Of a stretch of 64,000 nucleotides of DNA, positions 1 through 64,000 are shown one piece after another (within the stretch, counting starts at the first letter, position 1; each line of letters opens with the position of its first letter). Made by a program: the position numbers and the translations under genes. Source of the stretch: Chloroflexota bacterium (lineage in GTDB: Bacteria; Chloroflexota; Dehalococcoidia; SM23-28-2; RBG-16-64-32); assembly GCA_029262695.1 (NCBI GenBank), contig JAJCYV010000004.1, positions 66,807-130,806 of the forward strand, in the 5' to 3' direction. The notes beneath the pieces are model-generated. The model did no database searches. It was not told the origin of the DNA and saw nothing but the letters and a program-made list of their open reading frames with translations.

Positions 1-806
1 AAGTACTCGCGCGGCACGCCGACTCGCAGCCCCTTCACGCCTTTGTCGATCGTCGCACCGTAGTCCGGCACCTCGACCGGCGCCGAGGTCGAGTCGCGCT
101 GGTCGTGGCCGGCGATCGCCTGCAGAACGGTCGCCGAGTCGCGGACAGAGCGGGTGAGCGTCCCGATCTGGTCGAGTGTCGAGCCGAAGGCGATGAGACC
201 AAAGCGGGAAACGCGTCCGTACGTCGGCTTCAGGCCGACGACGCCGCTCAGGGCCCCGGGCTGGCGCACGGAACCGCCCGTGTCGGAGCCCAGCGCCCAG
301 TAAGCCATGCCGGAGGCGACAGCCGCTGCCGAACCAGCCGAGGAGCCGCCCGGCACGCGGTCGAGCGCCCATGGGTTGTGCGTCGGCCCGTAGGCGGAGT
401 TCTCGCCGGAGGAGCCCATCGCGAATTCGTCCATGTTCGTCTTGCCGACCATCACGAAGCCGGCCTCGTTCAGGAGCGTGATTACGTTCGCGTCATAAAC
501 GGGCATGAACGGCTCCAGGATGTGCGACCCGGCCGTCGTGCGGACGCCCTTCGTCACGATGGCGTCCTTGATCGCCGCCGGAACGCCGGTCAGCGGGTTC
601 TCGTGACCTGCCGCGATCATCTCGTCGGCGCGCGCGGCCTGCGCCCGCGCTACCTCTTCCGACTCCGTGATGAAGGCGTTCAGGCGCTCGTCGACGGCGC
701 GTATGCGGTCGAACGCGGCCTGCGTCAGCTCGACGGAGGACACCTTGCCCTCGCGCAGGAGGCCGGCCGCCTCGTGCATCGTCATGCGGAGGACGTCGTC
801 GGACAT
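1..806 (-). CDS. gatA: Asp/Glu-tRNA amidotransferase subunit A (partial, C-terminus missing)
   Basis: GatA is the amidase subunit of GatCAB, which converts misacylated Glu-tRNA(Gln) and Asp-tRNA(Asn) to the amide forms in the cytoplasm. The reverse strand reads 268 codons from ATG at 806 with no stop before the window edge. Visible amidase-signature features are the Lys of AAIKD, the GGSSAGSAAAVASG glycine/serine-rich block and the following GSDTGGSVRQPG motif, which carry the Ser-cisSer-Lys triad. The start lies 3 nt after the gatC stop, so the order gatC-gatA fits one transcript. The C-terminal part of the enzyme lies outside the window. Confidence 0.96.
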   Translation of the reverse strand, partial: MSDDVLRMTMHEAAGLLREGKVSSVELTQAAFDRIRAVDERLNAFITESEEVARAQAARADEMIAAGHENPLTGVPAAIKDAIVTKGVRTTAGSHILEPFMPVYDANVITLLNEAGFVMVGKTNMDEFAMGSSGENSAYGPTHNPWALDRVPGGSSAGSAAAVASGMAYWALGSDTGGSVRQPGALSGVVGLKPTYGRVSRFGLIAFGSTLDQIGTLTRSVRDSATVLQAIAGHDQRDSTSAPVEVPDYGATIDKGVKGLRVGVPREY

Positions 807-809
807 GCG

Positions 810-1100
810 CTACTCTTCCAGCACGGCGCGAACGCGGAAGTAGCCGTTTTCCTGCGCCGGCGCGTTGGCCAGCACGTCGTCAGGGTCGGTGCAGGGCGCC
901 GTCTCATCGGAGCGCATCACGTTGTGCAGGTCAAGCGTGTAGGCGGTCGGCGGGACGTCGTCCGTGTCGAGCTGCTGCAGCTCCTCGAAGTAGTCAAGGA
1001 TCGACGAAAGCTGGCCGCTAAAGCGCTCAACGTCTTCCTCGGTGATCCCGAGGCGCGCCAGGCGGGCGATATGGCGTACTTCATCCGGTGTCAGTGACAT
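810..1100 (-). CDS. gatC: Asp/Glu-tRNA amidotransferase subunit C
   Basis: GatC is the small subunit that wraps around GatA and stabilises the GatCAB complex. The 96 residues begin MSLTPDEVRHIARLARLGI, the usual GatC N-terminus, and contain the LDTDDVPPT and MRSDE elements typical of the family. The reading frame is open further upstream, but family length and the N-terminal motif place the start at ATG 1100. A -10-like CATAAT sits 9 nt before it, with TTGCGA 18 nt further upstream, so the transcript may be leaderless even though a GGAGGG stretch also lies in the gap. The gene is followed directly by gatA and is divergent from the methyltransferase at 1190. Confidence 0.95.
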   Translation of the reverse strand: MSLTPDEVRHIARLARLGITEEDVERFSGQLSSILDYFEELQQLDTDDVPPTAYTLDLHNVMRSDETAPCTDPDDVLANAPAQENGYFRVRAVLEE

Positions 1101-1109
1101 GGCCCTCCG

Positions 1110-1115
1110 ATTATG
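1110..1115 (-). promoter_or_regulatory. -10-like hexamer CATAAT for gatCA
   Basis: CATAAT on the reverse strand ends 9 nt before the gatC ATG. TTGCGA at 1139-1134 is a possible -35 with an 18-nt spacer. Transcription would begin at or near the start codon. Confidence 0.45.
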
Positions 1116-1175
1116 GGTCGGGCGCGCCGCCAGTCGCAAGGCGCAGGCGTGCTGGCCGCTCACCCATCGACCCGC

Positions 1176-1181
1176 TACGCT
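1176..1181 (+). promoter_or_regulatory. -10-like hexamer TACGCT for the methyltransferase gene
   Basis: TACGCT ends 8 nt before the ATG at 1190, the same geometry as at gatC, the gene at 10901 and glpK. No good -35 is visible. Confidence 0.35.
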
Positions 1182-1189
1182 GAAACGGT

Positions 1190-1933
1190 ATGCGGAAGCG
1201 AACGCCGGTTGAGGCAACGGACAAGCGCGCGATCCGCGGCCATCCCAGCCAGGTCTGGACGCCGGGGCTGGAGCGCCGCCTCGCCCTCTTGCGCCGGCAC
1301 GTGCCACTGGAGGGCAAGCGCATCCTGGACGCCGGCTGTGGTGTCGGCGCCTTCGTGCGGCGCCTGCGCGAGTTCACGGCGGACGTCCACGGCTTCGACG
1401 TCGAGCGGGAGAGCGTCCAGCGCGGCGTCGAGGAGGTGCCCGGGCTCGGCCTCGCCGTGGCTGAGCAGCTACCATACCGGGACGGCGCCTTCGACGTCAT
1501 CCTCATGCACGAGGTGCTCGAGCACGTGGACGACGACCTCGATTCGCTGCGCGAGATGCGCAGAGTGCTGGCGCCGGGCGGTCGCCTCGTGATCTTCTGC
1601 CCGAACCGGCTCTACCCGTTCGAGACGCACGGCATCTTCATCGGCAAGAAGTACCGCTTTGGGAACTGGCCGCTCGTCAACTACCTGCCTGACTTCCTGC
1701 GCAACCGTCTCGTGCCGCACGCCCGCGTATACACGAAGGGCAAGTTGCGCCGTATCTACCGCAGGGCAGGCTTTCGGGCGCAGGTTCACTCGTTCGTATA
1801 CCCGGGCTTCGATCACGTAATGGCGCGGCGCAGGTACGTCGGGCGCGTGCTGCGCTGGCTCCTCTATCCGCTGGAAAATACGGGGCTCCGAATCTTTGGC
1901 CTCTCGCACTTCGTTGTACTAGTACGGAAATAG
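1190..1933 (+). CDS. Class I SAM-dependent methyltransferase
   Basis: This is a 247-residue Rossmann-fold methyltransferase of the type often found among envelope or lipid biosynthesis genes. Motif I (SAM-binding) reads ILDAGCGVGAF at about residues 44-54. The post-motif region PYRDGAFDVILMHEVLEHV at about 93-111 is typical of Methyltransf_11 proteins. The C-terminal third has a hydrophobic and basic stretch that may touch the membrane. The substrate cannot be inferred. It stands alone, 30 nt before the penicillin-binding protein gene, with which it may be co-transcribed. The ATG start is supported by a TACGCT hexamer 8 nt upstream. Confidence 0.85.
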   Translation: MRKRTPVEATDKRAIRGHPSQVWTPGLERRLALLRRHVPLEGKRILDAGCGVGAFVRRLREFTADVHGFDVERESVQRGVEEVPGLGLAVAEQLPYRDGAFDVILMHEVLEHVDDDLDSLREMRRVLAPGGRLVIFCPNRLYPFETHGIFIGKKYRFGNWPLVNYLPDFLRNRLVPHARVYTKGKLRRIYRRAGFRAQVHSFVYPGFDHVMARRRYVGRVLRWLLYPLENTGLRIFGLSHFVVLVRK

Positions 1934-1963
1934 CCGCACACGGAGAATCACACAGGATAGAAT

Positions 1964-4465
1964 TTGCCCAAGATATACCGCGTCCGCCGCAAAAGGGCAC
2001 GACAGGCGAACGTCCGGCGCGGCCGCACCTTTCGCTCTCGCCTGACCTCGCTCCTCACATTGATGCTCTTCGTCGGCGTCCTCGCAGTCATCGCCGCCGG
2101 CGTTGGGGGTTTCATCGTGTACCGGGGCTACGCCAACGACCTGCGCGAGCCGCAAGAGGTCATCAACTCGAACACCATCGGTTCGAGCATCATCTACGAT
2201 CGCCACGGCAACAAACTGTACGAGTACATCCCGGAGTTTGAGGGCCTGCGCGATCCGGTGCCTCTGGCCGAGATCTCCCCCTACCTGATCGCCGCCACGA
2301 TCGCCACGGAGGACTCCAGCTTCTACGGCAACCCGGGCGTCAACTACAAGGGCCTCGCCCGCGCTGCCTGGGAAAACCTGACGCCGTTCGGGCCGGGCCT
2401 CTTCGAGGGCAGTGGTGGTAGCTCCATCACTCAGCAACTGGCCCGCAATATCTACATCGACTTCGACGAGCGATCGGCGCGCGGGAAGACGGGAGTCGAG
2501 CGCAAGGTCAAGGAGACCGTGATCGCGCTTGAACTCAAGCAGAACTACTCCGACGATCAGATCCTGGAGTGGTATCTCAACCAGATCTTCTACGGCGCCA
2601 ACGCATACGGCGCCGAGGCCTCCGCCGGCCAGTTCTTCGGCAAGACCGCCCAGGACCTCACTCTGGCCCAGGCGGCGCTCCTCGCAGGGCTTCCGCAGGC
2701 GCCCGGCGACTACGACCCGACGGACTCCGAAAAGCTGCCCTTTGCCAAAGCCCGCCAACTCCAGGTCCTCGACCTGATGATCGAACACCTGAACGAGGTG
2801 AACTCGATCCCGACGGCCGGCGACAAGGGCGACCCGCTGCTCACGCTCTCCGTCGCCGAGATCGAAGCCGCGAAGGACGCGCCCCTGGACTTCGTCGACA
2901 CCTCGATCGACATCCTTGCCCCCCACTGGGTCTGGTACGTCGAGGACGAGATCACAAAGATGTGCCACGCCGGCCTGTTCGAGCCGCCCGGCGAAATCTC
3001 CTGCGACAAGGTCGTGCGCCAGGGCGGCCTCCGCATCACTTCCACGATCGACCTCGGCCTCAACTCGATCGCCGAACGGATCATCGAGGAAGAGCTCACG
3101 CGCACGGAAGGGCAGTACGGCGGGCACAACGGCTCGCTCGTCGCTATCCGTCCAGGCACCGGCGAGATCCTCGCCTACGTCGGTAGCCGCGACTACGATC
3201 GCGAAGATATCGACGGCGAGGTCGACATCGCCCAATCTCTGCAGTCGCACGGATCGACGATGAAGGTGTTCACGTACCTCAAGGCGTTCGAAGACGGCTG
3301 GGTGCCGTCGACCTTCGTGGAAGACAAGAAGCTTGTGCTGGATGTCGGCGGTCTGCCGCGCGCGGTCAACAACTGGAACAACTCCTTCCTCGGCGAAATC
3401 ACAGTCCGCAAGGGCCTCTCGCAGTCCGTCAACACCACGGCCGTGCGCACGCTGATGGACGTCGGCGAAGACCGCATGCGCGAACTCGCGCACCGTATGG
3501 GCATCACCGACCTCCGACAGGGCGATTGCGGGCCGACGATCACGCTCGGCGCCTGCGAGGTGCAGCTCATCGACCAGACGTTCGCCTACGCCGTGCTCGC
3601 AAACAACGGCACGATGATCGGCCGCCCGACGTCCGAGGAGCTGCCGGACGGCTACCGCCAGCTCGACCAGGTCTCCGTGCTCTCGATCACGGACGCCGAC
3701 GGTAGCCCCGTCTACACCTTTAACGACCCGGAAGAAATCCAGGTCGTAGAGCCCGCTTACGCCTACATGGTCACGGACATCCTCTCCCGAGACGCGATCT
3801 ACTGGAGTCGGCTGACGATCGACCGGCCGGCGGCCTCGAAGACCGGCACCAGCGAAGAATTCCGCGACGGTGTGCTGATGGGCTACACGCCGGACCTGGC
3901 CGTCGGCGTCTGGATGGGCAACGCTGATAACTCGCAGATGGCACCCGGTACGTACTCGTCCGTCGGCTCGGGGCCCATCTGGCGCATCTTCATGGGGGAA
4001 GCTCACGCTTACCTGGAGCTGCCGCCGCGGTCGTTCGAACGGCCAAGCGACATCTCCCTCATCGACTGCGGCGGCCGGAGCGAAGTCTTCAAGAAGGGCA
4101 CACCGGCGGTCAAGGACGGTGGTTGCCGCGGCCCGGACGGCAGCGGTGGCATCGCAACACCGACCCCCGGAGGCCCGGTGTTCCCGACGACTTCCGGCAG
4201 CGCGACGCCGACGCCGGACAAGCCAACAGCCTTCTTCTACACCGTTCGCGAGGGTGACACGATCGAGTTCGTCGCCGAACTCTTCGCCGTCGACCTCGAA
4301 GACCTGCTCAAGGCGAACGGCCTCGTCGAGGGCGAGATCATCTTCCGTGGCGACGTGCTCATCATCCCGGGTCAGACGCAGACCAACCCGAGCCCGGATC
4401 CCGATCCCGGCCCTGATGTTGAATTCGAGGGCGTGATCGTGCCCGTCCCCTCCGGCGGCGACTGA
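1964..4465 (+). CDS. Class A penicillin-binding protein (PBP1A type) with C-terminal LysM
   Basis: This bifunctional peptidoglycan synthase (833 residues) polymerises lipid II and cross-links peptides at the outer face of the membrane. A basic N-terminus precedes one membrane helix (about residues 28-50). The GT51 domain shows EDSSFY (Glu about 116) and GSSITQQLARN (about 151). The transpeptidase has STMK with Ser431 and Lys434, SVN with Ser488, and KTGT from Lys626. After a Pro/Thr-rich linker, a LysM-like repeat (about 763-807) could bind glycan, an uncommon addition to PBP1A. The start is TTG at 1964; AGGAT lies just upstream. A TAGAAT directly before the TTG resembles a -10, so the true start could be slightly later. 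Confidence 0.93.
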   Translation: MPKIYRVRRKRARQANVRRGRTFRSRLTSLLTLMLFVGVLAVIAAGVGGFIVYRGYANDLREPQEVINSNTIGSSIIYDRHGNKLYEYIPEFEGLRDPVPLAEISPYLIAATIATEDSSFYGNPGVNYKGLARAAWENLTPFGPGLFEGSGGSSITQQLARNIYIDFDERSARGKTGVERKVKETVIALELKQNYSDDQILEWYLNQIFYGANAYGAEASAGQFFGKTAQDLTLAQAALLAGLPQAPGDYDPTDSEKLPFAKARQLQVLDLMIEHLNEVNSIPTAGDKGDPLLTLSVAEIEAAKDAPLDFVDTSIDILAPHWVWYVEDEITKMCHAGLFEPPGEISCDKVVRQGGLRITSTIDLGLNSIAERIIEEELTRTEGQYGGHNGSLVAIRPGTGEILAYVGSRDYDREDIDGEVDIAQSLQSHGSTMKVFTYLKAFEDGWVPSTFVEDKKLVLDVGGLPRAVNNWNNSFLGEITVRKGLSQSVNTTAVRTLMDVGEDRMRELAHRMGITDLRQGDCGPTITLGACEVQLIDQTFAYAVLANNGTMIGRPTSEELPDGYRQLDQVSVLSITDADGSPVYTFNDPEEIQVVEPAYAYMVTDILSRDAIYWSRLTIDRPAASKTGTSEEFRDGVLMGYTPDLAVGVWMGNADNSQMAPGTYSSVGSGPIWRIFMGEAHAYLELPPRSFERPSDISLIDCGGRSEVFKKGTPAVKDGGCRGPDGSGGIATPTPGGPVFPTTSGSATPTPDKPTAFFYTVREGDTIEFVAELFAVDLEDLLKANGLVEGEIIFRGDVLIIPGQTQTNPSPDPDPGPDVEFEGVIVPVPSGGD

Positions 4466-4544
4466 ACCATCCTCCGCTTGCTGCAACGACTCACCGGGCA
4501 GTAGCCTAGTCCCGATATGAACCGCGCTGCAGGAAGCCCCGCCT

Positions 4545-6782
4545 GTGGCTGACGAGGGCCGCGGCCGCTCGTTCGTCCGCCGCCAGCGACCCAGCCGGGG
4601 CGACGGCGAGCGCAAGGCCGAGGACGAACCGAAGCCTAAAGACGAGGGCCAGCGCCCCGCGGCCGAACCCGAGCAGCCGCCGCGGGAGTCGAGCGACCGA
4701 ATCGTCGTTCCCCGTCAGGAGCGCGGCCGCAGCGAATCGCCCGTCGACGTCGAGCTGAGGGAGGTGCGCTGGGGCGCGACCTCACGTGGCGCCTACCTGC
4801 GCGTCGTCCCCTCGCAGCAGCGCTTCACCCGCGTCGGCGCAGGCCACATCGCGGCGACACGCATCGGCAGCCGCCCCGTCGGCCGCATCGAGCGCATCGT
4901 GCAGGTCCTCAAAGGCACAATCCTCGGCAGCCCGATCGCGACCGCCCAGTCGATCCATGAACGGCTGACGAAGCTCAAGGCGCTCGCCATCCTCGGCTCT
5001 GACCCGCTTTCGTCGTCCGCCTACGCGACGGAGGAAGCGCTGATCCTGCTCACCTTCGCCGGTGTGGCCGGACTTGACTACCTTCTGCCGATCGGTCTCG
5101 TAGTCGCCGCTCTGTTGATCCTCGTCATGATGTCCTACCGCCAGACGATCAAGGCCTATCCCGGCGGTGGCGGCGCCTACGCCGTCTCTCACGACAACCT
5201 CGGGCGATACCCCGGCCTCGTCGCCGCCGGTGCGCTGATGGTGGACTACACGCTGCTCGTCTCGGTCAGCGTCTCCGCCGGCGTGGCGGCGATTACGTCC
5301 GCCGTGCCGGAGCTCTTCGACTACCGCGTGCCGATGGCGATCGCCTTCGTCGCCTTCTTCACCATGGGCAACCTGCGCGGCATCCGCGAGTCCGGCTCGT
5401 TCTTTGCCGCGCCGACGTACTTCTTCATCCTCGCCATGGGCGGCACTATCGCCGTCGGCTTCGTACGCGTTCTTATCGGCGACTCGCCCGGCTCGTTCAC
5501 AGAGGCCGCGCCGCCGGCGGAGGAGATCGTCGCCACGCAGGGCCTCACTATCTGGCTCGTGCTTCGGGCCTTCTCCTCCGGGGCGTCTGCGTTGACCGGC
5601 GTTGAGACGATCGCCAACGGGACGCCCACGTTCAAGCCGCCGGAGGCGAAGAACGCGCGGATGACGATGGCGGTCATGGCCGGCATCGCCGTCTACATGT
5701 TCCTTGGCATCACGTTCGTCGTCAGCCGCTTCGGTCTCGTGCCCGAGACGGACCAAACGCTCGTCTCGGCGCTTGGCCGCACTGTCTGGGGTGAGAACGT
5801 CATCTACTACGCTTTCCAGGCCACGACGGCGATGGTCCTCTTCCTCGCTGCCAACAGCAGCTTCAACGCCTTCCCGCTGCTCGGTTCGATCCTGGCCCGC
5901 GACCACTACCTGCCGCGCCAGTTCAACTTTCGCGGCGATCGCCTGGCGTTCTCCAACGGGATACTCGTGCTGGCCCTCATCGCCTGCGTCCTGCTGGTCA
6001 TCTACGGCGCCTCAGTGACGAAGCTGATCCCGCTATACGCCGTCGGCGTCTTCATCGCCTTTACCCTCTCCCAACTGGGCATGGTGAAGCGCTGGTGGAT
6101 GCGGCGCGAGCCGGGCTGGCGGGGGAGCATGGCGCTGAACGTCGTCGGGCTCGGCGCGACGGCCGCCGTCGCGGTGATCATCGGCGCGACGAAGTTCGCG
6201 CAGGGCGCCTGGATATCGCTCGTCATGGTGGTGGTGCTCGTCGCTGTCTTCGCGATGATCCGCCGGCACTACGACTGGTACGAGCGGCAGGTCAAAGTCG
6301 ACGAAGACGATGTCCGGCGCAGGGAGCCGCCGCCAAGGCCGCTGGTGGAGCGAGGCCGCGGCGAGCACGCGGTCGTCCCCGTTGACGCCATCAACAGGAT
6401 CACAATGGGTGCGATCGACATGGCCCGCGAAATCTCCATCAAGATCGCCGCCGTCCACCTCGCCGACAACCGGGATCAGGCGGAGGAGTTCCGCCAGCAC
6501 TGGGACGACCTGATGCCGGACGTGCCGTTGCTGATCATCGAGTCGCCTTACCGCGCCTTCGCCGGGCCGATGATCGCCTACATCGATAGCCTGGAGCGCA
6601 CCGAAGGCGACGCCCCGATCACTGTCATCCTCCCCGGCTTCCGGGCGCACCACTGGTGGGAGAGCCTCCTCCACAACCAGGCGATCCGCCGCCTGCGTCC
6701 GTTCCTGGACGAGCACGAGCGCGTCCGTATCCTGGACTTTGACTATGACGTGCGCGAGCCGGCCCAGGCGCCGCCGGACTAG
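4545..6782 (+). CDS. APC-superfamily permease, KimA/YdaO-like (probable potassium importer)
   Basis: This is a 745-residue polytopic membrane protein. An Arg/Glu-rich N-terminal extension of about 130 residues precedes SDPLSSSAYATEE (about 151-163), a sequence typical of the KimA/YdaO branch of the APC superfamily. About 12 hydrophobic segments follow, including the PGGGGAY motif of TM2. A cytoplasmic C-terminal domain of about 170 residues ends the protein. KimA in Bacillus is a proton-coupled K+ importer inhibited by c-di-AMP; that function is inferred here from the family. The start is GTG at 4545 with AGGAAG upstream. Its last 4 nt overlap the convergent metalloprotease gene. An amino-acid permease is the main alternative. 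Confidence 0.75.
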   Translation: MADEGRGRSFVRRQRPSRGDGERKAEDEPKPKDEGQRPAAEPEQPPRESSDRIVVPRQERGRSESPVDVELREVRWGATSRGAYLRVVPSQQRFTRVGAGHIAATRIGSRPVGRIERIVQVLKGTILGSPIATAQSIHERLTKLKALAILGSDPLSSSAYATEEALILLTFAGVAGLDYLLPIGLVVAALLILVMMSYRQTIKAYPGGGGAYAVSHDNLGRYPGLVAAGALMVDYTLLVSVSVSAGVAAITSAVPELFDYRVPMAIAFVAFFTMGNLRGIRESGSFFAAPTYFFILAMGGTIAVGFVRVLIGDSPGSFTEAAPPAEEIVATQGLTIWLVLRAFSSGASALTGVETIANGTPTFKPPEAKNARMTMAVMAGIAVYMFLGITFVVSRFGLVPETDQTLVSALGRTVWGENVIYYAFQATTAMVLFLAANSSFNAFPLLGSILARDHYLPRQFNFRGDRLAFSNGILVLALIACVLLVIYGASVTKLIPLYAVGVFIAFTLSQLGMVKRWWMRREPGWRGSMALNVVGLGATAAVAVIIGATKFAQGAWISLVMVVVLVAVFAMIRRHYDWYERQVKVDEDDVRRREPPPRPLVERGRGEHAVVPVDAINRITMGAIDMAREISIKIAAVHLADNRDQAEEFRQHWDDLMPDVPLLIIESPYRAFAGPMIAYIDSLERTEGDAPITVILPGFRAHHWWESLLHNQAIRRLRPFLDEHERVRILDFDYDVREPAQAPPD

Positions 6783-8008
6783 CCGCCGCCGAGCAGTTCG
6801 TCCAGTCCGCCTTGCGTTGTGATCGCTGAAGCCTGGCGCACGAACTCGCCGGGCGAGCCGGCCTGCTCCAGGAGCGCCGCCAGCTTCGGTCCGATCGGGT
6901 CGACCGAGGCCGGCGTGTCGGCGTAGAAGCCGAAGAACGCGAAGTACGCCTGGTTCAGCCGGCGAATGTAGCGGCCCTTCACCTCGAACTCGTCGCGCTT
7001 GCGCTCCATCAGCGCCTCCGCCTCCTCGATCCGCTCGTCTGCCAGCATCTCCTCCACCTCCACGCGCAGCGCTCGCATCTCGGCGTTGAAATCGAACGGC
7101 TCTTCGGGTGCGTCAGGCGCTGGCGCAGGCGTCGCGCTCGCGCCGGGCGTTGGCGACGGTGATTCCGGCTCCAGCGGTCCGTACCTCTCGAAGTAGAGGC
7201 GCGCCAGCTCGCTCCCGGCGATGTTCGCGACGCTCTCGTTCAGCGTGCGGGCCTCGCCGCCCTCGAAATAGCTGCGTCCCAGCGGGAAGAAGATCAGGTA
7301 CTGGTGCAGCCACTCGTGGAAAACCGTATCGACGACGCGCTCGTAAGAGCGGCCCTCGTTGATCACGCTCGGGTACGTCGCCACGCCGCCCGTCGTCACG
7401 ACCAGCGCCGAGACGTTCGGGTCGTCGGTCTCGACTCTGTTCTCGATGCCGAGCGCCGTCTCACTGGAGAGACCGGGCGTCAGCAGGTGCGAGTCGTCCA
7501 GCTCGATGCCGTCGCGCGGCGAGACAGCCAGCACGCGCGGTGGCGGGTCGAGCTCGAAGTCGACCGGTGGGAAGATGAGGCCGAGGTCGCTGAAGAGCGG
7601 CGGTTCCAGCGCCAGGGCCTGCTCCTCCAGCACGGACGTCACGCGCCCCTCGATGATGTCCTCGACCCGTGCCTCGAGGTCGTCCCGTTCCTCCTCCGCC
7701 CGCTCCAGGTCGTGCGAGCCCGGCGCCTCTCTGGTCAGCTCGTCGATCTCGTCTCCCAGCGCGAAGTAGCGCCGCAGGGCGTCGTCATCGCTCCCTTGCT
7801 CGTCGCGGAATATGTTGCCGATCTTGTACAGCCACTTCTGCGGGAAGTGCTTCAGCTCCCAGGTGACGAGGTTGAACGAGTTGCGGTTTGCCGCCGCCTC
7901 AGCCGCGTTCGACGGCCCGGTCGCATCGAAGACCAGGACGGCGCCCACGACCGCGAACGCGCCGAGCAGCGTCAGGCAGGCGGCATACGCCGCGATCAGG
8001 TATCGCAT
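6779..8008 (-). CDS. Membrane-anchored HExxH metalloprotease-like protein, function unknown
   Basis: This 409-residue protein has one N-terminal membrane helix (about residues 5-28), then a soluble extracytoplasmic part. HEWLH at 231-235 is a zinc-metalloprotease HExxH motif, and NESVAN with Glu258, 23 residues later, fits a gluzincin third ligand. A Pro/Ala-rich insertion follows at about residues 280-300, then a charged helical stretch and a tail rich in aromatic residues. I do not recognise a named family. It lies downstream of the ABC importer operon on the same strand with a 45-nt gap, so read-through is possible. No substrate can be proposed. Confidence 0.7.
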   Translation of the reverse strand: MRYLIAAYAACLTLLGAFAVVGAVLVFDATGPSNAAEAAANRNSFNLVTWELKHFPQKWLYKIGNIFRDEQGSDDDALRRYFALGDEIDELTREAPGSHDLERAEEERDDLEARVEDIIEGRVTSVLEEQALALEPPLFSDLGLIFPPVDFELDPPPRVLAVSPRDGIELDDSHLLTPGLSSETALGIENRVETDDPNVSALVVTTGGVATYPSVINEGRSYERVVDTVFHEWLHQYLIFFPLGRSYFEGGEARTLNESVANIAGSELARLYFERYGPLEPESPSPTPGASATPAPAPDAPEEPFDFNAEMRALRVEVEEMLADERIEEAEALMERKRDEFEVKGRYIRRLNQAYFAFFGFYADTPASVDPIGPKLAALLEQAGSPGEFVRQASAITTQGGLDELLGGG

Positions 8009-8053
8009 CGTCCTATTGTGATACGTCGCGGCCCGGTCTGCCGCGCTCGCCGG

Positions 8054-9124
8054 CTACTCGCCGTTGTCGTCCGCCGTGAAGTCCTCAGTGAACACGAGCG
8101 AAACGTCTGCGATCGCCTGCGGCAGGCCGTTATGCGCGATCAGGAAATCGTGCAGCGCCTGCCACTGCGAAAGCGTCTGCCCGCCGATGCCCAGGTGCTC
8201 GTAGAAGGTGCTGGGCTGCGCCATCTCAAGCTCAGTGTCCAGCATGTAGCGCTGATGTTCGCGGTCCTCCTGTGGCGCGTACTGCAGCACGATGTCAATC
8301 GCCTCCTCGCGGTTCGCTTCCGCGTAGGCGATTGCGCGCAGGACGGCGCGTGTGAATCTCGCCGTGATCTCCGGGTTCTCCTCCGCGTACTCGCGCGTCG
8401 TCACGTACGACAGGCCGAGCGTCGGCGCGCCGTAGTCGGCGGCGGTGAAGACACGTGTCTCGTAGCCCTCGCGGCTCAGCGTGTCCGGCTCGTTGGCGAT
8501 GAACACGGGGAAGATGTCGACGAGCCCTTCCGTCAGCACCTGCGGCGCGAAGCCGACGCGCACCGCCTCGACGTCGGAGCGGCCGAGGTCGTGCGCCTCG
8601 AGGATCGCCAGGTAGTCCGGCGGTACGTCGCTGCCCTTGTAGCCCGCGGTCTTGCCGGCCCAGTCGGCTGGCGACTCGATGCCGGAGTCCGCCAGCACTG
8701 CGAACCCCTGCTGGCCGGTCTGTCCGATCAGCGCCAGCGAAACGACCTCGATCACCGGGTCTCCTGTCCACTTCTCCAGCAGCGCCGTGGCGTCGGACGT
8801 CGAGAACTGCACCTGGCCCGTGGCGAGCAGCCGGAAGTTGTCGCCGGACGTGGCGACGTGCTGGATATCTACCTCCAGGTTCTCCTCGGCGAAGAAGCCC
8901 TTCTCCTGAGCCACGTAAGCGCCCACGAACGGCAGGTTCGCCTGTGGTTTGAACCCGGCCATGAACGTTACCTCGTCCGGGGGGCCCAGCGTCGCGGCGC
9001 CGGTCGCGCTGAGGGCGGACGGCCCCGGAGTCCCGCCGCCATCGTCGTCATCGTTGCAGGCTGCGAAGGTGAGGGCGACGAACAGCGCCGTCAGCAGGGC
9101 GAACGCGAATCGGTGGTTCTTCAT
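8054..9124 (-). CDS. ABC importer substrate-binding lipoprotein, NMT1/THI5-like
   Basis: This 356-residue extracytoplasmic binding protein has a signal peptide ending FAAC with the lipid-attachment Cys at residue 23, followed by an Asp/Gly-rich linker. The mature part starts with GFKPQANLPFVGAYVAQEKG, characteristic of the NMT1/THI5-like (SsuA/ThiY/RibY) family. Members bind pyrimidine precursors of thiamine, riboflavin or sulfonates; the sequence alone does not decide between them. The gene is last in the operon ATPase-permease-binding protein, 10 nt after the permease stop. Confidence 0.88.
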   Translation of the reverse strand: MKNHRFAFALLTALFVALTFAACNDDDDGGGTPGPSALSATGAATLGPPDEVTFMAGFKPQANLPFVGAYVAQEKGFFAEENLEVDIQHVATSGDNFRLLATGQVQFSTSDATALLEKWTGDPVIEVVSLALIGQTGQQGFAVLADSGIESPADWAGKTAGYKGSDVPPDYLAILEAHDLGRSDVEAVRVGFAPQVLTEGLVDIFPVFIANEPDTLSREGYETRVFTAADYGAPTLGLSYVTTREYAEENPEITARFTRAVLRAIAYAEANREEAIDIVLQYAPQEDREHQRYMLDTELEMAQPSTFYEHLGIGGQTLSQWQALHDFLIAHNGLPQAIADVSLVFTEDFTADDNGE

Positions 9125-9134
9125 ACAGTGTCTC

Positions 9135-9926
9135 CTAGCGGGTGCTCCGGACGGATTCGTGCCAGAACAGCAGGCGGCGCTCCAGCAGCGAAAGGGCGAT
9201 GTTGATGGCGACGCCGATCAGCGCCAGCACGGCGATCGCGGAGAACAGCTCCGGCGTACGCAGGTTCTGCGCCGCCGAGTAGACGACGTAGCCGAGTCCG
9301 CGATTGCCGGTAAACCACTCCGCGATGACGGCGCCGACGAGCGCCAGCGGGTAAGTGATGCGCAGCGCGCTGATCACATATGGCAGTGAGCTTGGGGCGC
9401 GTAATTTCCAGAAGATGCTCCACGGCGAGGCCCGCAGCGAGCGCATGAACTCAAGCGCTCCGGGATCCACGTCGCGGAATCCGGTGAGCGCGTTCACGAG
9501 CATCGGGAAGAAGCAGAGCAGGGCGGCGAGGAAGATCTTGGGCGTCGTGCCGAACCCGAAGATCACGATTAGCACCGGCCCGATCGCAACCAGCGGCGTC
9601 ACCTTCATCGCGATCGCCAGCGGCAAGAGCCCGCGCTCGACGGGCCGCGAATGTGCCATCACGATCGCCAGCGCGACCGCCACAGTGGTGCCGAAGATCA
9701 GGCCGAGCGTCGCCTCGTAGAGCGTCCACCAGCCTTGCTCCCAGAAGTAGCCGGGATCGTCGACGAAGCGCTCCCAGACGTCGGACGGCGCCGGGACCAC
9801 CAGTATCGAGACGTCGCGCCAGGAGACGTAGGCCTCCCAGGCTCCGATCACGACGGCGAAAGCGATCGCCGGCGGCAGCCCGTACGTCACGAGGCCTCGC
9901 ACGATCCCGCGCAAGCGCCCGTTCAC
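9135..9926 (-). CDS. ABC importer permease (SsuC/TauC/ThiX type)
   Basis: This 263-residue inner-membrane permease has about six helices and the EAA-loop region of BPD_transp_1 proteins (around GALEFMRSLRASPWSIFWKL). It should form the dimeric channel that works with the ATPase encoded just upstream, whose stop overlaps this start by 4 nt (ATGA), and with the lipoprotein encoded downstream. The substrate class is that of NMT1-type importers and is not resolved. Confidence 0.9.
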   Translation of the reverse strand: MNGRLRGIVRGLVTYGLPPAIAFAVVIGAWEAYVSWRDVSILVVPAPSDVWERFVDDPGYFWEQGWWTLYEATLGLIFGTTVAVALAIVMAHSRPVERGLLPLAIAMKVTPLVAIGPVLIVIFGFGTTPKIFLAALLCFFPMLVNALTGFRDVDPGALEFMRSLRASPWSIFWKLRAPSSLPYVISALRITYPLALVGAVIAEWFTGNRGLGYVVYSAAQNLRTPELFSAIAVLALIGVAINIALSLLERRLLFWHESVRSTR

Positions 9927-10711
9927 GCCACCGCTCCGACGAGCAGGCTGCGCAGGTGGTCCGCGTAGTCCAGGAACGGCGCGCTGCGTTCGATCTCCTG
10001 CGTGCGCGGTCGCGGCAGCTCAACCGCGACGTCCGCGACGATGCGCCCGGGCCTGCCGTTGATCACGACGATCCGGTCGGACATCACGATCGCCTCTGTG
10101 ATCGAATGCGTGACGAAGAGTACCGTCTTGCGTGTCGCCGCCTCTGCCTGGGAGGCCCAGATGCGCAGCAGCTCGTATCGCATCGCCGTACGCGTGATCT
10201 CGTCCAGCGCGCCGAACGGCTCGTCCATCAGGAGCAGCGCCGGGTCGACGGCCAGCGCCCGGGCGATCGCCACGCGCTGCCGCATGCCGCCGGAGAGCTG
10301 ATGAGGGTAGTAGTCGCGGAACTCGCCAAGGCCGACGAGGTCGAGCAGCGACTCGACATCCGTGCCGCGCCGTCGCGCACCGTCGATCTCCAGCGGCAGG
10401 CGGACGTTCGCGGCGACCGTCCGCCATGGCAGCAGCGCCGGCTCCTGAAAGACGATGCCGATGTCGTGGCGCCGTTGGGCCGCGCGCGGCCGCGCGCCGT
10501 CAATTCTCACCTCACCCGCCGAAGGCTCCAGCAGCCCGCCGACGATCCGTAGCAGAGTCGATTTGCCACAGCCGCTCGGGCCGATGATCGACGTGAACTG
10601 CCCGCGCGGCATGCCGGTCGAGACGTCATCGAAGACGCGCAGGGGCTCGCGGCCGTCCGCAAAGACGTGGGACAGCCCGTGAAGCCGGACGTGCTGGGTT
10701 TCGTTGGCCAT
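9923..10711 (-). CDS. ABC importer ATP-binding protein (SsuB/TauB type)
   Basis: This 262-residue cytoplasmic ATPase energises the NMT1-type importer. The Walker A motif GPSGCGKS is at 44-51. The Q-loop reads GIVFQEP (about 85-91), the signature LSGGMRQR (about 139), Walker B LLLMDEP (about 159) and the H-loop THS (about 203). It is the first gene of the three-gene operon. Between its ATG and the divergent gene at 10901 lies a strongly base-paired stretch (10741-10799). Confidence 0.93.
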   Translation of the reverse strand: MANETQHVRLHGLSHVFADGREPLRVFDDVSTGMPRGQFTSIIGPSGCGKSTLLRIVGGLLEPSAGEVRIDGARPRAAQRRHDIGIVFQEPALLPWRTVAANVRLPLEIDGARRRGTDVESLLDLVGLGEFRDYYPHQLSGGMRQRVAIARALAVDPALLLMDEPFGALDEITRTAMRYELLRIWASQAEAATRKTVLFVTHSITEAIVMSDRIVVINGRPGRIVADVAVELPRPRTQEIERSAPFLDYADHLRSLLVGAVA

Positions 10712-10740
10712 GCCGAAGCAACCTCTTACGGTTATCCGCT

Positions 10741-10799
10741 GCGGGGGTGCGATGCCAGAAGCATGGCCAAGGGCTCGTCAGGCCGGAGGCGCACCCCGC
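10741..10799. other. Strong hairpin / possible structured leader upstream of the ABC operon
   Basis: GCGGGGGTGCG (10741-10751) can pair with CGCACCCCGC (10790-10799) with one bulged base, closing a 38-nt inner part. Within that part, GCCA/TGGC (10754-10767) or GGCC/GGCC (10765-10784) can pair. It would lie in the 5' leader of the ABC importer mRNA on the reverse strand. I could not match it to a known riboswitch class. Confidence 0.4.
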
Positions 10800-10885
10800 G
10801 CCACAATCTCCGGCGAGCCGATCACGATTGTAGGCGCGCGCCGCACCCGTGTGCAAACCGGCGTGGCGGCCCGGGTTCGCGGTTG

Positions 10886-10891
10886 TATACT
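10886..10891 (+). promoter_or_regulatory. -10 hexamer TATACT for the LLM oxidoreductase gene
   Basis: TATACT ends 9 nt before the ATG at 10901. No ribosome-binding site fits in the gap, so a leaderless transcript is likely. It also fixes the start codon, although the frame is open further upstream. Confidence 0.55.
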
Positions 10892-10900
10892 GGCGCCACT

Positions 10901-11956
10901 ATGAAGTTTGGTACCTTCCACCTCTTCCAGAAGCCGCAGGGCTGGTCCGACAGCGATGTCTTCGCCGCCGAGCTGGAGCAGATCGAGGCGGCGGAAGCGC
11001 TTGGCTTCGACGGTGTATGGCTGGCGGAGCACCACTTCCAGTGGTACGGCATCGGCACCGATCTCATGCAGATCGGCGCCTGGGTGGCGGCGCGAACGGA
11101 ACGCGTGCGCATCGGCACCGCGATCGTCACGCTGCCCTTCCATAACCCCCTGCGCCTCGCCGAGCAGGCCGCGACGCTCGACATCATTAGCGGCGGCCGG
11201 CTGGACTTCGGCGTCGGCCGCGGATATCAGGCGACCGAGTTCGCCGGCTTCGGCGTGGCGATGGACGAGAGCCGCGCGCGCTTCAACGAGTGCATCGACG
11301 TCCTTCTCCGCGCCTGGACCGAAGAGTCGTTCTCCTACGACGGCCAGTTCACGCGGGTGCAGGACGTCAGCGTCCTCCCGAAGCCGGTGCAGGAGCCCCA
11401 CCCGCCAATCTACATCGCCAGCTGGATGACGCCGGAGACGATCCGCTACGCCGCCGAGCGCGGCTATCCGATCATCTCACCGGCCGGTCTCGCGGCGGAC
11501 CAGATCAAGACGAACTACCAGCTCTATCGCGAATCGCTGGAGCTGGCCGGTCGCGCGGGAGACGCTGACTTGCCGGCGCTGGTGCACGTCTACGTTGACG
11601 ATAGCGACGAGCGCGCGAAGGAGATCGGAGTCGACCACTCGGGGCGCTACGGGGCTTCGCTGAATACGCTCGGCTCGCCCTCCGCCAGGGGCGGTGAACT
11701 GCCAGCCGGCTACGGCACGTACGAAGGCTTCGAGAAGGGCACGCACATGCGTGAGACACGCCAGGAATTGATGCTGTTCGGCTCGCCGGACACCGTCGCG
11801 CGCCGAATCGAGTGGCTGCGCGATGAGCTGGGCGTAAACTACGTCCTCTGCTGGATGAACATGGGCGGTCTCGAGCCGGAACGAGTGCAGCACTCCATGG
11901 GGCTCTTCGCCCGCGAAGTGATGCCGCGCTTTCGCACGGTCGGATCAACCCTGTAA
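10901..11956 (+). CDS. LLM-class (luciferase-like) flavin-dependent oxidoreductase
   Basis: This is a 351-residue TIM-barrel monooxygenase or oxidoreductase of the bacterial-luciferase superfamily. The N-terminus MKFGTFHLFQ, the segment LGFDGVWLAEHHF (about 33-45) and GRLDFGVGRGYQ (about 98-109) are typical of luciferase-like proteins. The WLAEHHF form resembles FMN-type members more than F420-type ones (inference). It is a monocistronic gene, because an intrinsic terminator follows at 11969-12004. The substrate is unknown. Confidence 0.88.
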   Translation: MKFGTFHLFQKPQGWSDSDVFAAELEQIEAAEALGFDGVWLAEHHFQWYGIGTDLMQIGAWVAARTERVRIGTAIVTLPFHNPLRLAEQAATLDIISGGRLDFGVGRGYQATEFAGFGVAMDESRARFNECIDVLLRAWTEESFSYDGQFTRVQDVSVLPKPVQEPHPPIYIASWMTPETIRYAAERGYPIISPAGLAADQIKTNYQLYRESLELAGRAGDADLPALVHVYVDDSDERAKEIGVDHSGRYGASLNTLGSPSARGGELPAGYGTYEGFEKGTHMRETRQELMLFGSPDTVARRIEWLRDELGVNYVLCWMNMGGLEPERVQHSMGLFAREVMPRFRTVGSTL

Positions 11957-11968
11957 ACTAACCGGGCG

Positions 11969-12004
11969 GGGCAGCGACTGCTTGGGCGCCTGCCCTCTTT
12001 TTTT
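11969..12004 (+). terminator. Intrinsic terminator after the LLM gene
   Basis: GGGCAG (11969-11974) pairs with CTGCCC (11990-11995), extended inward by two pairs past a bulged C. It is followed by TCTTTTTTT. It separates the LLM gene from npdG. Confidence 0.8.
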
Positions 12005-12022
12005 GACACCGGAGGAATCTGA

Positions 12023-12676
12023 ATGGCAAGACTCGCGTTTATCGGCGGGACGGGCCCGGAAGGAACGGGGCTGGCGACGCGTTTCGCCAAGTCCGGACAC
12101 GCCATCTACATCGGCTCGCGCAGCGAGGAACGGGCTGCCGAGACCGTGGCCAAGATCCACGAAGCCGTTCCCGGCGCCGACCTTTACGGCGGCCCCAACT
12201 GGGACGGTGCGCTCAAGGCCGACTTCGTCTTCGTCACCGTGCCCGCATCGGCCCACGCTGAACTCCTGACAGAGCTCGCAGAGGCGATCGAAGACAAGAT
12301 CGTCGTCGATACCGTCGTGCCGATGAGCTTCGAGGGTGACGATGGCCCGGTCGCGGCGATGCCCGAGGCCGGATCGGCCGCCGAGGAGGCGGCATCGCTG
12401 CTCCCTGACGCTAAAGTGATCAGCGCCTTCCATCACCTCGACGCCGGGCAGTTGCAGCGGGTCGACCGGCCGATGCAGGGCGACGTCATCGTGTGCGGTG
12501 ACGACGAGCCGGGAAAGAAGAAAGTGATGTCCCTCGTCGAGGAGATCAACTACGTCCGCTCCCTGGACGGCGGCCAGCTCAGGAACTCGCGCTACTCCGA
12601 GCAGCTGACCGTGCTCCTCGTGCACATCAACAAGATCTACAAGGCCCACACCGGCATCCGGGTCACTGGCGTCTAG
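12023..12676 (+). CDS. npdG: F420H2:NADP oxidoreductase (NPDP-dependent F420 reductase)
   Basis: This 217-residue enzyme transfers hydride between NADPH and coenzyme F420 in the cytoplasm. The N-terminal nucleotide-binding loop GGTGPEGTGLATRFAKSGH (about 8-26) and the SRSEERA segment that follows (about 33-39) are typical of the NpdG family. A ribosome-binding site GGAGG (12010-12014) precedes the ATG. It is followed 13 nt later by cofE, so F420 synthesis and F420 reduction are linked. F420 users in the window include the enzymes at 14783 and 41526. Confidence 0.9.
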   Translation: MARLAFIGGTGPEGTGLATRFAKSGHAIYIGSRSEERAAETVAKIHEAVPGADLYGGPNWDGALKADFVFVTVPASAHAELLTELAEAIEDKIVVDTVVPMSFEGDDGPVAAMPEAGSAAEEAASLLPDAKVISAFHHLDAGQLQRVDRPMQGDVIVCGDDEPGKKKVMSLVEEINYVRSLDGGQLRNSRYSEQLTVLLVHINKIYKAHTGIRVTGV

Positions 12677-12689
12677 CAGCGGTCCGACG

Positions 12690-13445
12690 ATGGGCGGCCC
12701 CGAAATCCGTCTGATCCCCCTGACCGGCCTGCCTGAGGTGCGCGAGGGTGACGACGTGGCAGCCCAGATCATCGCGGCGGCGAAGGCGGGCCCCGGCGTC
12801 GAGCCCGGCGACGTCTTGGTCGTCACGCAGAAGATCGTCTCCAAGGCAGAGGGCCGCGTCGTCTCGCTGGATGACGTCACGCCGTCCGAGGAGGCCGAGC
12901 GCCTGGCCGCCGAAACGGAGAAGGACCCGCGGCTCGTTGATCTGATCCTGAGCGAGAGTGTCCGCATCGTGCGCCAGCGCGGCCCCGTGCTGATCACCGA
13001 GACGAAGCACGGCTTCGTCTGCGCCAACGCTGGCATCGATTCCTCCAACGTCGGCCCGGAGGGCGCCGTCTGCCTCCTGCCGGAAGACCCCGACGCTTCT
13101 TGCCGCCGCATCCGCGACGCCATCGGCAAGGCCACCGGCGCCGAAGTCGCCGTGATCATGAGCGACACGTTCGGCCGGCCGTGGCGCGAGGGGCACACGA
13201 ACGTCGCGATCGGCATCGCCGGCATGGCCCCCTTCGTGGACTACGTCGGCGAGAAGGACTCCTTCGGCTACGAGCTGCGGGTGAGCACGCTCTGCGTCGC
13301 CGACGAGCTGGCCGCGGCGGCAGAACTCGTCCAGAACAAGGTCGACGGCGTCCCCGTCACAATCGTCCGCGGCTACGACTACCCGCGCGGTGAAGGCTCA
13401 TCGCGAGACCTCATCCGCGCCCGCGAGATGGACCTCTTCCGCTAG
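12690..13445 (+). CDS. cofE: Coenzyme F420-0:L-glutamate ligase
   Basis: CofE adds gamma-linked glutamate residues to F420-0 with GTP hydrolysis, the last stage of F420 synthesis. The 251 residues cover the whole CofE domain: LPEVREGDD, GDVLVVTQKIVSKAEGR (about 37-53), ITETKHGFVCANAGID, the DTFGRPWREG segment (about 155-164) and a C-terminal RGYDYPRGEGSS. Mycobacterial FbiB carries an extra nitroreductase-like domain; this protein does not. It lies 13 nt after npdG. It is convergent with the CoA-transferase operon. Confidence 0.93.
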   Translation: MGGPEIRLIPLTGLPEVREGDDVAAQIIAAAKAGPGVEPGDVLVVTQKIVSKAEGRVVSLDDVTPSEEAERLAAETEKDPRLVDLILSESVRIVRQRGPVLITETKHGFVCANAGIDSSNVGPEGAVCLLPEDPDASCRRIRDAIGKATGAEVAVIMSDTFGRPWREGHTNVAIGIAGMAPFVDYVGEKDSFGYELRVSTLCVADELAAAAELVQNKVDGVPVTIVRGYDYPRGEGSSRDLIRAREMDLFR

Positions 13446-13503
13446 CGCCAGCGCTCCCTCAGGGCGAACGGGACGCAGCCACCTCGCACCTAACACCTCG
13501 CCC

Positions 13504-14391
13504 CTACCAGCTGCTGGGCGTCTCCTTCTCCTTCGCCTCAGCCTCCGCAGGCTCCTCCTCGACGCGCTGGTACGTCCCGTCGTCCAGGCGCACGATCGGC
13601 TTGCCGACGTCGGTGATCTGGCCGCGCTGGTCCAGCTCCGTGCGCAGCACCGCCAGCTCTTCCTCCGTTGGCGTCTCCAGCGTGTCGATCTCCTTCGCCA
13701 TCTTCGGCTCGAACGACATCTCCGCCAGCACCTGGTCCACCGTCACGAACGGCGAGACGCCGGCCAGGCGCATATAGCGGTCCTCGTAGTCGAACAGCGC
13801 CCACGGCGTCACCACGCGCCAGGGGTCGGTGCCGCGGGGCAGGCCGGCGCGCTCGCGGGCGCCCTCCGTACCGTCGAGATAGCCGGGCGAGGAGATGAAG
13901 TCTACGCGCGGGACGAACTTGCGCTTCTGCTGGTCGGTCATCAGCACCGTCTTCCAGCACATCGACGCGATCGAATCGGCGCCGCCCGGCCCGCCGAAGC
14001 GCCGGTGCTCGCCCTTGTAGTCGCCCGTCGCCGTCGAGTTGATGTTGCCGTAAGGGTCGACCTGCAGCGTGTTCAGGATGCCGACGTCCATGAGCCCGAT
14101 CTGCGCCTGGAAGCCGACGCTGTTCATCGTCCCCCATTGCAGCGCCCGGTAAGACGCCCGCGAGCTGACCATCGTCATCAGCGGGTCCAGCGGCAGCATC
14201 GGCTCCGGGTTGACGACGCCGTCCTCGGTGACGTACACGGCTTCCGGCGCGTACATCTTCTTGGCGAGCAGGATCGCCGCCATCGGCGAGCCGCCCCCGG
14301 CCACCCAGTACGTCCGCGCGTCCTCAATCATCCGCGCGACGAGGCAGATCTGGTGCTCTCGTTCGTTGAAGTACGTTGCTGGTGTTCCCAT
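13504..14391 (-). CDS. CoA-transferase beta subunit (IpdB-like)
   Basis: This 295-residue protein is of the class I CoA-transferase family, beta-subunit type, as in IpdB or glutaconate CoA-transferase B. Visible segments are VAGGGSPMAAILLAKK, VTEDGVVNPEP (about 57-67) and GGPGGADSIASMC. In IpdAB-like enzymes the usual catalytic Glu is often absent, and they act on ring-opened steroid-type acyl-CoAs; that role is only inferred here. GCGGAGGA provides a ribosome-binding site before ATG 14391. The alpha subunit lies three genes upstream in the same operon, an unusual separation. The C-terminal 40 residues are charged and probably disordered. Confidence 0.82.
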   Translation of the reverse strand: MGTPATYFNEREHQICLVARMIEDARTYWVAGGGSPMAAILLAKKMYAPEAVYVTEDGVVNPEPMLPLDPLMTMVSSRASYRALQWGTMNSVGFQAQIGLMDVGILNTLQVDPYGNINSTATGDYKGEHRRFGGPGGADSIASMCWKTVLMTDQQKRKFVPRVDFISSPGYLDGTEGARERAGLPRGTDPWRVVTPWALFDYEDRYMRLAGVSPFVTVDQVLAEMSFEPKMAKEIDTLETPTEEELAVLRTELDQRGQITDVGKPIVRLDDGTYQRVEEEPAEAEAKEKETPSSW

Positions 14392-14418
14392 GGTCGTCCT
14401 CCGCTATCGCAGACTATC

Positions 14419-14649
14419 CTACAGTTGATTCGCCCCATAGATCGCCAGAACCGGCCACGCAATAGAGGCGCCGATGACGGCGGTGGCAAGCAGCGCATAG
14501 ACCCACGCCACGAGCGCGCTGTCGATGCTCGCGACGCGCCGGAACGTCAGCCAGAGAAAGGCAGCGGCCGGCGCCAGCACCAGGGCCAGCACAATCGCCG
14601 CGGGCACCACGAGCGGCGCCGACAGGACGAGCAGGACTTTGTTCAACAT
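14419..14649 (-). CDS. Small two-helix membrane protein, unknown
   Basis: This 76-residue hydrophobic protein has two predicted membrane helices (about residues 4-33 and 43-70) joined by a short loop RRVASID. It resembles no family I know. Its ATG overlaps the end of the truncated CoA-transferase fragment (14643-14741), so it could be translated by coupling. It sits between the Ddn-like gene and the CoA-transferase beta gene, 27 nt before the latter. It is plausible as a gene because of its hydrophobic pattern and tight packing, but coding is not proven. Confidence 0.5.
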   Translation of the reverse strand: MLNKVLLVLSAPLVVPAAIVLALVLAPAAAFLWLTFRRVASIDSALVAWVYALLATAVIGASIAWPVLAIYGANQL

Positions 14650-14741
14650 CGGCCGGTCACGCCGTCCATCCTGGCCCTCATCTGCGCGACGAGGCAGATC
14701 CAGTACTCGCTTTCGTCGAAATACGTCGCTGGCGTTGGCAT
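14643..14741 (-). pseudogene. Truncated duplicate of the CoA-transferase beta-subunit 5' end
   Basis: The reverse strand from ATG 14741 reads 32 codons. The first 21 align with the start of the beta subunit at 14391: both have the pattern M-x-TPATYF-x-E and then ICLVA-x-M. After that the similarity ends and TGA follows at 14645-14643. It has its own ribosome-binding site (CAGGAG). I read it as the remnant of an ancestral or duplicated beta gene directly downstream of the Ddn-like gene. An in-frame ATG also exists at 14780. Confidence 0.7.
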
Positions 14742-14782
14742 GACGGGCTCCTGGCGCGCGCTTCGGCTTCGATGACTCATGT

Positions 14783-15262
14783 TCAGGCCTCCACCGACCG
14801 GTTCAGTTGGATGATCACGGGGACGCCTGCGTCAAACCACTCCTGATGGGCCTTCCTGACGTTGTCGCGCGTCGGGAATCCCCACTCGTACACAGCATAA
14901 TCCACATAGTCGTGCGAAACGGTGCTGCTCATGTATATGTCGTTTGCCAGCTCAGTCTCGGACGCGTCGGTTGCCTCGTGAGCAACTCCCCGATGGGTGC
15001 CATCGTGGACCTTTAGCGTCACTTCTTGGTCCGCACGGACGTTCCGTAGCCACTGCGCCCGTTCGCCCATCATCGCTACTGCGACGACGATGTCGCCTCG
15101 GCGAATCGCCCGAATCGACTGCCGCCGGGGCAGACCTGTCTTCCGCCCGGTCGTCGTGAGGATGGCAAACCCCTCCGGCGGCGCAAACAGGCTCCACGTC
15201 GGCCGGGTGAAGACGTTGCCGAGGCGAGCGTAGAAGCGTGAGCCGGCGAAGGGGTTGGGCAT
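14783..15262 (-). CDS. F420-dependent nitroreductase-family protein (Ddn-like)
   Basis: This 159-residue split-beta-barrel protein is of the deazaflavin (F420)-dependent nitroreductase family, whose best-known member is mycobacterial Ddn. The TTTGRKTGLPRRQSI segment (about 36-50) is the family hallmark near the F420 phosphate site. The WLRNVRADQEVTL block (about 72-84) is also conserved. It starts 1 nt after the CoA-transferase alpha stop, so it belongs to that operon. It probably reduces a quinone or enone-type substrate using F420H2 regenerated by NpdG (inference). Confidence 0.85.
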   Translation of the reverse strand: MPNPFAGSRFYARLGNVFTRPTWSLFAPPEGFAILTTTGRKTGLPRRQSIRAIRRGDIVVAVAMMGERAQWLRNVRADQEVTLKVHDGTHRGVAHEATDASETELANDIYMSSTVSHDYVDYAVYEWGFPTRDNVRKAHQEWFDAGVPVIIQLNRSVEA

Positions 15263-15263
15263 C

Positions 15264-16244
15264 CTAGACCGAATAGCCTTCCTTGATCGTCGCGCGGCCC
15301 GTGATCTCGCGGATGCGCTGGTAGCCGACGAGCTTGTCCATCATCTCCGTGTGGCTGGCGACTCCGTGGACGTACTTGTCCAGGTACTGCGGGATCCAGC
15401 CGCGCATCGTCGCGCCGACGACCTCGATCACGTGGCCCATGTCGCTGGCGTAGCGGCCCTGCATCTCGCCCGGGTAGGCCCCGAACGGCGTGTGCACCAC
15501 CGCGTCCACCGCGTAGTAGGGGATCGACGTCCGCGCCGGGTCGCGCTGGATCTCCTCCGTGTCCACGATCTCCTCGGTCGAGATCACCACCTTCTTCGAG
15601 GCGTAGGCCGACTCGACGTGCGAGATGCCCGTGCCGAAGATGCGGGCGTTGCCGTAGACGTCGGCCTGGTGCGCGTGGATCAGCGCCACGTCCGGGTTGA
15701 GCGCGGGCACCAGGATGATCGGCTGGCCAGTGTACGGGTCCTCGATCAGCTTCGCGCCGGAGTACTCGAAGCCGTCGGTGCCGCCGAACGAGCGGACGGG
15801 GATGAACGGCAGGCCCATCGCCCCGGCCATGATCCTGTTCGACATAACTACATTCGAGTACTCGTACGCCTTCACCCGGCCTTCGCGGATCGCCTCTTCG
15901 ACGACGGGGCCGAAGAGAAAGAAGCCGACGTCCAGCTTCGACACGCAGCCCGCGCCGACCAGCAGCGCCGCCGCGACCCACGTGAACTTCGCGCCCAGCC
16001 AGAGGTCCTCCTTCTTCTGCCGGATCACCTCGCGGATGAGGGCAGAGGGGCCGCGCTGCAGGTAGTTGCACTCGTAGACGAGGTAGTCGCCGTTCGCAAC
16101 GAACTTCCCGACCGCCTCCTTCTCCGACATCAGCTTCGAGACCATCGCCCGCTGCTTGTTGACGCGGACGTACTCCCGGTAGCCGTCCGGGTCGACCTTC
16201 AGGTACTCGCCCTTGCCCTCGGCAAGGACGTTCAGTTGGGTCAT
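15264..16244 (-). CDS. CoA-transferase alpha subunit (IpdA-like)
   Basis: This 326-residue class I CoA-transferase alpha subunit should pair with the beta subunit encoded at 13504-14391. Conserved parts are the VGAGCVSKLDVGF segment and the NPDVALIHAHQADVYGNARI block of CoA_trans proteins. It is encoded 31 nt after the PhzF-like gene and 1 nt before the Ddn-like gene. A glutaconate- or IpdA-type enzyme acting on dicarboxylic or steroid-derived acyl-CoAs is the likely role. A good ribosome-binding site (GGAAGGTGG) precedes ATG 16244. Confidence 0.83.
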   Translation of the reverse strand: MTQLNVLAEGKGEYLKVDPDGYREYVRVNKQRAMVSKLMSEKEAVGKFVANGDYLVYECNYLQRGPSALIREVIRQKKEDLWLGAKFTWVAAALLVGAGCVSKLDVGFFLFGPVVEEAIREGRVKAYEYSNVVMSNRIMAGAMGLPFIPVRSFGGTDGFEYSGAKLIEDPYTGQPIILVPALNPDVALIHAHQADVYGNARIFGTGISHVESAYASKKVVISTEEIVDTEEIQRDPARTSIPYYAVDAVVHTPFGAYPGEMQGRYASDMGHVIEVVGATMRGWIPQYLDKYVHGVASHTEMMDKLVGYQRIREITGRATIKEGYSV

Positions 16245-16275
16245 CTCGTTCCACCTTCCGGAATCCCGGGCGTCC

Positions 16276-17151
16276 TCACAGCCGGATCTCTCCTTCCACC
16301 ACCGTCACTGCCTGGCCGCCGATCTCCACCCGGTCGTCCTCGCGGACGTGGACGTAGACGCGGCCGTCTCGGCCCATCTCCAGGCCCTGGCTGGCCCTGT
16401 ACGAGCGGCCGGTGCGCTCCAGCAGGCCGTAGCGCGCAAGGTACGCGGGCAGCGCGGCGTTGGCGCTGCCGGTCACCGGGTCCTCCGGCACGCCGAAGAG
16501 CGGGGCGAAACAGCGGATGCGCACCATCGGGTCATCACCGGTCAGCGCGAAGACAGCGAACCCCGTGAGCCCGAAGTCATCGCTCAGCCTGGAGAGAGCC
16601 GCCATGTCCGGCTTCATCGCACCGATCATCGCCGCCTCCGGCACCTGGACGAACGTCCACGTCGGGCCGTTGCTGACGGACGCCGGCGGTGGGTCACTGC
16701 CGACCTCCACGCCCAGCGCCTCCGAGATGACGTCCACCGACGTGGCGAACTCGTGGACGAGCTTCGCTTCCGGCGTCTCCGCGAAGATCAGCCGCGAATC
16801 GTCCTCACCCTCGGCGCGGATCGCCAGGACGCCGGCGCCGCACTCCTGCCGCAGGACGCCGGGGTCGAGGCGCGCGCCCCCGTGCTCGAGGTAGGCGTGG
16901 GCGGAGCCGACCGTCGGGTGGCCGGCGAACGGCAGCTCGCTCTGCGGCGTGAAGATGCGCAGCAGGTAGTCCGCGCCGCTGTTGGGCGTCGGCTCGCAGA
17001 TGAACGTCGTCTCGGAGAGGTTCGTCCAGTTGGCGACTCGCTGCATCTCTTCGTCCGAGAGGTCGTCGGCGTCGATCACAACGGCGACCGGGTTGCCGCG
17101 CAGCCCGACACCGGTGAACACGTCCACTTGCTTGAAAGCGTAAGAGCGCAT
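16276..17151 (-). CDS. PhzF-family isomerase/epimerase
   Basis: This 291-residue protein has the two-lobed PhzF/diaminopimelate-epimerase fold. Conserved elements are TGVGLRGNPVAVV at the N-terminus, NLSETTF (about 44-50) with the catalytic Glu, LPFAGHPTVGSAH (about 73-85), and the GSANAALPAYL segment in the second lobe. PhzF proteins isomerise small hydroxy or enol acids; the substrate here is unknown. Its start overlaps the stop of the grpB-like gene (ATGA), so the two are translationally coupled. Confidence 0.9.
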   Translation of the reverse strand: MRSYAFKQVDVFTGVGLRGNPVAVVIDADDLSDEEMQRVANWTNLSETTFICEPTPNSGADYLLRIFTPQSELPFAGHPTVGSAHAYLEHGGARLDPGVLRQECGAGVLAIRAEGEDDSRLIFAETPEAKLVHEFATSVDVISEALGVEVGSDPPPASVSNGPTWTFVQVPEAAMIGAMKPDMAALSRLSDDFGLTGFAVFALTGDDPMVRIRCFAPLFGVPEDPVTGSANAALPAYLARYGLLERTGRSYRASQGLEMGRDGRVYVHVREDDRVEIGGQAVTVVEGEIRL

Positions 17152-17702
17152 CAGCCGGCCTCCTCCGTCAGCGCAAGCGATTCGATGCGGGTGATGAACC
17201 CGGTCTTGGCCTCCGTGTAGCCTTCGCGGTCTGATCCGTACTCGGCGGCGAGACGGCGTTTCAGGGCGGCGTACTCGCTCGCCGTTTCCGGGTGAGCGCG
17301 CAGGTGGTCGCGGAAGGCGAGATGGCGCCGCCAGAACGCGGCCGTCGTCTCGACGATATGCAGGTGGAAACGCCTCCGTCCACGGTGCTCATCGCCGGCC
17401 GGCAGCGCGAAGTAGCGCCGCTCTGGCATCACGGTCTCGTGCTCGGGGAAGTACTGGTACCCCAGCTCCCGCAGCGGCTCGACGATGTACGGGGAGTCCC
17501 CCAGGCTGCGCAGCCCCGGCATGATGTCGATGACCGGCTTGGCGGCGAGTCCTGGCACCGCGGTGCTGCCGACGTGCTCGATGCCGGACAGCCACTCGCC
17601 GATAGCGTCCTGGATGCGCACGCGCTCGGCAGCGAACATCGCCGGCCAGCGCCGATCGTAGTCGGCGATGAAGACAGGCGCAGGTGCAGTGGGATGGCGC
17701 AT
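17151..17702 (-). CDS. GrpB family protein (UPF0157, nucleotidyltransferase-like fold)
   Basis: This is a GrpB-domain protein of about 183 residues. The hallmark HVGSTAVPGLAAKPVIDIMPG is cut short here as HVGSTAVPGL...KPVIDI (about 42-60). A YDRRWPAMF segment precedes it. The family has a nucleotidyltransferase-like fold but no assigned reaction. ATG 17714 is an alternative start 4 codons upstream. A TTGACA at 17742-17737 with a weak CAATCA 17 nt later would begin transcription near 17707, favouring 17702. It is coupled to the PhzF gene. Confidence 0.85.
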   Translation of the reverse strand: MRHPTAPAPVFIADYDRRWPAMFAAERVRIQDAIGEWLSGIEHVGSTAVPGLAAKPVIDIMPGLRSLGDSPYIVEPLRELGYQYFPEHETVMPERRYFALPAGDEHRGRRRFHLHIVETTAAFWRRHLAFRDHLRAHPETASEYAALKRRLAAEYGSDREGYTEAKTGFITRIESLALTEEAG

Positions 17703-17753
17703 GGCAAGCGCCATGATTGCCTTGTGCGGCGCGGGGTGTCAAGGAAAGTGAAG

Positions 17754-17780
17754 AGTGGACAGTGGTCAGTGGTCAGGGTC
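17754..17780. repeat. Short tandem heptamer repeat
   Basis: AGTGGAC, AGTGGTC, AGTGGTC and a shortened AGGGTC follow one another without spacers in the gap between the grpB-like and prepilin peptidase genes. No function is apparent. Confidence 0.7.
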
Positions 17781-17808
17781 GCGGTAGGGGCGCTGCTTGC
17801 TGCGTCCT

Positions 17809-18561
17809 CTAGCCCCTATAGATGTCCCAGAGTTCCGGGCCCCAGAACAGCGCGATCACCGCGCCCATCGCCAGGTAAGGCCCGTGCGGCATGTAGTCGC
17901 GCCGGCTCTTGAGCCGGGCGACGATCAACGTCGCCGCGATCAGACCCCCGACGATGCTTCCGAGAAGGATGCCGACGAGCAGCGAAGCCGGCCCCACGAC
18001 GAAGCCGATCAGCGCGATCATCTTGATGTCGCCAATGCCGAACGCCCCCTTGCCGAACGGCAGCGAGAAGACGAGCAGGCCGATTCCCAGCGCCAACCCC
18101 GCGAGCCCGCCGGCCAGCACCTCCAGTGCGGACACGTCTGGCCACACCCACGAGAGCGCGATCGCCAGCACGATCGACGGATAGACGATCCGGTTCGGGA
18201 GCAACCGGCGCTCGAAGTCGGTGAGCGTCAGCGTCAGGAACACCGTGGCGAAGACGCCGCCCGCGATCCCCGGTACAAAGTCGTCGAACACCGCGACCGA
18301 CGTCGCGAAGAGAGCCGCTCCCCCCAGTGGCAGGATCACAGACCGCAGCGGCAGGCCGGCGCGGCAGTCCGGGCAACGGCCCAGCGAGATCACATAGCCG
18401 CTCAGCGGCAGTGCGAAGCGCGCCCGGAACGGTGAACGGCAAGCCGGGCAGTGATGCAGCGGCGTCGCCGGGTCCTCGCTCGTGTAGAAGCGCACGAACG
18501 CCAGGTCGAGCAGGTGCCCGAAGAGGAGCCCGGCCAGGGCAGCGATTAGCAGTTCAGTCAT
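17809..18561 (-). CDS. pilD: Prepilin peptidase (A24 leader peptidase / N-methyltransferase)
   Basis: This 250-residue polytopic aspartic protease removes the leader peptides of type IV and Flp prepilins at the inner membrane. The N-terminal cytoplasmic domain has two Cys pairs (CPAC at about 38-41 and CPDC at about 63-66), as in zinc-binding PilD. The catalytic aspartates are seen in TDFERRLLPN (about 113) and GIGDIKM (about 173-179). Eight helices are predicted. It probably processes the Flp pilin encoded at 25406, although it is separated from that locus by the glycosylation genes. No clear ribosome-binding site precedes the ATG. Confidence 0.92.
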   Translation of the reverse strand: MTELLIAALAGLLFGHLLDLAFVRFYTSEDPATPLHHCPACRSPFRARFALPLSGYVISLGRCPDCRAGLPLRSVILPLGGAALFATSVAVFDDFVPGIAGGVFATVFLTLTLTDFERRLLPNRIVYPSIVLAIALSWVWPDVSALEVLAGGLAGLALGIGLLVFSLPFGKGAFGIGDIKMIALIGFVVGPASLLVGILLGSIVGGLIAATLIVARLKSRRDYMPHGPYLAMGAVIALFWGPELWDIYRG

Positions 18562-18587
18562 AGTCCAGACTTACAGACGCTCGGCAC

Positions 18588-18735
18588 GTCCACATCGTAA
18601 CGACTGCCGCAATGATCGGTGCGTCGCGTGGTCTCCCGTGTCATGTCGCCCCCGGGAACGTCTGCGTCCGCCTGGAGCCGGCAAAAAGCCGTGAGTGTTG
18701 CAGGAGACGCCCGAGTGCTCGCCGGCGGAGCAGCT
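18588..18735 (+). pseudogene. Remnant of a glycosyltransferase 5' region (copy of 22535-22670)
   Basis: Twenty bases at 18588-18607 are identical to 22535-22554. About 100 nt later, GTG 18691 opens a frame V-S-V-A-G-[DE]-A-R-x-L-A that matches the first 11 codons of the gene at 22629, which lies at almost the same distance from its copy of the 20-mer. The match ends where the convergent membrane-protein gene (stop at 18734) begins. I read it as the promoter and start of a lost paralogue. Confidence 0.6.
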
Positions 18736-20005
18736 ACCACCCGTTGGCCCAGTAGAGTCCCCACACCCCCGCCACGACTGACCAGGCGACGAGGGCGAAC
18801 TGAATTCGGCGTGAGCCAACCGAAGTATGGTCGTCGAAGCCCAGGGCGGTGAGTATCAGCAAGAACGGCGCGAAGTCCAGCAAGAACCGGTAGCCGTACT
18901 GCCACCAACCCTGACTGTAGTGAAGGAACAGAGGGATCGACACCAGCGCAATCGCAATCCACGATGCGGCCTTCAAAGGCGTCTCTCTTCGCACCAGAAA
19001 CGCGTAGATGAAGGCTGGAGAGGTGAACAACACGCTGAGCCCATAACGCGAGGGACGGATGATCGACCAGTCCGGGTATAAGTCGGGAGGTGCCAGGAAG
19101 AGGGCATGGATGTGAAGCGGCACGTTGCGAATATCGAACAGGCTGAAATGGCCGGCATCGGGGAACTGCAAGCGGTAGTAGCTGTAGGCGACATCGCGGT
19201 TCACGTAGCTCTCGTACACCGCTTGGTAGCCGCTATCGATCACGCTGTCGAATCGGGCGTAGTTGTAGAACAGCAAGAGAATTCCAAACGGTACCAGCCC
19301 GGACGCGAATAGAGCCACGTCCTTTAGCCACGCGCGACTCAGCAGGCCCCGGAAGGTCAGCGTCTGATGGCGCTGATGATAGACGTACCAGAGGAAGAAT
19401 GGCGCTGCCATCAGAGTGGGCCCGCGGCTTATCACGGCGAAACCGAGTGTGGCCGCGATCAGGATAAGGGGGGCGCGGCGGAGCAGGAGGATGATCGCCA
19501 GCAACAGAAAGAAGACCGCCACGACATGGTTGTAGTGCCAGACACCGCCGGTTGCGGCTGCGTAGTAGTGGACGGTTCCGAAGGCGAAGAAGGGCACCAT
19601 CAAGCCCCTCGTGACACCCGATACGCGTAGCAGGCCGAGCAAGTACCAGAACAAGCAAACGTTCACCGCGCCCAAAAAGACTGCGACGTGCCCCTGAGGG
19701 ACATCAGTCCCGAAAATCGCGACCAGGGGAAGCAGCAGAATCGCCGGCCCGGGTGGGAACGGAATGTACGTACTCTCGCCCGCGGAGATGACGTCGTTGT
19801 ACCTGTCGGGTATACCCGTCGCAGCCAGATCGAATGTGCCGTTCAGCATCGCCTGCGCCAGGTAAACGTGGTGGCCGCTCCCGTTCAGAGGCCCGTCAGT
19901 CGACAGCAGATAGAAGGCATAGACGACGAGGAAGATGAAGGCGGGCGGAGCGAAACGCCGAAGTCGTTCGGCCAGTGGAAAAGCGGTGCTTGTCATGATT
20001 GCCAA
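18734..20005 (-). CDS. GT-C type membrane glycosyltransferase-like protein
   Basis: This 423-residue protein has about ten membrane helices. An early extracytoplasmic loop contains GSGHHVYLAQAML, where the first acidic residues of GT-C enzymes normally lie, and the loop PDRYNDVISAGESTYIPFPPG follows. The pattern suggests a lipid-linked-sugar glycosyltransferase of the GT-C superfamily, but a DxD or ExD catalytic motif is not obvious. It lies beside DPM1-like, GtrA-like and GT39-like genes that would make or use polyprenyl-phosphate sugars. The gene is divergent from the DPM1-like gene. Confidence 0.65.
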   Translation of the reverse strand: MAIMTSTAFPLAERLRRFAPPAFIFLVVYAFYLLSTDGPLNGSGHHVYLAQAMLNGTFDLAATGIPDRYNDVISAGESTYIPFPPGPAILLLPLVAIFGTDVPQGHVAVFLGAVNVCLFWYLLGLLRVSGVTRGLMVPFFAFGTVHYYAAATGGVWHYNHVVAVFFLLLAIILLLRRAPLILIAATLGFAVISRGPTLMAAPFFLWYVYHQRHQTLTFRGLLSRAWLKDVALFASGLVPFGILLLFYNYARFDSVIDSGYQAVYESYVNRDVAYSYYRLQFPDAGHFSLFDIRNVPLHIHALFLAPPDLYPDWSIIRPSRYGLSVLFTSPAFIYAFLVRRETPLKAASWIAIALVSIPLFLHYSQGWWQYGYRFLLDFAPFLLILTALGFDDHTSVGSRRIQFALVAWSVVAGVWGLYWANGW

Positions 20006-20052
20006 CTCATAGATTACTGACGGCCTGCGGCACCGCTTTGATACACCGATTC

Positions 20053-20072
20053 TTCACCATCTGATTGGTGAA
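20053..20072. promoter_or_regulatory. Inverted repeat between divergent glycosylation genes
   Basis: TTCACCA (20053-20059) and TGGTGAA (20066-20072) form a perfect 7-bp inverted repeat with a 6-nt spacer. It lies in the 160-nt divergent gap and could be an operator or a small hairpin. Confidence 0.4.
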
Positions 20073-20165
20073 TAAGAACCCCGGCTTCGGGCACACCGGT
20101 AACACTCCCACAATCGTGGTCGTCAAGAACTAATGACAGTTCTCGTGAGAGTGTAGGAGGAATCT

Positions 20166-21029
20166 ATGGTGCACGCCCCGACGCTGCGGCCAGCAGTCGA
20201 AAGTCCGGGGGCGACGGCGCCGCGAGCCACGCCACCGATCGCTCGGTCCTGCCAAGTGTCTCTCATCATCCCCACAAAGAACGAAAGTGACAGTGTGCCG
20301 CTCCTCTTCGAGAAGTTGAACGACGTGCTGGCGGCAATCAGCCATGAAGTCATCCTTGTTGACGATAGCGACGATGATACTCCGGAAGTGGCGGACCGCG
20401 TCGCCGCCGAGCTGGGCTTGAACGCCTCCGTCATCCACCGGGACGGTGAGGACCGTCGCGGTGGCCTGTCGTCGGCCGTCCTGGTGGGCGTCGCTGCCGC
20501 CTGCGGCGAGTACGTGTGCATCATGGACGCCGACCTTCAGCATCCGCCGGAACTCATAGCCCTGATGGTTGCGACCGCTACTGAGAAAGAGGCGGACATC
20601 GTTGTCGCCAGCCGCTATGTCGAGGGCGGTACTGATGCCGGCCTGAGCGGCAGGACGCGAAAGATGATCTCACTAACATCCAAGGGCCTCACCCGGACTC
20701 TCTTCCGGGGCCGCCTGCAGACGATCCGTGACCCGCTCTCCGGGTTCTTCCTGGCCCGCAGGTCGCTGGTCATCGGTACGGCTCTACGCCCGATCGGCTT
20801 CAAGATCCTGCTCGATATCCTCGTCCGCAGCGAATGGCAGATCGCCGAGGAAGTACCGCTACGGTTCGAGCGGCGGGTGGTGGGGAGCAGCAAGGCGACG
20901 CTCAAGCAGGGGCGCGACTTCCTGGCGCACGTGGCGAGGCTGTTCTGGGAACGCCGCACGGGTGGCATAAGGCACGTTGAAGCTGCGCCGCGCGCAGGCG
21001 AAGCGCGGGCCGCTCAGACGCAGTCATAG
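20166..21029 (+). CDS. Polyprenyl-phosphate mannose synthase-like glycosyltransferase (GT2, DPM1 type)
   Basis: This 287-residue GT2 enzyme of DPM1 type would make polyprenyl-phosphate mannose (or another hexose) from a nucleotide sugar at the cytoplasmic face. The GT-A domain shows SLIIPTKNESDSVP (about 33-46), VILVDDSDDDT (about 62-72) and the metal-binding MDADLQHPPE (about 120-129). The C-terminal VGSSKATLKQG segment is the usual DPM1 element. No membrane helices are present, unlike many bacterial relatives. A strong ribosome-binding site AGGAGG lies upstream. The product would feed the GT-C proteins encoded nearby. Confidence 0.88.
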   Translation: MVHAPTLRPAVESPGATAPRATPPIARSCQVSLIIPTKNESDSVPLLFEKLNDVLAAISHEVILVDDSDDDTPEVADRVAAELGLNASVIHRDGEDRRGGLSSAVLVGVAAACGEYVCIMDADLQHPPELIALMVATATEKEADIVVASRYVEGGTDAGLSGRTRKMISLTSKGLTRTLFRGRLQTIRDPLSGFFLARRSLVIGTALRPIGFKILLDILVRSEWQIAEEVPLRFERRVVGSSKATLKQGRDFLAHVARLFWERRTGGIRHVEAAPRAGEARAAQTQS

Positions 21030-21053
21030 GCACCGCCCTCTAACGAAGAAACA

Positions 21054-21079
21054 GAAGCCTGCTCGTTCGAGCAGGCTTC
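21054..21079. terminator. Bidirectional intrinsic terminator
   Basis: GAAGCCTGCTCG pairs perfectly with CGAGCAGGCTTC, flanked by T-rich sequence on the + side (CTTCTTGCTT) and by A-rich sequence that becomes T-rich on the other strand. It lies between convergent genes ending at 21029 and 21115. Confidence 0.88.
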
Positions 21080-21114
21080 CTTCTTGCTTGAGGCTCTTCT
21101 ACAAGGAGACAGGA

Positions 21115-21789
21115 CTAGGCGGGCGTGAGCTTGAGGGCGCGGATCATTCCGAGGAGGAATCGTTTGTCCTTCAGTACCCGGAATCCAGCCTTCTCGACGA
21201 CACGATCGAGTTCCTGGCCGCCGAAGTCCTGCACGTGGGCGTGATCCCACACCTTACCCTTGCCGAACTTGGTCCAGAAGAACCAGAGGAACTTGAACAG
21301 GGGAGTCTCCGCCGGCACCATCACAACCGCGTAGCCATCCGGTGAGAGGCAGCGCTTCACCTCGCCGAGCATCTTGTCCGGGCGCTCCAGATGCTCCATC
21401 ACCTCGGAGCAAAAGATCGCCTCAAAGGTGCCATCTTGAAACGGGAGATCCTCCGCGTCTCCAACTGCCAGGTCGAACTGCGGCCGTTTGGTGATCGTGT
21501 ATCCGAGTGACTTCGCGGAGATGTCGACGCCGACCACCTGTTCCGGCTGAGCGTTGGCGGCGACCTTTTCGGTCAGGGTCCCGCCGTCGCAGCCGACGTC
21601 CAGTAGGCGGCCCTTCACCTTCGTGGCGAGCTTCGCCACCTCCTCGAAGCGCCGTCCGTGCCAGTAGCGTTGGATCAGGTTGTTCTTGAGTGACGTGTCG
21701 TAGAAATCCGGCGGTACATCCTCATGGATCTCTTTAAGGTCGTGGTCGTGGCTCTCGTGCTTCTGCTGTCGTGGCTGCGTTACCGTCAT
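21115..21789 (-). CDS. Class I SAM-dependent methyltransferase
   Basis: This 224-residue methyltransferase has motif I LLDVGCDGGTLTEKV (about 57-71). The acidic residue of motif II is in VVGVDISAKSLG. The catalytic region LPFQDGTFEAIFCSEVMEHLE is typical of Methyltransf_11 and UbiE-like proteins. Its start overlaps the GtrA-like gene by 4 nt (ATGA), so the pair is coupled. In this context it may modify a lipid-linked sugar or polyprenol (inference). Confidence 0.87.
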   Translation of the reverse strand: MTVTQPRQQKHESHDHDLKEIHEDVPPDFYDTSLKNNLIQRYWHGRRFEEVAKLATKVKGRLLDVGCDGGTLTEKVAANAQPEQVVGVDISAKSLGYTITKRPQFDLAVGDAEDLPFQDGTFEAIFCSEVMEHLERPDKMLGEVKRCLSPDGYAVVMVPAETPLFKFLWFFWTKFGKGKVWDHAHVQDFGGQELDRVVEKAGFRVLKDKRFLLGMIRALKLTPA

Positions 21790-22403
21790 GATGCATACCT
21801 TTCCTTTCGCCAGATGAACCGGCTGTCCCAGAGCCAGTTCCAGGTGAATGTCGCGATGATGCCGGTCGGCAGTGCTACATAGTGATGAACGCCTGCGAGC
21901 ACTGCGACGTTTACGGTGACAGTGAGAATGCCCAACGTGGAAGCCAGAGCCCTCACCTCAAACTGCACGAAACGCAGCCAGAGTGGCTTCTGTTCCAGAG
22001 CGGCTTTACTGAACGTCCAGAGCGAGTGGCCAGCGAAGACGACGCAGATGGACGCCTGCGCAGCGAGGAGTGTCGTAATCAGAAGAAGCGCGTCACTATG
22101 CGTGAACAGGAGCAGGCTTACGGCCTGGCCCTTGCCCGGCAGGAAGGGAAACAACGCCAGGTCGTACATCACGAACAGCAGACCCAGGTAAACGACGTAG
22201 CCGGAGAATCCGATGGCTGCATAGCGAAGTAGCGTTGCATGCCGGGTCAGAAGAGCCTCGATGCGGGCCGATACAGAAGCGTCAGGCCGGGCCGATCGCG
22301 TAGAGGCGATCGCGCTTGCGGCCAGATCGGGTTGATCGGTTATGGCAGGTTGGGCTCTTTGGGCGAATTCTGGCCGCATCAGGTGCTCCTTCGGGATAGT
22401 CAC
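21786..22403 (-). CDS. GtrA-like membrane protein
   Basis: This 205-residue protein has a polar N-terminal tail of about 60 residues and four membrane helices in the GtrA pattern: RYAAIGFSGYVVYLGLLFV, a second helix, WTFSK in the loop, and a final helix with FTWNWLWDSRFIW. GtrA-family proteins are thought to move polyprenyl-linked sugars across the membrane. It is the first gene of a pair with the methyltransferase and is divergent from the GT39-like gene. GAAGGAGC occurs within the first codons, and M9 is an alternative start. Confidence 0.85.
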   Translation of the reverse strand: MTIPKEHLMRPEFAQRAQPAITDQPDLAASAIASTRSARPDASVSARIEALLTRHATLLRYAAIGFSGYVVYLGLLFVMYDLALFPFLPGKGQAVSLLLFTHSDALLLITTLLAAQASICVVFAGHSLWTFSKAALEQKPLWLRFVQFEVRALASTLGILTVTVNVAVLAGVHHYVALPTGIIATFTWNWLWDSRFIWRKERYAS

Positions 22404-22628
22404 TCTAGTGACGCCTCGCGTCGCTCTCCTGTTACCTGCGCAGCCGTGGCCGGCTCCAAAGTCGCGACTGCCGTGCCCGGCGAGGCCAGCGATGGACGGT
22501 TCAGCAATTGTCCAAAGATGCTGACACTCGGAAGGTCCACATCGTAACGACTGCTACGTCGATCCGTCTCTCGTAGTGGCGGCGCCTGAAGAGGGCGCCT
22601 GTCCCCGTTTGAGCATGAAGAGACACCT
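22404..22628. other. Divergent intergenic region with the 20-nt repeat copy and a hairpin
   Basis: This 225-nt gap separates the GtrA-like and GT39-like genes. It holds the second copy of the 20-mer (22535-22554) also found at 18588, and a palindromic hairpin GGCGCC-TGAAGAG-GGCGCC near 22580-22598. Neither has a known role; they may belong to the promoter or leader of the gene at 22629. Confidence 0.5.
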
Positions 22629-24197
22629 ATGAGCGTTGCCGGAGAAGCCCGCAGACTCGCGTTCGGCGCGCCCACGCGCCCGGCGGAGGGATCCCTCTCG
22701 CTCGGCACGATCGCACTGATCGCTGCCATCTGCGCGATCCCCGTCCTCCTCTACATCCCGTTCCTCACTGAGCCGTTATTCCGCGATGAGGGCTTCTACG
22801 CCGCCGTTGCGCAGATGATCCTCGACGGCGATGTGCCTTATCGCGACGCCTTCGACAACAAGCCGCCGATGGTCTTCGCATGGTACGCGCTCAGCTTCGT
22901 GATGTTCGGCGAGCACATATGGGCACCCCGCCTGCTCGTATCGCTCCTGCTGTCGGCCACGACGCTGCTCGTCTACCTGCAGGGCCGCCTCCTTTTCGGG
23001 CGCCAGGCCGGGCTCGTGGCGGCTCTTGCCTTCGCTCTCTCAATCGGGCTGGCAGCTTTCGAGACCAACGCCAACACCGAGTACTTCATGCTGCTTCCTC
23101 TCGTCGGCGGTGTGTACTGCTTCACCCTGGCGGAACGAAAATCCGATACTCGCTTGTACGTGCTCTCCGGCTTCCTCATAGGGCTCGCAATCCTGACGAA
23201 GGAGATATCAGCATTCACCCTTCCGCTGCTGATGCTCGTCGTCGCGAACAGGATCAGGGTGGACTCAGGTTGGTCCTGGGTGACCCTGCGCGCGTCGTTC
23301 AAGCCGGCGGGCAGCCTGGTGCTGGGCTGCGGCACCGCCGGCCTTCTCACGAGCCTTCCGTTCATAGTGACCGGTACCTTCGATGACATGTTCGATGCGC
23401 TGGTCGTATACACGCTCGACTACGTCGCCGTCGTTTCCTGGACGCACCGTATCGTCGCCATCGGGAAGTTGCCCCTGTACCTGTTCTGGCTTGCCGGTCC
23501 GTGGGCTGTCCTTTCGCTATTGGCCATCTTCCGCCTGGCACGCGGTCGAGACAGTGGACACTCTTTGCTCCTCATCGGCTGGGTGATCGCGACGCTTCTG
23601 GGTGTCGTGGCGGCCGGGCGCTTCTACGACCACTACTACGTCGCGCTTTTGCCTCCACTGGCGCTGCTTGTGCCGGTCGGCCTGAAGGTGATGCGAGACG
23701 CCAGTCCGTCCTGGCGGCGGGCGATCGCCGTCGTCGTTGCCTTGTCGCTCGTCCCCACGCTCGTAATCAACGCAAATATCTATCTGCAACCCGACTCCGA
23801 TGCGAGGCACACGGCGAAATATCCTGAGGACGAGCGCGCGGTCTGGGAGACGGATAGCGCCGAACTCGGTGCCTGGCTGGCGGCGCGCACCTCGCCGGAC
23901 GACTACATATATAACTTCGGATTCCAGAGCGAGATCTACTTCTACGCAGATAGGCAGTCGCCCACGCGGTTTCTGTTCGATCATCCCTTCCGTGCTGGCG
24001 ACAAGTACATCGCCGAAGCACTTGATGACCTCAACAGCAATCCGCCGTTGTACATCGTCGACAGCGCTTCGTTGGAGCGCCCGTCAGCCGTCAACTACTA
24101 CGCTGAAGACATCGGCCGCTGGATCAGCGCCTACTACGACTACGTGGGCCGTGTCTATTACGCTGACGTCTACAAGCTGAGGGCCGCCGGTGAGTAG
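22629..24197 (+). CDS. GT39/ArnT-like polyprenyl-phosphate-sugar glycosyltransferase
   Basis: This 522-residue membrane glycosyltransferase of the PMT_2/ArnT-like group has about ten helices. The first extracytoplasmic loop has RDEGFYA (about 56-62), matching the acidic catalytic motif after TM1 of GT39 and ArnT enzymes. DVPYRDAFDNKPP (about 75-87) follows, also characteristic. A soluble C-terminal part begins at about residue 385. It would transfer a sugar from a polyprenyl-phosphate donor, perhaps the product of the gene at 20166, to a protein or lipid outside the membrane. Its end overlaps the next gene by 8 nt. Confidence 0.83.
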   Translation: MSVAGEARRLAFGAPTRPAEGSLSLGTIALIAAICAIPVLLYIPFLTEPLFRDEGFYAAVAQMILDGDVPYRDAFDNKPPMVFAWYALSFVMFGEHIWAPRLLVSLLLSATTLLVYLQGRLLFGRQAGLVAALAFALSIGLAAFETNANTEYFMLLPLVGGVYCFTLAERKSDTRLYVLSGFLIGLAILTKEISAFTLPLLMLVVANRIRVDSGWSWVTLRASFKPAGSLVLGCGTAGLLTSLPFIVTGTFDDMFDALVVYTLDYVAVVSWTHRIVAIGKLPLYLFWLAGPWAVLSLLAIFRLARGRDSGHSLLLIGWVIATLLGVVAAGRFYDHYYVALLPPLALLVPVGLKVMRDASPSWRRAIAVVVALSLVPTLVINANIYLQPDSDARHTAKYPEDERAVWETDSAELGAWLAARTSPDDYIYNFGFQSEIYFYADRQSPTRFLFDHPFRAGDKYIAEALDDLNSNPPLYIVDSASLERPSAVNYYAEDIGRWISAYYDYVGRVYYADVYKLRAAGE

Positions 24198-25209
24198 CGA
24201 GACGACCGCCTACCGCCTGGCGATACCTCCCGCGCTGGCGAAGCACCTGATCGCCCTGCGGGTCGTGCTGACGTTCCTCTTCCGGCTCGCCTGTGCTGCG
24301 TTTGCCGTCTGGCTGCTCTTCGTCACGCGCACCGAGACCACGATCCAAGTGCGCATCGCCCTCTATATTATGGCGCTGGCCTGTGTGTACATTGCTCTGG
24401 GCGCCACGTCCTTCCGGGTCTGGGTGCTGTATCTCACCGGGTTCGCTCTCTTCGCCCAATTGCGCGGCTTCGCTGACGAGATCGGCACACCTACGCAGTT
24501 CGACTACGCCATCTCTATGGAAAAGGCGCTCTTCCTGGGTGAGATCCCAAGCATCTGGCTACAGGACCGGTTCTACTCCTTCGCTCGTCTGGGGCCGCTG
24601 GAGTTCTACACGATGGTGGTCTACCTCAGCTACTTCTTCATCCCGCACATCGCGGCTTTCGCGCTGTGGAAGTGGGACCGGCCGCATTTCAAGCGCTACG
24701 TCTTCGCCTTCATGGTCACGCTGTACGTCGGCCTCCTGACGAGCGCCGTGCTGCCGACTGCGCCGCCCTGGATGGCGGGCCAGCTGGGACACATCCCGCA
24801 CGTCTACCAGGTCGTTCCAGATGTCGCCGGCGACGTGACGCCGGGCACTTACGAAAACGTCTACGAGATCGCCGGCGACAACCCCGTGGCCGCGATGCCT
24901 TCACTGCACTCTGCGGTGCCGTTCGTGATGGCGTTCGCGCTCTGGAAGTACAACTGGTTGCGCTGGTTGGGCGTCGGCTACGCCGTGTCCATGCTGTTCT
25001 CAGTCGTCTATCTGGGTGAGCATTACGCGGTTGATGGCCTCGCAGGCCTGGGCGTAGCCGCTGCCGCATGGGTCGGTGTCGGGGCCTATATGGCGCGACG
25101 TGGGGCGCCTGCGCCGAAGAGTGCCACTGAGGATGGGTTCGTCGCCGGCGCAGCCCCTGGCGAGCCTCCTCAGACCGGCGAATCGACACCGCCGGTTACA
25201 GGCAGGTGA
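24190..25209 (+). CDS. PAP2-superfamily membrane phosphatase/transferase (AUR1-like)
   Basis: This 339-residue membrane protein has six or more helices. The PAP2 active-site motifs are visible as MPSLHSAVPF (about 237-246) and YLGEHYAVDG (about 276-285), which give the two catalytic histidines. The first motif is weak. The pattern resembles the PAP2_3 group, which contains inositol-phosphoceramide synthase (AUR1). It may make a phosphoinositol-type lipid or dephosphorylate polyprenyl phosphates. The start is GTG at 24190, overlapping the glycosyltransferase gene and indicating coupling. The tail after residue 300 is polar and disordered. Confidence 0.82.
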   Translation: MSSETTAYRLAIPPALAKHLIALRVVLTFLFRLACAAFAVWLLFVTRTETTIQVRIALYIMALACVYIALGATSFRVWVLYLTGFALFAQLRGFADEIGTPTQFDYAISMEKALFLGEIPSIWLQDRFYSFARLGPLEFYTMVVYLSYFFIPHIAAFALWKWDRPHFKRYVFAFMVTLYVGLLTSAVLPTAPPWMAGQLGHIPHVYQVVPDVAGDVTPGTYENVYEIAGDNPVAAMPSLHSAVPFVMAFALWKYNWLRWLGVGYAVSMLFSVVYLGEHYAVDGLAGLGVAAAAWVGVGAYMARRGAPAPKSATEDGFVAGAAPGEPPQTGESTPPVTGR

Positions 25210-25210
25210 C

Positions 25211-25256
25211 TGCGGGGTGAATAAGCCCCGCACCCGTAGCGGCGTATGTAACGCCG
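25211..25256 (+). other. Two hairpins in the region before the pilus operon
   Basis: TGCGGGG/CCCCGCA (25211-25232) directly follows the PAP2 stop. CGGCGT/ACGCCG (25240-25256) follows 7 nt later. The first could be a terminator for the upstream operon but lacks a T-run. The rest of the 196-nt gap before flp shows no clear promoter. Confidence 0.45.
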
Positions 25257-25405
25257 GACAGAGAGTCGCCATCTTAGCTTTCGACAACAGGTTCGGACGG
25301 GCGGCCTGAGAATGCGGCTCAAAAGAGGGCGGCAGTCAAAGACCAGCCGGCCGGATCAACCCCGCCGAAGATCGATCGGCAACAAACCTGGGAAAGGAGG
25401 AGAGC

Positions 25406-25606
25406 ATGTTCTCCAAGATTAACGAAGCGCTTCGTAAGCTGGTCGTTCGGGTCCAGGATGAAGCAGGTCAGGCTCTCGCAGAGTACGGCCTGATCATCGC
25501 CCTGGTGGCGGTGGCCGCGATCGGCGCTCTTGTTCTGTTGGCCGGCGGCATCGTCAACGTGTTTGGCGACGTCGAGGCAGAGCTGACCGGCGCCGGCGGA
25601 AGCTAG
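25406..25606 (+). CDS. flp: Flp pilin (major Tad pilus subunit)
   Basis: This 66-residue Flp/Fap-type pilin is the structural subunit of the Tad pilus. The leader ends at Gly21. The mature part begins QALAEYG, with Glu26 at +5 and Tyr27 at +6, as prepilin peptidases of this class require. A hydrophobic helix runs to about residue 55. AGGAGG gives a strong ribosome-binding site. It is the first gene of the pilus operon, and the peptidase encoded at 17809 is the likely processing enzyme. Confidence 0.95.
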   Translation: MFSKINEALRKLVVRVQDEAGQALAEYGLIIALVAVAAIGALVLLAGGIVNVFGDVEAELTGAGGS

Positions 25607-25709
25607 GCAAAGCGTCAAGGCAATGGCTGGCGGACGGGTCATCTGGCCCGTCCGCCTCCATCAGCCTTCAACAGCCGAAAGGGACGAGGGTCCGGACAGG
25701 ACCCTGGAA

Positions 25710-26144
25710 ATGGACATCGATGTGACTGGAAAGCTGATTGGCAGGAACCGCAGAAACGGCGAGAAGGGGCAGAACCTCGTCGAGTTCGCGATGGTCGTTC
25801 CTATCTTCCTCATTCTGGTCTTCGCCATCGTCGACTTTGGCATGGGCTTCCACGCCTGGATCACAGTCACGAACGCAGCGCGTGAAGGCGCCCGCGTCGG
25901 CGCCGTCGGTGCCGATTCCGCGACGATCGAAGCGCGCGTCGTCGATACCGCCAGCTCGCTGGCCGCGGCCGATCTTAACGTCACGGTAGTCAACGCCCAG
26001 GGCGCCGCCGGCGAAGCCGTGTCAGTGGACGTCCAGTACGACTACGATCTAATCACGCCGCTCTCCGGCCTTCTCGGCATCTTCGGAGGCGGGTTAGGGT
26101 CTCCCATCACCTTCCATTCTGAAGCGGAGATGAGAATCGAATAG
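25710..26144 (+). CDS. tadE: TadE-like minor pilin/assembly protein
   Basis: This is a 144-residue protein. Gly-QNLVEFAMVVPIFLILVFAI (about 20-40) is the TadE domain, a Flp-like leader with Glu followed by a membrane helix. AAREGARVGA after it is also typical of TadE. The C-terminal half is predicted to be exported. ATG 25710 is chosen because GGACAGGA lies 8 nt before it; a longer frame with ATG 25623 is possible but adds a non-conserved polar stretch. It lies between flp and cpaB. Confidence 0.85.
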   Translation: MDIDVTGKLIGRNRRNGEKGQNLVEFAMVVPIFLILVFAIVDFGMGFHAWITVTNAAREGARVGAVGADSATIEARVVDTASSLAAADLNVTVVNAQGAAGEAVSVDVQYDYDLITPLSGLLGIFGGGLGSPITFHSEAEMRIE

Positions 26145-26171
26145 CCTCGCCCGGCAAGCGATTGTCTCAGT

Positions 26172-26199
26172 GGGTCTGGCTCTGGCCAGGCCCTCTTTC
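26172..26199 (+). terminator. Putative attenuator/terminator inside the pilus operon
   Basis: GGGTCTGGC (26172-26180) pairs with GCCAGGCCC (26185-26193) with one G-T pair and a TCTG loop, followed by TCTTTCC and then ATTTAT. It lies between tadE and cpaB and could limit read-through, giving more pilin than assembly-protein transcript (inference). Confidence 0.55.
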
Positions 26200-26342
26200 C
26201 ATTTATAGCGGATGGAGGTCGGCCCCAGGAGGCCCGATTACCGGCTCTTAACAAGATTGCTGTAACGATGTTGGGCGCACAGCGTCATTTATTTCTGGAT
26301 AGAACACAGATTGGCAAGAGAATTCAGCGGGAGAAGAGGCCC

Positions 26343-27164
26343 ATGATCAAGAACCTCGGAATTGGCGGCGGAACGACCAGAGGATACCTGGTACTCGCAT
26401 TAGTGCTGGGGGCCATCAGCGCGATCCTCATCGGGGTCTACCTGAGCGGCCTGGATGGTGGAGAGGAGACGGCTGCTCCGGTCACCACCCGCACGGTGGT
26501 CGTCGCCGCCACACAAATCGACCCGCTGACCCAGATCACAGAAGAAATGCTCACCGTTAAGGCGATCCCTGTCGACCTCGTCTTGACCGGCGCCCTTGGC
26601 GACACAGAGGTCGCCATCGGCCAGACAGCGCAGGTCTCGATCGTGCCCGGTGAGCAGGTCCTGCAGTCAAAACTCACCAGCGCCGCTAGCGCGCTGGACT
26701 TCTTCGGTAACGATACACCCCTGTCCCTCATCATCCCGGAAGGCATGCGCGCGTTCACCGTCTCCACGAGCGCCGTCGGCGCCGCCGGCGGTCTCGTCCG
26801 GCCCGGCGACCACGTGGACCTGATCCTCACCGGTGAACTCCTCGACGCACCGGAGGCGGGGACACTCACGGGCGCCTCTGCCTGCTACGTGCTCCAGAAC
26901 GTCCAGGTGCTGGCTCTGAACACCGAACTCAGCCGGACCACCAGTTCGTCCGATGCTGCCGGCATCGCCGCCGTGAGCGCCAACCCGGAAGCCAGCCGAG
27001 CTACGATGGTGGTCACTTCGGATCAGGCCTGGCAACTCGCCGCCGCGCAGAGGAGTGTGAGCGGCGGCGGCGTTGAAACGCAGCTGTGGATGTCGCTGCG
27101 CCCATTCGGAGACTCAAGCATCAACGCTGGCCTTCCGACCTGCCAGACGTTCGCTGGTTCGTGA
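26343..27164 (+). CDS. cpaB: Flp pilus assembly protein CpaB/RcpC
   Basis: This 273-residue protein has one N-terminal membrane helix (about residues 15-36) followed by a SAF domain: TVVVAATQIDPLTQITEEMLTVK is the SAF start (about 50-72). The RcpC/CpaB domain follows, with LIIPEGMRAFTVSTSAVGA (about 133-151) and GGLVRPGDHVDLI (about 153-165). CpaB proteins are envelope components of Tad machines. The ATG at 26343 has GGGAGAAGAGG before it; an upstream in-frame ATG at 26268 lacks support. Its TGA overlaps a GTG of the next gene. Confidence 0.9.
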   Translation: MIKNLGIGGGTTRGYLVLALVLGAISAILIGVYLSGLDGGEETAAPVTTRTVVVAATQIDPLTQITEEMLTVKAIPVDLVLTGALGDTEVAIGQTAQVSIVPGEQVLQSKLTSAASALDFFGNDTPLSLIIPEGMRAFTVSTSAVGAAGGLVRPGDHVDLILTGELLDAPEAGTLTGASACYVLQNVQVLALNTELSRTTSSSDAAGIAAVSANPEASRATMVVTSDQAWQLAAAQRSVSGGGVETQLWMSLRPFGDSSINAGLPTCQTFAGS

Positions 27165-27172
27165 GTAAGAGC

Positions 27173-28414
27173 ATGACACGCAATCCACGAGTAGCAGTCA
27201 TCGATCAGGATATCAACGGCCGGTCCGACGTGAGTAAGACTCTCGCCGTCTCCGGTTTCACCGTTGTCGGCGAGGCAGGCTACGGCATCGAAGCCGTCAC
27301 GCTGGCAAAGAAATCCGACCCGGATGTCATGGTGATCGCCGTCGAAGAGCCCACGATCCGCGCTCTCCAGACGGTTGAGGCGCTATCAGACCTGTTGCCG
27401 AACACGTCAATCATCGGCTACTCCACCATCCGTGACCCGGACGCCATGCGCAAGGCGATGCTGGCAGGCGTCAGCGACTTCCTTGCGGCGCCGGTCAAGG
27501 ATGAGGACTTAGTCAACTCTATCTACACCGTCCTCGCACAGGGGGAGCGCAAGCGCCAGCGCATCGCCGGCGAAACGGACGAGCCAGTGGCCGCCGGATC
27601 GGTGATCACCGTGTTCGGCGCCAAGGGCGGCATCGGCAAAACTACGATCGCCACCAACGTCGCGACCGCGCTCGTTCAGAAGACGAGCCAGTCGGCGGTC
27701 CTCGTCGACCTCGACACCCGCTTCGGCGATGTCGGGATCCTCATGGACATCCCGGTCGAGCGCAGCATCGCCGACCTGGCGGTGGACGAAGATTCGATAA
27801 CCACCGAGATGGTGGAGGACTGCCTGTATCAGCACAACACCGGCGTCTACATTCTGCCGGCGCCGATCCGGCCCACGGACTGGCGCAACGTGCACGCCGG
27901 CCACATCGAAAAGATCGTGACAACGCTGACGCAGAGCTACGACTTCGTCGTGCTGGATACGCCCGGCACCTTCAACGACATCGTCGCCAGGGCGCTAGAG
28001 TTGGCCTCCGTGGTCGTGCTCGTCGCCACCGTTGACATGGCCAGCCTCAAGGACACCCTGCTGGCCATCGACATGCTGCGCTCCTGGAACTTCCCCCAGG
28101 AGAAGATCAAGCTCGTCATCAACGCAACGAACGAAGCCACGAACGTGCAGCCGCAGGAAGTGAAGCGGATGCTCGGCCGTGAAGTCTTCTGGTCAATCCC
28201 GTACGACCGCGCCATCAGCACGGCGACCCAGCTGGGTATGCCCGTTGTCCTGGCGAAGCCACAGTCGAAGGCGTCGGAGAGCATCGTCGAGATGTCGTTC
28301 GCGCTGAGTGGCGTTCGTCAGAAGAAGCCGCCGGCGGCCAAGGACGCCCAAAAGGGCGGCATCTTTTCGAAGATCCTGGGAACGCAGGACAGAGCCGAAG
28401 TGAGTGTGGAGTAA
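27173..28414 (+). CDS. tadZ: Pilus localisation ATPase TadZ/CpaE
   Basis: This protein is about 413 residues. The N-terminal receiver-like domain (about 1-120) lacks the phospho-acceptor Asp at the usual place (VMVIAVEEP), as is common in CpaE. The C-terminal ParA/MinD-like ATPase has the deviant Walker A GAKGGIGKTTIATN (about 145-158) and a VLVDLDTRFGD segment. TadZ positions the Tad machine in the cell. ATG 27173 is used; GTG 27161, which overlaps the cpaB stop, is an alternative. It is followed 4 nt later by tadA. Confidence 0.92.
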   Translation: MTRNPRVAVIDQDINGRSDVSKTLAVSGFTVVGEAGYGIEAVTLAKKSDPDVMVIAVEEPTIRALQTVEALSDLLPNTSIIGYSTIRDPDAMRKAMLAGVSDFLAAPVKDEDLVNSIYTVLAQGERKRQRIAGETDEPVAAGSVITVFGAKGGIGKTTIATNVATALVQKTSQSAVLVDLDTRFGDVGILMDIPVERSIADLAVDEDSITTEMVEDCLYQHNTGVYILPAPIRPTDWRNVHAGHIEKIVTTLTQSYDFVVLDTPGTFNDIVARALELASVVVLVATVDMASLKDTLLAIDMLRSWNFPQEKIKLVINATNEATNVQPQEVKRMLGREVFWSIPYDRAISTATQLGMPVVLAKPQSKASESIVEMSFALSGVRQKKPPAAKDAQKGGIFSKILGTQDRAEVSVE

Positions 28415-28418
28415 CTAA

Positions 28419-29795
28419 ATGACAAGCTGGCAACCCGGCAACACCAACGGCCCGCAGCGACCCAACCAGCCCACCGGCGGTACTCCCGTCACCTCCGGCG
28501 CTGTCCGCATGACTCCCGGCCGCTACAACGAGGACATGGAGCAGCTCATCTTCCGCATCCACCAGATGCTCATCGAAGAGCTGGACGCCGACCAGATCGC
28601 AGCGCTGCCCTCGGACGAGCGTCGTCACATCGTCGAAGGCGCCGCTGAAACGCTCCTCAAGCGCGAGCTGCCCAACGTCGGCGGCATCACGCGCGACCAG
28701 ATCGTCGCCCGTGTTGTTGACGAAGTTGTCGGCCTGGGCCCGATCGACGCGCTGCTCCGCGACCCTTCCATCTCGGAAGTCATGGTCAACGCGCCGGAGG
28801 AAGTGTTCTTCGAGCGCGAAGGTATCATCTACCTCAGCGACGTTCGCTTTCGCGATCCCACGCACATCCTGCGCGTAATCGAGCGCATCATCGCGCCCAT
28901 CGGCCGCCGTGTGGACGAGTCGTCGCCCATGGTCGACGCTCGCCTTCCCGACGGCTCCCGCGTGAACATCATCATCCCGCCGCTCGCTCCCAAGAGCCCG
29001 ACCATCACCATCCGAAAGTTCCGTGCCGACAAACTGAACATGGAAGACCTGGTCGCGGCAGAGACGCTAACGCCTGATATGGCCGAGTTCCTCAAGGCCT
29101 GCGTCAAGCTCAAGCTCAACATCATCGTCTCCGGCGGTACCGGCACCGGTAAGACCACTTTCCTCAACGCGCTGTCTGCGTTCATCCCTGAGAGCGAGCG
29201 AATCCTGACCATTGAGGACCCGATGGAAATCAAGATCCAGCAGCCGCACGTCGTCTCGCTGGAAGCCCGCCCGTCCAACATCGATGGCAAGGGCGAGATC
29301 TCCCAGCGAGATCTCTTGCGCAACACCCTCCGCATGCGCCCGGACAGGATCATCATCGGCGAGGTCCGCGGCCCGGAGGCCTTCGACATGCTGAACGCGA
29401 TGAACACGGGCCACGAGGGTTCACTCTCCACAATTCACGCCAACTCGCCGCGTGACGCCCTCGCCCGTGTCGAAAACATGGTGCTGATGGCCAGCCTGGA
29501 GCTGCCCGACCGGGCGATCCGGGAGCAGATGTCGTCAGCCCTCGACCTCTTCATCCAGCTCGCCCGCTTCACTGACGGTGTTCGCCGTGTGACCAAGGTC
29601 ACCGAGTGCACCGGCATGGAAGGCGACATCATCACTTTGCAGGACCTCTTCGAGTTCAAACAGTCGCACATCGACACCGAAGGCAAGATCCACGGCGGCA
29701 TGCGACCGACTGGCATACGCCCGAGCTTCACCGAGAGGTTCGAGGCCGCCGGCATTACTCTGCCAGAAGGCATATTCCTGGCGAGGAGCGCCTAG
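28419..29795 (+). CDS. tadA: Pilus assembly ATPase TadA/CpaF
   Basis: This 458-residue hexameric secretion ATPase powers Flp pilus assembly from the cytoplasm. Walker A is GGTGTGKTT (about 240-248). The Asp box includes ILTIEDPMEI, Walker B is RIIIGEVRGPEA, and the His box contains MNTGHEGSLSTIHANSP (about 327-343). The N-terminal domain contains the DPSISEVMVN segment typical of CpaF. It follows tadZ by 4 nt and precedes tadB by 1 nt. Confidence 0.96.
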   Translation: MTSWQPGNTNGPQRPNQPTGGTPVTSGAVRMTPGRYNEDMEQLIFRIHQMLIEELDADQIAALPSDERRHIVEGAAETLLKRELPNVGGITRDQIVARVVDEVVGLGPIDALLRDPSISEVMVNAPEEVFFEREGIIYLSDVRFRDPTHILRVIERIIAPIGRRVDESSPMVDARLPDGSRVNIIIPPLAPKSPTITIRKFRADKLNMEDLVAAETLTPDMAEFLKACVKLKLNIIVSGGTGTGKTTFLNALSAFIPESERILTIEDPMEIKIQQPHVVSLEARPSNIDGKGEISQRDLLRNTLRMRPDRIIIGEVRGPEAFDMLNAMNTGHEGSLSTIHANSPRDALARVENMVLMASLELPDRAIREQMSSALDLFIQLARFTDGVRRVTKVTECTGMEGDIITLQDLFEFKQSHIDTEGKIHGGMRPTGIRPSFTERFEAAGITLPEGIFLARSA

Positions 29796-29796
29796 C

Positions 29797-30783
29797 ATGA
29801 ATACTCTGCTCCTTCCGGCGATCTGTTTTCTCGTCCTCAGCGCTGTTGCGTTGTTCGTAATCGCCTTGAGCAAGCGCGAATCACGCTCTCGCTTCGTGGA
29901 AGCCCGCCTGAAGGCCTTCCGCCATGACGAGACGGCCCCGGACGATGGAGAAGAGGGCGCTGACGCCTTTCGGCACAAGCAGTCCTACTCCGGCATTCCG
30001 CTGCTCAGCTCACTGCTGGCGACCATCGGCGGTTCGGACGCTACGGCTCTCCAACTGGACCGGGCCGGCGTGCCTTTGCGCGTCGGCGAATACTACATGA
30101 TCCGCGTGGTCGCGGCGGCCGCTCTCTTCCTGGCGCCGCTGGTCTTCGGCTTCTCGCTGTTCAACCTGTTCATCGCATTCATCCTGGGCGTCGTCGGCTA
30201 CATGGCTCCGTCACAGTGGCTGAACAACAAGCGCAAGAAGCGGATCGACCGTATCAACGCTCAGCTCGTGGATATGCTGGGCATGGTCTCCAACTCGATC
30301 AAGTCCGGCTATGGCCTGATGCAGAGCCTGGAGTTCGCGGGCAGCCAGCTTCCCGCCCCGCTGGGCCTGGAGATCCGCCGCACGCTCCGCGAGGCGACTC
30401 TGGGAATGACGTCCGAAGCGGCCCTCGGCGCGATGGGTGAGCGCATCAATAGCAAGGACCTGGACCTGGTCCTCGTCGCGATCAACATTCAGCGCGCAGT
30501 CGGAGGCAACCTCTCGGAGATCCTCGACAAGGTTGCCTACACGATGCGCGAGCGTGAGCGCATTCGCGGCGATATCGCCACGCTGACTTCACAACAAAAG
30601 CTGACGGGTATCGTCGTCGGCGGTTTGCCGATCTTCATGTTTGCGATCTTCACGGTAATGAACCCGGGCTACATGAGCGTCTTCTTCGAGGAAGACATCG
30701 GACACCTCATCCTCGTTGTCGCCGGAGGCCTCGAAGTGCTGGGCTTTCTCGCGATGAAGCGGATCATGGCGATCGAGATCTAG
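29797..30783 (+). CDS. tadB: Tad inner-membrane platform protein TadB
   Basis: This 328-residue T2SSF-domain protein has two N-terminal membrane helices (after about residues 2 and 105), the cytoplasmic T2SSF domain around LVDMLGMVSNSIKSGYGLMQSLEF (cut here: IKSGYGLMQSLE), and C-terminal helices. It forms the platform with TadC, encoded 9 nt downstream. ATG 29797 immediately follows the tadA stop, so translation is coupled. Confidence 0.93.
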   Translation: MNTLLLPAICFLVLSAVALFVIALSKRESRSRFVEARLKAFRHDETAPDDGEEGADAFRHKQSYSGIPLLSSLLATIGGSDATALQLDRAGVPLRVGEYYMIRVVAAAALFLAPLVFGFSLFNLFIAFILGVVGYMAPSQWLNNKRKKRIDRINAQLVDMLGMVSNSIKSGYGLMQSLEFAGSQLPAPLGLEIRRTLREATLGMTSEAALGAMGERINSKDLDLVLVAINIQRAVGGNLSEILDKVAYTMRERERIRGDIATLTSQQKLTGIVVGGLPIFMFAIFTVMNPGYMSVFFEEDIGHLILVVAGGLEVLGFLAMKRIMAIEI

Positions 30784-30792
30784 GAGAGAGCA

Positions 30793-31698
30793 ATGCTTAT
30801 CATTCTGATCGTCAGCGCCCTCTCTGGACTCTTCGCCTGCCTCGCTGTCGCCGTCTTCGGCCCCAAGAGGACCTCCGTCATGGAGACTCGGATTGAGACG
30901 TTCCGCGCCCGCGCTATAGATCAGCGCGACGAGGTGGACGTTGACCTCGAAATGTCGTTCAGTGAGCGCGTCCTGAGGCCGGGCATCCAGGGCCTCGCGC
31001 GAAGCGCGACCGGCGTCTTGCCTCAGTCCGTCCTGTCCGATATCGAGAACCAGCTGCTAATGGCTGGTTCGCCAATGAAGCTAAACACCTTCATCACCTT
31101 CTGGATGTCGTCACTCGCAGTCTTTGGCCTAATCGGCGTCCTGGTCTTCGTTACCGCGGGCGGTCTGCCGGCGCTGGCCGTCGGCACTGTTCTGGTGGGG
31201 GTCGGCTACATGATGCCTCGGATGTGGCTCAAGGGCCGCGTCAAGGCGAAACAGAAGGCCGTCATCCTCAGCCTTCCGGACAACCTCGACCTGATCACGA
31301 CCTGTGTGGAGGCCGGTCTTGGCCTGGACGCGGCGCTGTCACGCGTCGCGGAGCAGGGTCAGGGCCCTCTCCCCGGCGAGCTGCAGCGAATGCTGCGCGA
31401 CGTCGCCATGGGCAAGCTGCGGCGCGAGGCGATGCAGGAAATGTCCGACCGCCTCGGGGTCGAGGAGCTTTCGAACTTCATCACCTCCATCATCCAGGCC
31501 GAGAAGCTCGGCGTTAGTATCTCTCAGGTGCTGCGCGTGCAGTCCGACCAGTTGCGCATGCAACGACGCCAGCGGGCCGAGCGCCTCGCTAACGAAGCGC
31601 CGGTCAAGATGATCTTCCCGCTGGTGCTGCTGATCTTCCCGGCGTTCCTCGCCGTGATCCTCGCCCCGGCCGTGATTCAGATATCGGAGTCATTTTGA
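30793..31698 (+). CDS. tadC: Tad inner-membrane platform protein TadC
   Basis: This 301-residue T2SSF protein is a paralogue of TadB. N-terminal helices precede LDLITTCVEAGLGLDAALSRV (about 168-188, shortened here), the T2SSF core, and SNFITSIIQAEKLGVSISQVL (core of the second half). The C-terminal helix ends the protein. GGAGAG lies before the ATG. Its TGA overlaps the TTG of the following XRE regulator gene, tying that regulator to the pilus operon. Confidence 0.93.
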   Translation: MLIILIVSALSGLFACLAVAVFGPKRTSVMETRIETFRARAIDQRDEVDVDLEMSFSERVLRPGIQGLARSATGVLPQSVLSDIENQLLMAGSPMKLNTFITFWMSSLAVFGLIGVLVFVTAGGLPALAVGTVLVGVGYMMPRMWLKGRVKAKQKAVILSLPDNLDLITTCVEAGLGLDAALSRVAEQGQGPLPGELQRMLRDVAMGKLRREAMQEMSDRLGVEELSNFITSIIQAEKLGVSISQVLRVQSDQLRMQRRQRAERLANEAPVKMIFPLVLLIFPAFLAVILAPAVIQISESF

Positions 31699-32096
31699 AG
31701 AATCCACACATGGCCCTCGGAAAGAAGATCAGGGAACTTCGGGAAGAGCTCCGTATGAGCCAGGCGCAGCTGTCCTCCCAGGCCGGCCTCAGCCAGGGCT
31801 ACCTCTCCCAGCTTGAAAACGACGAAGTCCAGAACCCCAGCGCGGCGGTCATCTTCAGGCTGGCGCAAGCGCTCAATGTGGACCCTCGCGTGCTAATGGA
31901 CGCGGCGGGCTACGACAGCGGCGCCGGCGGCTCCCAGGCGGAGTTCTCGATGACGGTGGACCCGGAGCTGCTGCGCTTCCTGGCCCGCTTCCCGCGCGAA
32001 CAGCAGACCTACCTGCTGCGCCTGCTGAGGAGTCTCGATCAGCAGGAGGACGCGTCCGGCCGGCCGCCAACCCACCGCGTAGCGGCGAAGAGCTAG
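31695..32096 (+). CDS. XRE-family (SinR-like) transcriptional regulator 1
   Basis: The protein has 133 residues from TTG 31695, or 128 from ATG 31710. The HTH_3 domain covers LGKKIRELREELRMSQAQL through the recognition helix SQGYLSQLENDE (about 30-41). After a Gly/Ser linker, a C-terminal helical module with VDPELLRFL, then PRE, then LLRLLRSLDQQ (about 83-110) resembles a dimerisation or interaction element. The same module occurs in the regulator at 32555 and alone in the 59-residue protein at 32999. TTGA overlaps the tadC stop, so this regulator is probably made with the pilus proteins and may control them. Confidence 0.88.
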   Translation: MKNPHMALGKKIRELREELRMSQAQLSSQAGLSQGYLSQLENDEVQNPSAAVIFRLAQALNVDPRVLMDAAGYDSGAGGSQAEFSMTVDPELLRFLARFPREQQTYLLRLLRSLDQQEDASGRPPTHRVAAKS

Positions 32097-32108
32097 CGGA
32101 TAGCCGCC

Positions 32109-32519
32109 GTGGCACGCATTCTCAACGTCACCAAGGGGACGGTCGTCGCCGAAGACGTCGCCGTCGCGCGTAGCTTCTGGGGACGCTTTCGCGGCCTCAT
32201 GCTGCGCCGGGAAATGGCGTCCGACGAGGCGCTCCTGATAGAGCCCAGCGGCTCCATCCACACCGCCTTCATGCGCTTCCCGATCGACGTCGTCTTCCTG
32301 GACCGGGAGAAGCAAGTAGTCAAGGTAGCAGAAGACGTCCGGCCGTTTCGGGCGGCGCTCAGTCGCGGTTACTCCGCGCTTGAGCTGAACGCCGGATGCG
32401 CCGGCAGGGCCAACGTCGGGGAGGGTGACAGGCTGATCATCGTCGATCAGCCCGGGACAGATCAGGCACAAGACCAGTCGACGACGGGCGTCAGCGAGAC
32501 GCAGGAAACGCGCGTCTGA
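32109..32519 (+). CDS. DUF192 family protein
   Basis: This 136-residue DUF192 protein shows the family pattern FWGRFRGLMLR (about 25-35), LLIEPSGSIHTAFMRFPIDVVFL (core IHTAFMRFPIDVVFLD, about 50-66), and YSALELNAG (about 88-96). No biochemical function is established for the family. The start is GTG at 32109, 12 nt after the first XRE gene. It lies between the two XRE paralogues. It has no evident signal peptide, although many DUF192 proteins do. Confidence 0.88.
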   Translation: MARILNVTKGTVVAEDVAVARSFWGRFRGLMLRREMASDEALLIEPSGSIHTAFMRFPIDVVFLDREKQVVKVAEDVRPFRAALSRGYSALELNAGCAGRANVGEGDRLIIVDQPGTDQAQDQSTTGVSETQETRV

Positions 32520-32554
32520 CGAGCGCCGCAATCCCCACCGGAGCGAGGAATGAT

Positions 32555-32995
32555 ATGAAGCTTGGAGATAGGATCCGGAAGCTGCGAGACGAGTGTGAAC
32601 TCACGCAGGGCCGGCTGGCCCAGAGCTCATCCGTTAGCCAGGGCTACCTTTCGCAACTTGAGAACGGCGAGGTCAAGAATCCGTCGGCGGCCGTGTTGCT
32701 GCGCGTCGCTCAGGCAATGAACGTCGATCCGGACGACCTCTTTGAGGCCGCCGGCTACCCTACCGTGCGCACTCTTCGTGAAACATACGCGCGCTACGAA
32801 TCGACCGTCGACGGCGAACTGCTCGGCTATCTGGCGAGTCTGCCGCGGGAGAAGCAGCGCCGGCTGCTATCGCTGCTGCAAGGCATCGAGCAGGTGCTCG
32901 CAGACGGCGAACCCGGAAGCGACTGTGTAGCCGAAAAGGGCGAAGAGGAGGCCGGCGCGGCGCGCGCTCGTGACCTGACCAAGGTATCCTTGTAG
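32555..32995 (+). CDS. XRE-family (SinR-like) transcriptional regulator 2
   Basis: This 146-residue paralogue of the regulator at 31695 shares LGxxIRxLRxE at the start, SQGYLSQLENGEVKNPSAAV as recognition region (about 28-47), and xDP..L.EAAGY after the HTH. Its C-terminal module (about 85-112) again has VDGELL, PRE and LLSLLQGIEQ. A 34-residue acidic tail follows. GAGCGAGGAA lies before the ATG as ribosome-binding site. The 59-residue protein begins 3 nt after its stop. Confidence 0.88.
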   Translation: MKLGDRIRKLRDECELTQGRLAQSSSVSQGYLSQLENGEVKNPSAAVLLRVAQAMNVDPDDLFEAAGYPTVRTLRETYARYESTVDGELLGYLASLPREKQRRLLSLLQGIEQVLADGEPGSDCVAEKGEEEAGAARARDLTKVSL

Positions 32996-32998
32996 CCC

Positions 32999-33178
32999 AT
33001 GGCTGAGGGAAGCGACGACAGGGCGGCGCTCGCCGAGAGCATAGACCCGGAACTACTCCATATGCTGTCGCGCATGTCGCGCCGGCAGCAGCGGCAGGTG
33101 CTACTGCTGCTAATGGTCGTCGAGAACCTGTTGTTCGAGATGATGCGGGAGCAGCGTGCCCGCGAAGACCTCTCCTAG
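32999..33178 (+). CDS. 59-residue protein resembling only the C-terminal module of the two XRE regulators
   Basis: ATG 32999 opens a 59-codon frame ending in TAG, starting 3 nt after the XRE-2 stop. Residues 15-43 (IDPELLHML to LLLLMVVEN) match the C-terminal modules of both XRE proteins with the shared pattern [VI]-D-x-ELL-x2-L, then R, Q and L-x-LL at the same spacing. There is no DNA-binding domain. The arrangement recalls SinI, a small SinR antagonist related to the SinR dimerisation region in Bacillus. An anti-repressor role is an inference. The ribosome-binding site is weak, so coupling to XRE-2 is likely. Confidence 0.65.
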   Translation: MAEGSDDRAALAESIDPELLHMLSRMSRRQQRQVLLLLMVVENLLFEMMREQRAREDLS

Positions 33179-33207
33179 GGCGGCGTCCTCAGTTCGCGAT
33201 AGCGGGG

Positions 33208-33222
33208 GGGGCGTTCTGCCCC
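33208..33222. terminator. Possible terminator hairpin at the end of the pilus/regulator operon
   Basis: GGGGC-GTTCT-GCCCC forms a short GC-rich stem in the 77-nt gap between convergent genes. No T-run follows directly, so this is tentative. Confidence 0.35.
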
Positions 33223-33255
33223 ATAACCCTGCTTTGCCCGTCGGCCCGGCGCCAG

Positions 33256-33594
33256 CTAACTTAGCGTGATCGCCGCTGCGACTGCGCAGGCGGCGAGGGC
33301 CGCCCCGACTATGGGCACCAGGCCCAACCGCGGCCAGCTTAGCCTTCTTACCTGAGGCTCCTCGCCGGAGTATTTGGGCTCGATCGGGCTGCGGCGTCTC
33401 TCAGGGCCGTCCGGTCGTGCCGACGGTGCTGTGTCCTCTGTCACGGCGTCTCCGTCGGGGACGTCTTCCAGGCCGCTGATGCGAGAGCGGAGGCGCGCCC
33501 AGACCTCGTCCCGGTGCTCCTCGGCCAGGTCCAGGACCTCACGGGCGAGCTGCATGCGAAGACCGATGACGTCGCGGAGGTTGTCCTGGGTCAT
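33256..33594 (-). CDS. Small single-helix membrane protein coupled to the ECF sigma factor (putative anti-sigma factor)
   Basis: This 112-residue protein has a cytoplasmic N-terminal helical region (LRDVIGLRMQLAREVLDLAEEH) followed by a charged linker. One C-terminal membrane helix (about residues 88-111, LGLVPIVGAALAACAVAAAI) ends at the last residue. It overlaps the sigma factor stop by 4 nt (ATGA). The position suggests a membrane anti-sigma factor or sensor. It lacks the HxxxCxxC zinc motif, and I recognise no anti-sigma domain. Confidence 0.6.
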   Translation of the reverse strand: MTQDNLRDVIGLRMQLAREVLDLAEEHRDEVWARLRSRISGLEDVPDGDAVTEDTAPSARPDGPERRRSPIEPKYSGEEPQVRRLSWPRLGLVPIVGAALAACAVAAAITLS

Positions 33595-34226
33595 CCCAGG
33601 TTGTCGCCGACGTTCTTCATTCGGTCGCGCAACTTGCGAAGCGCGCGGAAGATCGTGACGCGCACGTTGACCTCGCTCGTGCTGAGGACGCTGGCGATCT
33701 CGCGGTTAGTAAGCTCGGCGTCAAACTTGAGTGCGATGATCTCTTGCTCCCGCTTCGGAAGGCCGCCGACGAGCGTGGCGAGGGCGGCCAATCGCTCTTT
33801 GTGAACGAGCAGGTCTTCAGGGCTCTTCGGCTGGCTGTGCAGCTCCTTTTCGATCGCCGCTTCCCGGGCCGCCTTCTGGGCCGGCTTCTCCTTGCGCCAG
33901 TGCGATGAGACCTCGTTGCGGGCGATAGTGAAGAGCCACGAACCGAAGGAGTCGCGGGAGCGCAGGGACTTCACCTTCACGAGCGCCTTCTCGAACACGT
34001 CCGAGACGATATCAAGGGAGACTTCCCTGTCCTGCACGCGGCCGTAGACGTAGGCAAAGACCTTGGCGAAGTACTCGTTGTACAGCTCTGCAAACTCGCC
34101 CACAGTCGGGGCTGCGGCGCCCTCCTGAACCGTCGCGGCGTTGGCTTTGCGTGTCGCGGGCTTAACAGCCGGTCGTGTCGTCGCATTGCGCGCCGGCGCC
34201 TTGATCGCGATTCGTGCGGTAGTCAT
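33591..34226 (-). CDS. ECF-type RNA polymerase sigma factor
   Basis: This 211-residue sigma-70-family protein of ECF type has an Ala/Arg/Lys-rich, probably disordered extension of about 40 residues. Region 2 runs over FAELYNEYFAKVFAYVYGRV and ends near FGSWLFTIARNEV (about 95-107). Region 4 shows LPKREQEIIALKF (about 157-169), then the helix-turn-helix TNREIASVLSTSEVNVRVTI (core). The coupled downstream gene is a likely partner. The usual long gap lies upstream (229 nt), so it probably has its own promoter. Confidence 0.92.
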   Translation of the reverse strand: MTTARIAIKAPARNATTRPAVKPATRKANAATVQEGAAAPTVGEFAELYNEYFAKVFAYVYGRVQDREVSLDIVSDVFEKALVKVKSLRSRDSFGSWLFTIARNEVSSHWRKEKPAQKAAREAAIEKELHSQPKSPEDLLVHKERLAALATLVGGLPKREQEIIALKFDAELTNREIASVLSTSEVNVRVTIFRALRKLRDRMKNVGDNLG

Positions 34227-34455
34227 GCTCCCTCACTCTCGGTGCGTGCATCCGTATGGCTGTACGAATGTCCCATGATTGAGACGATGAATAGACGCCT
34301 CGTTCTGCGCTCCGTTACACGTTCGATAAAGAAATCTCGTATCTTCGTCACGGCGGCTGGTGCGTCACGCTGATCTGCGAACGTTACCTCGTTCCAAAGC
34401 AAGTATTGCAAAGAGTCCGTTGGGGAACAGTTAAGGCCGGTGAACAGCGCGTAAA
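34227..34455. other. Upstream region of the sigma factor gene; no gene seen
   Basis: This 229-nt gap has lower GC than its surroundings. An open reverse frame running into it from inside glcF is out of frame with GlcF and has no recognisable product. Candidate ECF-type elements, such as a GGAAC at 34397-34393 (reverse strand), are present, but I cannot fix a promoter. Confidence 0.4.
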
Positions 34456-35721
34456 TTAGATGCCGGTCGCGCTGTAGGCGCGGTCCAACAGCTCGATTAC
34501 GTGCCGGACGCGCGCCCGGCCGCCGCCGCGTCGCACGCCGGCCTCCAGCTGCGCGAGGCAGCCGGGATTGGCCGTCGCGATGACGTCCGCGCCGGTGTTC
34601 AGCGCATCGAGCATCTTCTCGTCCAGCAGGCGTATCGACATCTCCGCCTGCGTGAAGGAGTACACGCCGGCGGCGCCGCAGCAGCGGTCCGCGTCTTCCA
34701 TCTCGGCCAGGCGCAGGCCCGGGATCGCGTTCAGCACCTGCCGGGGCGCGGCGCTGATGCGCTGCGCGTGCGCCAGGTGGCACGGGTCCTGGTACGTCAC
34801 CGAGAGGTCCAGCGTCTCCGTCGGCGCCTCGAAGGGCAGGCCCACAAGGTACTCATGGACGTCTTTCACGAGCGCCGACATCTCCCGCGCCCGGTCGCGA
34901 TACGCGGCGTCGCCGGTGAGCAGATCGCCGTACTCCTTCATCGCCGCCGCGCAGCCAGCCGAGTTTACGACGATAGCGTCCGGTGCCTCGTTCAGAAAGG
35001 CATCGATGTTGCGTCGTGCCAGCGCCCGCGCCGTGTCAAGATCGCCGTTGTGGGCGTGCAGCGCGCCGCAGCAGCCCTGCGCCGCCGGTGCGCTCACTGC
35101 GCAGCCGTTGCGCGCCAGCACGCGCGCGGTCGCCCGGTGCACATCGCCGTAGGCCAGCGGCATGATGCAGCCGCTCAGCATCGCGACCCGCGCTCGTTCT
35201 TCGCCCTCCGGCCGAGCGATCAGTCCCGTGTCCGTGAACGGCTGCCCGCGCGTCCGCGGTGCCAGCGTAGCGCTCGTTCCGACGAACCGCAGACGCTGCG
35301 CCAGGGAGAGCAGCCCCACGCGCTGCGACGCCCGCAAGGCCGCGGCGAACATGCGAAGGCGGCCCGGACGCGCGATCACTTCCCGTAGGAAGAGCGCGCG
35401 CAGCCGCCAGGAGAACGGCGCCGCGCCGCGCCCTAGCGCGTCCGCCCGCGCCTGCTCCATGATCCGGCCGTAAGGTACGCCGGACGGGCAGACAGCCTCG
35501 CAGTTTCGGCACTGCAGGCACGAATCAAGGTGGCCGAGCGCGTTCGGCGTCGGCTCGATCACGCCGTCTGAGATCGCGCGGATGAGGTATAGCCGGCCGC
35601 GCGGCGACTGCGTCTCCAGCCGCGTTTCGGCGTACGTCGGGCAGTGCTCCAGGCAGAGCCCGCAGCGCACGCACTGCGAAAGGTCATCGTCGGTCGGCGC
35701 GAAGGGCCGCGAACCGGTCAC
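34456..35721 (-). CDS. glcF: Glycolate oxidase iron-sulfur subunit GlcF
   Basis: This 421-residue iron-sulfur subunit passes electrons from the flavin subunits to the respiratory chain. Two 4Fe-4S motifs are visible: CVRCGLCLEHCP (about 17-28) and CLQCRNCEAVCP (about 68-79). Two Cys-rich CCG motifs follow, QGCCGALHA and DRCCGAAG, typical of GlcF and heterodisulfide-reductase-like subunits. Its start overlaps the glcE stop by 4 nt. It is last in the operon glcD-glcE-glcF. Confidence 0.94.
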   Translation of the reverse strand: MTGSRPFAPTDDDLSQCVRCGLCLEHCPTYAETRLETQSPRGRLYLIRAISDGVIEPTPNALGHLDSCLQCRNCEAVCPSGVPYGRIMEQARADALGRGAAPFSWRLRALFLREVIARPGRLRMFAAALRASQRVGLLSLAQRLRFVGTSATLAPRTRGQPFTDTGLIARPEGEERARVAMLSGCIMPLAYGDVHRATARVLARNGCAVSAPAAQGCCGALHAHNGDLDTARALARRNIDAFLNEAPDAIVVNSAGCAAAMKEYGDLLTGDAAYRDRAREMSALVKDVHEYLVGLPFEAPTETLDLSVTYQDPCHLAHAQRISAAPRQVLNAIPGLRLAEMEDADRCCGAAGVYSFTQAEMSIRLLDEKMLDALNTGADVIATANPGCLAQLEAGVRRGGGRARVRHVIELLDRAYSATGI

Positions 35722-36911
35722 AGCCGCCCCACGAAGCGCCCCGGGCTGAGGACGCCGTTCGGGTCGAGCTGCGCCTTGATCGAGCGCATCAGTCCGCCCG
35801 TGGCGGACGACAGCGGCTCCGGGCCGAAGACGTCGATCCTGCGCTTCACGTCCGGCGGGGCGTCCTCGACGACGGCGCCCATTGCCACGAGCGGGGGCAG
35901 CTCGCCCTCGTCCTTCAGTCGCAGCCGCACGACGCCAAGCGTGGGATACGCCAGGAAGTGCGCGTCCCCCGGCAGCCCTTCGAGCAGCGCCGGCAGCTCC
36001 GACGGCGGGGCCGCAACGCGCACGCCGATCAGGCCGCCCTCCACGTGTCCGATCTTGTCTCCGGTCTCCTGTTCCCTGTCCCCGGAGAGCGAAGCGAACT
36101 CCCGTGCCGAGCGCTCGACAGCCGCTTCTGATCCGGCGAGGGTGATGTCCAGCCGCCAGCGCTCGTCCGCCCGGGTCACCACGGCGGATTGCAGGCTGAG
36201 GCCGCGCATCAACGACTCACCGGCGATACCGCACGCGTCGGCGGCCGAAGCGGCCGTGAAAGCAAGTTCCCGGGTCGCCTTCGGCACGGGCTGCACCTTG
36301 AACGTCGCCTCCGTGATCACGGCCAGCGTGCCCAGGGAGCCCACGTAAAGCTTGCACAGGTCGTAGCCGGCCACGTTCTTGACGACGCGGCCGCCGGCGC
36401 GCGTCGTCAGGCCGTCGCCGGTGATCACGCGCAGGCCGATCGTGAAGTCCCGCGGCCCCCCGAGCGAGACCCGGGACGGGCCCCAGAGGTCCGCCGCCAG
36501 AACGCCGCCGACGCTCGCTTCGCCGGCGATCTCCGGGTCGAACGGCACCATCTGCCCGGCGGCCGCTGTCGCCTTTCGGAGCTCACCCAGCGTTATGCCG
36601 GCCCCGCAGGTGATCGTCAGGTCCCCCGGCTCATATTCGATGATCTCGCTCAGGGCCGTCACGTCGAGTCCGATATCGTACCGCGCCGGCACGTTCCCCG
36701 GCCCGCCGCGCTGCTTTCCGCCGATCGGTATCACCGCCAGCCTGTTCGCGTTGGCGTGGCGGACCACTGCGGCGGCGGCCTCGACCGTCGCCGGCCGGAC
36801 GACCGCTTGCGGTGCGACGCCGTCCACCGCGAACTCGTCGTCCCCGGGGCGTACGTTTTCCGCACCGGCGATCGACTGGAGTTCGGTCAGCAGATTGGCC
36901 CGGCGTTCCAT
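35718..36911 (-). CDS. glcE: Glycolate oxidase FAD-binding subunit GlcE
   Basis: This 397-residue FAD_binding_4 (PCMH-type) protein has a VIPIGGKQRGG loop (about 58-68), EPGDLTITCGAGITLGEL (about 94-111) and GGVLAADLWGPSRV (about 134-147), all FAD-site segments. It ends DPNGVLSPGRF, as in GlcD/GlcE. Residues about 276-285 (GDREQETGDK) are encoded by a low-complexity, repeat-like stretch at 36057-36086 and look like an in-frame insertion. It overlaps glcF by 4 nt and follows glcD by 3 nt. Confidence 0.93.
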   Translation of the reverse strand: MERRANLLTELQSIAGAENVRPGDDEFAVDGVAPQAVVRPATVEAAAAVVRHANANRLAVIPIGGKQRGGPGNVPARYDIGLDVTALSEIIEYEPGDLTITCGAGITLGELRKATAAAGQMVPFDPEIAGEASVGGVLAADLWGPSRVSLGGPRDFTIGLRVITGDGLTTRAGGRVVKNVAGYDLCKLYVGSLGTLAVITEATFKVQPVPKATRELAFTAASAADACGIAGESLMRGLSLQSAVVTRADERWRLDITLAGSEAAVERSAREFASLSGDREQETGDKIGHVEGGLIGVRVAAPPSELPALLEGLPGDAHFLAYPTLGVVRLRLKDEGELPPLVAMGAVVEDAPPDVKRRIDVFGPEPLSSATGGLMRSIKAQLDPNGVLSPGRFVGRL

Positions 36912-36914
36912 CGC

Positions 36915-38360
36915 TCAGACGTAGGCGTCGGGGCCGATTTTGGCGATCGCCGTCTTCATGCGCGACGACACCTCACCGCAGCCCTTCGATGACGGGAATA
37001 CCTTTCCCGGATTGAACCGCTCTTCTGCACCGAAGGCGCTCTTCACGCGCGCCATCACCGCGAGGTCGTCGTCGGAAAAGATCCACGACATGTAGTTGCG
37101 CTTCTCGAAGCCGACACCGTGCTCGCCGGTGATGGAGCCGCCCGCGTCGACGCAGAGGCGCATGATCTCTTCGCCAAGCTCAAGCACGCGCTCGGCTGCG
37201 CCCGGGACGCGGTCGTCGAACATGAGGTTTGGGTGCAGATTGCCGTCCCCGGCGTGGAATACGTTGGCGACAGGCATGTCGTAGCGCTCACAGGCCTCGT
37301 AGACGCCCGAGAGCACGTCCGGAAGGCGTGTGCGCGGTACGACGCCGTCCAGGATGTAGTAGGACGGTGCCAGCCGCCCCAGCGCCCCCAGTGCGCCCTT
37401 GCGCCCGGCCCACAGCTTCTCCCGCTCGTCAGGCGACATGCCGATGCGTATCTCGCGCGCGCCGCTCACCTCGCAGGTCGCGCGCACGGCCTCCGCCTGC
37501 TCTGACGTCTCTTCCTCCAGGCCCTCGACCTCGATCAGCAGCGCCGCGTCGGCGTCCGGCGGGTAGCCCGCGTTGACGAACGGCTCGACCGCCTGCATCG
37601 TCTTGCCGTCGATCATCTCCAGTGCTGCCGGCAGGACGCCCGCGGCGATTATCGCCGACACCGCTTCCGACGCCTGCCGCACTTCGTCGAACACCGCCAG
37701 CAGCGTGATCGTCGCCTGCGCCTGCGGCAGGAGCCGCACGACGACGGCAGTGACGATCGCCAGCGTTCCCTCCGAGCCGACGACGAGGCCCGTCAGGTCG
37801 TATCCGGGCGCCCCGAGCGCCTCGCCGCCGAGCGTGACTATGTCGCCGTCGGGCGTCACGATCTCGAGGCCGAGCACGTGGTTGACCGTCGAACCGTAGC
37901 GCAGGGTGTGCGGCCCGCCGGCGTTCTGCGCGACGTTGCCGCCGATGCTGCACGCCTTCTGGCTGGACGGGTCGGGAGCGTAGTAAAGGCCGTGCGGTGC
38001 GGCGGCCTTCGAAATGTCGAGGTTGATCACCCCCGGCTGGACGACCGCCAGGCGGTTCGCCGGGTCGAGCTTGAGGATGCGGTCCATGCGCGCCGTAACG
38101 ATGACGATTCCGCCTTCGCAGGGGATGGCGCCGCCGGAGAGGCCGGTGCCGGAACCGCGCGCTGTCACCGGAACGCCGTGCCGCTTCGCCACCCGCACGG
38201 CCGCGGCCACCTCTGCAGTCGTCTCAGGCAGGACGACGGCCTCCGGTAACCCGCGCTCGATCGTCGCGTCATATTCGTAGACGAGGAGGTCTTCCGGGGC
38301 GTGGAGAACGTGCTTCACCCCGATAGCGGACTGGAGGTCCTTTATGAGCGAGGCAGCCAC
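36915..38360 (-). CDS. glcD: Glycolate oxidase FAD-linked catalytic subunit GlcD
   Basis: This 481-residue FAD-linked oxidase (FAD_binding_4 plus FAD-oxidase_C) oxidises glycolate or a similar 2-hydroxy acid. FAD-site segments are VPVTARGSGTGLSGGAIP, VQPGVINLDI and NVAQNAGGPHTLRYG; the C-terminal domain has NVFHAGDGNLHPNLMFD and GSITGEHGVGFEKR. I place the start at GTG 38360 because a TAGACT hexamer lies 7 nt before it and family N-termini begin close to SLIKDLQ. A start at GTG 38429 would add 23 residues. Confidence 0.93.
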   Translation of the reverse strand: MAASLIKDLQSAIGVKHVLHAPEDLLVYEYDATIERGLPEAVVLPETTAEVAAAVRVAKRHGVPVTARGSGTGLSGGAIPCEGGIVIVTARMDRILKLDPANRLAVVQPGVINLDISKAAAPHGLYYAPDPSSQKACSIGGNVAQNAGGPHTLRYGSTVNHVLGLEIVTPDGDIVTLGGEALGAPGYDLTGLVVGSEGTLAIVTAVVVRLLPQAQATITLLAVFDEVRQASEAVSAIIAAGVLPAALEMIDGKTMQAVEPFVNAGYPPDADAALLIEVEGLEEETSEQAEAVRATCEVSGAREIRIGMSPDEREKLWAGRKGALGALGRLAPSYYILDGVVPRTRLPDVLSGVYEACERYDMPVANVFHAGDGNLHPNLMFDDRVPGAAERVLELGEEIMRLCVDAGGSITGEHGVGFEKRNYMSWIFSDDDLAVMARVKSAFGAEERFNPGKVFPSSKGCGEVSSRMKTAIAKIGPDAYV

Positions 38361-38367
38361 GGGGGCC

Positions 38368-38373
38368 AGTCTA
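38368..38373 (-). promoter_or_regulatory. -10-like hexamer TAGACT for glcDEF
   Basis: TAGACT on the reverse strand ends 7 nt before GTG 38360. If it is the -10, the longer start at 38429 is excluded. No clear -35. Confidence 0.4.
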
Positions 38374-38511
38374 GCACGGGCCCTGTCGAAAAGTGGAGAA
38401 GCTGTGGAAATCTCTCCCGAAAGGGGCACCCAAACCGCCTGATCGTGCGTTTAAGCAAGGTAGAACCCGTCTAAGTGGGCTGGACGTCTGCCGCGGCTCC
38501 GTAGAAGATAT

Positions 38512-39938
38512 ATGTTCGACCAAACCGTTGAGACCGCCCGAAGGAGAATCGCTGTCCGACGCCTGCTCTTCCGTGTGTTGACACCCGTCGCCCTCCTGGT
38601 GGGGGTGTCGCTGGGGACCGTGATCTTCCTCCTCGCCTCGCACGATGAGGCGCCGGCCTCTGCCCCCGGCACCGGCACCGCTACGGCAACCGCAACCGCA
38701 ACCGTGACCGCGTCTCCGAGCGCGGAACCGCCGCCGACGGTGCAGCCGTCGCCCTCGGCCTCGGTCGCGGCCTCGCCCACTGAACCGCCGCTGGCCGACG
38801 AGCCGCAGACCGGAGGCGACCAGCCCGGAACCGTCGTCCCGGACGAGCACGGCACCCTACCGGAGAACACTGCGGGAGACGAGCTGTTGGGCCTGCACGA
38901 CATCCTGCAGGACGAGATCGACACTTACGCGGTGCAGACCGGCGGCATCGACGTCGGCATCGCCGTCACCGACCTGCAGACAGGCGAGACGATCTCCGTC
39001 AACGGCAACTCGGTGCACAAGACCGGCTGTGTGATCAACCTCTTCGCGCTGCTGGCAGCCACCGACCGCTTCCAGGACGGCGCCGCCAGCCCCGGCTGGG
39101 TCTCCTGGAGCGTGCAGAAGGGCATCGGCGGCAGCTTCCCGCCGGAGGTCAAGAACTTCCTCGGCGTCGTCTTCGGCAACTTCCGCGCCGGCGAGGCGCA
39201 CGCGCGCACGCTGATAGACGGCTGGGGTCTGGAGACAGCCCAGTTCGACCACGTACCTTACTACGGCACGGAGCCCTACCAGCCGAACATCCTGACCGCG
39301 CTGGAGGCGAACGACGTCCTCACCCGCCTCTGGGACGGAGAGCTCTTCGACCCCGAGTGGACCGAATACACGATCGGCGTCCTGCGCAACTCGTTCTCCT
39401 ACGTCGACTACATCCTGCCCAAGTACCTGCCCTGGAACGCCACAGTCGGCCACAAGATCGGCTATCACTGGGACTACGATGGCTGGGTCAACAACGACGT
39501 CGGCATCGTCTCCTTCACCGGTGACGATGGCCAGGAGAAGGCCTACGCGATCTCCTACTTCTCGCAGTACGCGCCCAGCGAGTACCATGGCTACTCCTTC
39601 GGTGCCAGGCTGTCGCTCATCGTCTGGAACTTCATGGCGCCGCGCTACGGTCTCGCGCCGCAGGCCGCACCGCCGGCTGTCCACCCCGGCCCGCCGCCGC
39701 CCACTCCCGCGCCCACGGACACGCCGTCGCCGACCGCGACGCCCACGATCACACCTTCGCCGACGGCGTCACCCACCCCGTTCTTCTCGACGATAGTGCC
39801 GACGCCAACGCCTGCCACCGAAACGCCAACGGCAACACCAACGCCGTCGCCGACCGGGACTTCAGCGCCGACCGACTCCGCCACGCCGGAGCCGCCGCCG
39901 GCGACGACAACGCCACCGCCGTCGCCCAGCGGCTCGCC

Positions 39939-39942
<4 letters not shown>
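38512..39942 (+). CDS. Membrane-anchored class A beta-lactamase-fold protein with altered active site
   Basis: This is a 476-residue exported protein. A membrane helix (about residues 22-42) is followed by a Pro/Thr/Ser-rich linker to about 118. The middle domain (about 122-385) resembles class A beta-lactamases: [21 protein letters not shown] at the start and [12 protein letters not shown] (Lys315-Ile316-Gly317) at the KTG box. At the SxxK position the sequence is GCVIN, with Cys173 and Asn176 in place of Ser and Lys. Ordinary serine acylation is therefore unlikely. A long Thr/Pro tail ends the protein. A binding or non-hydrolytic role is possible. It is divergent from glcDEF. Confidence 0.72.
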
Positions 39943-41426
<1,484 letters not shown>

Positions 41427-41435
41427 AGCGCGCAA

Positions 41436-41465
41436 AGGGTAGCACCGCCGCGCGCGGGGTGTCGA
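41436..41465 (-). promoter_or_regulatory. Promoter of glpK
   Basis: TCGACA (41465-41460), an 18-nt spacer and TACCCT (41441-41436) on the reverse strand, 9 nt before the ATG. The geometry implies a leaderless or nearly leaderless mRNA. Confidence 0.5.
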
Positions 41466-41487
41466 GGGCAACGCCTCGGTCGCGACG

Positions 41488-41516
41488 TTGACGCGCCTCG
41501 CGGCGAGTGACAGACT
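41488..41516 (+). promoter_or_regulatory. Promoter of the F420-type LLM oxidoreductase gene
   Basis: TTGACG (41488-41493), a 17-nt spacer and CAGACT (41511-41516), ending 9 nt before the ATG at 41526. Confidence 0.55.
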
Positions 41517-41525
41517 TGGGACGCC

Positions 41526-42545
41526 ATGAGCAAGCCGAAGTTCTGGAGTGTCGTCACGCCGATGCCCGCGCCTGTCGTCACGATGCAGGCGAAGATGGCC
41601 GAGGATGCCGGCCTGGAGGGCCTCTTTGCGCCGCAGGTCTACGGCCCGCCCTTCATCCCGCTCGCCGCGGCGGCTGCCGTCACGCAGCGCGTGCGCCTCG
41701 CCTCCGGCATCGCCATCGCCTTTGTGCGCAGCCCCTTCGAGACGGCGATGGCGGCGATGGACATGGACCGTCTCAGCAACGGTCGCTTCACCCTCGGCCT
41801 CGGCACGAGCGTCAAGGCGTGGAGCGAAGGGCTCTTCGGCGCGGAGTACGGCAAGCCGCTCGCTCACATGCGCGAAATCGTCGAGATCGTCCGCCTCGTC
41901 AACGCGAAGGCGCACACCGGCGAGCTGACGACCTACGAAGGCAAGTACCACCGCCACGACTGGAGCCAGCTGCAGCCGACGCCCGCGCCCGTCCGCCCGG
42001 ACATCCCGGTCTGGATCGCGGCGCTGCGCGGGCCGCTCATCAGCCTCGCCGCCGAGATCGCCGACGGTGTCCTCGGCCACCCGATCTGGTCGGTCGACTG
42101 GTGCGTTTCGCAGATGCCGGACTACCTCAAGCGAGGTCTCGACCGCGGCGGCAAGCAGCGAAGTGACATCGAGTTCAACGTCTGGCTCTGGGTGGCGATC
42201 AACGAAGATCGCGCGCAGGCGATCGAGGACGCGCGCGCCACCGTCGCCTTCTACGGCGGCGCCGAGCAGTACGAGACGTTCTTCGCGGCCCACGGCTTCG
42301 AGAAGGAAGCGAAGCTGCTGCAAGAGGGCGTGAAGCAGGGCGACTACATCGGCGCGACGAAGCATGTCACGGACGAGATGGCGCAGACGTTCGTCGTCTG
42401 CGGCACCGCGGACGAAGTGCGCAAGCGCATCGAGCCGGTGTACGAAGTCGCCGACTCGCTCACGCTCGTCCCGCCGGCGTACAACCTCGCGCCCGACAAG
42501 CTGCTCGCCTACAGCACGGCGATCGCCAACACCTTCTACGACTAG
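41526..42545 (+). CDS. LLM-class oxidoreductase, probably F420-dependent
   Basis: This 339-residue luciferase-like TIM-barrel protein starts [17 protein letters not shown] and contains [20 protein letters not shown] (cut: [10 protein letters not shown], about 92-101), a pattern of F420-dependent LLM enzymes of the TIGR03617 kind (from memory of the family). The substrate is unknown. The window also encodes NpdG and CofE, so F420H2 should be available. It differs in sequence type from the enzyme at 10901. The gene at 42577 follows after 31 nt. Confidence 0.82.
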
Positions 42546-42576
42546 CCGCCCTGCGGGCGCGGTACCATGGAACCCT

Positions 42577-42876
42577 ATGGCGCTGCGATTCCTGGAACGC
42601 GAGCTGCGCACGCTCCTCACCGCCAACGACCGGCCTGACCTCCTCGAAGCCGGCCGCATCGCGCTGACGGACGACGGTGGCACGATCTACGTCCACCTGC
42701 TGCCTCAGCCGGGCTGGCCGCACAAGGCGCAGGGCCGCGCGTTCGTCCTCGCCTGGGAGGACTACGCTCCGCCCGGCTCGGACGTGATGTACTGCTACCG
42801 CTGGCTCATCGGCGAGGCGCGCACGAGCCTGCGGGAGAATATCGGCGACGTCATCCGTTGGCTGGAGGGCCGCTAG
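42577..42876 (+). CDS. Hypothetical 99-residue protein
   Basis: I do not recognise this protein. The sequence begins [18 protein letters not shown], then has a compact alternating pattern ([28 protein letters not shown]) that suggests a small mixed alpha/beta domain. A TACCAT hexamer lies 8 nt before the ATG, so the start is supported. The next gene begins 1 nt after its stop, which suggests a two-gene unit with the OB-fold-like protein. Confidence 0.6.
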
Positions 42877-42877
42877 C

Positions 42878-43282
42878 GTGGCGACCGTCAAGGGGCTGAA
42901 GTCGCTCGCGCCCGGCGAAGAGGCGACGTTCCGCGCGCACGTTCTGCGCCTGTGGGAGATCGGCGGTGTGCGCATGGCGCTCGTCGGCGATGAGTCCGGG
43001 CTAACGCGAGTCGCGCTCGGCGAGGCGGCGGCCGAAGAGGGCCGCTCGTACGAGTTCCAGCGCGCGGCCGTTCGTCAGTATAAGGGCGGCTGGACGAGCG
43101 TCTCGATCGCGGACGGCGGCGAGGCGCTGGCGATCGCGGAGGACGTTGCGGTGCCGCAGGACGAGGCCTACATCGAGCGCACGTTCAAGATACTGTCGGG
43201 CATCCAGCGCAAAAAGGGCCGCCGCGACGGCCGCCTGCCGCCCTGGGAACACCCGGCGAAGCGAGACGGAGGCGCCGAGTAG
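42878..43282 (+). CDS. OB-fold-like nucleic-acid-binding protein (putative)
   Basis: This 134-residue protein shows the pattern of an OB-fold: VKGLKSLAPGEEATFRAHVLRLWE, MALVGDESGLTRVALGE, then YEFQRAAVRQYKGGWTSVSI, as in archaeal-type RPA/SSB-like domains. A basic segment QRKKGRRDGR follows. Single-strand DNA or RNA binding is inferred. The start is GTG at 42878, directly after the previous gene, so the two are probably translated together. It is convergent with the DUF1059 gene. Confidence 0.6.
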   Translation: MATVKGLKSLAPGEEATFRAHVLRLWEIGGVRMALVGDESGLTRVALGEAAAEEGRSYEFQRAAVRQYKGGWTSVSIADGGEALAIAEDVAVPQDEAYIERTFKILSGIQRKKGRRDGRLPPWEHPAKRDGGAE

Positions 43283-43308
43283 GACGCGCCTACCGGTTCG
43301 GGTGGCGT

Positions 43309-43494
43309 CTAGGACGTCTCTTCGCGGATGTTCGCCTTGATGTGCGCGACGAGTTCCGGCGTCACTTCCTTGAATCCGTGGGAGACCGCGTGCTCCTTGG
43401 CGTTCGCCATAAGCTCCTCTTCAGTTTCGCCGCGTACGACGTGGTCACAACCGCTCTGCGGGTTCACCTTGTTGCAGTCGATAATCTTGCCCAT
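43309..43494 (-). CDS. DUF1059 family small protein
   Basis: This 61-residue DUF1059 protein starts MGKIIDCNKVNPQSGCDHVV and contains GETEEELMANAKEHAVSHG (about 23-41), both characteristic. Two Cys residues (7 and 16) and an HAVSHG segment could bind a metal, but no function is established. AAGGAG provides a ribosome-binding site. It is divergent from the hopanoid operon, whose promoter lies in the gap. Confidence 0.85.
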   Translation of the reverse strand: MGKIIDCNKVNPQSGCDHVVRGETEEELMANAKEHAVSHGFKEVTPELVAHIKANIREETS

Positions 43495-43564
43495 GACAAC
43501 TCCTTCTAGTGTTCCTTATCTTCGAGCGTAGGCCCCGTCCGGACGCGTCGTCAAGAACGACCAG

Positions 43565-43592
43565 TTGACACCGTGCCTGCCGTTCCTAGAAT
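43565..43592 (+). promoter_or_regulatory. Promoter of the hopanoid operon
   Basis: TTGACA (43565-43570), a 16-nt spacer and TAGAAT (43587-43592). Transcription would begin near 43599, leaving a short leader with GGAG 7 nt before the TTG start of hpnC. The same hexamers and spacing occur at 52884-52911. Confidence 0.75.
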
Positions 43593-43617
43593 GAATCCCG
43601 GACACTGGAGTATGTAA

Positions 43618-44499
43618 TTGCTTGCACAGGACACCGCCCCGCCGCCAACCCTCGACGAAGCGTACAAGCATTGCCGTCACGTCGTTCTCGGCCGTTACGA
43701 GAACTTCCCCATCGTCTCCTGGCTGCTGCCGCGGGCGCTGAGACCTCACGTCTACGCCGTGTACGCGTACTGTCGCGGCGTCGATGACCTGGGCGACGAG
43801 GCGGACGGCGACCGCCTGGCGCTGCTGGACGACTGGGAGCGCGAGCTAGGCGCCGCCTACGACGGCTCTCCCTCCGACCCGCGCTTCGTCGCGCTGGCGA
43901 ACACGATCCGCGAGTTTGATATCCCGCGTGAGCCGTTCGAGAGCCTGATCGAGGCCAACCGCCGCGATCAGGCCGTCAGTCGCTACGAGACGTTCGACGC
44001 CCTGCTCGACTACTGCACCTACTCGGCGAACCCTGTGGGCCACTTGATGCTCTACGTCTTCGGTTATCGCGACCCGGTGCGGCAGAGGCTGAGCGACGCC
44101 ACCTGCACGGCGCTCCAGCTCACGGACTTCTGGCAGGACGTCACCGACGACCTGGAGCAGGACCGCATCTACATCCCGCAGGAGGATCTGGAGCGCTTCG
44201 CCGTAAGCGAGGACGACCTGCGCTCGCGCCGTGTTACCCCGGACTTGCGGCGCCTGATGGCGTTCGAGGTGCAGCGCACGCGTGACTACTTCGACGACGG
44301 CCTCGAGCTGATCGGCGTCGTCACTGGCCGTCTGCGCGCCGACCTGCGCGTGTTGACGCTCAGCGGTCTCGCCGCCCTAGACGAGATCGCGCGCCGCGGC
44401 CACGACGTCCTCACGAGCCGGCCGACGGTATCCCGACGGCGCAAGCTGACGCTCGGCGTCCGGGGGTTCTTGCCGCTGCCGGTACGGGCGCGGCGATGA
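43618..44499 (+). CDS. hpnC: Squalene/phytoene synthase family protein HpnC
   Basis: HpnC converts presqualene diphosphate to hydroxysqualene in the HpnCDE route to squalene. The 293 residues have the two Asp-rich motifs CRGVDDLGDE (about 52-61) and QLTDFWQDVTDD (about 163-174), and the HpnC-like start YKHCRHVVLGRYENFPI. The start is TTG at 43618 with GGAG 7 nt upstream. Its stop overlaps hpnD by 4 nt. It is the first gene of the hopanoid operon. Confidence 0.92.
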   Translation: MLAQDTAPPPTLDEAYKHCRHVVLGRYENFPIVSWLLPRALRPHVYAVYAYCRGVDDLGDEADGDRLALLDDWERELGAAYDGSPSDPRFVALANTIREFDIPREPFESLIEANRRDQAVSRYETFDALLDYCTYSANPVGHLMLYVFGYRDPVRQRLSDATCTALQLTDFWQDVTDDLEQDRIYIPQEDLERFAVSEDDLRSRRVTPDLRRLMAFEVQRTRDYFDDGLELIGVVTGRLRADLRVLTLSGLAALDEIARRGHDVLTSRPTVSRRRKLTLGVRGFLPLPVRARR

Positions 44500-45356
44500 G
44501 CGCCCGGCTGGACGCGGCCTACGAGTACTGCCGCCAGATCACCCGGCGCGAGGCGTCGAGCTTCTACTACGGCTTCCTCCTGCTGCCGCCCGCGCAGCGC
44601 CGCGCGGTCTACTCCGCCTACGCCTTCGCTCGCCAGTGCGACGATATGGCCGACGGGGACCTGCCCCGCGACGAGGCTGAACGGGCGCTTGACGGCGCCC
44701 GGGAAGCCCTCGATCGCAGCCTGGCCGGCGACCCGGACGGACCGGTCTTCGAGGCGCTGGGCAGGACGATCGAACGCTACGACGTGCCGCTGCAGCACCT
44801 CATCGACCTGATCGACGGCGTGCGCATGGACCTCACCGTCAGCCGCTACGACACGTTCACCGACCTGCGCGCTTACTGCTATCGCGTGGCCTCCTCCGTC
44901 GGCCTCATCTCCATCGAGATCTTCGGCTACAGCGGCGGCGAGCGTGCGCGCCGCTATGCCACCGACCTCGGCCTCGCGCTTCAGCTCACGAACATCCTCC
45001 GTGACGTTGCCGAGGACGCGGACCGCGGCCGCGTCTACCTGCCGCAGGAGGAAGTCGAGTGGTTCGGCTATAGCGATGCGGAGCTGCTGGAGCGCAAAGT
45101 GACGCCGGAGTTCCGGCGGCTCATCGCCTACCAGGTGCACCGCGCGCGCGAACTCTATGCCAGCGGCCGGCGCTTGTTGCCGCATCTACCGGTTCGCGCG
45201 CGCGCCTGCGTCGGCGCTATGGCGGGCATCTACAGCAGCATCCTCGACGAGATCGAGCGGCGGCCAAGCGTCATCTTCCACCGCCGCGTCGGCCCCGGCA
45301 CCGGCAAGAAGCTAGCCCTCGCCGGGCGCGAGCTTGTCCGCTCCCTCGTGCGATGA
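44496..45356 (+). CDS. hpnD: Presqualene diphosphate synthase HpnD
   Basis: HpnD condenses two farnesyl diphosphates to presqualene diphosphate. The 286 residues show FARQCDDMADGD (about 47-58) and the second motif QLTNILRDVAEDADRGR (about 162-178), typical of HpnD. The REASSFYYGFLLLPPAQR start is also characteristic. It overlaps hpnC and hpnE by 4 nt each (ATGA), so the three should be made together. Confidence 0.94.
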   Translation: MSARLDAAYEYCRQITRREASSFYYGFLLLPPAQRRAVYSAYAFARQCDDMADGDLPRDEAERALDGAREALDRSLAGDPDGPVFEALGRTIERYDVPLQHLIDLIDGVRMDLTVSRYDTFTDLRAYCYRVASSVGLISIEIFGYSGGERARRYATDLGLALQLTNILRDVAEDADRGRVYLPQEEVEWFGYSDAELLERKVTPEFRRLIAYQVHRARELYASGRRLLPHLPVRARACVGAMAGIYSSILDEIERRPSVIFHRRVGPGTGKKLALAGRELVRSLVR

Positions 45357-46717
45357 CGGAGCGCCCGGTCGTGCTCGTCGCCGGCGGTGGCCTCGCGGGC
45401 ATCACGGCGGCTTGTGAGCTGGCAGACGCCGGCGTGCGCGTGAAGCTGATCGAGAAGCGCCCGCACCTCGGCGGCCGCTCCTATTCGTACGAAGCTGACG
45501 GCGTTGAGGTCGACAACGGCCAGCACGTCTTCCTCGGCTGCTGCACGGAGTACATCGCCCTTTTGGAGCGGCTGGGCGTGCGCGAAGGCGTACACCTCCA
45601 ACGGCGCTTTCGCGTCCCCGTCATCGACAATGTCTGGGGCGAATCGGTCTTGCAGAGCGCACCCCTGCCGCCGCCCGCGCACCTGCTGCCGTCACTGCTG
45701 CGCTTCAAGCCGCTTTCCCTGCGCGAGAAGGCGCTTGCTGCGTACGCCTTTACGCAGATCCGCTCAACTGACCTCGCAAAGCACCCGGAGCTGGACGACA
45801 TAACGTTTGAGCAGTGGCTCCTCGACCGCCGCCAGAACCACCACGCCATTCGCAGCCTCTGGAACCTCATCGTGCAGCCCACGCTCAACGACCACGCATC
45901 GCGCGTTAGCGCCGCGCTCGCGCTTATGGTGTTCCAGGAGGGCTTCCTGAGGTCGAGTGCCGGCGCCAACGTTGGCTGGGCCAGGACAGGCCTCTCGTCG
46001 CTCCTGGCGGGCGCCGCGCGCGAATACATCGAGTCGCGTGGCGGCGAAGTGCTCACGACCGTGGCCCTCAACGGCCTCCGGTCGAACGAGGACGGCGTCT
46101 CGCGCGCTCTCACGGACGCCGGCGAGGTCACTGCCGACGCCTACATCGTGGCGCTGGAACCGGGCGCGGTGCCGGCCGTGCTCCCGGACGCCGTCCGGGA
46201 CGATCGCTTCTTCGGGCGCATCGGCCGCCTGAGTGCGTCGCCCATCGTTAACGTGCACCTGTGGTACGAGCGGCCTGTCTGGGGCCGGGCGTTCGCGGCC
46301 TTCCTGAACACACCCGTGCAGTGGGTCTTCAACAAGTCCAGGCTCTGGCGGCAGGACGGCCCGCAGTATCTCGACATCTCGCTTAGCGGAGCGCGCGAGT
46401 GGGTCGATATGCCTGCGGCAGAGATCCGCGAACACTTCGAGAAGGAGATGCGGGCGCTGTTCCCGGAGGCGCGCGGCGTCGACGTCGTGCGCGCGCTCGT
46501 CGTCAAGCAGCGCGATGCCACGTTCGCGGCGCATCCGGGCGTTGCCCGGCTGCGGCCGGCACAGCGCACGCCCCTGCGCAACCTCTTCCTTGCCGGTGAC
46601 TGGACCGACACCGGCTGGCCGGCGACGATGGAGAGCGCCGTCCGCAGCGGCGCATCTGCCGCGCTGCAGGCGATGCGCTCGCTCGTGCGCTCTGAAAAGC
46701 ATATTGGTGCAGCATAA
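45353..46717 (+). CDS. hpnE: Hydroxysqualene dehydroxylase HpnE
   Basis: HpnE is an FAD-dependent enzyme that reduces hydroxysqualene to squalene. The 454 residues begin with the dinucleotide-binding motif VLVAGGGLAGITAACELAD (about 7-25). The C-terminal FAD segment is LFLAGDWTDTGWPATMESAV (about 416-435). The GRSYSYEADGVEVDNGQHVF region is typical. The gene follows hpnD with 4-nt overlap; a 213-nt gap separates it from the next gene. Confidence 0.93.
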   Translation: MTERPVVLVAGGGLAGITAACELADAGVRVKLIEKRPHLGGRSYSYEADGVEVDNGQHVFLGCCTEYIALLERLGVREGVHLQRRFRVPVIDNVWGESVLQSAPLPPPAHLLPSLLRFKPLSLREKALAAYAFTQIRSTDLAKHPELDDITFEQWLLDRRQNHHAIRSLWNLIVQPTLNDHASRVSAALALMVFQEGFLRSSAGANVGWARTGLSSLLAGAAREYIESRGGEVLTTVALNGLRSNEDGVSRALTDAGEVTADAYIVALEPGAVPAVLPDAVRDDRFFGRIGRLSASPIVNVHLWYERPVWGRAFAAFLNTPVQWVFNKSRLWRQDGPQYLDISLSGAREWVDMPAAEIREHFEKEMRALFPEARGVDVVRALVVKQRDATFAAHPGVARLRPAQRTPLRNLFLAGDWTDTGWPATMESAVRSGASAALQAMRSLVRSEKHIGAA

Positions 46718-46930
46718 GCTTGTGAAAGTGCGTGCAACTGCCGACACGAGGTTGTAAACTACCGGACGGAGACGCAACCCGGTACGGATGGACGCTTCCT
46801 CTCGCCGCCGGTATGCTGATCCTCAAGCCCAGAATGACAGAAATACGCCGACAGGCACTCAGACCGCCCGCAACGGCCTCCCTGGCTCCGGCCGCCGGGC
46901 GTCCAGTCACTCAACAGAAGGAGCGTGCGC
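46718..46930 (+). other. 213-nt gap inside the hopanoid operon
   Basis: No ORF of note. TTGTGA near 46720 and TGTAAAC at about 46753 could form a weak internal promoter. No terminator is seen, so read-through from hpnE is possible. Confidence 0.3.
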
Positions 46931-47395
46931 TTGCTTAAGAGTACCCGCGAAGAGAGCCGCAGCAAGATCGCCTCGCACACACTCACTTTCCAGACCGAAG
47001 GCGGCCCTCAGTTCATCGACATTACAGAGCACGTGACCGAACTTGTAGAGCAGTCGGGGCTGGAAAACGGCTTCGTCGTCGTCTTCTCAAAGCACACTAC
47101 CGCCGCCATCAGCATCAACGAGAACGAACCGCACCTGATCGCCGATATGAAGAAGATGCTGGAGCAGGCCGCTCCCTGCGAGGCAGACTACGCGCACAAT
47201 CGCTACGGCCACCCGATCGACAGCGGCGAGGAGCCCAACGGCCACTCCCACTGCCAGCATCTGTTACTCGGCGCCAGCGAGACCGTCCCCGTCGCCGATG
47301 GCCGTATGCTCTTCGGCCAGTGGCAGCGCGTCTTCCTTGTCGAGCTTGACCACGCTCGCGAGCGCGAAATAGTCGTCCAGCTCGTAGGCGAGTAA
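46931..47395 (+). CDS. YjbQ/UPF0047 family protein
   Basis: This protein of about 154 residues is of the YjbQ/UPF0047 family, small trimeric proteins annotated as secondary thiamine-phosphate synthases. Diagnostic segments are FSKHTTAAISINENEP (about 53-68) and NGHSHCQHLLLGAS (about 104-117), holding the conserved His and Cys residues. A start at TTG 46931 puts AAGGAG at a 7-nt spacing; GTG 46925 would place it too close. It is followed 2 nt later by the polyprenyl synthase. Its relevance to hopanoids is unknown. Confidence 0.85.
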   Translation: MLKSTREESRSKIASHTLTFQTEGGPQFIDITEHVTELVEQSGLENGFVVVFSKHTTAAISINENEPHLIADMKKMLEQAAPCEADYAHNRYGHPIDSGEEPNGHSHCQHLLLGASETVPVADGRMLFGQWQRVFLVELDHAREREIVVQLVGE

Positions 47396-47397
47396 CC

Positions 47398-48408
47398 TTG
47401 CAGCCTCCGGCTGCCCTCACCCGCTACCGGCGGGCGCTGGACGAGCACCTCCGTAGCCTCGTAGACCGCCCTCAACCGCACGATCTCTATCGCATGCTGC
47501 GCTACCATCTCGGCTGGGAAGACGCCGAAGGGCGCCCCGCCGAGAGCACCGGCAAACGTCTGCGCCCAGCGCTCTGCCTCCTCGCCTGCGAAGCCGCCGG
47601 AGGCCAGGCAGAGCGCGCCATTCCGTTCGCTTCGGCTGTAGAACTCGTCCACAACTTCTCGCTCGTCCACGACGACGTGCAGGACGGAGACCGCCTCCGC
47701 CACGGCCGTGACACGGTGTGGTCGGTCTGGGGCAAGTCGCAGGCGATCAACGCCGGCGATGCGCTCCTCGCCCTGGCGCATATTGCGCTTGCCGAAACCC
47801 CCCACGAGTCGACTGCTGCCGCCTCCCGGCTGCTCAACGAGCTGACGCTGGAGATGGTCGAAGGGCAGGTGATGGACATCGCCTTCGAGGAGCAGACCGA
47901 CGTCTCACTCGACGCCTACCTGGCGATGATCTCGCGCAAGACCGGCGCCCTCTTCGACGCCGCGCTCGCACTCGGCGCGGTCGCAGCCGGCGCCCCGGCC
48001 GAGATGGTCGCGGCGCTCGGGCGCTGCGGCCGGCAGCTAGGGCTCGCCTTCCAGGTGCGCGACGACATGCTCGGCATCTGGGGCGACGTGGACCGCACCG
48101 GGAAGCCCGTCGCCGCCGACATCCACCGCCGCAAGAAGTCACTTCCCATCGTCTTCGCACTCGAGCGCGCTGAAGGCGACGACCTGGAGCGCCTCCAGGG
48201 AATGTACGGCGCGGGCGAACCATCGGCCGGCGACGTCGCTTTCGTAGTCGGCCTGTTGGACTCGCTCGGAGCGCAGGCGTACTCTCAGGAGGAAGCGGAC
48301 AGGCACCGCACCGCCGCGTTGAGCGAGTTGACCGACGCTGACCTCGACGAGCGCGCGGCTGCTGAGATACGGGAAGTCGCGGACTTCTTGCTCGAAAGAG
48401 ACTTCTAA
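47398..48408 (+). CDS. Polyprenyl (farnesyl/geranylgeranyl) diphosphate synthase
   Basis: This 336-residue isoprenoid chain-elongation enzyme would supply farnesyl diphosphate to HpnD. The first Asp-rich motif is FSLVHDDVQDGD (about 85-96). The second is FQVRDDMLGIWGD (about 217-229), the form found in many actinobacterial-type synthases. GKRLRPALCLLACEA is the N-terminal substrate region. The start is TTG at 47398, right after the YjbQ stop. Chain length cannot be assigned by eye. Confidence 0.92.
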   Translation: MQPPAALTRYRRALDEHLRSLVDRPQPHDLYRMLRYHLGWEDAEGRPAESTGKRLRPALCLLACEAAGGQAERAIPFASAVELVHNFSLVHDDVQDGDRLRHGRDTVWSVWGKSQAINAGDALLALAHIALAETPHESTAAASRLLNELTLEMVEGQVMDIAFEEQTDVSLDAYLAMISRKTGALFDAALALGAVAAGAPAEMVAALGRCGRQLGLAFQVRDDMLGIWGDVDRTGKPVAADIHRRKKSLPIVFALERAEGDDLERLQGMYGAGEPSAGDVAFVVGLLDSLGAQAYSQEEADRHRTAALSELTDADLDERAAAEIREVADFLLERDF

Positions 48409-48417
48409 GGAGGCGGC

Positions 48418-49533
48418 ATGCCGGGAAGGCCGTTGGGGTTGTCGCTAAGACTGGGCTGGTATCTCCTCCAGCAGAAGATCAGGGGGCGGGAGCGCTTTCC
48501 CCTGACCATGATCCTTGAGCCGCTGGAGGAGTGTAACCTCACCTGCACCGGCTGCGGCCGCATCCGCGAGTACGAGCCGATCATTGAGCGCAAGCTCACC
48601 GTAAAGCAGTGCCTCGCCGCAGTCGAAGAGTGCAACGCGCCCGTCGTCTCGATCGCTGGTGGCGAGCCGCTGATGCATCCGGCGATCGGCGAGATCGTTG
48701 CCCGCATCGTGAAGCAGAAGCGCTACGTATACCTCTGCACGAACGCGCTCCTCTACCGGCAAGCGCTTCGCCAGATCGAGCCGTCGCCGTACCTCTCCTT
48801 CGTCGTCCACCTGGACGGCCTGCGCGAGACTCACGACATCGCCGTGGAGCGCAAGGGTGTTTACGCCGTCGCGATCAAGGCGATCGAGGCCTTCCGCGAA
48901 GCCGGTCACCGCGTCTGCACCAACACGACGCTCTTCAGCGGTAACCAGCCCGAGGAGTATCACCGGCTGTTCGCGATGCTCAACGACATGGGCGTCGAAG
49001 GGATGATGGTCTCGCCCGGCTTCCAGTACGAAGAGGTTGCGCATCACGACATCTTCCTCCAGCGCGAAGAGGCGCGCTCTTTCTTCCGCCGTGTCTTCGA
49101 AGGCTGCCGAGACAGCGTGCGCTTTTATCACAACCCGCTATACCTCGATTTCCTCATCGGCGCCCGACAGTACGAGTGCACGCAGTGGGGCACGCCGACC
49201 TACACGCCCGCAGGCTGGCGCAAGCCGTGCTATCTCATCGCCGACGAGCACGTGACGACTTTCGGCCAGCTGATGGAGACCGACTGGAAGGCCTACGGCC
49301 GGGGCAACGACCCGCGTTGCGACACCTGCATGATGCACTGCGGCTACGAGGGCTCCGCGATCCAGGAGGCGATGTCCAGCCCGCGCGCCTTCATCGAGAT
49401 GGTCCGCCGCTCGTCGAAGCCCGGCGTCGCGAAGAAGGCGCGTGAGCTGGAGCGGGCGGCCCCGCCGGCGACCGACGCTCCGGAACGTAAGGTGCCCAGC
49501 CTGACCGGCAGCGGGCGGGAGCGGCGCCAGTGA
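48418..49533 (+). CDS. hpnH: Adenosyl-hopene transferase HpnH (radical SAM)
   Basis: HpnH is a radical-SAM enzyme that adds the 5'-deoxyadenosyl group to diploptene at the start of bacteriohopanetetrol side-chain synthesis. The cluster motif CNLTCTGCGR is at about residues 40-49. SIAGGEPLMH (about 77-86) and the C-terminal Cys-rich segment CDTCMMHCGYEG fit HpnH. The length of 371 residues is near the family norm. AAGGAGG lies before ATG 48418. Its stop overlaps the hpnG start (GTGA). Confidence 0.95.
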   Translation: MPGRPLGLSLRLGWYLLQQKIRGRERFPLTMILEPLEECNLTCTGCGRIREYEPIIERKLTVKQCLAAVEECNAPVVSIAGGEPLMHPAIGEIVARIVKQKRYVYLCTNALLYRQALRQIEPSPYLSFVVHLDGLRETHDIAVERKGVYAVAIKAIEAFREAGHRVCTNTTLFSGNQPEEYHRLFAMLNDMGVEGMMVSPGFQYEEVAHHDIFLQREEARSFFRRVFEGCRDSVRFYHNPLYLDFLIGARQYECTQWGTPTYTPAGWRKPCYLIADEHVTTFGQLMETDWKAYGRGNDPRCDTCMMHCGYEGSAIQEAMSSPRAFIEMVRRSSKPGVAKKARELERAAPPATDAPERKVPSLTGSGRERRQ

Positions 49534-50276
49534 TCCTCGTCTTCGCGGCGATGGAGCCTGAGGTCCGGGCCTGCTTCGGCGGCGGCTCCATCGTCCCGCC
49601 CCGCGAAATCGCAGGCTTTCCGGTCTACGAGGCTAACGAGCTCGCCGTCTGCCAGACGGGCCTCGGTCGCCGCTCCCACGACGCTGCGACCGCAGTGATG
49701 GAGCACTTCACGCCGGAGGCCGTGCTATCGGTCGGAACGGCCGGCGGCCTCAACTTCGATCTGCGCTCCGGGCAGCTCTTCGCCTGCTCACACGTACACC
49801 ACGCCGACATGCGTGGTGGCCTGGACGAGACGCCGGCGTTCTCTGACGAGCGGCTCGTGACGCTGGCGCTCGAGGTCGCCCGCGGCGCCGGGATCGAAGC
49901 GAGGATCGGCTCTGCCGTAACAGTCGATGAGGTCGTCTGGACATCCACCGACAAGGCAGATCTCCACGCCTGGATGCAGCACGACGTCGTCGAGATGGAG
50001 AGCTACTGGATCGGCAAGGTCGCCAGTCAGGCCGACCTGCCGTACCTGGCGCTGCGCGTCGTCACGGACCAGGCCGCCGATGAGCTTGTTCAGACGCCGG
50101 CGATCACCGCGGACGGCACGTTCGACGCGGACGCGTTCCAGGCCTGGATCAAGGATCATCCGGAATACATCCCGATGTTCGCCGAACAAGCGGAGCGCTC
50201 GCGGCGGGGCCTCGGTACCCTCACGCGGTTCCTGAGCGACTTCCTGCCGCGGCTCGCCGACACGCAAATCTCATGA
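49530..50276 (+). CDS. hpnG: Adenosylhopane nucleosidase/phosphorylase HpnG
   Basis: HpnG removes adenine from adenosylhopane, giving the ribosyl-hopane side chain. The 248 residues have a nucleoside-phosphorylase fold: VCQTGLGRRSHDAATAVME, VLSVGTAGGLNFDLRSG (about 71-87), and VVEMESYWIGKVA (about 152-164), where the MEs motif binds the nucleoside. The start is GTG at 49530, overlapping hpnH. The stop overlaps shc by 4 nt. Confidence 0.92.
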   Translation: MILVFAAMEPEVRACFGGGSIVPPREIAGFPVYEANELAVCQTGLGRRSHDAATAVMEHFTPEAVLSVGTAGGLNFDLRSGQLFACSHVHHADMRGGLDETPAFSDERLVTLALEVARGAGIEARIGSAVTVDEVVWTSTDKADLHAWMQHDVVEMESYWIGKVASQADLPYLALRVVTDQAADELVQTPAITADGTFDADAFQAWIKDHPEYIPMFAEQAERSRRGLGTLTRFLSDFLPRLADTQIS

Positions 50277-52219
50277 GCACCTCTCGCGGGGCGCTGGACG
50301 AAGCGATCCGGCGGACGCAGGACTACTTCCTCCGCACGCAGCACCCGTCGGGCTACTGGCTCGGCGATCTCGACTCAAACGTCTGTATGGCGGCGCAGTA
50401 CCTGCTGCTCACTCACTTCCTCGGCGTCGGCGATGATGGACTCCCGGATGGGCGCCGGCGCAAAGTCGCGAACTACCTGCGCCGCGAGCAGCGCGCGGAC
50501 GGGACGTGGGCGATCTACCCCGGCGGCCTGCCGGACCTCAACGCTACGGTCGAGTCTTACTTCGCGCTCAAGCTCGCCGGCGTATCGCCCGACGACCCGG
50601 CGATGGCCCGCGCCCGCGAGTGGGTACTCGCGGCCGGCGGCGTGCCGAAGGTGCGCGTGTTTACGAAGATCTGGCTCGCGCTCTTCGGTCAGTGGGACTG
50701 GCGGGGCGTTCCTGTCCTGCCGCCGGAGATGATCCTGCTTCCGCGCTGGGCCCCACTCAACATCTACGACTTCGCGGCCTGGGCGCGGGCGACGATCGTG
50801 CCGATGCTGATCATCCTCAGCGAGCGCCCGACGTGCCCGGTGCCCGACTCTGCCCGCATCGACGAACTGTTCCCGGGCGGACGCGAAGGTACGGACTACA
50901 GCCTTCCCACACCGCAGGACTCGCGCTGGGGCACCTTCTTCCACCGCGCCGATGGCCTGCTCCGCCGCGCCGAGTCACTTCTCTTCCGAGGGTCAGGCTT
51001 CAGCCTGACGCCGGCCCGTTCTACCCGGGAGGCAGCCTATCGCGCGGCTGAGGACTGGATCGTTGCTCATCAGGAGGCCGATGGGACCTGGGCCGGTATC
51101 CAGCCGCCGTGGGTGTACTCGCTCATCGCGCTCAAGGTCCGTGGCTATCCGCTCGACCATCCGGTGATGAGGCGCGGCCTCGAGGCGTTCGAGGCCGGCT
51201 GGGCGATCGAAGACGACGAGACGTTCAACCCGCAGGCCTGCGTATCGCCGGTCTGGGACACAGTGCTGGCGATGAACGCGCTGCTCGACTCCGGCCTGGC
51301 GCCAGACCACCCGGCTCTCGTGCACGCGGCTCAGTGGTTGCTGGGCAAGCAGGTGCTGACTGCCGGCGACTGGCAGATCGGCGCGCCCGGCGTTGAACCG
51401 GGAGGCTGGTCTTTCGAGTTCGAGAACGACTTCTACCCCGACACCGACGACACGGCCGAGGCCCTGATCGCGCTCTCCCGTGTGCGCCTGCCGGACGAGC
51501 GACACAAGGACGAGGCGGTCGAACGTGGCCGTCGCTGGCTGATCGGCATGCAGTCGGCCAACGGCGGCTGGGGCGCATTCGACCGTGACAACACCCGCCG
51601 GATGGTGAGCAAGATACCGTTCTGCGACTTCGGTGAAGTGATCGACCCGCCATCGGAAGACGTTACCGCGCACGTGATCGAAGCGCTCGCCCTCGTTGGC
51701 GATGGCGGCTCCGGGGTGGTGCGGCGGGGTCTGCGCTACCTGCGACGCCAGCACCGGGCGGACGGGAGCTGGTTTGGCCGCTGGGGCGTGAACTACGTCG
51801 CTGGCACGGGCAGCGTGCTACCGGCGTTCAAGGCGGCCGGGTGCGACATGACGAAGCGGCGCTTCCGGCGGGCCGCCGGCTGGCTCACCGGCAGCCAGAA
51901 CGCGGACGGCGGCTGGGGTGAGGACCCGCGCAGCTACGTCGACGAGTCGTGGGCGGGCCGCGGCGACAGCACGCCATCACAGACGGCCTGGGGCATGGCC
52001 GGCCTTCTCGCCGTCGATGGAGACGGCGCGATCGCCGATTCGCTGGAACGAGGCGCGCAGTGGCTGATCGAGCGTCAGGAGGAGGACGGGCAGTGGCTGG
52101 AGCCGCAGTTCACGGCCACCGGGTTCCCGGGCGACTTCTACCTCAAGTACGATCTATACCGGAACTACTGGCCGCTGCTGACGCTTGGCCGCTATCGTGA
52201 CGCGTTAGGCCCGGCCTAG
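50273..52219 (+). CDS. shc: Squalene-hopene cyclase
   Basis: This cyclase folds squalene into hopene at the membrane. The 648 residues contain the catalytic DTDD motif (Asp390-Asp393) and many QW repeats, such as QRADGTW, QSANGGWGAF, QHRADGSW and QNADGGWGED. A 29-nt palindromic repeat (50984-51012) lies in frame and encodes about residues 238-246 (RGSGFSLTP), in a linker between repeats. Translation is coupled to hpnG (ATGA). The stop TAG shares bases with the convergent selW-like stop. Confidence 0.96.
   Translation: MSTSRGALDEAIRRTQDYFLRTQHPSGYWLGDLDSNVCMAAQYLLLTHFLGVGDDGLPDGRRRKVANYLRREQRADGTWAIYPGGLPDLNATVESYFALKLAGVSPDDPAMARAREWVLAAGGVPKVRVFTKIWLALFGQWDWRGVPVLPPEMILLPRWAPLNIYDFAAWARATIVPMLIILSERPTCPVPDSARIDELFPGGREGTDYSLPTPQDSRWGTFFHRADGLLRRAESLLFRGSGFSLTPARSTREAAYRAAEDWIVAHQEADGTWAGIQPPWVYSLIALKVRGYPLDHPVMRRGLEAFEAGWAIEDDETFNPQACVSPVWDTVLAMNALLDSGLAPDHPALVHAAQWLLGKQVLTAGDWQIGAPGVEPGGWSFEFENDFYPDTDDTAEALIALSRVRLPDERHKDEAVERGRRWLIGMQSANGGWGAFDRDNTRRMVSKIPFCDFGEVIDPPSEDVTAHVIEALALVGDGGSGVVRRGLRYLRRQHRADGSWFGRWGVNYVAGTGSVLPAFKAAGCDMTKRRFRRAAGWLTGSQNADGGWGEDPRSYVDESWAGRGDSTPSQTAWGMAGLLAVDGDGAIADSLERGAQWLIERQEEDGQWLEPQFTATGFPGDFYLKYDLYRNYWPLLTLGRYRDALGPA
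50984..51012. repeat. 29-nt palindromic repeat, copy 1 (inside shc)
   Basis: The core is GTCAGGCT-TC-AGCCTGAC, a perfect 8-bp palindromic stem. The 29 nt are identical to 58266-58294. It is in frame in the cyclase gene. Confidence 0.9.
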
Positions 52220-52506
52220 GCGCCGGCTTCCTTGGCTTCGATCAGCTCCCAGATCTGCTTCTTGATCTCGCGGATGCGCTCCATCTCCGGGTAGATGCCG
52301 CCCTCCGCCTTGCGGTCGAAGAGCGCCTTGCCGTCGGCGTACAGCGTCAGCTTGCCCTTGTCGCCGGGGATCAGCGTCACCGGGGCGTTGGCACCGAGTT
52401 CGTGCCAGATCTCGGTCGCCATCCAGGCGGCCATGGGAAGGTACCCTCACGGGACGCAGTACGTGATCTCGATCGCGATCCGGCCGTCGTATCGTCCTTC
52501 GATCAA
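52216..52506 (-). CDS. SelW/Rdx-family selenoprotein with in-frame TGA (CxxU)
   Basis: The reverse strand from TTG 52506 reads 96 codons with one in-frame TGA at 52449-52447. Read as selenocysteine (residue 20), it gives IEITYCVPU-GYLPMAAW, the redox motif of the Rdx (SelT/SelW/SelH) family, with Cys17 and Sec20. The rest (VTLIPGDKGKLTLYADGK, FDRKAEGGIYPE) also matches the family. AGGAG lies 6 nt before the TTG. A GC-rich hairpin with loop UGGAU starts 14 nt after the TGA. Standard gene calling would start at ATG 52434 and lose the redox motif. It follows the DUF59 gene by 9 nt. Confidence 0.78.
52414..52432 (-). promoter_or_regulatory. Candidate bacterial SECIS hairpin
   Basis: On the reverse strand GGCCGCC pairs with GGCGACC (one C-A mismatch) around loop TGGAT. 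The loop begins 21 nt after the TGA and has G among its first two bases, which fits the geometry known for bacterial SECIS elements. Confidence 0.55.
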
Positions 52507-52515
52507 AGCAGTCTC

Positions 52516-52818
52516 CTAGTCCAGGCCGAGGTCCGCCCGCGCCTCGTCCGTCATCTTCTCCGGGTTCCACGGAGGGTCGAACGTGAACTCGACGTCGACG
52601 TCAGTCACGCCCGGCATGAGGCTGAGGAGCTCCTGTATCTGCTCCGTGATCATTGGCCCAATCGGGCACATCGGCGTCGTCAGCGTCATCATGATCTTCA
52701 CCGCGCGGTCCTCGTCGATACGGATGTCGTAAATGAGGCCGAGGTCGTAGATGTTGTAGTGCAGCTCCGGGTCGTAGATCTCCCGCAGCCCCTCGACGAT
52801 GTCGGCTTCAGTTACCAC
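52516..52818 (-). CDS. DUF59/MIP18-family metal-sulfur cluster assembly protein
   Basis: This 100-residue DUF59 protein (SufT/PaaD-like) is of the type involved in iron-sulfur cluster assembly or delivery. Conserved segments are REIYDPELHYNIYDLGLIYDI (cut: DPELHYNIYDLGLIY, about 16-30), MTLTTPMCPIGPMI (about 44-57) with the conserved Cys, and VTDVDVEFTFDPPW (about 71-84). The start is GTG 52818 with a GGAGGAGTGAGGAG region upstream, and TACAAT (52844-52839) may be the -10. The selenoprotein-like gene follows 9 nt downstream. Confidence 0.9.
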   Translation of the reverse strand: MVTEADIVEGLREIYDPELHYNIYDLGLIYDIRIDEDRAVKIMMTLTTPMCPIGPMITEQIQELLSLMPGVTDVDVEFTFDPPWNPEKMTDEARADLGLD

Positions 52819-52883
52819 TTTCGGCTCCTCACTCCTCCATTGTAGACGAGATCATCGTTACGTTAGTCCTCGAACGCCGGCGC

Positions 52884-52911
52884 TTGACAAGTTTCGGCAG
52901 GTCATTAGAAT
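52884..52911 (+). promoter_or_regulatory. Consensus-like promoter of the candidate small RNA
   Basis: TTGACA (52884-52889), a 16-nt spacer and TAGAAT (52906-52911). No coding gene follows on this strand. It is identical in hexamers and spacing to the hopanoid-operon promoter. Confidence 0.75.
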
Positions 52912-52917
52912 GGGGCC

Positions 52918-53002
52918 ATCCCGTTGAGCGAACGGCTCATACCCGCCGCTTAGCCCAAAGGGAGGGGTCAGACAGGGCGCCGTGCAGGCGCCTTGTTTGT
53001 TT
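52918..53002 (+). ncRNA. Candidate small non-coding RNA, about 85 nt
   Basis: Transcription from the promoter at 52884-52911 would begin near 52918 and end at the terminator at 52974-53002. No ORF with a start signal exists in the span. Two mutually exclusive stems are possible near the 5' end: CCGTT/AACGG (52921-52935) and TGAGC/GCTCA (52925-52939). A purine-rich AAAGGGAGGGG stretch follows. I do not recognise an RNA family. Confidence 0.65.
52974..53002 (+). terminator. Intrinsic terminator of the candidate small RNA
   Basis: GGCGCC-GTGCA-GGCGCC (52976-52992), extended by A-T and G-T outer pairs, is followed by TTGTTTGTTT. The T-run is on the + strand, so it does not serve the sbcC gene ending at 53009 on the other strand. 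Confidence 0.75.
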
Positions 53003-53008
53003 CCGGGG

Positions 53009-55366
53009 CTACTCCACCGTGACGCTGCTGCCCGTCTGCGTCTTGTGCACCTTTATCCGCGCCGGCATCCGCTCCGCCAGTGCCGGTAGGTGGGTGATCA
53101 CGCCGATCAGCCGGCTGCGGTCCTCCCCCAGCACCTCCAGCGCCGACGCCACGTCATCAAGCGTTTCGTCGTCCAGGTTCGAGAAGCCTTCATCGATGAA
53201 GAGGCTCTCCAGCGTGCCTCCCGCCTCCTCTCCTGCCAGGCTGGGAAGCTGCTCCGCCAGCGCCAGCGCCAGCGCCAGCGAGGCGAGGAACGTCTCGCCG
53301 CCGCTCAGCGTCTTCACGGAGCGCTTCTCGCCGCCGTTCCAGCGGTCCTCAATTGAGAAGTCCTGCCCTTCGACCACGAAATCGTAGCGGCCGCCCGAAA
53401 TCTCCAGCAGCCGCCGTGAGCCGTCGCGCGCCAACGTCTGCAGCGCGCTCTCCCGGATGAACGTCGGGAAGGCGTTCGTCTGCAGCAGCGAAGCCAGGTC
53501 CCGTGCCAGCGATGCCTCCTCGCGCGCTGTCTTCTCCTCAGCCCCCAGCTCCTTCGCCTTCTCGATGTTCGCCTCGATCGTCCGGATGCGCGTTTTGCCG
53601 GCGCCGATCGCCTGGTTCAGCTCCGCCTCGCGGCTCCGGGCGTCCTGCGCCCGGTCGCGGAGCGCCGGCGCGGCGTCCTTCCCCTCGTCCAACGCGCGCA
53701 GGATGTCGTCCCAACCGGAGCGAGAAGCCGACTCGTGCAGCTTCTTCTCGGCTTCTGACGTCTTCTCCGCAGCGGCCTTCGCCTCGGCGCCGGCGGCCTC
53801 CAGCGCGCCTTGCAGGCGGCCCAGGTCGGTCGTCGCCGCGGCCATTCCGGCGGTGATCTCGGCGAGCGCCTTGTTCTGGGCCGCGAGGCCGGTTGTGAGC
53901 TGCTTACGCTCGGCCTCCGCCTTCTCCAGCAGCGCCAACTGTGCCGCGATCTGTTTCGCCGGTGGCGGTTCGTCCCCGAGCGTCTCCTTGAGGCTCGCGC
54001 GGCGCCCCTCGACGCGCCTCGTGGCGGCGTCGCGGCTCGTCGCCTGCGCCTCGGCCTGCGCCTGCAGCTGCGTGAGCGTGCGCTGGGCCGAGTCGTGCTT
54101 CTTGCGCGCGTCGTCTGATGCGTCCGCCGTCTTCTTCGCTGCCGCCTGCGCGTCCCTGAGAACCGGATGGTCGATGTGCGGAAGCTCGCCGACGCTCCGC
54201 CCGCAGACGGGGCAGGGATCGCCGGCTTCGAGCCGCTGCTGGAGCGCCGCAGCGGCGTTCCCGCGACGCGCCGCATCAAGCGCCTCGTCCGCGGCCTTCA
54301 ACGCCTTCTCGGCGCTCTCGCGGGCGCTCGATGCCTTCTCCGCGTCTGCCGCCGCTGCCGTTACCTTCGATTCCAGCGTGACGCGCTCCTTGTCGAGCTT
54401 CGCCAGCGCCCTCTCTTCCTTCGTCAGTTCGTCCGCGATCCGCGTCGCCTCCCGGAAGCGCAGGTATTCGTCCGGGTCGAACGTGTTCCCCTCCAGCCGC
54501 TTCTCGAGCGCCGCGACCTCCTTGCGGATCGCCTCGGCCTTCGTCTCGCCGGTCCGCGCCGCCTCCTTCGCCGCGCTCAGGCGCTTTTCGGCTTCGCCGA
54601 GCTTCGCCGCGGCCGTGCGCTGCTGCTCGTGAGCGCCGGACAGTGCCTCGGCGGTCACGCGCGCCTCTTCGAGCGCTTCTCGGGCGGACGTCGCGTTCTT
54701 CGCCTCGGTCCTGTGGGTCGCCAGCTCATTCTTCGCCTCTTTGAGCGCCGCCGGAGTGGCGTCCGCGAGTTCAGTGGCCAGGCGCTCGGCGTTGCGGTCC
54801 GCGTTCTCCTTCTGGCGGGCGGCGATCGCGTTCGCGGCGCGCTGCATGTCCGCGTAGATGCCCAGCCGCAGCAGGCCATCGAGCACACGGCGGCGCTGAT
54901 CGCGATCGCCGGAGAGGAACTCCTGGAACTCGCCCTGCGGCAGGAGCACGGAGCGGATGAACGCTTCGTAGTCCATGTGCAGTAGCCGCTCGATGTAGGC
55001 GTTCGTGTCGCGCACGCGTTCGACGTCCTCGGACCGCCACTCGCCGGTCTCCTTATCGAGGCGCTCGAGCTGGGGTGGTCGCTGGCTCTTGCGGCCGGAC
55101 TCGCGGAAGACCCGGTAGCTGTCGCCCTTCACCACGAACTCCAGCGACACCTTGAGCCGCTCCTCACCCTGGCTGATCAGCTCTCGTATCGAGCGGCCGA
55201 TGCGTGGCGCCTGCCCGAAGAGCGCATAAGTGATGGCGTCGACGAGCGACGACTTCCCCGCGCCCGTCGGTCCGGTGATCGCGAAGAGATCGAGGTCCGT
55301 GAAGTCGACTTCGACCGGCCTGCGGAACGCCGTCAGGCCCTGCACCGAGAGCTTAGTCGGCCGCAT
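53009..55366 (-). CDS. sbcC: SbcC/Rad50-type ATPase
   Basis: This 785-residue SMC-like ATPase partners SbcD in DNA double-strand-end processing. The N-terminal Walker A is GPTGAGKSSLVDAITYALFG (about 32-51). Long coiled coils flank the zinc-hook motif CPVC (about 387-390, in DPCPVCGRS). The C-terminal part has the ABC signature LSGGETFLASLALALALAE and Walker B LFIDEGFSNLD. It is somewhat shorter than E. coli SbcC. It overlaps sbcD by 14 nt and ends the nurA-herA-sbcD-sbcC operon. Confidence 0.95.
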   Translation of the reverse strand: MRPTKLSVQGLTAFRRPVEVDFTDLDLFAITGPTGAGKSSLVDAITYALFGQAPRIGRSIRELISQGEERLKVSLEFVVKGDSYRVFRESGRKSQRPPQLERLDKETGEWRSEDVERVRDTNAYIERLLHMDYEAFIRSVLLPQGEFQEFLSGDRDQRRRVLDGLLRLGIYADMQRAANAIAARQKENADRNAERLATELADATPAALKEAKNELATHRTEAKNATSAREALEEARVTAEALSGAHEQQRTAAAKLGEAEKRLSAAKEAARTGETKAEAIRKEVAALEKRLEGNTFDPDEYLRFREATRIADELTKEERALAKLDKERVTLESKVTAAAADAEKASSARESAEKALKAADEALDAARRGNAAAALQQRLEAGDPCPVCGRSVGELPHIDHPVLRDAQAAAKKTADASDDARKKHDSAQRTLTQLQAQAEAQATSRDAATRRVEGRRASLKETLGDEPPPAKQIAAQLALLEKAEAERKQLTTGLAAQNKALAEITAGMAAATTDLGRLQGALEAAGAEAKAAAEKTSEAEKKLHESASRSGWDDILRALDEGKDAAPALRDRAQDARSREAELNQAIGAGKTRIRTIEANIEKAKELGAEEKTAREEASLARDLASLLQTNAFPTFIRESALQTLARDGSRRLLEISGGRYDFVVEGQDFSIEDRWNGGEKRSVKTLSGGETFLASLALALALAEQLPSLAGEEAGGTLESLFIDEGFSNLDDETLDDVASALEVLGEDRSRLIGVITHLPALAERMPARIKVHKTQTGSSVTVE

Positions 55367-56549
55367 TCAACGAATCCGTAGGACTGCTGGCCTCTTCGTG
55401 CAGCCGGTTGAACAGCGCCAGCAGCGCCGCCCCCGGCTCGGAGCCGTACGCGCCCTGGTGATACGTCGTGAACAGATCCTGCGCCGACATCCGCTGCAAC
55501 GGCGGCCCCGCGTCTTCCGCCTCCTCGTCCGTACGCTCGACGACGATGTCGACGGCGTTCGGGACGATCTCGCGGACCTGCTCAGCCAGCCCGGGCAGCG
55601 GCCGGTCCACCTTTACGAACACCTTCACGTAGTCCTCGGTGATCTCCGGAGCCAGCGTCTTCAACTGGTCCAGCGTGGCACCTTCCTTGTGGCTGCCGAC
55701 GTTGCGCAGCCGCTTCGGAGCCGTCAGCGGAACCGACCGTACCTTCGCCTTGCGTCCGGGCGCGACGTCCACCACGTTCACGCGCTTCGTCTGACCGGCC
55801 TCGCCGAAGTCGCACTGCAGCAGCGAGCCGCTGTACGCGCCGTTCGCCAGGCCGGTGTCCTGCGGCATGTGCAGGTGGCCGAGCGCGACGTACTGCGCCG
55901 TCGATGGCAGTGCCTGCTGCCTCACGACATAACTCTGTCCCATGTGCAGCGGCCGCTCGCCGCTCTCCGGTCCGCCCACCTTCGCGTCGTCGATCAGCAG
56001 GTGGGTGGTGAGCACGTTCACGGTGTCTTCGCGGAACGCCGTGCAGACGTGCGCCAGCATCTGTGCGACGCCGTCCGCGTACTCTTCGACGTGCTTGCCC
56101 TCGATCATCAGCGTCTCGAAGTCCCGCACGCGGCGCTCGTTGACCCACGGCAGGGCGGCGATGATCGCGGTTTCGGCGCCGTCTCGCGAAGGCAGCTCGA
56201 TCGCGCCGCCGTCGTCCACGCTGACAGGCTCTCCCCGGACGTGGATTCCCAGGTGGCGGAGCACCGGCGCGTATGCGTTCCAGCGGCGCGGGTGATCGTG
56301 GTTGCCCGCGATGACGATGGCCGGGATGCCCGCGCTGGCCAGCTCGCCGAAGAAGTGGAAGACGATGCGCTCGGCCTCCGGCGTCGGCACGGCCGAGTCG
56401 AACACGTCGCCGGCGACGAGCACGCAGTCGGCCCCTTCACTCTTTGCGATATGGAGGACCTCGGCGAGAGCGGCGGCGTACTCATCGTCGCGCTTGCGGT
56501 TGCGGAGCTGCTTGCCGACGTGCCAGTCAGACGTGTGTAAGAAGCGCAT
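55353..56549 (-). CDS. sbcD: SbcD/Mre11-type nuclease
   Basis: This 398-residue metallophosphoesterase nuclease works with SbcC at DNA ends and hairpins. All motifs are present: FLHTSDWHVGK (about 3-13), VAGDVFDS (about 45-52), VIAGNHDHP (about 79-87), LTTHLL and LGHLHMPQ. The N-terminal DWHVG and GNHDH residues hold the two metals. It begins 33 nt after herA and overlaps sbcC by 14 nt. Confidence 0.96.
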   Translation of the reverse strand: MRFLHTSDWHVGKQLRNRKRDDEYAAALAEVLHIAKSEGADCVLVAGDVFDSAVPTPEAERIVFHFFGELASAGIPAIVIAGNHDHPRRWNAYAPVLRHLGIHVRGEPVSVDDGGAIELPSRDGAETAIIAALPWVNERRVRDFETLMIEGKHVEEYADGVAQMLAHVCTAFREDTVNVLTTHLLIDDAKVGGPESGERPLHMGQSYVVRQQALPSTAQYVALGHLHMPQDTGLANGAYSGSLLQCDFGEAGQTKRVNVVDVAPGRKAKVRSVPLTAPKRLRNVGSHKEGATLDQLKTLAPEITEDYVKVFVKVDRPLPGLAEQVREIVPNAVDIVVERTDEEAEDAGPPLQRMSAQDLFTTYHQGAYGSEPGAALLALFNRLHEEASSPTDSLNAAD

Positions 56550-56581
56550 CGTTCGGGCGCCTCAGGACGCGCGGCCGGCGC

Positions 56582-58243
56582 TCACGACTTGAACCCCTTC
56601 GGCACGGCGGTCGGCTCCGCGACCTCGTCCGGCCGCGTGGCCCAGGCCGGGAACGGAAACTGCAGCAGCAGCGGCACCGGGATCTCCGGCTGGTGCATGA
56701 ACATGCTGCCGGGCTTCAGCAGCGACGCCCGCGCCCGCGCCGCCTGCGTCAAGAAGCCGTACTCGCTGCGTTCGGCCTCGGCGGCGTCGAGGCGGCCGGC
56801 GATGCGGAAGCTGGCGTTGGCGACAACCCGCCGCTCGACCTCGCTCGCCGTCTGCTGCGCGCCGATGAGGATCACGCCCAGGCTGCGGCCGCGCTCGGCG
56901 ATGTCCAGCACTACTTCCTTGATCGGGCTCCAGCCCTCGCGCGGGGCGTACTTGTTCAGCTCGTCGAGGACGACGAAGACCAGCGGTTGCCGCGCTCCGT
57001 GCTTGTCCTTCTCCTCGAGCAGTTGCTTGAGCACCACACCGACGACGAAGCGCTTCGCCCGGTCGTGCAGGCCGTGGATGTCGATAACGTTGAGCTGGCT
57101 CGCAGCCCACTCGATCCGGTGCCGCTCCTCGTCCTCCTTCGTGTCGAGCTTGCGGATGAGGTGGCCCGCCGTGTCCGCGGACGCCGCCAGCCGCCGCAGG
57201 AACGCGTCCTGCGTGCCCGTCGCCAGGTTCCCGCGCGAGAACACCGCTTCGCGCTGATCGCTGATGTGCTCCGTGAGGTCCTCGAACGTCGTGATGCGCG
57301 TGCCGTCGATCTCGACCCAGGTGCGGTCCTTCGGCTGGCCCTGCGTCTCGTGATACAGATAGCGCTCGACGACCGAGACGGCGTACGAGAGCTGGCTCGT
57401 CTCGCTGTCCGCCTCCGCGAAGAGGAAGCGCAGCATGCGGTTCTGGCAGAACTCGCGCAGCGACCAGCAGTAAGCCGAAACGCCGTCCTGCCGCGAGCCC
57501 AGGCTGTGCACGATCTCGAACGTGCTGTTCTTGCTCGCCGGCGACCAGAGCCCAACGTCCTGGAACGGAGCGCAAGGCAGGCCGAGCTGTTCGTACTTCT
57601 CCTCGTGCTCGGGCGTCAGCCCGGCGTTCGGCTTGTCGGCGAACATCAGGTCCTCGCCCTTGACGTTGAAGATCACCGCGCGGGCGTTGTGGCCCTGCGC
57701 TCCCAGCACGTTCGAGTGAAAGAGGCTGTAGAGGAGGAACATCGAGTAGCTCGTCTTCGTCGCCACCCCGGAGATGCCCGAGATGTTGACGTGCGCGCCC
57801 CGCGTCCCGTCGAGGAACTCGAGGTTGCCCCAGATCGGGTCGCCCTCGCGCGAGAGGCCGGCCGCGAACCTGCTCTTCATCCCGTCGAAGTAGAGCGCCA
57901 CGTCCCGCTGTTCGCCCTCCGCGCGTTCGGCCGGCTGTCCAGGCTGCGGCGGCACGAAGATCTCCGGCTCGATGCGCGTCACCGAAACGTGCGCCGCCGT
58001 CGCGATGCCCACCGGCAGCACGCCCTCGGCCGCGCGGAAGACGTCCGAGTCGAACCTGGCGCCCTCGTACTTGGCGCGCACCATGTCCACGACGCCATAG
58101 AGCGTGATCTCGCCGCGGTCCGGCACCGTCGTCCTGACGGCAACGATGTCGTCGAGCTGCAGGTAGCGCTCCTCGCCGACGCCCACCCAGAAGTCCAGCG
58201 GGTGCGCCGGGTCTGTGCCGAGCACGCGTCCGACGTCCGTCAT
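56582..58243 (-). CDS. herA: HerA-like DNA translocase
   Basis: This 553-residue HAS-barrel/FtsK-like ATPase of the HerA family pumps DNA in the NurA-HerA machine. The P-loop reads GISGVATKTSY (about 155-165), a variant without the Gly before Lys. Walker B is LVFVVLDELNKYAP (about 423-436). The Arg-rich IAGRLDAAEAERSEYGF region follows. ATG 58243 is used because family N-termini begin with such a barrel; the frame stays open upstream through the palindromic repeat. It lies between nurA and sbcD. Confidence 0.87.
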   Translation of the reverse strand: MTDVGRVLGTDPAHPLDFWVGVGEERYLQLDDIVAVRTTVPDRGEITLYGVVDMVRAKYEGARFDSDVFRAAEGVLPVGIATAAHVSVTRIEPEIFVPPQPGQPAERAEGEQRDVALYFDGMKSRFAAGLSREGDPIWGNLEFLDGTRGAHVNISGISGVATKTSYSMFLLYSLFHSNVLGAQGHNARAVIFNVKGEDLMFADKPNAGLTPEHEEKYEQLGLPCAPFQDVGLWSPASKNSTFEIVHSLGSRQDGVSAYCWSLREFCQNRMLRFLFAEADSETSQLSYAVSVVERYLYHETQGQPKDRTWVEIDGTRITTFEDLTEHISDQREAVFSRGNLATGTQDAFLRRLAASADTAGHLIRKLDTKEDEERHRIEWAASQLNVIDIHGLHDRAKRFVVGVVLKQLLEEKDKHGARQPLVFVVLDELNKYAPREGWSPIKEVVLDIAERGRSLGVILIGAQQTASEVERRVVANASFRIAGRLDAAEAERSEYGFLTQAARARASLLKPGSMFMHQPEIPVPLLLQFPFPAWATRPDEVAEPTAVPKGFKS

Positions 58244-58265
58244 CGCAGCCGATTCCTCTTCATGA

Positions 58266-58294
58266 TTCCGAGGGTCAGGCTTCAGCCTGACGCC
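58266..58294. repeat. 29-nt palindromic repeat, copy 2 (nurA end / herA leader)
   Basis: Identical to 50984-51012. The nurA stop codon TGA (58284-58282, reverse) and its last two codons (Ser-Gly) lie inside the repeat. Confidence 0.9.
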
Positions 58295-59253
58295 ACCGCC
58301 ACCTCCTGTGCGAAATGAACCTCGATGTGGCGGCGGATCCACTCGTGGTCACCCAGCGAGTGGCGCAGCTGTTCCTCCAGCCCGCCGATCGGGTACAGGT
58401 TCTGCGGCGCGCGCGGGTCGTGCATCGAATCCGAAGCGAACGCCGGCAGGTGGCACGCTGTCAGGTCGGCCAGCCGCACCGCCGCCTCGATACCGATCGT
58501 CTCCAGCGTCTCCACGCGGACGACGCCGGCCCACGCGTGGTCGATCGCGCGCCCCTCGGTCAGCCGCAGGTACCAGGAGTAGACGGCGCGGTCGCGGCCG
58601 ATGCGGAAGAGCGGCGTGCGCGTCCTTGGCACTAGCGTTGCGATCACGCCCGCCTGTTCGTCGTCCAGGTAGCGCTTGTGGATCGTCTTGATCAAGCCGA
58701 TCACCATCGCCTTGCGCTTCGGCTGCCAGTTGAGCCGCCCGTCGACGACGACCATCTCGTGCCCGCCCTCGTCCAGCCTCTCGCCCAGCGCTATCTCGGC
58801 CTCGCGGCGGGCGCTCTGCACCGCCTCTTGCACGCCGCCAAGCCCGCTCGCGGCCGTCGGGCGCGACGTGAACTCCAGCGTCGCCTCGCCACAGGGAACC
58901 GACACCGCAGGGTGCGTCTCGCCGTCCGCGAGCGCCAGCACGCGCAGCGGCGTCTCGGCGGCTACGGTCGAGCCGCCCTCGCGCGCGAAGACGGCGCCGA
59001 CGGCCACCGAGGCGAACGCACCGTAGACAGGCCGGCCGTCGCGATCGCCGATGACGCGCATCTCGACGCGCTGCACGCCGTCGACGAAGGCGATCGTTTC
59101 CGGGCGTTCGACGAACTGCGGCTCACGCGCCCGCCAGTCGTCCGTCTCGACGAACGGGTCGACGTCCGGCTGCGGGCCGGTCTCGTCTTCCTCGATCTGG
59201 ACGGCGGACTCATACGAGGGAGTCCAGGGGTCGAGGCGAAGGGTCAGGGGCAT
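58282..59253 (-). CDS. nurA: NurA-domain nuclease
   Basis: This 323-residue NurA nuclease resects DNA with HerA. Acidic catalytic positions are seen in IAFVDGVQRVEMRV (about 55-68) and MVVVDGRLNW (about 172-181). YPIGGLEEQLRHSLGDHEWIRR near the C-terminus (shortened here) is the usual NurA end. The start is ATG 59253, supported by a promoter with GACCCT 7 nt upstream; an upstream-extended frame has no support. The end is set by the palindromic repeat. It is the first gene of the operon. Confidence 0.85.
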   Translation of the reverse strand: MPLTLRLDPWTPSYESAVQIEEDETGPQPDVDPFVETDDWRAREPQFVERPETIAFVDGVQRVEMRVIGDRDGRPVYGAFASVAVGAVFAREGGSTVAAETPLRVLALADGETHPAVSVPCGEATLEFTSRPTAASGLGGVQEAVQSARREAEIALGERLDEGGHEMVVVDGRLNWQPKRKAMVIGLIKTIHKRYLDDEQAGVIATLVPRTRTPLFRIGRDRAVYSWYLRLTEGRAIDHAWAGVVRVETLETIGIEAAVRLADLTACHLPAFASDSMHDPRAPQNLYPIGGLEEQLRHSLGDHEWIRRHIEVHFAQEVAVASG

Positions 59254-59260
59254 CGGCTTG

Positions 59261-59289
59261 AGGGTCGCGTTTGGCTGCGCACAAGTCAA
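59261..59289 (-). promoter_or_regulatory. Promoter of the nurA-herA-sbcDC operon
   Basis: TTGACT (59289-59284), a 17-nt spacer and GACCCT (59266-59261) on the reverse strand, 7 nt before the nurA ATG. Confidence 0.5.
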
Positions 59290-59346
59290 CGGAAGCAGCC
59301 GCGCGAATTGTTGGCAAGGCCCAAGTGGCACGGGAGGCGGGAACAT

Positions 59347-59374
59347 GGAACATGGTTACGCTCATCCTTGTTCC
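59347..59374. terminator. Hairpin between the acyl-CoA dehydrogenase and nurA genes
   Basis: GGAACATGG (59347-59355) pairs with CCTTGTTCC (59366-59374) with one T-T mismatch. It lies downstream of the dehydrogenase stop (59400). No clear T-run follows on that strand. Confidence 0.4.
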
Positions 59375-59399
59375 AGGTTTCGAGTTCCCTGACCCTGGA

Positions 59400-60548
59400 T
59401 CAGAACGCGCTGACGCCCAGCACTTCGCGGCCCAGCAGCAGCTTCTGGATCTGCGTCGTCCCCTCGTACAGCGAGAGGCCGATCGCGTCGCGCAACAGCC
59501 CCTCCACGGGGTACTCGCCCAGGTAGCCGACGCCGCCGTGCAGCGAGATCGCCGTGCGCGCTGCCTTGACGGCGGCCTCCGTCGCGAAGTGCTTCGCCAT
59601 CACGACGTGCTTCGTCGCGCGCTCGCCGGCGTCGCGCGTCTGCGCGGCCTGCACCGTCAGCAGGCGCGCCGCCTCGCAGTCGGTCGCCATATCCGCTACC
59701 ATCTCCTGGATCAGCTGGTGGCCCGCGATCGGCTTGCCCCACTGCTCGCGCTGGTTTGCGTAGTTCACGCAGGCGTCGAGGCACGACTGGATGATGCCGA
59801 CCGCGCACGCCGCCGTCGACGTCCGGCCGGACTCCAGCGACGTCTGCGCGATCTTGAAGCCGTCGCCTGCCTCGCCCAGCACGCGGTCGTCGCCGACGCG
59901 GACGCCGTCGAAGAAGAGCGCTGCTGTGTTGGAAGCGTTCAGTCCGAGCTTGTCTTCGATGCCCTGCCGCTCCAGGCCCGGTGCGTCGCCATCGACCACG
60001 AACGCGGCGACACCCTTGTGCCGCGCGCCGGGATCCGTCTGCGCGAAGACGACGATGACGTCGGCCTGGCCGCCGTTCGAGATCCAGAACTTGCTCCCGT
60101 TGAGCACCCAGTCGTCGCCGTCACGCTGTGCGGTCAGCTCCATCGCCGCCGGGTCCGACCCGACGTTCGGCTCGGTCAGCGCGAAAGCGCCGACCTTCTT
60201 CGCCGAGAAGAGGTCTGGCAGCCAGCGTTGACGCTGCTCATCGTCCCCGAAGTTGCAGACGGCCGTGCTCACGAGCGAGAGCTGTACGGTCAGCGCCGCC
60301 GTGAACACCGAAGGGCTCGCGCCGCCGATCGCCTCGCACAGCAGCACGTACGAGACGTTGTCGATTCCCGCGCCGCCGTACTCCTCGGGAAAGGGCCCGG
60401 CGAGGAGGCCGTTCTCCGCCAGCTTGCCCATGATCTCCAGCGGGAACGTTTCGTCGTTGGCGCGCTCGCGGACGTGCGGTCGTATCTCGCGCTCGGCGAA
60501 CGCCTTCGCCGTGTTGTAGATCATGCGTTGGGCTTCGGTGAGTTGCAT
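59400..60548 (-). CDS. Acyl-CoA dehydrogenase (short-chain type)
   Basis: This 382-residue FAD-dependent acyl-CoA dehydrogenase contains the domain segments AFALTEPNVGSDPAAMEL (about 121-138), FWISNGGQADVIVVFA (FAD site), and the C-terminal LYEGTTQIQKLLLGREVLG (about 361-379), with the Glu of YEGT as the usual catalytic base in short- and medium-chain enzymes. The start is ATG 60548, supported by AGGAGCACCAG before it; upstream frame is open but not conserved. It is monocistronic. The chain-length preference is unknown. Confidence 0.93.
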   Translation of the reverse strand: MQLTEAQRMIYNTAKAFAEREIRPHVRERANDETFPLEIMGKLAENGLLAGPFPEEYGGAGIDNVSYVLLCEAIGGASPSVFTAALTVQLSLVSTAVCNFGDDEQRQRWLPDLFSAKKVGAFALTEPNVGSDPAAMELTAQRDGDDWVLNGSKFWISNGGQADVIVVFAQTDPGARHKGVAAFVVDGDAPGLERQGIEDKLGLNASNTAALFFDGVRVGDDRVLGEAGDGFKIAQTSLESGRTSTAACAVGIIQSCLDACVNYANQREQWGKPIAGHQLIQEMVADMATDCEAARLLTVQAAQTRDAGERATKHVVMAKHFATEAAVKAARTAISLHGGVGYLGEYPVEGLLRDAIGLSLYEGTTQIQKLLLGREVLGVSAF

Positions 60549-60697
60549 CTGGTGCTCCTGTGCGCTTGTGCGTGCACAGGATACCAATACGGGCGCGGCA
60601 GCGAAAACCGGCCCGGAGCGGACGTGCTCTTTCGGGCCGGTATCCATGGTCGCGCGGGTAGTCCGCCGCGGTAAGACGGGCCGACAGTTGACGCGCG

Positions 60698-62656
60698 CTA
60701 CTCGACGTCTGGATTTCGGTACGCGAGCCAGCCATCGCCCGACCCGGCACCCGTGAGGCCGACGGTCTCCGTCAGATACGCCTCGATCTCGCTCGACAGC
60801 CCCTCGGTTGTGATGATCGTCGGGTCGCCTTCAAAAGTCACGAGATTCACGACGACGTACTTGATGCGGAGTTCCGTAAACACCTCGCGCACGAGCTGGC
60901 CGTTCAGGTCGACGTCGCGGGGATAGGCGGTGCAATCCAGGCATGACAGATAGCCCAGGCCCGGCTGCTCGGCGAGCCACTCGACATCTTCGGTCTTTGC
61001 CCGCGAGATGTACCCCCCGACGGCCGACTTGCCATGCACAATCTGTGCGTAGTCAGCCAGGGCGCCTCCGATGGCGTTCCCCTGACGGACGTTGCCGGTG
61101 ACGCGGCCAAGCGGCAGATCCAGGACTGAGAAGTCTCCCGACTCACGGCCGATCGCCGTGTACACTGCCGGGGTGTCGTAGCTCGCCAGGTTGACCGGCG
61201 GATTCCAATACTCGACAAAGACCGCCGCCAGGACAAGGCAACCGATGATAGGGGCCGCGTATCTCGCTGATCCTCCCAGCTTTCGGGCAATCACAGAAGC
61301 GCCGAAGGTCGATAGCACGCCGAGAGCCAGCGTACCGACAACGATCATCCTGCCCGGAACACGCCTCTCTCCAATTAGCGGGATCTCCTGCAGCAGTCTG
61401 AAGGGCATAGGGATTCCGGTGTCCACGCCAAGTACAAACAGCCGCGGCCCCAACGCCAGCAAAGCGAAGAAGACGAAGACGGCAGACCAGAACCAGACAC
61501 GAGAACCAAGCGCCCCCTTGCGGCAGTGCACGAACGCAAGGATGGAAAGTAGCAGCGGAAAGAGGCCGAGGAACATGGTAGTCTCCATGCTTCCTGCTCG
61601 GCTGGAGCCCCCGCTGAAGTAGTTGTTCGAGTATTCGCCCGGACCCCACAGGGGACTCGGCAAGACGTAAGCGAATAGGTCAGGAGAGTATCTAATCGCC
61701 TCAGCCGCGTCGATCGTGACGGTATAGCCGCCCCCGTAAACCGCCAGTGCCGTCGGAATCAAGATTGGAGCACTGAGCAGTGTCCAGAGAGCCACCCCCG
61801 GAAGCAAGCTCTTCGCAAGGCTGATGACCTCCTTGCCTTGCCCATCCCGCGTCCGGATAAGTGCCCAGGACGAAAACGCCAGCAGGGCAAAGAGTCCGAT
61901 ATCGATCGCGAACTCGAACCAGTTCCACGTCAGTATCGCCGCCAGAATCGCAACCAACATCAGATCAGTCTTCGACCGGCTTTCGAAGAAGCGCAGCAGG
62001 AAGAGCGCGAAGAACGGTATGGGCCAGGTGGTCGCGATATGAAAGTGGCCGTGCAACTGCATCATCACAAACGGCGAGAAGGCGAAGATGAAACCGCCCA
62101 CGAGGGACATCCAGCGCTCCCGGGTCACGTGGTAGCTCAACGCGTAGCCGCCCGTGCCGGACAGCGCCAGGAATGTCAGCGCCATGATGTTCCATGTCAG
62201 CAAGAGGTTGCCGCCGGTGATCACCTGAAGGGGGATCGAAAGGACCGCGTTCACCGGGGTCAGCGTATGGAGGTAAAGGTCGGTGCCCTGGGGGTAGTAA
62301 AGCGAATCCGTGTGAAACGGGTTCGAGAGGCTGAACAAGGACTCCTTCACCCAGGCCATGTTCCACCACATGACGTAGGAATCCCCGGGCCAGGCGATGG
62401 CGTGGTCGCTCATGTGAAGCGCCAGCGGCCATGTTTGGACGATCGCGAGGCCAGAGAAGAAGAGGAAGACCAGGAGCAAATTGAACCGCTGGGTTGCCCT
62501 CGGTTCTGGCTGTTCCGCCGGGCGCCGCTCATCGGCCGGGCGCCGTCCTGCGACCGAATCCTGACGAACTGATGGATCGACGGTGGCCGGAACGGGTTTG
62601 GAGCGAGGCGCCAGAACGCTCAGCGCGCCCGAAACGCCGGCGAATCTACCAGGCAT
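60698..62656 (-). CDS. Large GT-C-like membrane protein
   Basis: This 652-residue polytopic membrane protein has about 11 helices, with a polar N-terminal region of about 55 residues. The first extracytoplasmic loop has HAIAWPGDSYVMWWNMAW (about 82-99) and TDSLYYPQGTDLYLH. A soluble C-terminal domain of about 150 residues ends the chain. The pattern fits GT-C glycosyltransferase-like proteins (YfhO-like group), but no donor or acceptor can be named. The start could be a downstream codon, because the first 50 residues look unstructured. Confidence 0.65.
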   Translation of the reverse strand: MPGRFAGVSGALSVLAPRSKPVPATVDPSVRQDSVAGRRPADERRPAEQPEPRATQRFNLLLVFLFFSGLAIVQTWPLALHMSDHAIAWPGDSYVMWWNMAWVKESLFSLSNPFHTDSLYYPQGTDLYLHTLTPVNAVLSIPLQVITGGNLLLTWNIMALTFLALSGTGGYALSYHVTRERWMSLVGGFIFAFSPFVMMQLHGHFHIATTWPIPFFALFLLRFFESRSKTDLMLVAILAAILTWNWFEFAIDIGLFALLAFSSWALIRTRDGQGKEVISLAKSLLPGVALWTLLSAPILIPTALAVYGGGYTVTIDAAEAIRYSPDLFAYVLPSPLWGPGEYSNNYFSGGSSRAGSMETTMFLGLFPLLLSILAFVHCRKGALGSRVWFWSAVFVFFALLALGPRLFVLGVDTGIPMPFRLLQEIPLIGERRVPGRMIVVGTLALGVLSTFGASVIARKLGGSARYAAPIIGCLVLAAVFVEYWNPPVNLASYDTPAVYTAIGRESGDFSVLDLPLGRVTGNVRQGNAIGGALADYAQIVHGKSAVGGYISRAKTEDVEWLAEQPGLGYLSCLDCTAYPRDVDLNGQLVREVFTELRIKYVVVNLVTFEGDPTIITTEGLSSEIEAYLTETVGLTGAGSGDGWLAYRNPDVE

Positions 62657-62988
62657 CGCTTGCCCGGATCACGTCCCAGAACCCAACCGGCCTGAGCGCA
62701 ACCTTCCGGCGAACCGGGAGCGCATACACAAGAGCGGCGGATGTCTCCCTTACAGCCATGACTGACCATATGACGTCTGGCGACTGAATTTCGATACACC
62801 GATTCGTTACGTTCCGGCTGCTCGTCTAGATAGTCGTCGTTGGCGTTCAGGATCACCAAAGGCACCGCCGCTGTTGCCGCGGCCACTCTCGAACAGGCCG
62901 TGCGGCACATTGACTGGGCCCGCTCAGGCGCTAAAGTGTTAGCGTTCGTTCCGAAAGACGACTCGCCCGAAACAGAGGGAGGCCCGCC
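62657..62988. other. 332-nt divergent intergenic region; no gene supported
   Basis: This region contains GATACACCGATTC (62793-62805), also found upstream of the GT-C gene at 20005 (20040-20052). Short open frames on both strands have no recognisable product. GGGAGG near 62980 is the ribosome-binding site of the next gene. No clear promoter is visible. Confidence 0.5.
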
Positions 62989-64000
62989 ATGACGTCTCGC
63001 GCCCGCACCGCAGCGCTCTTTCTTTCCGCTTTCACGATCGCCGCGATCGCCCTCGTTGCGTTAGTTCTTGCGCCGCCCACCGGTCACGATCCGGGCGTCT
63101 CAGCGCAACAGCAGCTCCCTGATCTCGTGGGTGGCATTCAGGGGCCAGGAAGCGCCTGCCCCGGCGAGGTGATAGGTGGTCAGGTCTCCTTGACCGTGAC
63201 GAACAACGGTGTGACGACAACCACGACCTTTTCCGTCGGCGTGTACCTGTCACGCGACGCGACTATCACCACGGGTGACACACTGCTCGTCGGCGGTCGT
63301 GAGTTCGTCCCCGGCGGTGTCAATGGCGGGGCAACGGTTCCTGTCAACCTCTTCAGCGGTGCCAGCGTTCCCTCCGCGACCGGGCTCGGAGGGTGGTTCC
63401 TGGGCATCTTCGTCGACGAGGCGGACGCGGTAACCGAGTTGAGTGAAACGAACAACGGTACCGGCGTGCCCATCCAGATCGTGCCGTGCACTTCACCCAC
63501 TCCCACAGCAACGCCCACGGCTACACCGACGGCTACTCCCGCTACGCCCACGCCCACGGCGACCCCAGCGACGCCGACACCTACGCCAGCGCCAACGCCA
63601 ACGCCCACGGCGACACCCACACCTGCGGCGACGCCGCTGCCCTTCTTCGAGTTCGTGCCGCTGCCCAGCCTCTTTCCGGTAGCGTTCCCTGCTTTCCCAC
63701 TTCCCGACCTCTCGATACACGGCATCGAAATCACGCAGGCGATCCAGTGCTTTGACACCAGTAACGGCCTCGCTGGCTGCCCGGACAACTCGCTGCCTGT
63801 CGTGGCCAAGAAGGACACGACAGCGCGTGTCTACCCGCGCTACTCCGGGCCGTTTGCGCAGATGGCCGGGGTGCCCGTGCGGCTGCACATCTTCGCCAAC
63901 GGCGTCGAGTACATCGTGAACACGATCGGTACCGCGAAGACCTTTATCGATCAGGCCAACAACGACAGCGCCAACTTCTGGTTCAACGTCAACTTCACAA
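62989..64000 (+). CDS. Secreted protein with CARDB-like domain and Thr/Pro linker (partial, C-terminus missing)
   Basis: ATG 62989 opens 337 codons to the window end with no stop. An N-terminal signal or membrane segment (about residues 8-25) is followed by a CARDB/immunoglobulin-like part: CPGEVIGGQVSLTVTNNG, with FVDEADAVTELSETNN near its end (about 143-158), the normal CARDB ending. A Thr-Pro-Ala repeat linker (about 168-215) leads to a second domain starting DLSIHGIEITQAIQC, with VVAKKDTTARVYPRY. The exported protein may be surface-linked. The role is unknown, and the rest lies beyond the window. Confidence 0.75.
   Translation, partial: MTSRARTAALFLSAFTIAAIALVALVLAPPTGHDPGVSAQQQLPDLVGGIQGPGSACPGEVIGGQVSLTVTNNGVTTTTTFSVGVYLSRDATITTGDTLLVGGREFVPGGVNGGATVPVNLFSGASVPSATGLGGWFLGIFVDEADAVTELSETNNGTGVPIQIVPCTSPTPTATPTATPTATPATPTPTATPATPTPTPAPTPTPTATPTPAATPLPFFEFVPLPSLFPVAFPAFPLPDLSIHGIEITQAIQCFDTSNGLAGCPDNSLPVVAKKDTTARVYPRYSGPFAQMAGVPVRLHIFANGVEYIVNTIGTAKTFIDQANNDSANFWFNVNFT

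Follow-up and report, generated by a model that had tools for sequence, protein, structure and literature searches.

The gene that concerns us here lies on the minus strand of the window (the whole 64-kb stretch of DNA that was analysed), directly behind a gene for a DUF59-type protein and tail to tail with a hopanoid gene cluster on the plus strand. Its annotated features, and those of its upstream neighbour, are the following.

52516..52818, minus strand: DUF59/MIP18-type SUF-associated protein (PF01883, by Pfam match), directly upstream of selW; the two are adjacent in 16 of 16 same-order loci
52513..52517, minus strand: AGGAG ribosome-binding site, 6-nt spacer to the TTG, with an overlap with the stop codon of the DUF59 gene; AGGAG or AGGGG in same-genus relatives
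52216..52506, minus strand: selW-like gene (Rdx family), 96 aa if TGA is Sec, motif C17-V-P-U20; based on the translation, PF10262 and TGA-bearing orthologues
52504..52506, minus strand: start codon TTG; GTG in the same spot in three same-genus relatives
52447..52449, minus strand: in-frame TGA, Sec codon 20; kept in orthologues of the same order and, among named genomes, in 39 of 40 homologues
52414..52432, minus strand: SECIS hairpin, stem 52432-52426 with 52420-52414 and one C-A mismatch, loop UGGAU 52425-52421; based on bSECIS fit, covariation and synonymous-site invariance
52216..52434, minus strand: truncated 72-aa ORF from ATG 52434, the ordinary gene-caller output; not the real gene start, the ATG being unconserved

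The initial annotation had proposed that the reading frame extends upstream past the TGA at 52449 to a TTG preceded by AGGAG, and all of its coordinates were verified. With TGA written as U, the N-terminal part translates as LIEGRYDGRIAIEITYCVPUGYLPMAAWMATEIW..., so that bridging the TGA does restore the family motif as CVPU, with TGC at 52458-52456 as the Cys17 codon; the frame closes at a TAG stop codon (52218-52216). The selW-like gene and the squalene-hopene cyclase gene on the plus strand are convergent, and their stop codons overlap in a common CTAG at 52216-52219. The cyclase belongs to a hopanoid cluster (47398-52219, plus strand) that comprises a polyprenyl-synthase-like ORF, HpnH, a nucleoside-phosphorylase-like ORF and squalene-hopene cyclase, in which the nucleoside-phosphorylase-like ORF occupies the place of HpnG, as a candidate only; the same gene order is found in the relatives L052-L054, L059, L060, L067 and L068.

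The predicted product matches the Rdx family (PF10262) over residues 12-81 with 53.7 bits, against a Pfam gathering cut-off of 22.6. Its scores against two narrower NCBIfam models, TIGR02174 (CXXU_selWTH; 31.8 bits, curated cut-off 34.2) and NF041051 (SelTWH_Campy; 51 bits, curated cut-off 88), fall short, as for a diverged branch, and the protein is therefore not assigned to either. A profile built from 23 homologues retrieves the solved SelW-related proteins 2fa8, 2ojl, 2p0g, 3dex, 2obk and 2oka together with mouse SelW. In an AlphaFold model (pLDDT 88, pTM 0.79) the CxxU motif (C17-V-P-U20) sits between the first strand (residues 12-17) and the first helix (residues 23-40), and the top structural matches of the model are SelW-related proteins (TM ∼0.74, rmsd ∼1.4, 28-35% identity, E 1e-7). 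The predicted fold is thus the thioredoxin-like fold of SelW, in agreement with SelW crystal structures. The same fold, at that TM and identity, is shared with the Cys-type SelW-related structures 2fa8, 2obk, 2oka, 2p0g, 2ojl and 3dex, whereas in the window protein the second motif position is occupied by Sec. Mouse selenoprotein W (2npb), the mammalian representative, is likewise a CxxU thioredoxin-like protein and matches the model with TM 0.67 and 18% identity.

The extent of this fold bears on whether the UGA might act mainly as a selenium sensor, switching between termination and read-through, with the Sec protein of secondary importance. The argument for such a switch comes from general knowledge alone, namely that Sec insertion and release factor 2 compete at such a UGA; however, the part of the protein encoded beyond the TGA shows strong conservation and bears the other half of the fold, and the next downstream gene is convergent, which leaves nothing to control by coupling. 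We consider a primary sensor role very improbable, and a Sec-containing protein as the main product of the gene remains our reading.

A stem-loop with a UGGAU loop, 21 nt after the TGA and of the bacterial SECIS type, had also been claimed from the sequence. Published limits of the bacterial SECIS model are a loop of 3-9 nt, a stem of 4-16 bp, a G among the first two loop positions, a distance of 16-37 nt from the UGA and a minimum free energy (MFE) of at most -7.5 kcal/mol (PMC13188914). The hairpin in the window, with the stem GG.CGCC / GGCG.CC and a loop that begins 21 nt past the TGA, falls within these limits, and it covaries among relatives, which bears out the claim. It shares with the bSECIS consensus model (PMC13188914, Fig. 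2A) the 5-nt loop with G second, the 21-nt distance from the UGA and an MFE below -7.5, but differs in having a stem of six pairs with one mismatch, and its SAR202-type relatives pair in another register. An Rfam gathering scan of the 64-kb window returned no matches. The fold energy of the single sequence was considered as SECIS evidence and rejected: the MFE of -14.1 kcal/mol against a shuffled mean of -13.1 (z = -0.41) is ordinary for GC-rich DNA. Because the folding energy is unremarkable, the hairpin is proven solely by comparative evidence; some of the stem pairs are, besides, forced by the protein motif A-A-W-M-A.

That comparative evidence consists of two tests that do discriminate. 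Four fourfold-degenerate stem codons (GCC GCC ... GCG ACC) are invariant in 20 distinct near relatives wherever the residue is kept, compared with 0 of 24 conserved, fourfold or sixfold degenerate codons elsewhere in the gene (range 0.40-0.94). Among 26 distinct sequences, four stem pairs have changed on both sides, giving 10 such cells, against a shuffled mean of 0.9, with none of 500 shuffles as high and slid controls far lower; pair 21-33 is seen as C-G, G-C, U-A and A-U, and pair 24-30 as C-G, U-A and G-C. L069-L071 have an Ile codon (ATA or ATC) in place of the Met codon, a change that preserves the loop-closing pair. In the SAR202-type sequences (L075-L090) the stem register is shifted, with a pair sum of 51 or 48 versus 54 and weak covariation support, and L065 is able to form both registers. 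Judged from these alignments, the hairpin after the TGA is a constrained and covarying SECIS.

Conservation of the TGA itself was followed across increasing distances. A match to the protein is present in 30 of 61 related genomes, the window's own counted in, and the 16 best loci, all of the same order and again including the window's own, each contain exactly one TGA within the match; in every same-order locus whose DNA was read, it is located at the CxxU position. The in-frame TGA occurs in three same-genus genomes (85-86% identity) and in 12 further same-order genomes (54-67% identity), while TGA and Cys codons are mixed among more distant homologues. Named species-representative genomes were scanned as well and gave 40 homologues, of which 39 have TGA at the Sec position and one, L091, from an unclassified bacterium, is a Cys form; in L085 the Tyr codon before the TGA position contains an N. 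The 39 are labelled Chloroflexi/Chloroflexota, Dehalococcoidia or SAR202 with a single exception, L074 (SXND01000232.1), whose 5.2-kb contig carries the label Proteobacteria; this TGA-type SelW falls inside the Chloroflexota clade and points to either a misbinned contig or a transfer. Homologues with Cys at residue 20, which the initial annotation had suggested looking for, do exist, for example YCVPC in L038, and on its contig C22 the window's own genome encodes a second homologue, a Cys form that has diverged (YCTKC). Cys-type and TGA-type SelW paralogues stand in tandem at L122 (G202:C1, 1139 and 1477) and L121 (G127:C121), which represent two distinct families within the class. In a tree of Sec and Cys forms, based on few columns and unrooted, the label is clustered. 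No relatives of the selW-like gene were found in the viral collection.

These comparisons decide whether the locus might be a pseudogene or a sequencing or assembly error, in which the TGA would have arisen by nonsense mutation or from miscalling of a TGC, and just the 72-aa ORF, or nothing, would be made. Such a reading could account for the frame opened at ATG 52434 (52434-52432), which lacks the active-site motif. That ATG is unconserved, however, being replaced by GTG or CTN in 10 of 12 sequences inspected; synonymous sites are constrained past the TGA; and dozens of assemblies made independently have the same TGA in an otherwise intact frame, even where protein identity has dropped to ∼35-40%. 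Since the TGA is conserved across so many assemblies we exclude a pseudogene or error, to which we give hardly any credence, and the claim that the TGA is genuine rather than a slip for TGC is upheld by its presence in the 15 closest same-order relatives.

A genuine Sec codon predicts a Sec machinery, and the four genes expected in the genome, selA, selB, selD and tRNA-Sec, were all found: selA on contig C36 (541 bits), selB on contig C11 (614 aa, 292 bits, with the SECIS-binding winged-helix domains SelB-wing_2 and wing_3), selD, in Cys form, on contig C4 (368 bits) and tRNA-Sec on contig C41 (78 bits, anticodon UCA by ARAGORN). Genome-wide reassignment of TGA, for instance to Trp or Gly and with selenocysteine uninvolved, would equally let an in-frame TGA be read through, but it is excluded because ordinary genes end in TGA (the HpnH, nucleoside-phosphorylase-like and HerA-like genes of the window, and selA and selB), a dedicated tRNA-Sec and the Sec enzymes are encoded in the genome, and homologues carry Cys at position 20, so that we rate its probability as next to nil. 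Across the class, 45 of 197 genomes have a SelW match that contains an internal TGA, the TGA position having been read in DNA for a subset of the 45 and the remainder resting on the in-match stop count only. A selA above the curated cut-off accompanies it in 39 of these 45, versus 86 of the 152 others (one-sided Fisher p = 1e-4). Two TGA-type genomes (G173 and G183) have weak or partial selA matches, and no selA was found in four of the 45, G008, G033 and G039 (78-85% complete) and G154 (92% complete), where missing contigs probably account for its absence.

We conclude that the locus is almost certainly a genuine gene for a SELENOW-like (Rdx, CxxU) selenoprotein of an uncultured Chloroflexota bacterium, in which UGA codon 20 is decoded as Sec. 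The gene, its conserved UGA, the constrained covarying hairpin, the full Sec gene set and, by prediction, the fold are established. Bacteria decode Sec by means of SelA and SelD, which produce Sec-tRNA-Sec, and of SelB, which binds both this tRNA and a hairpin; Sec is then incorporated at UGA by the ribosome. By the same route, SelB would here deliver Sec-tRNA(UCA) to UGA codon 20, guided by the SECIS hairpin 21 nt downstream within the coding sequence, and the product would be a thioredoxin-like protein of 96 residues in which Cys17 and Sec20 form a redox pair. That Sec is actually inserted at this UGA, and that the genome reads UGA as selenocysteine as first proposed, we infer from the Sec gene set, the Cys at residue 20 in homologues and the bSECIS-compatible, covarying hairpin. 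The biochemical role would be a thiol/selenenylsulfide redox cycle, in which the CxxU pair probably alternates between reduced and selenenylsulfide states with a thiol partner.

The gene neighbourhood offers a possible clue to that role. The DUF59 gene and selW probably form a bicistron, and in most same-order loci the downstream convergent gene is squalene-hopene cyclase or polyprenyl-synthase-like, with L037 stopping at a contig edge. No DUF59 match lies beside selW in L055, L057, L062, L065 or the SAR202-type loci, where neighbours vary. A conserved partner gene outside the order was sought and rejected, as the neighbours there differ (glycerate kinase, MaoC-like, pentapeptide repeats), and because of these differences the DUF59 link is lineage-specific. 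A functional tie of SelW to Fe-S cluster assembly is a possibility for this order only, and the DUF59 neighbour is the sole hint of it. It is doubtful, in our view, that one can go as far as a Sec-form SelW that is the dedicated redox partner of the adjacent SUF/DUF59 Fe-S maturation in this order, combined with a class-wide shift of SECIS register with function kept, the RNA element driving the Met to Ile change at the loop-closing base.

SELENOW-like CxxU proteins with a UGA and a SECIS have been described in bacteria (PMC1794560, PMC1088965), and the window gene shares with this long-catalogued family (PF10262; PMC1794560, PMC1088965, PMC2398784, PMC13188914) the Rdx domain, the CxxU motif, UGA as Sec and a SECIS just downstream within the coding sequence. 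It differs from the known members in adjoining DUF59 and in having a UGGAU loop that is formed by the Trp and Met codons within a conserved AAWMA motif. From eukaryotic genes, such as that of mammalian SelW, it differs in the position of the SECIS, which in eukaryotes lies in the 3′ untranslated region. What is new here is the example in a Chloroflexota/Dehalococcoidia lineage; in the open-access text searched, neither Chloroflexota nor SAR202 was linked to SelW. The finding indicates that Sec decoding is widespread in Dehalococcoidia and SAR202-type Chloroflexota, and such Chloroflexota may contribute some of the SelW-like selenoproteins that predominate in marine metagenomes. On a practical level, automated annotation of these genomes will skip or shorten the selW-like gene, and the covarying stem provides, within one orthologous gene, a compact set of natural SECIS variants.
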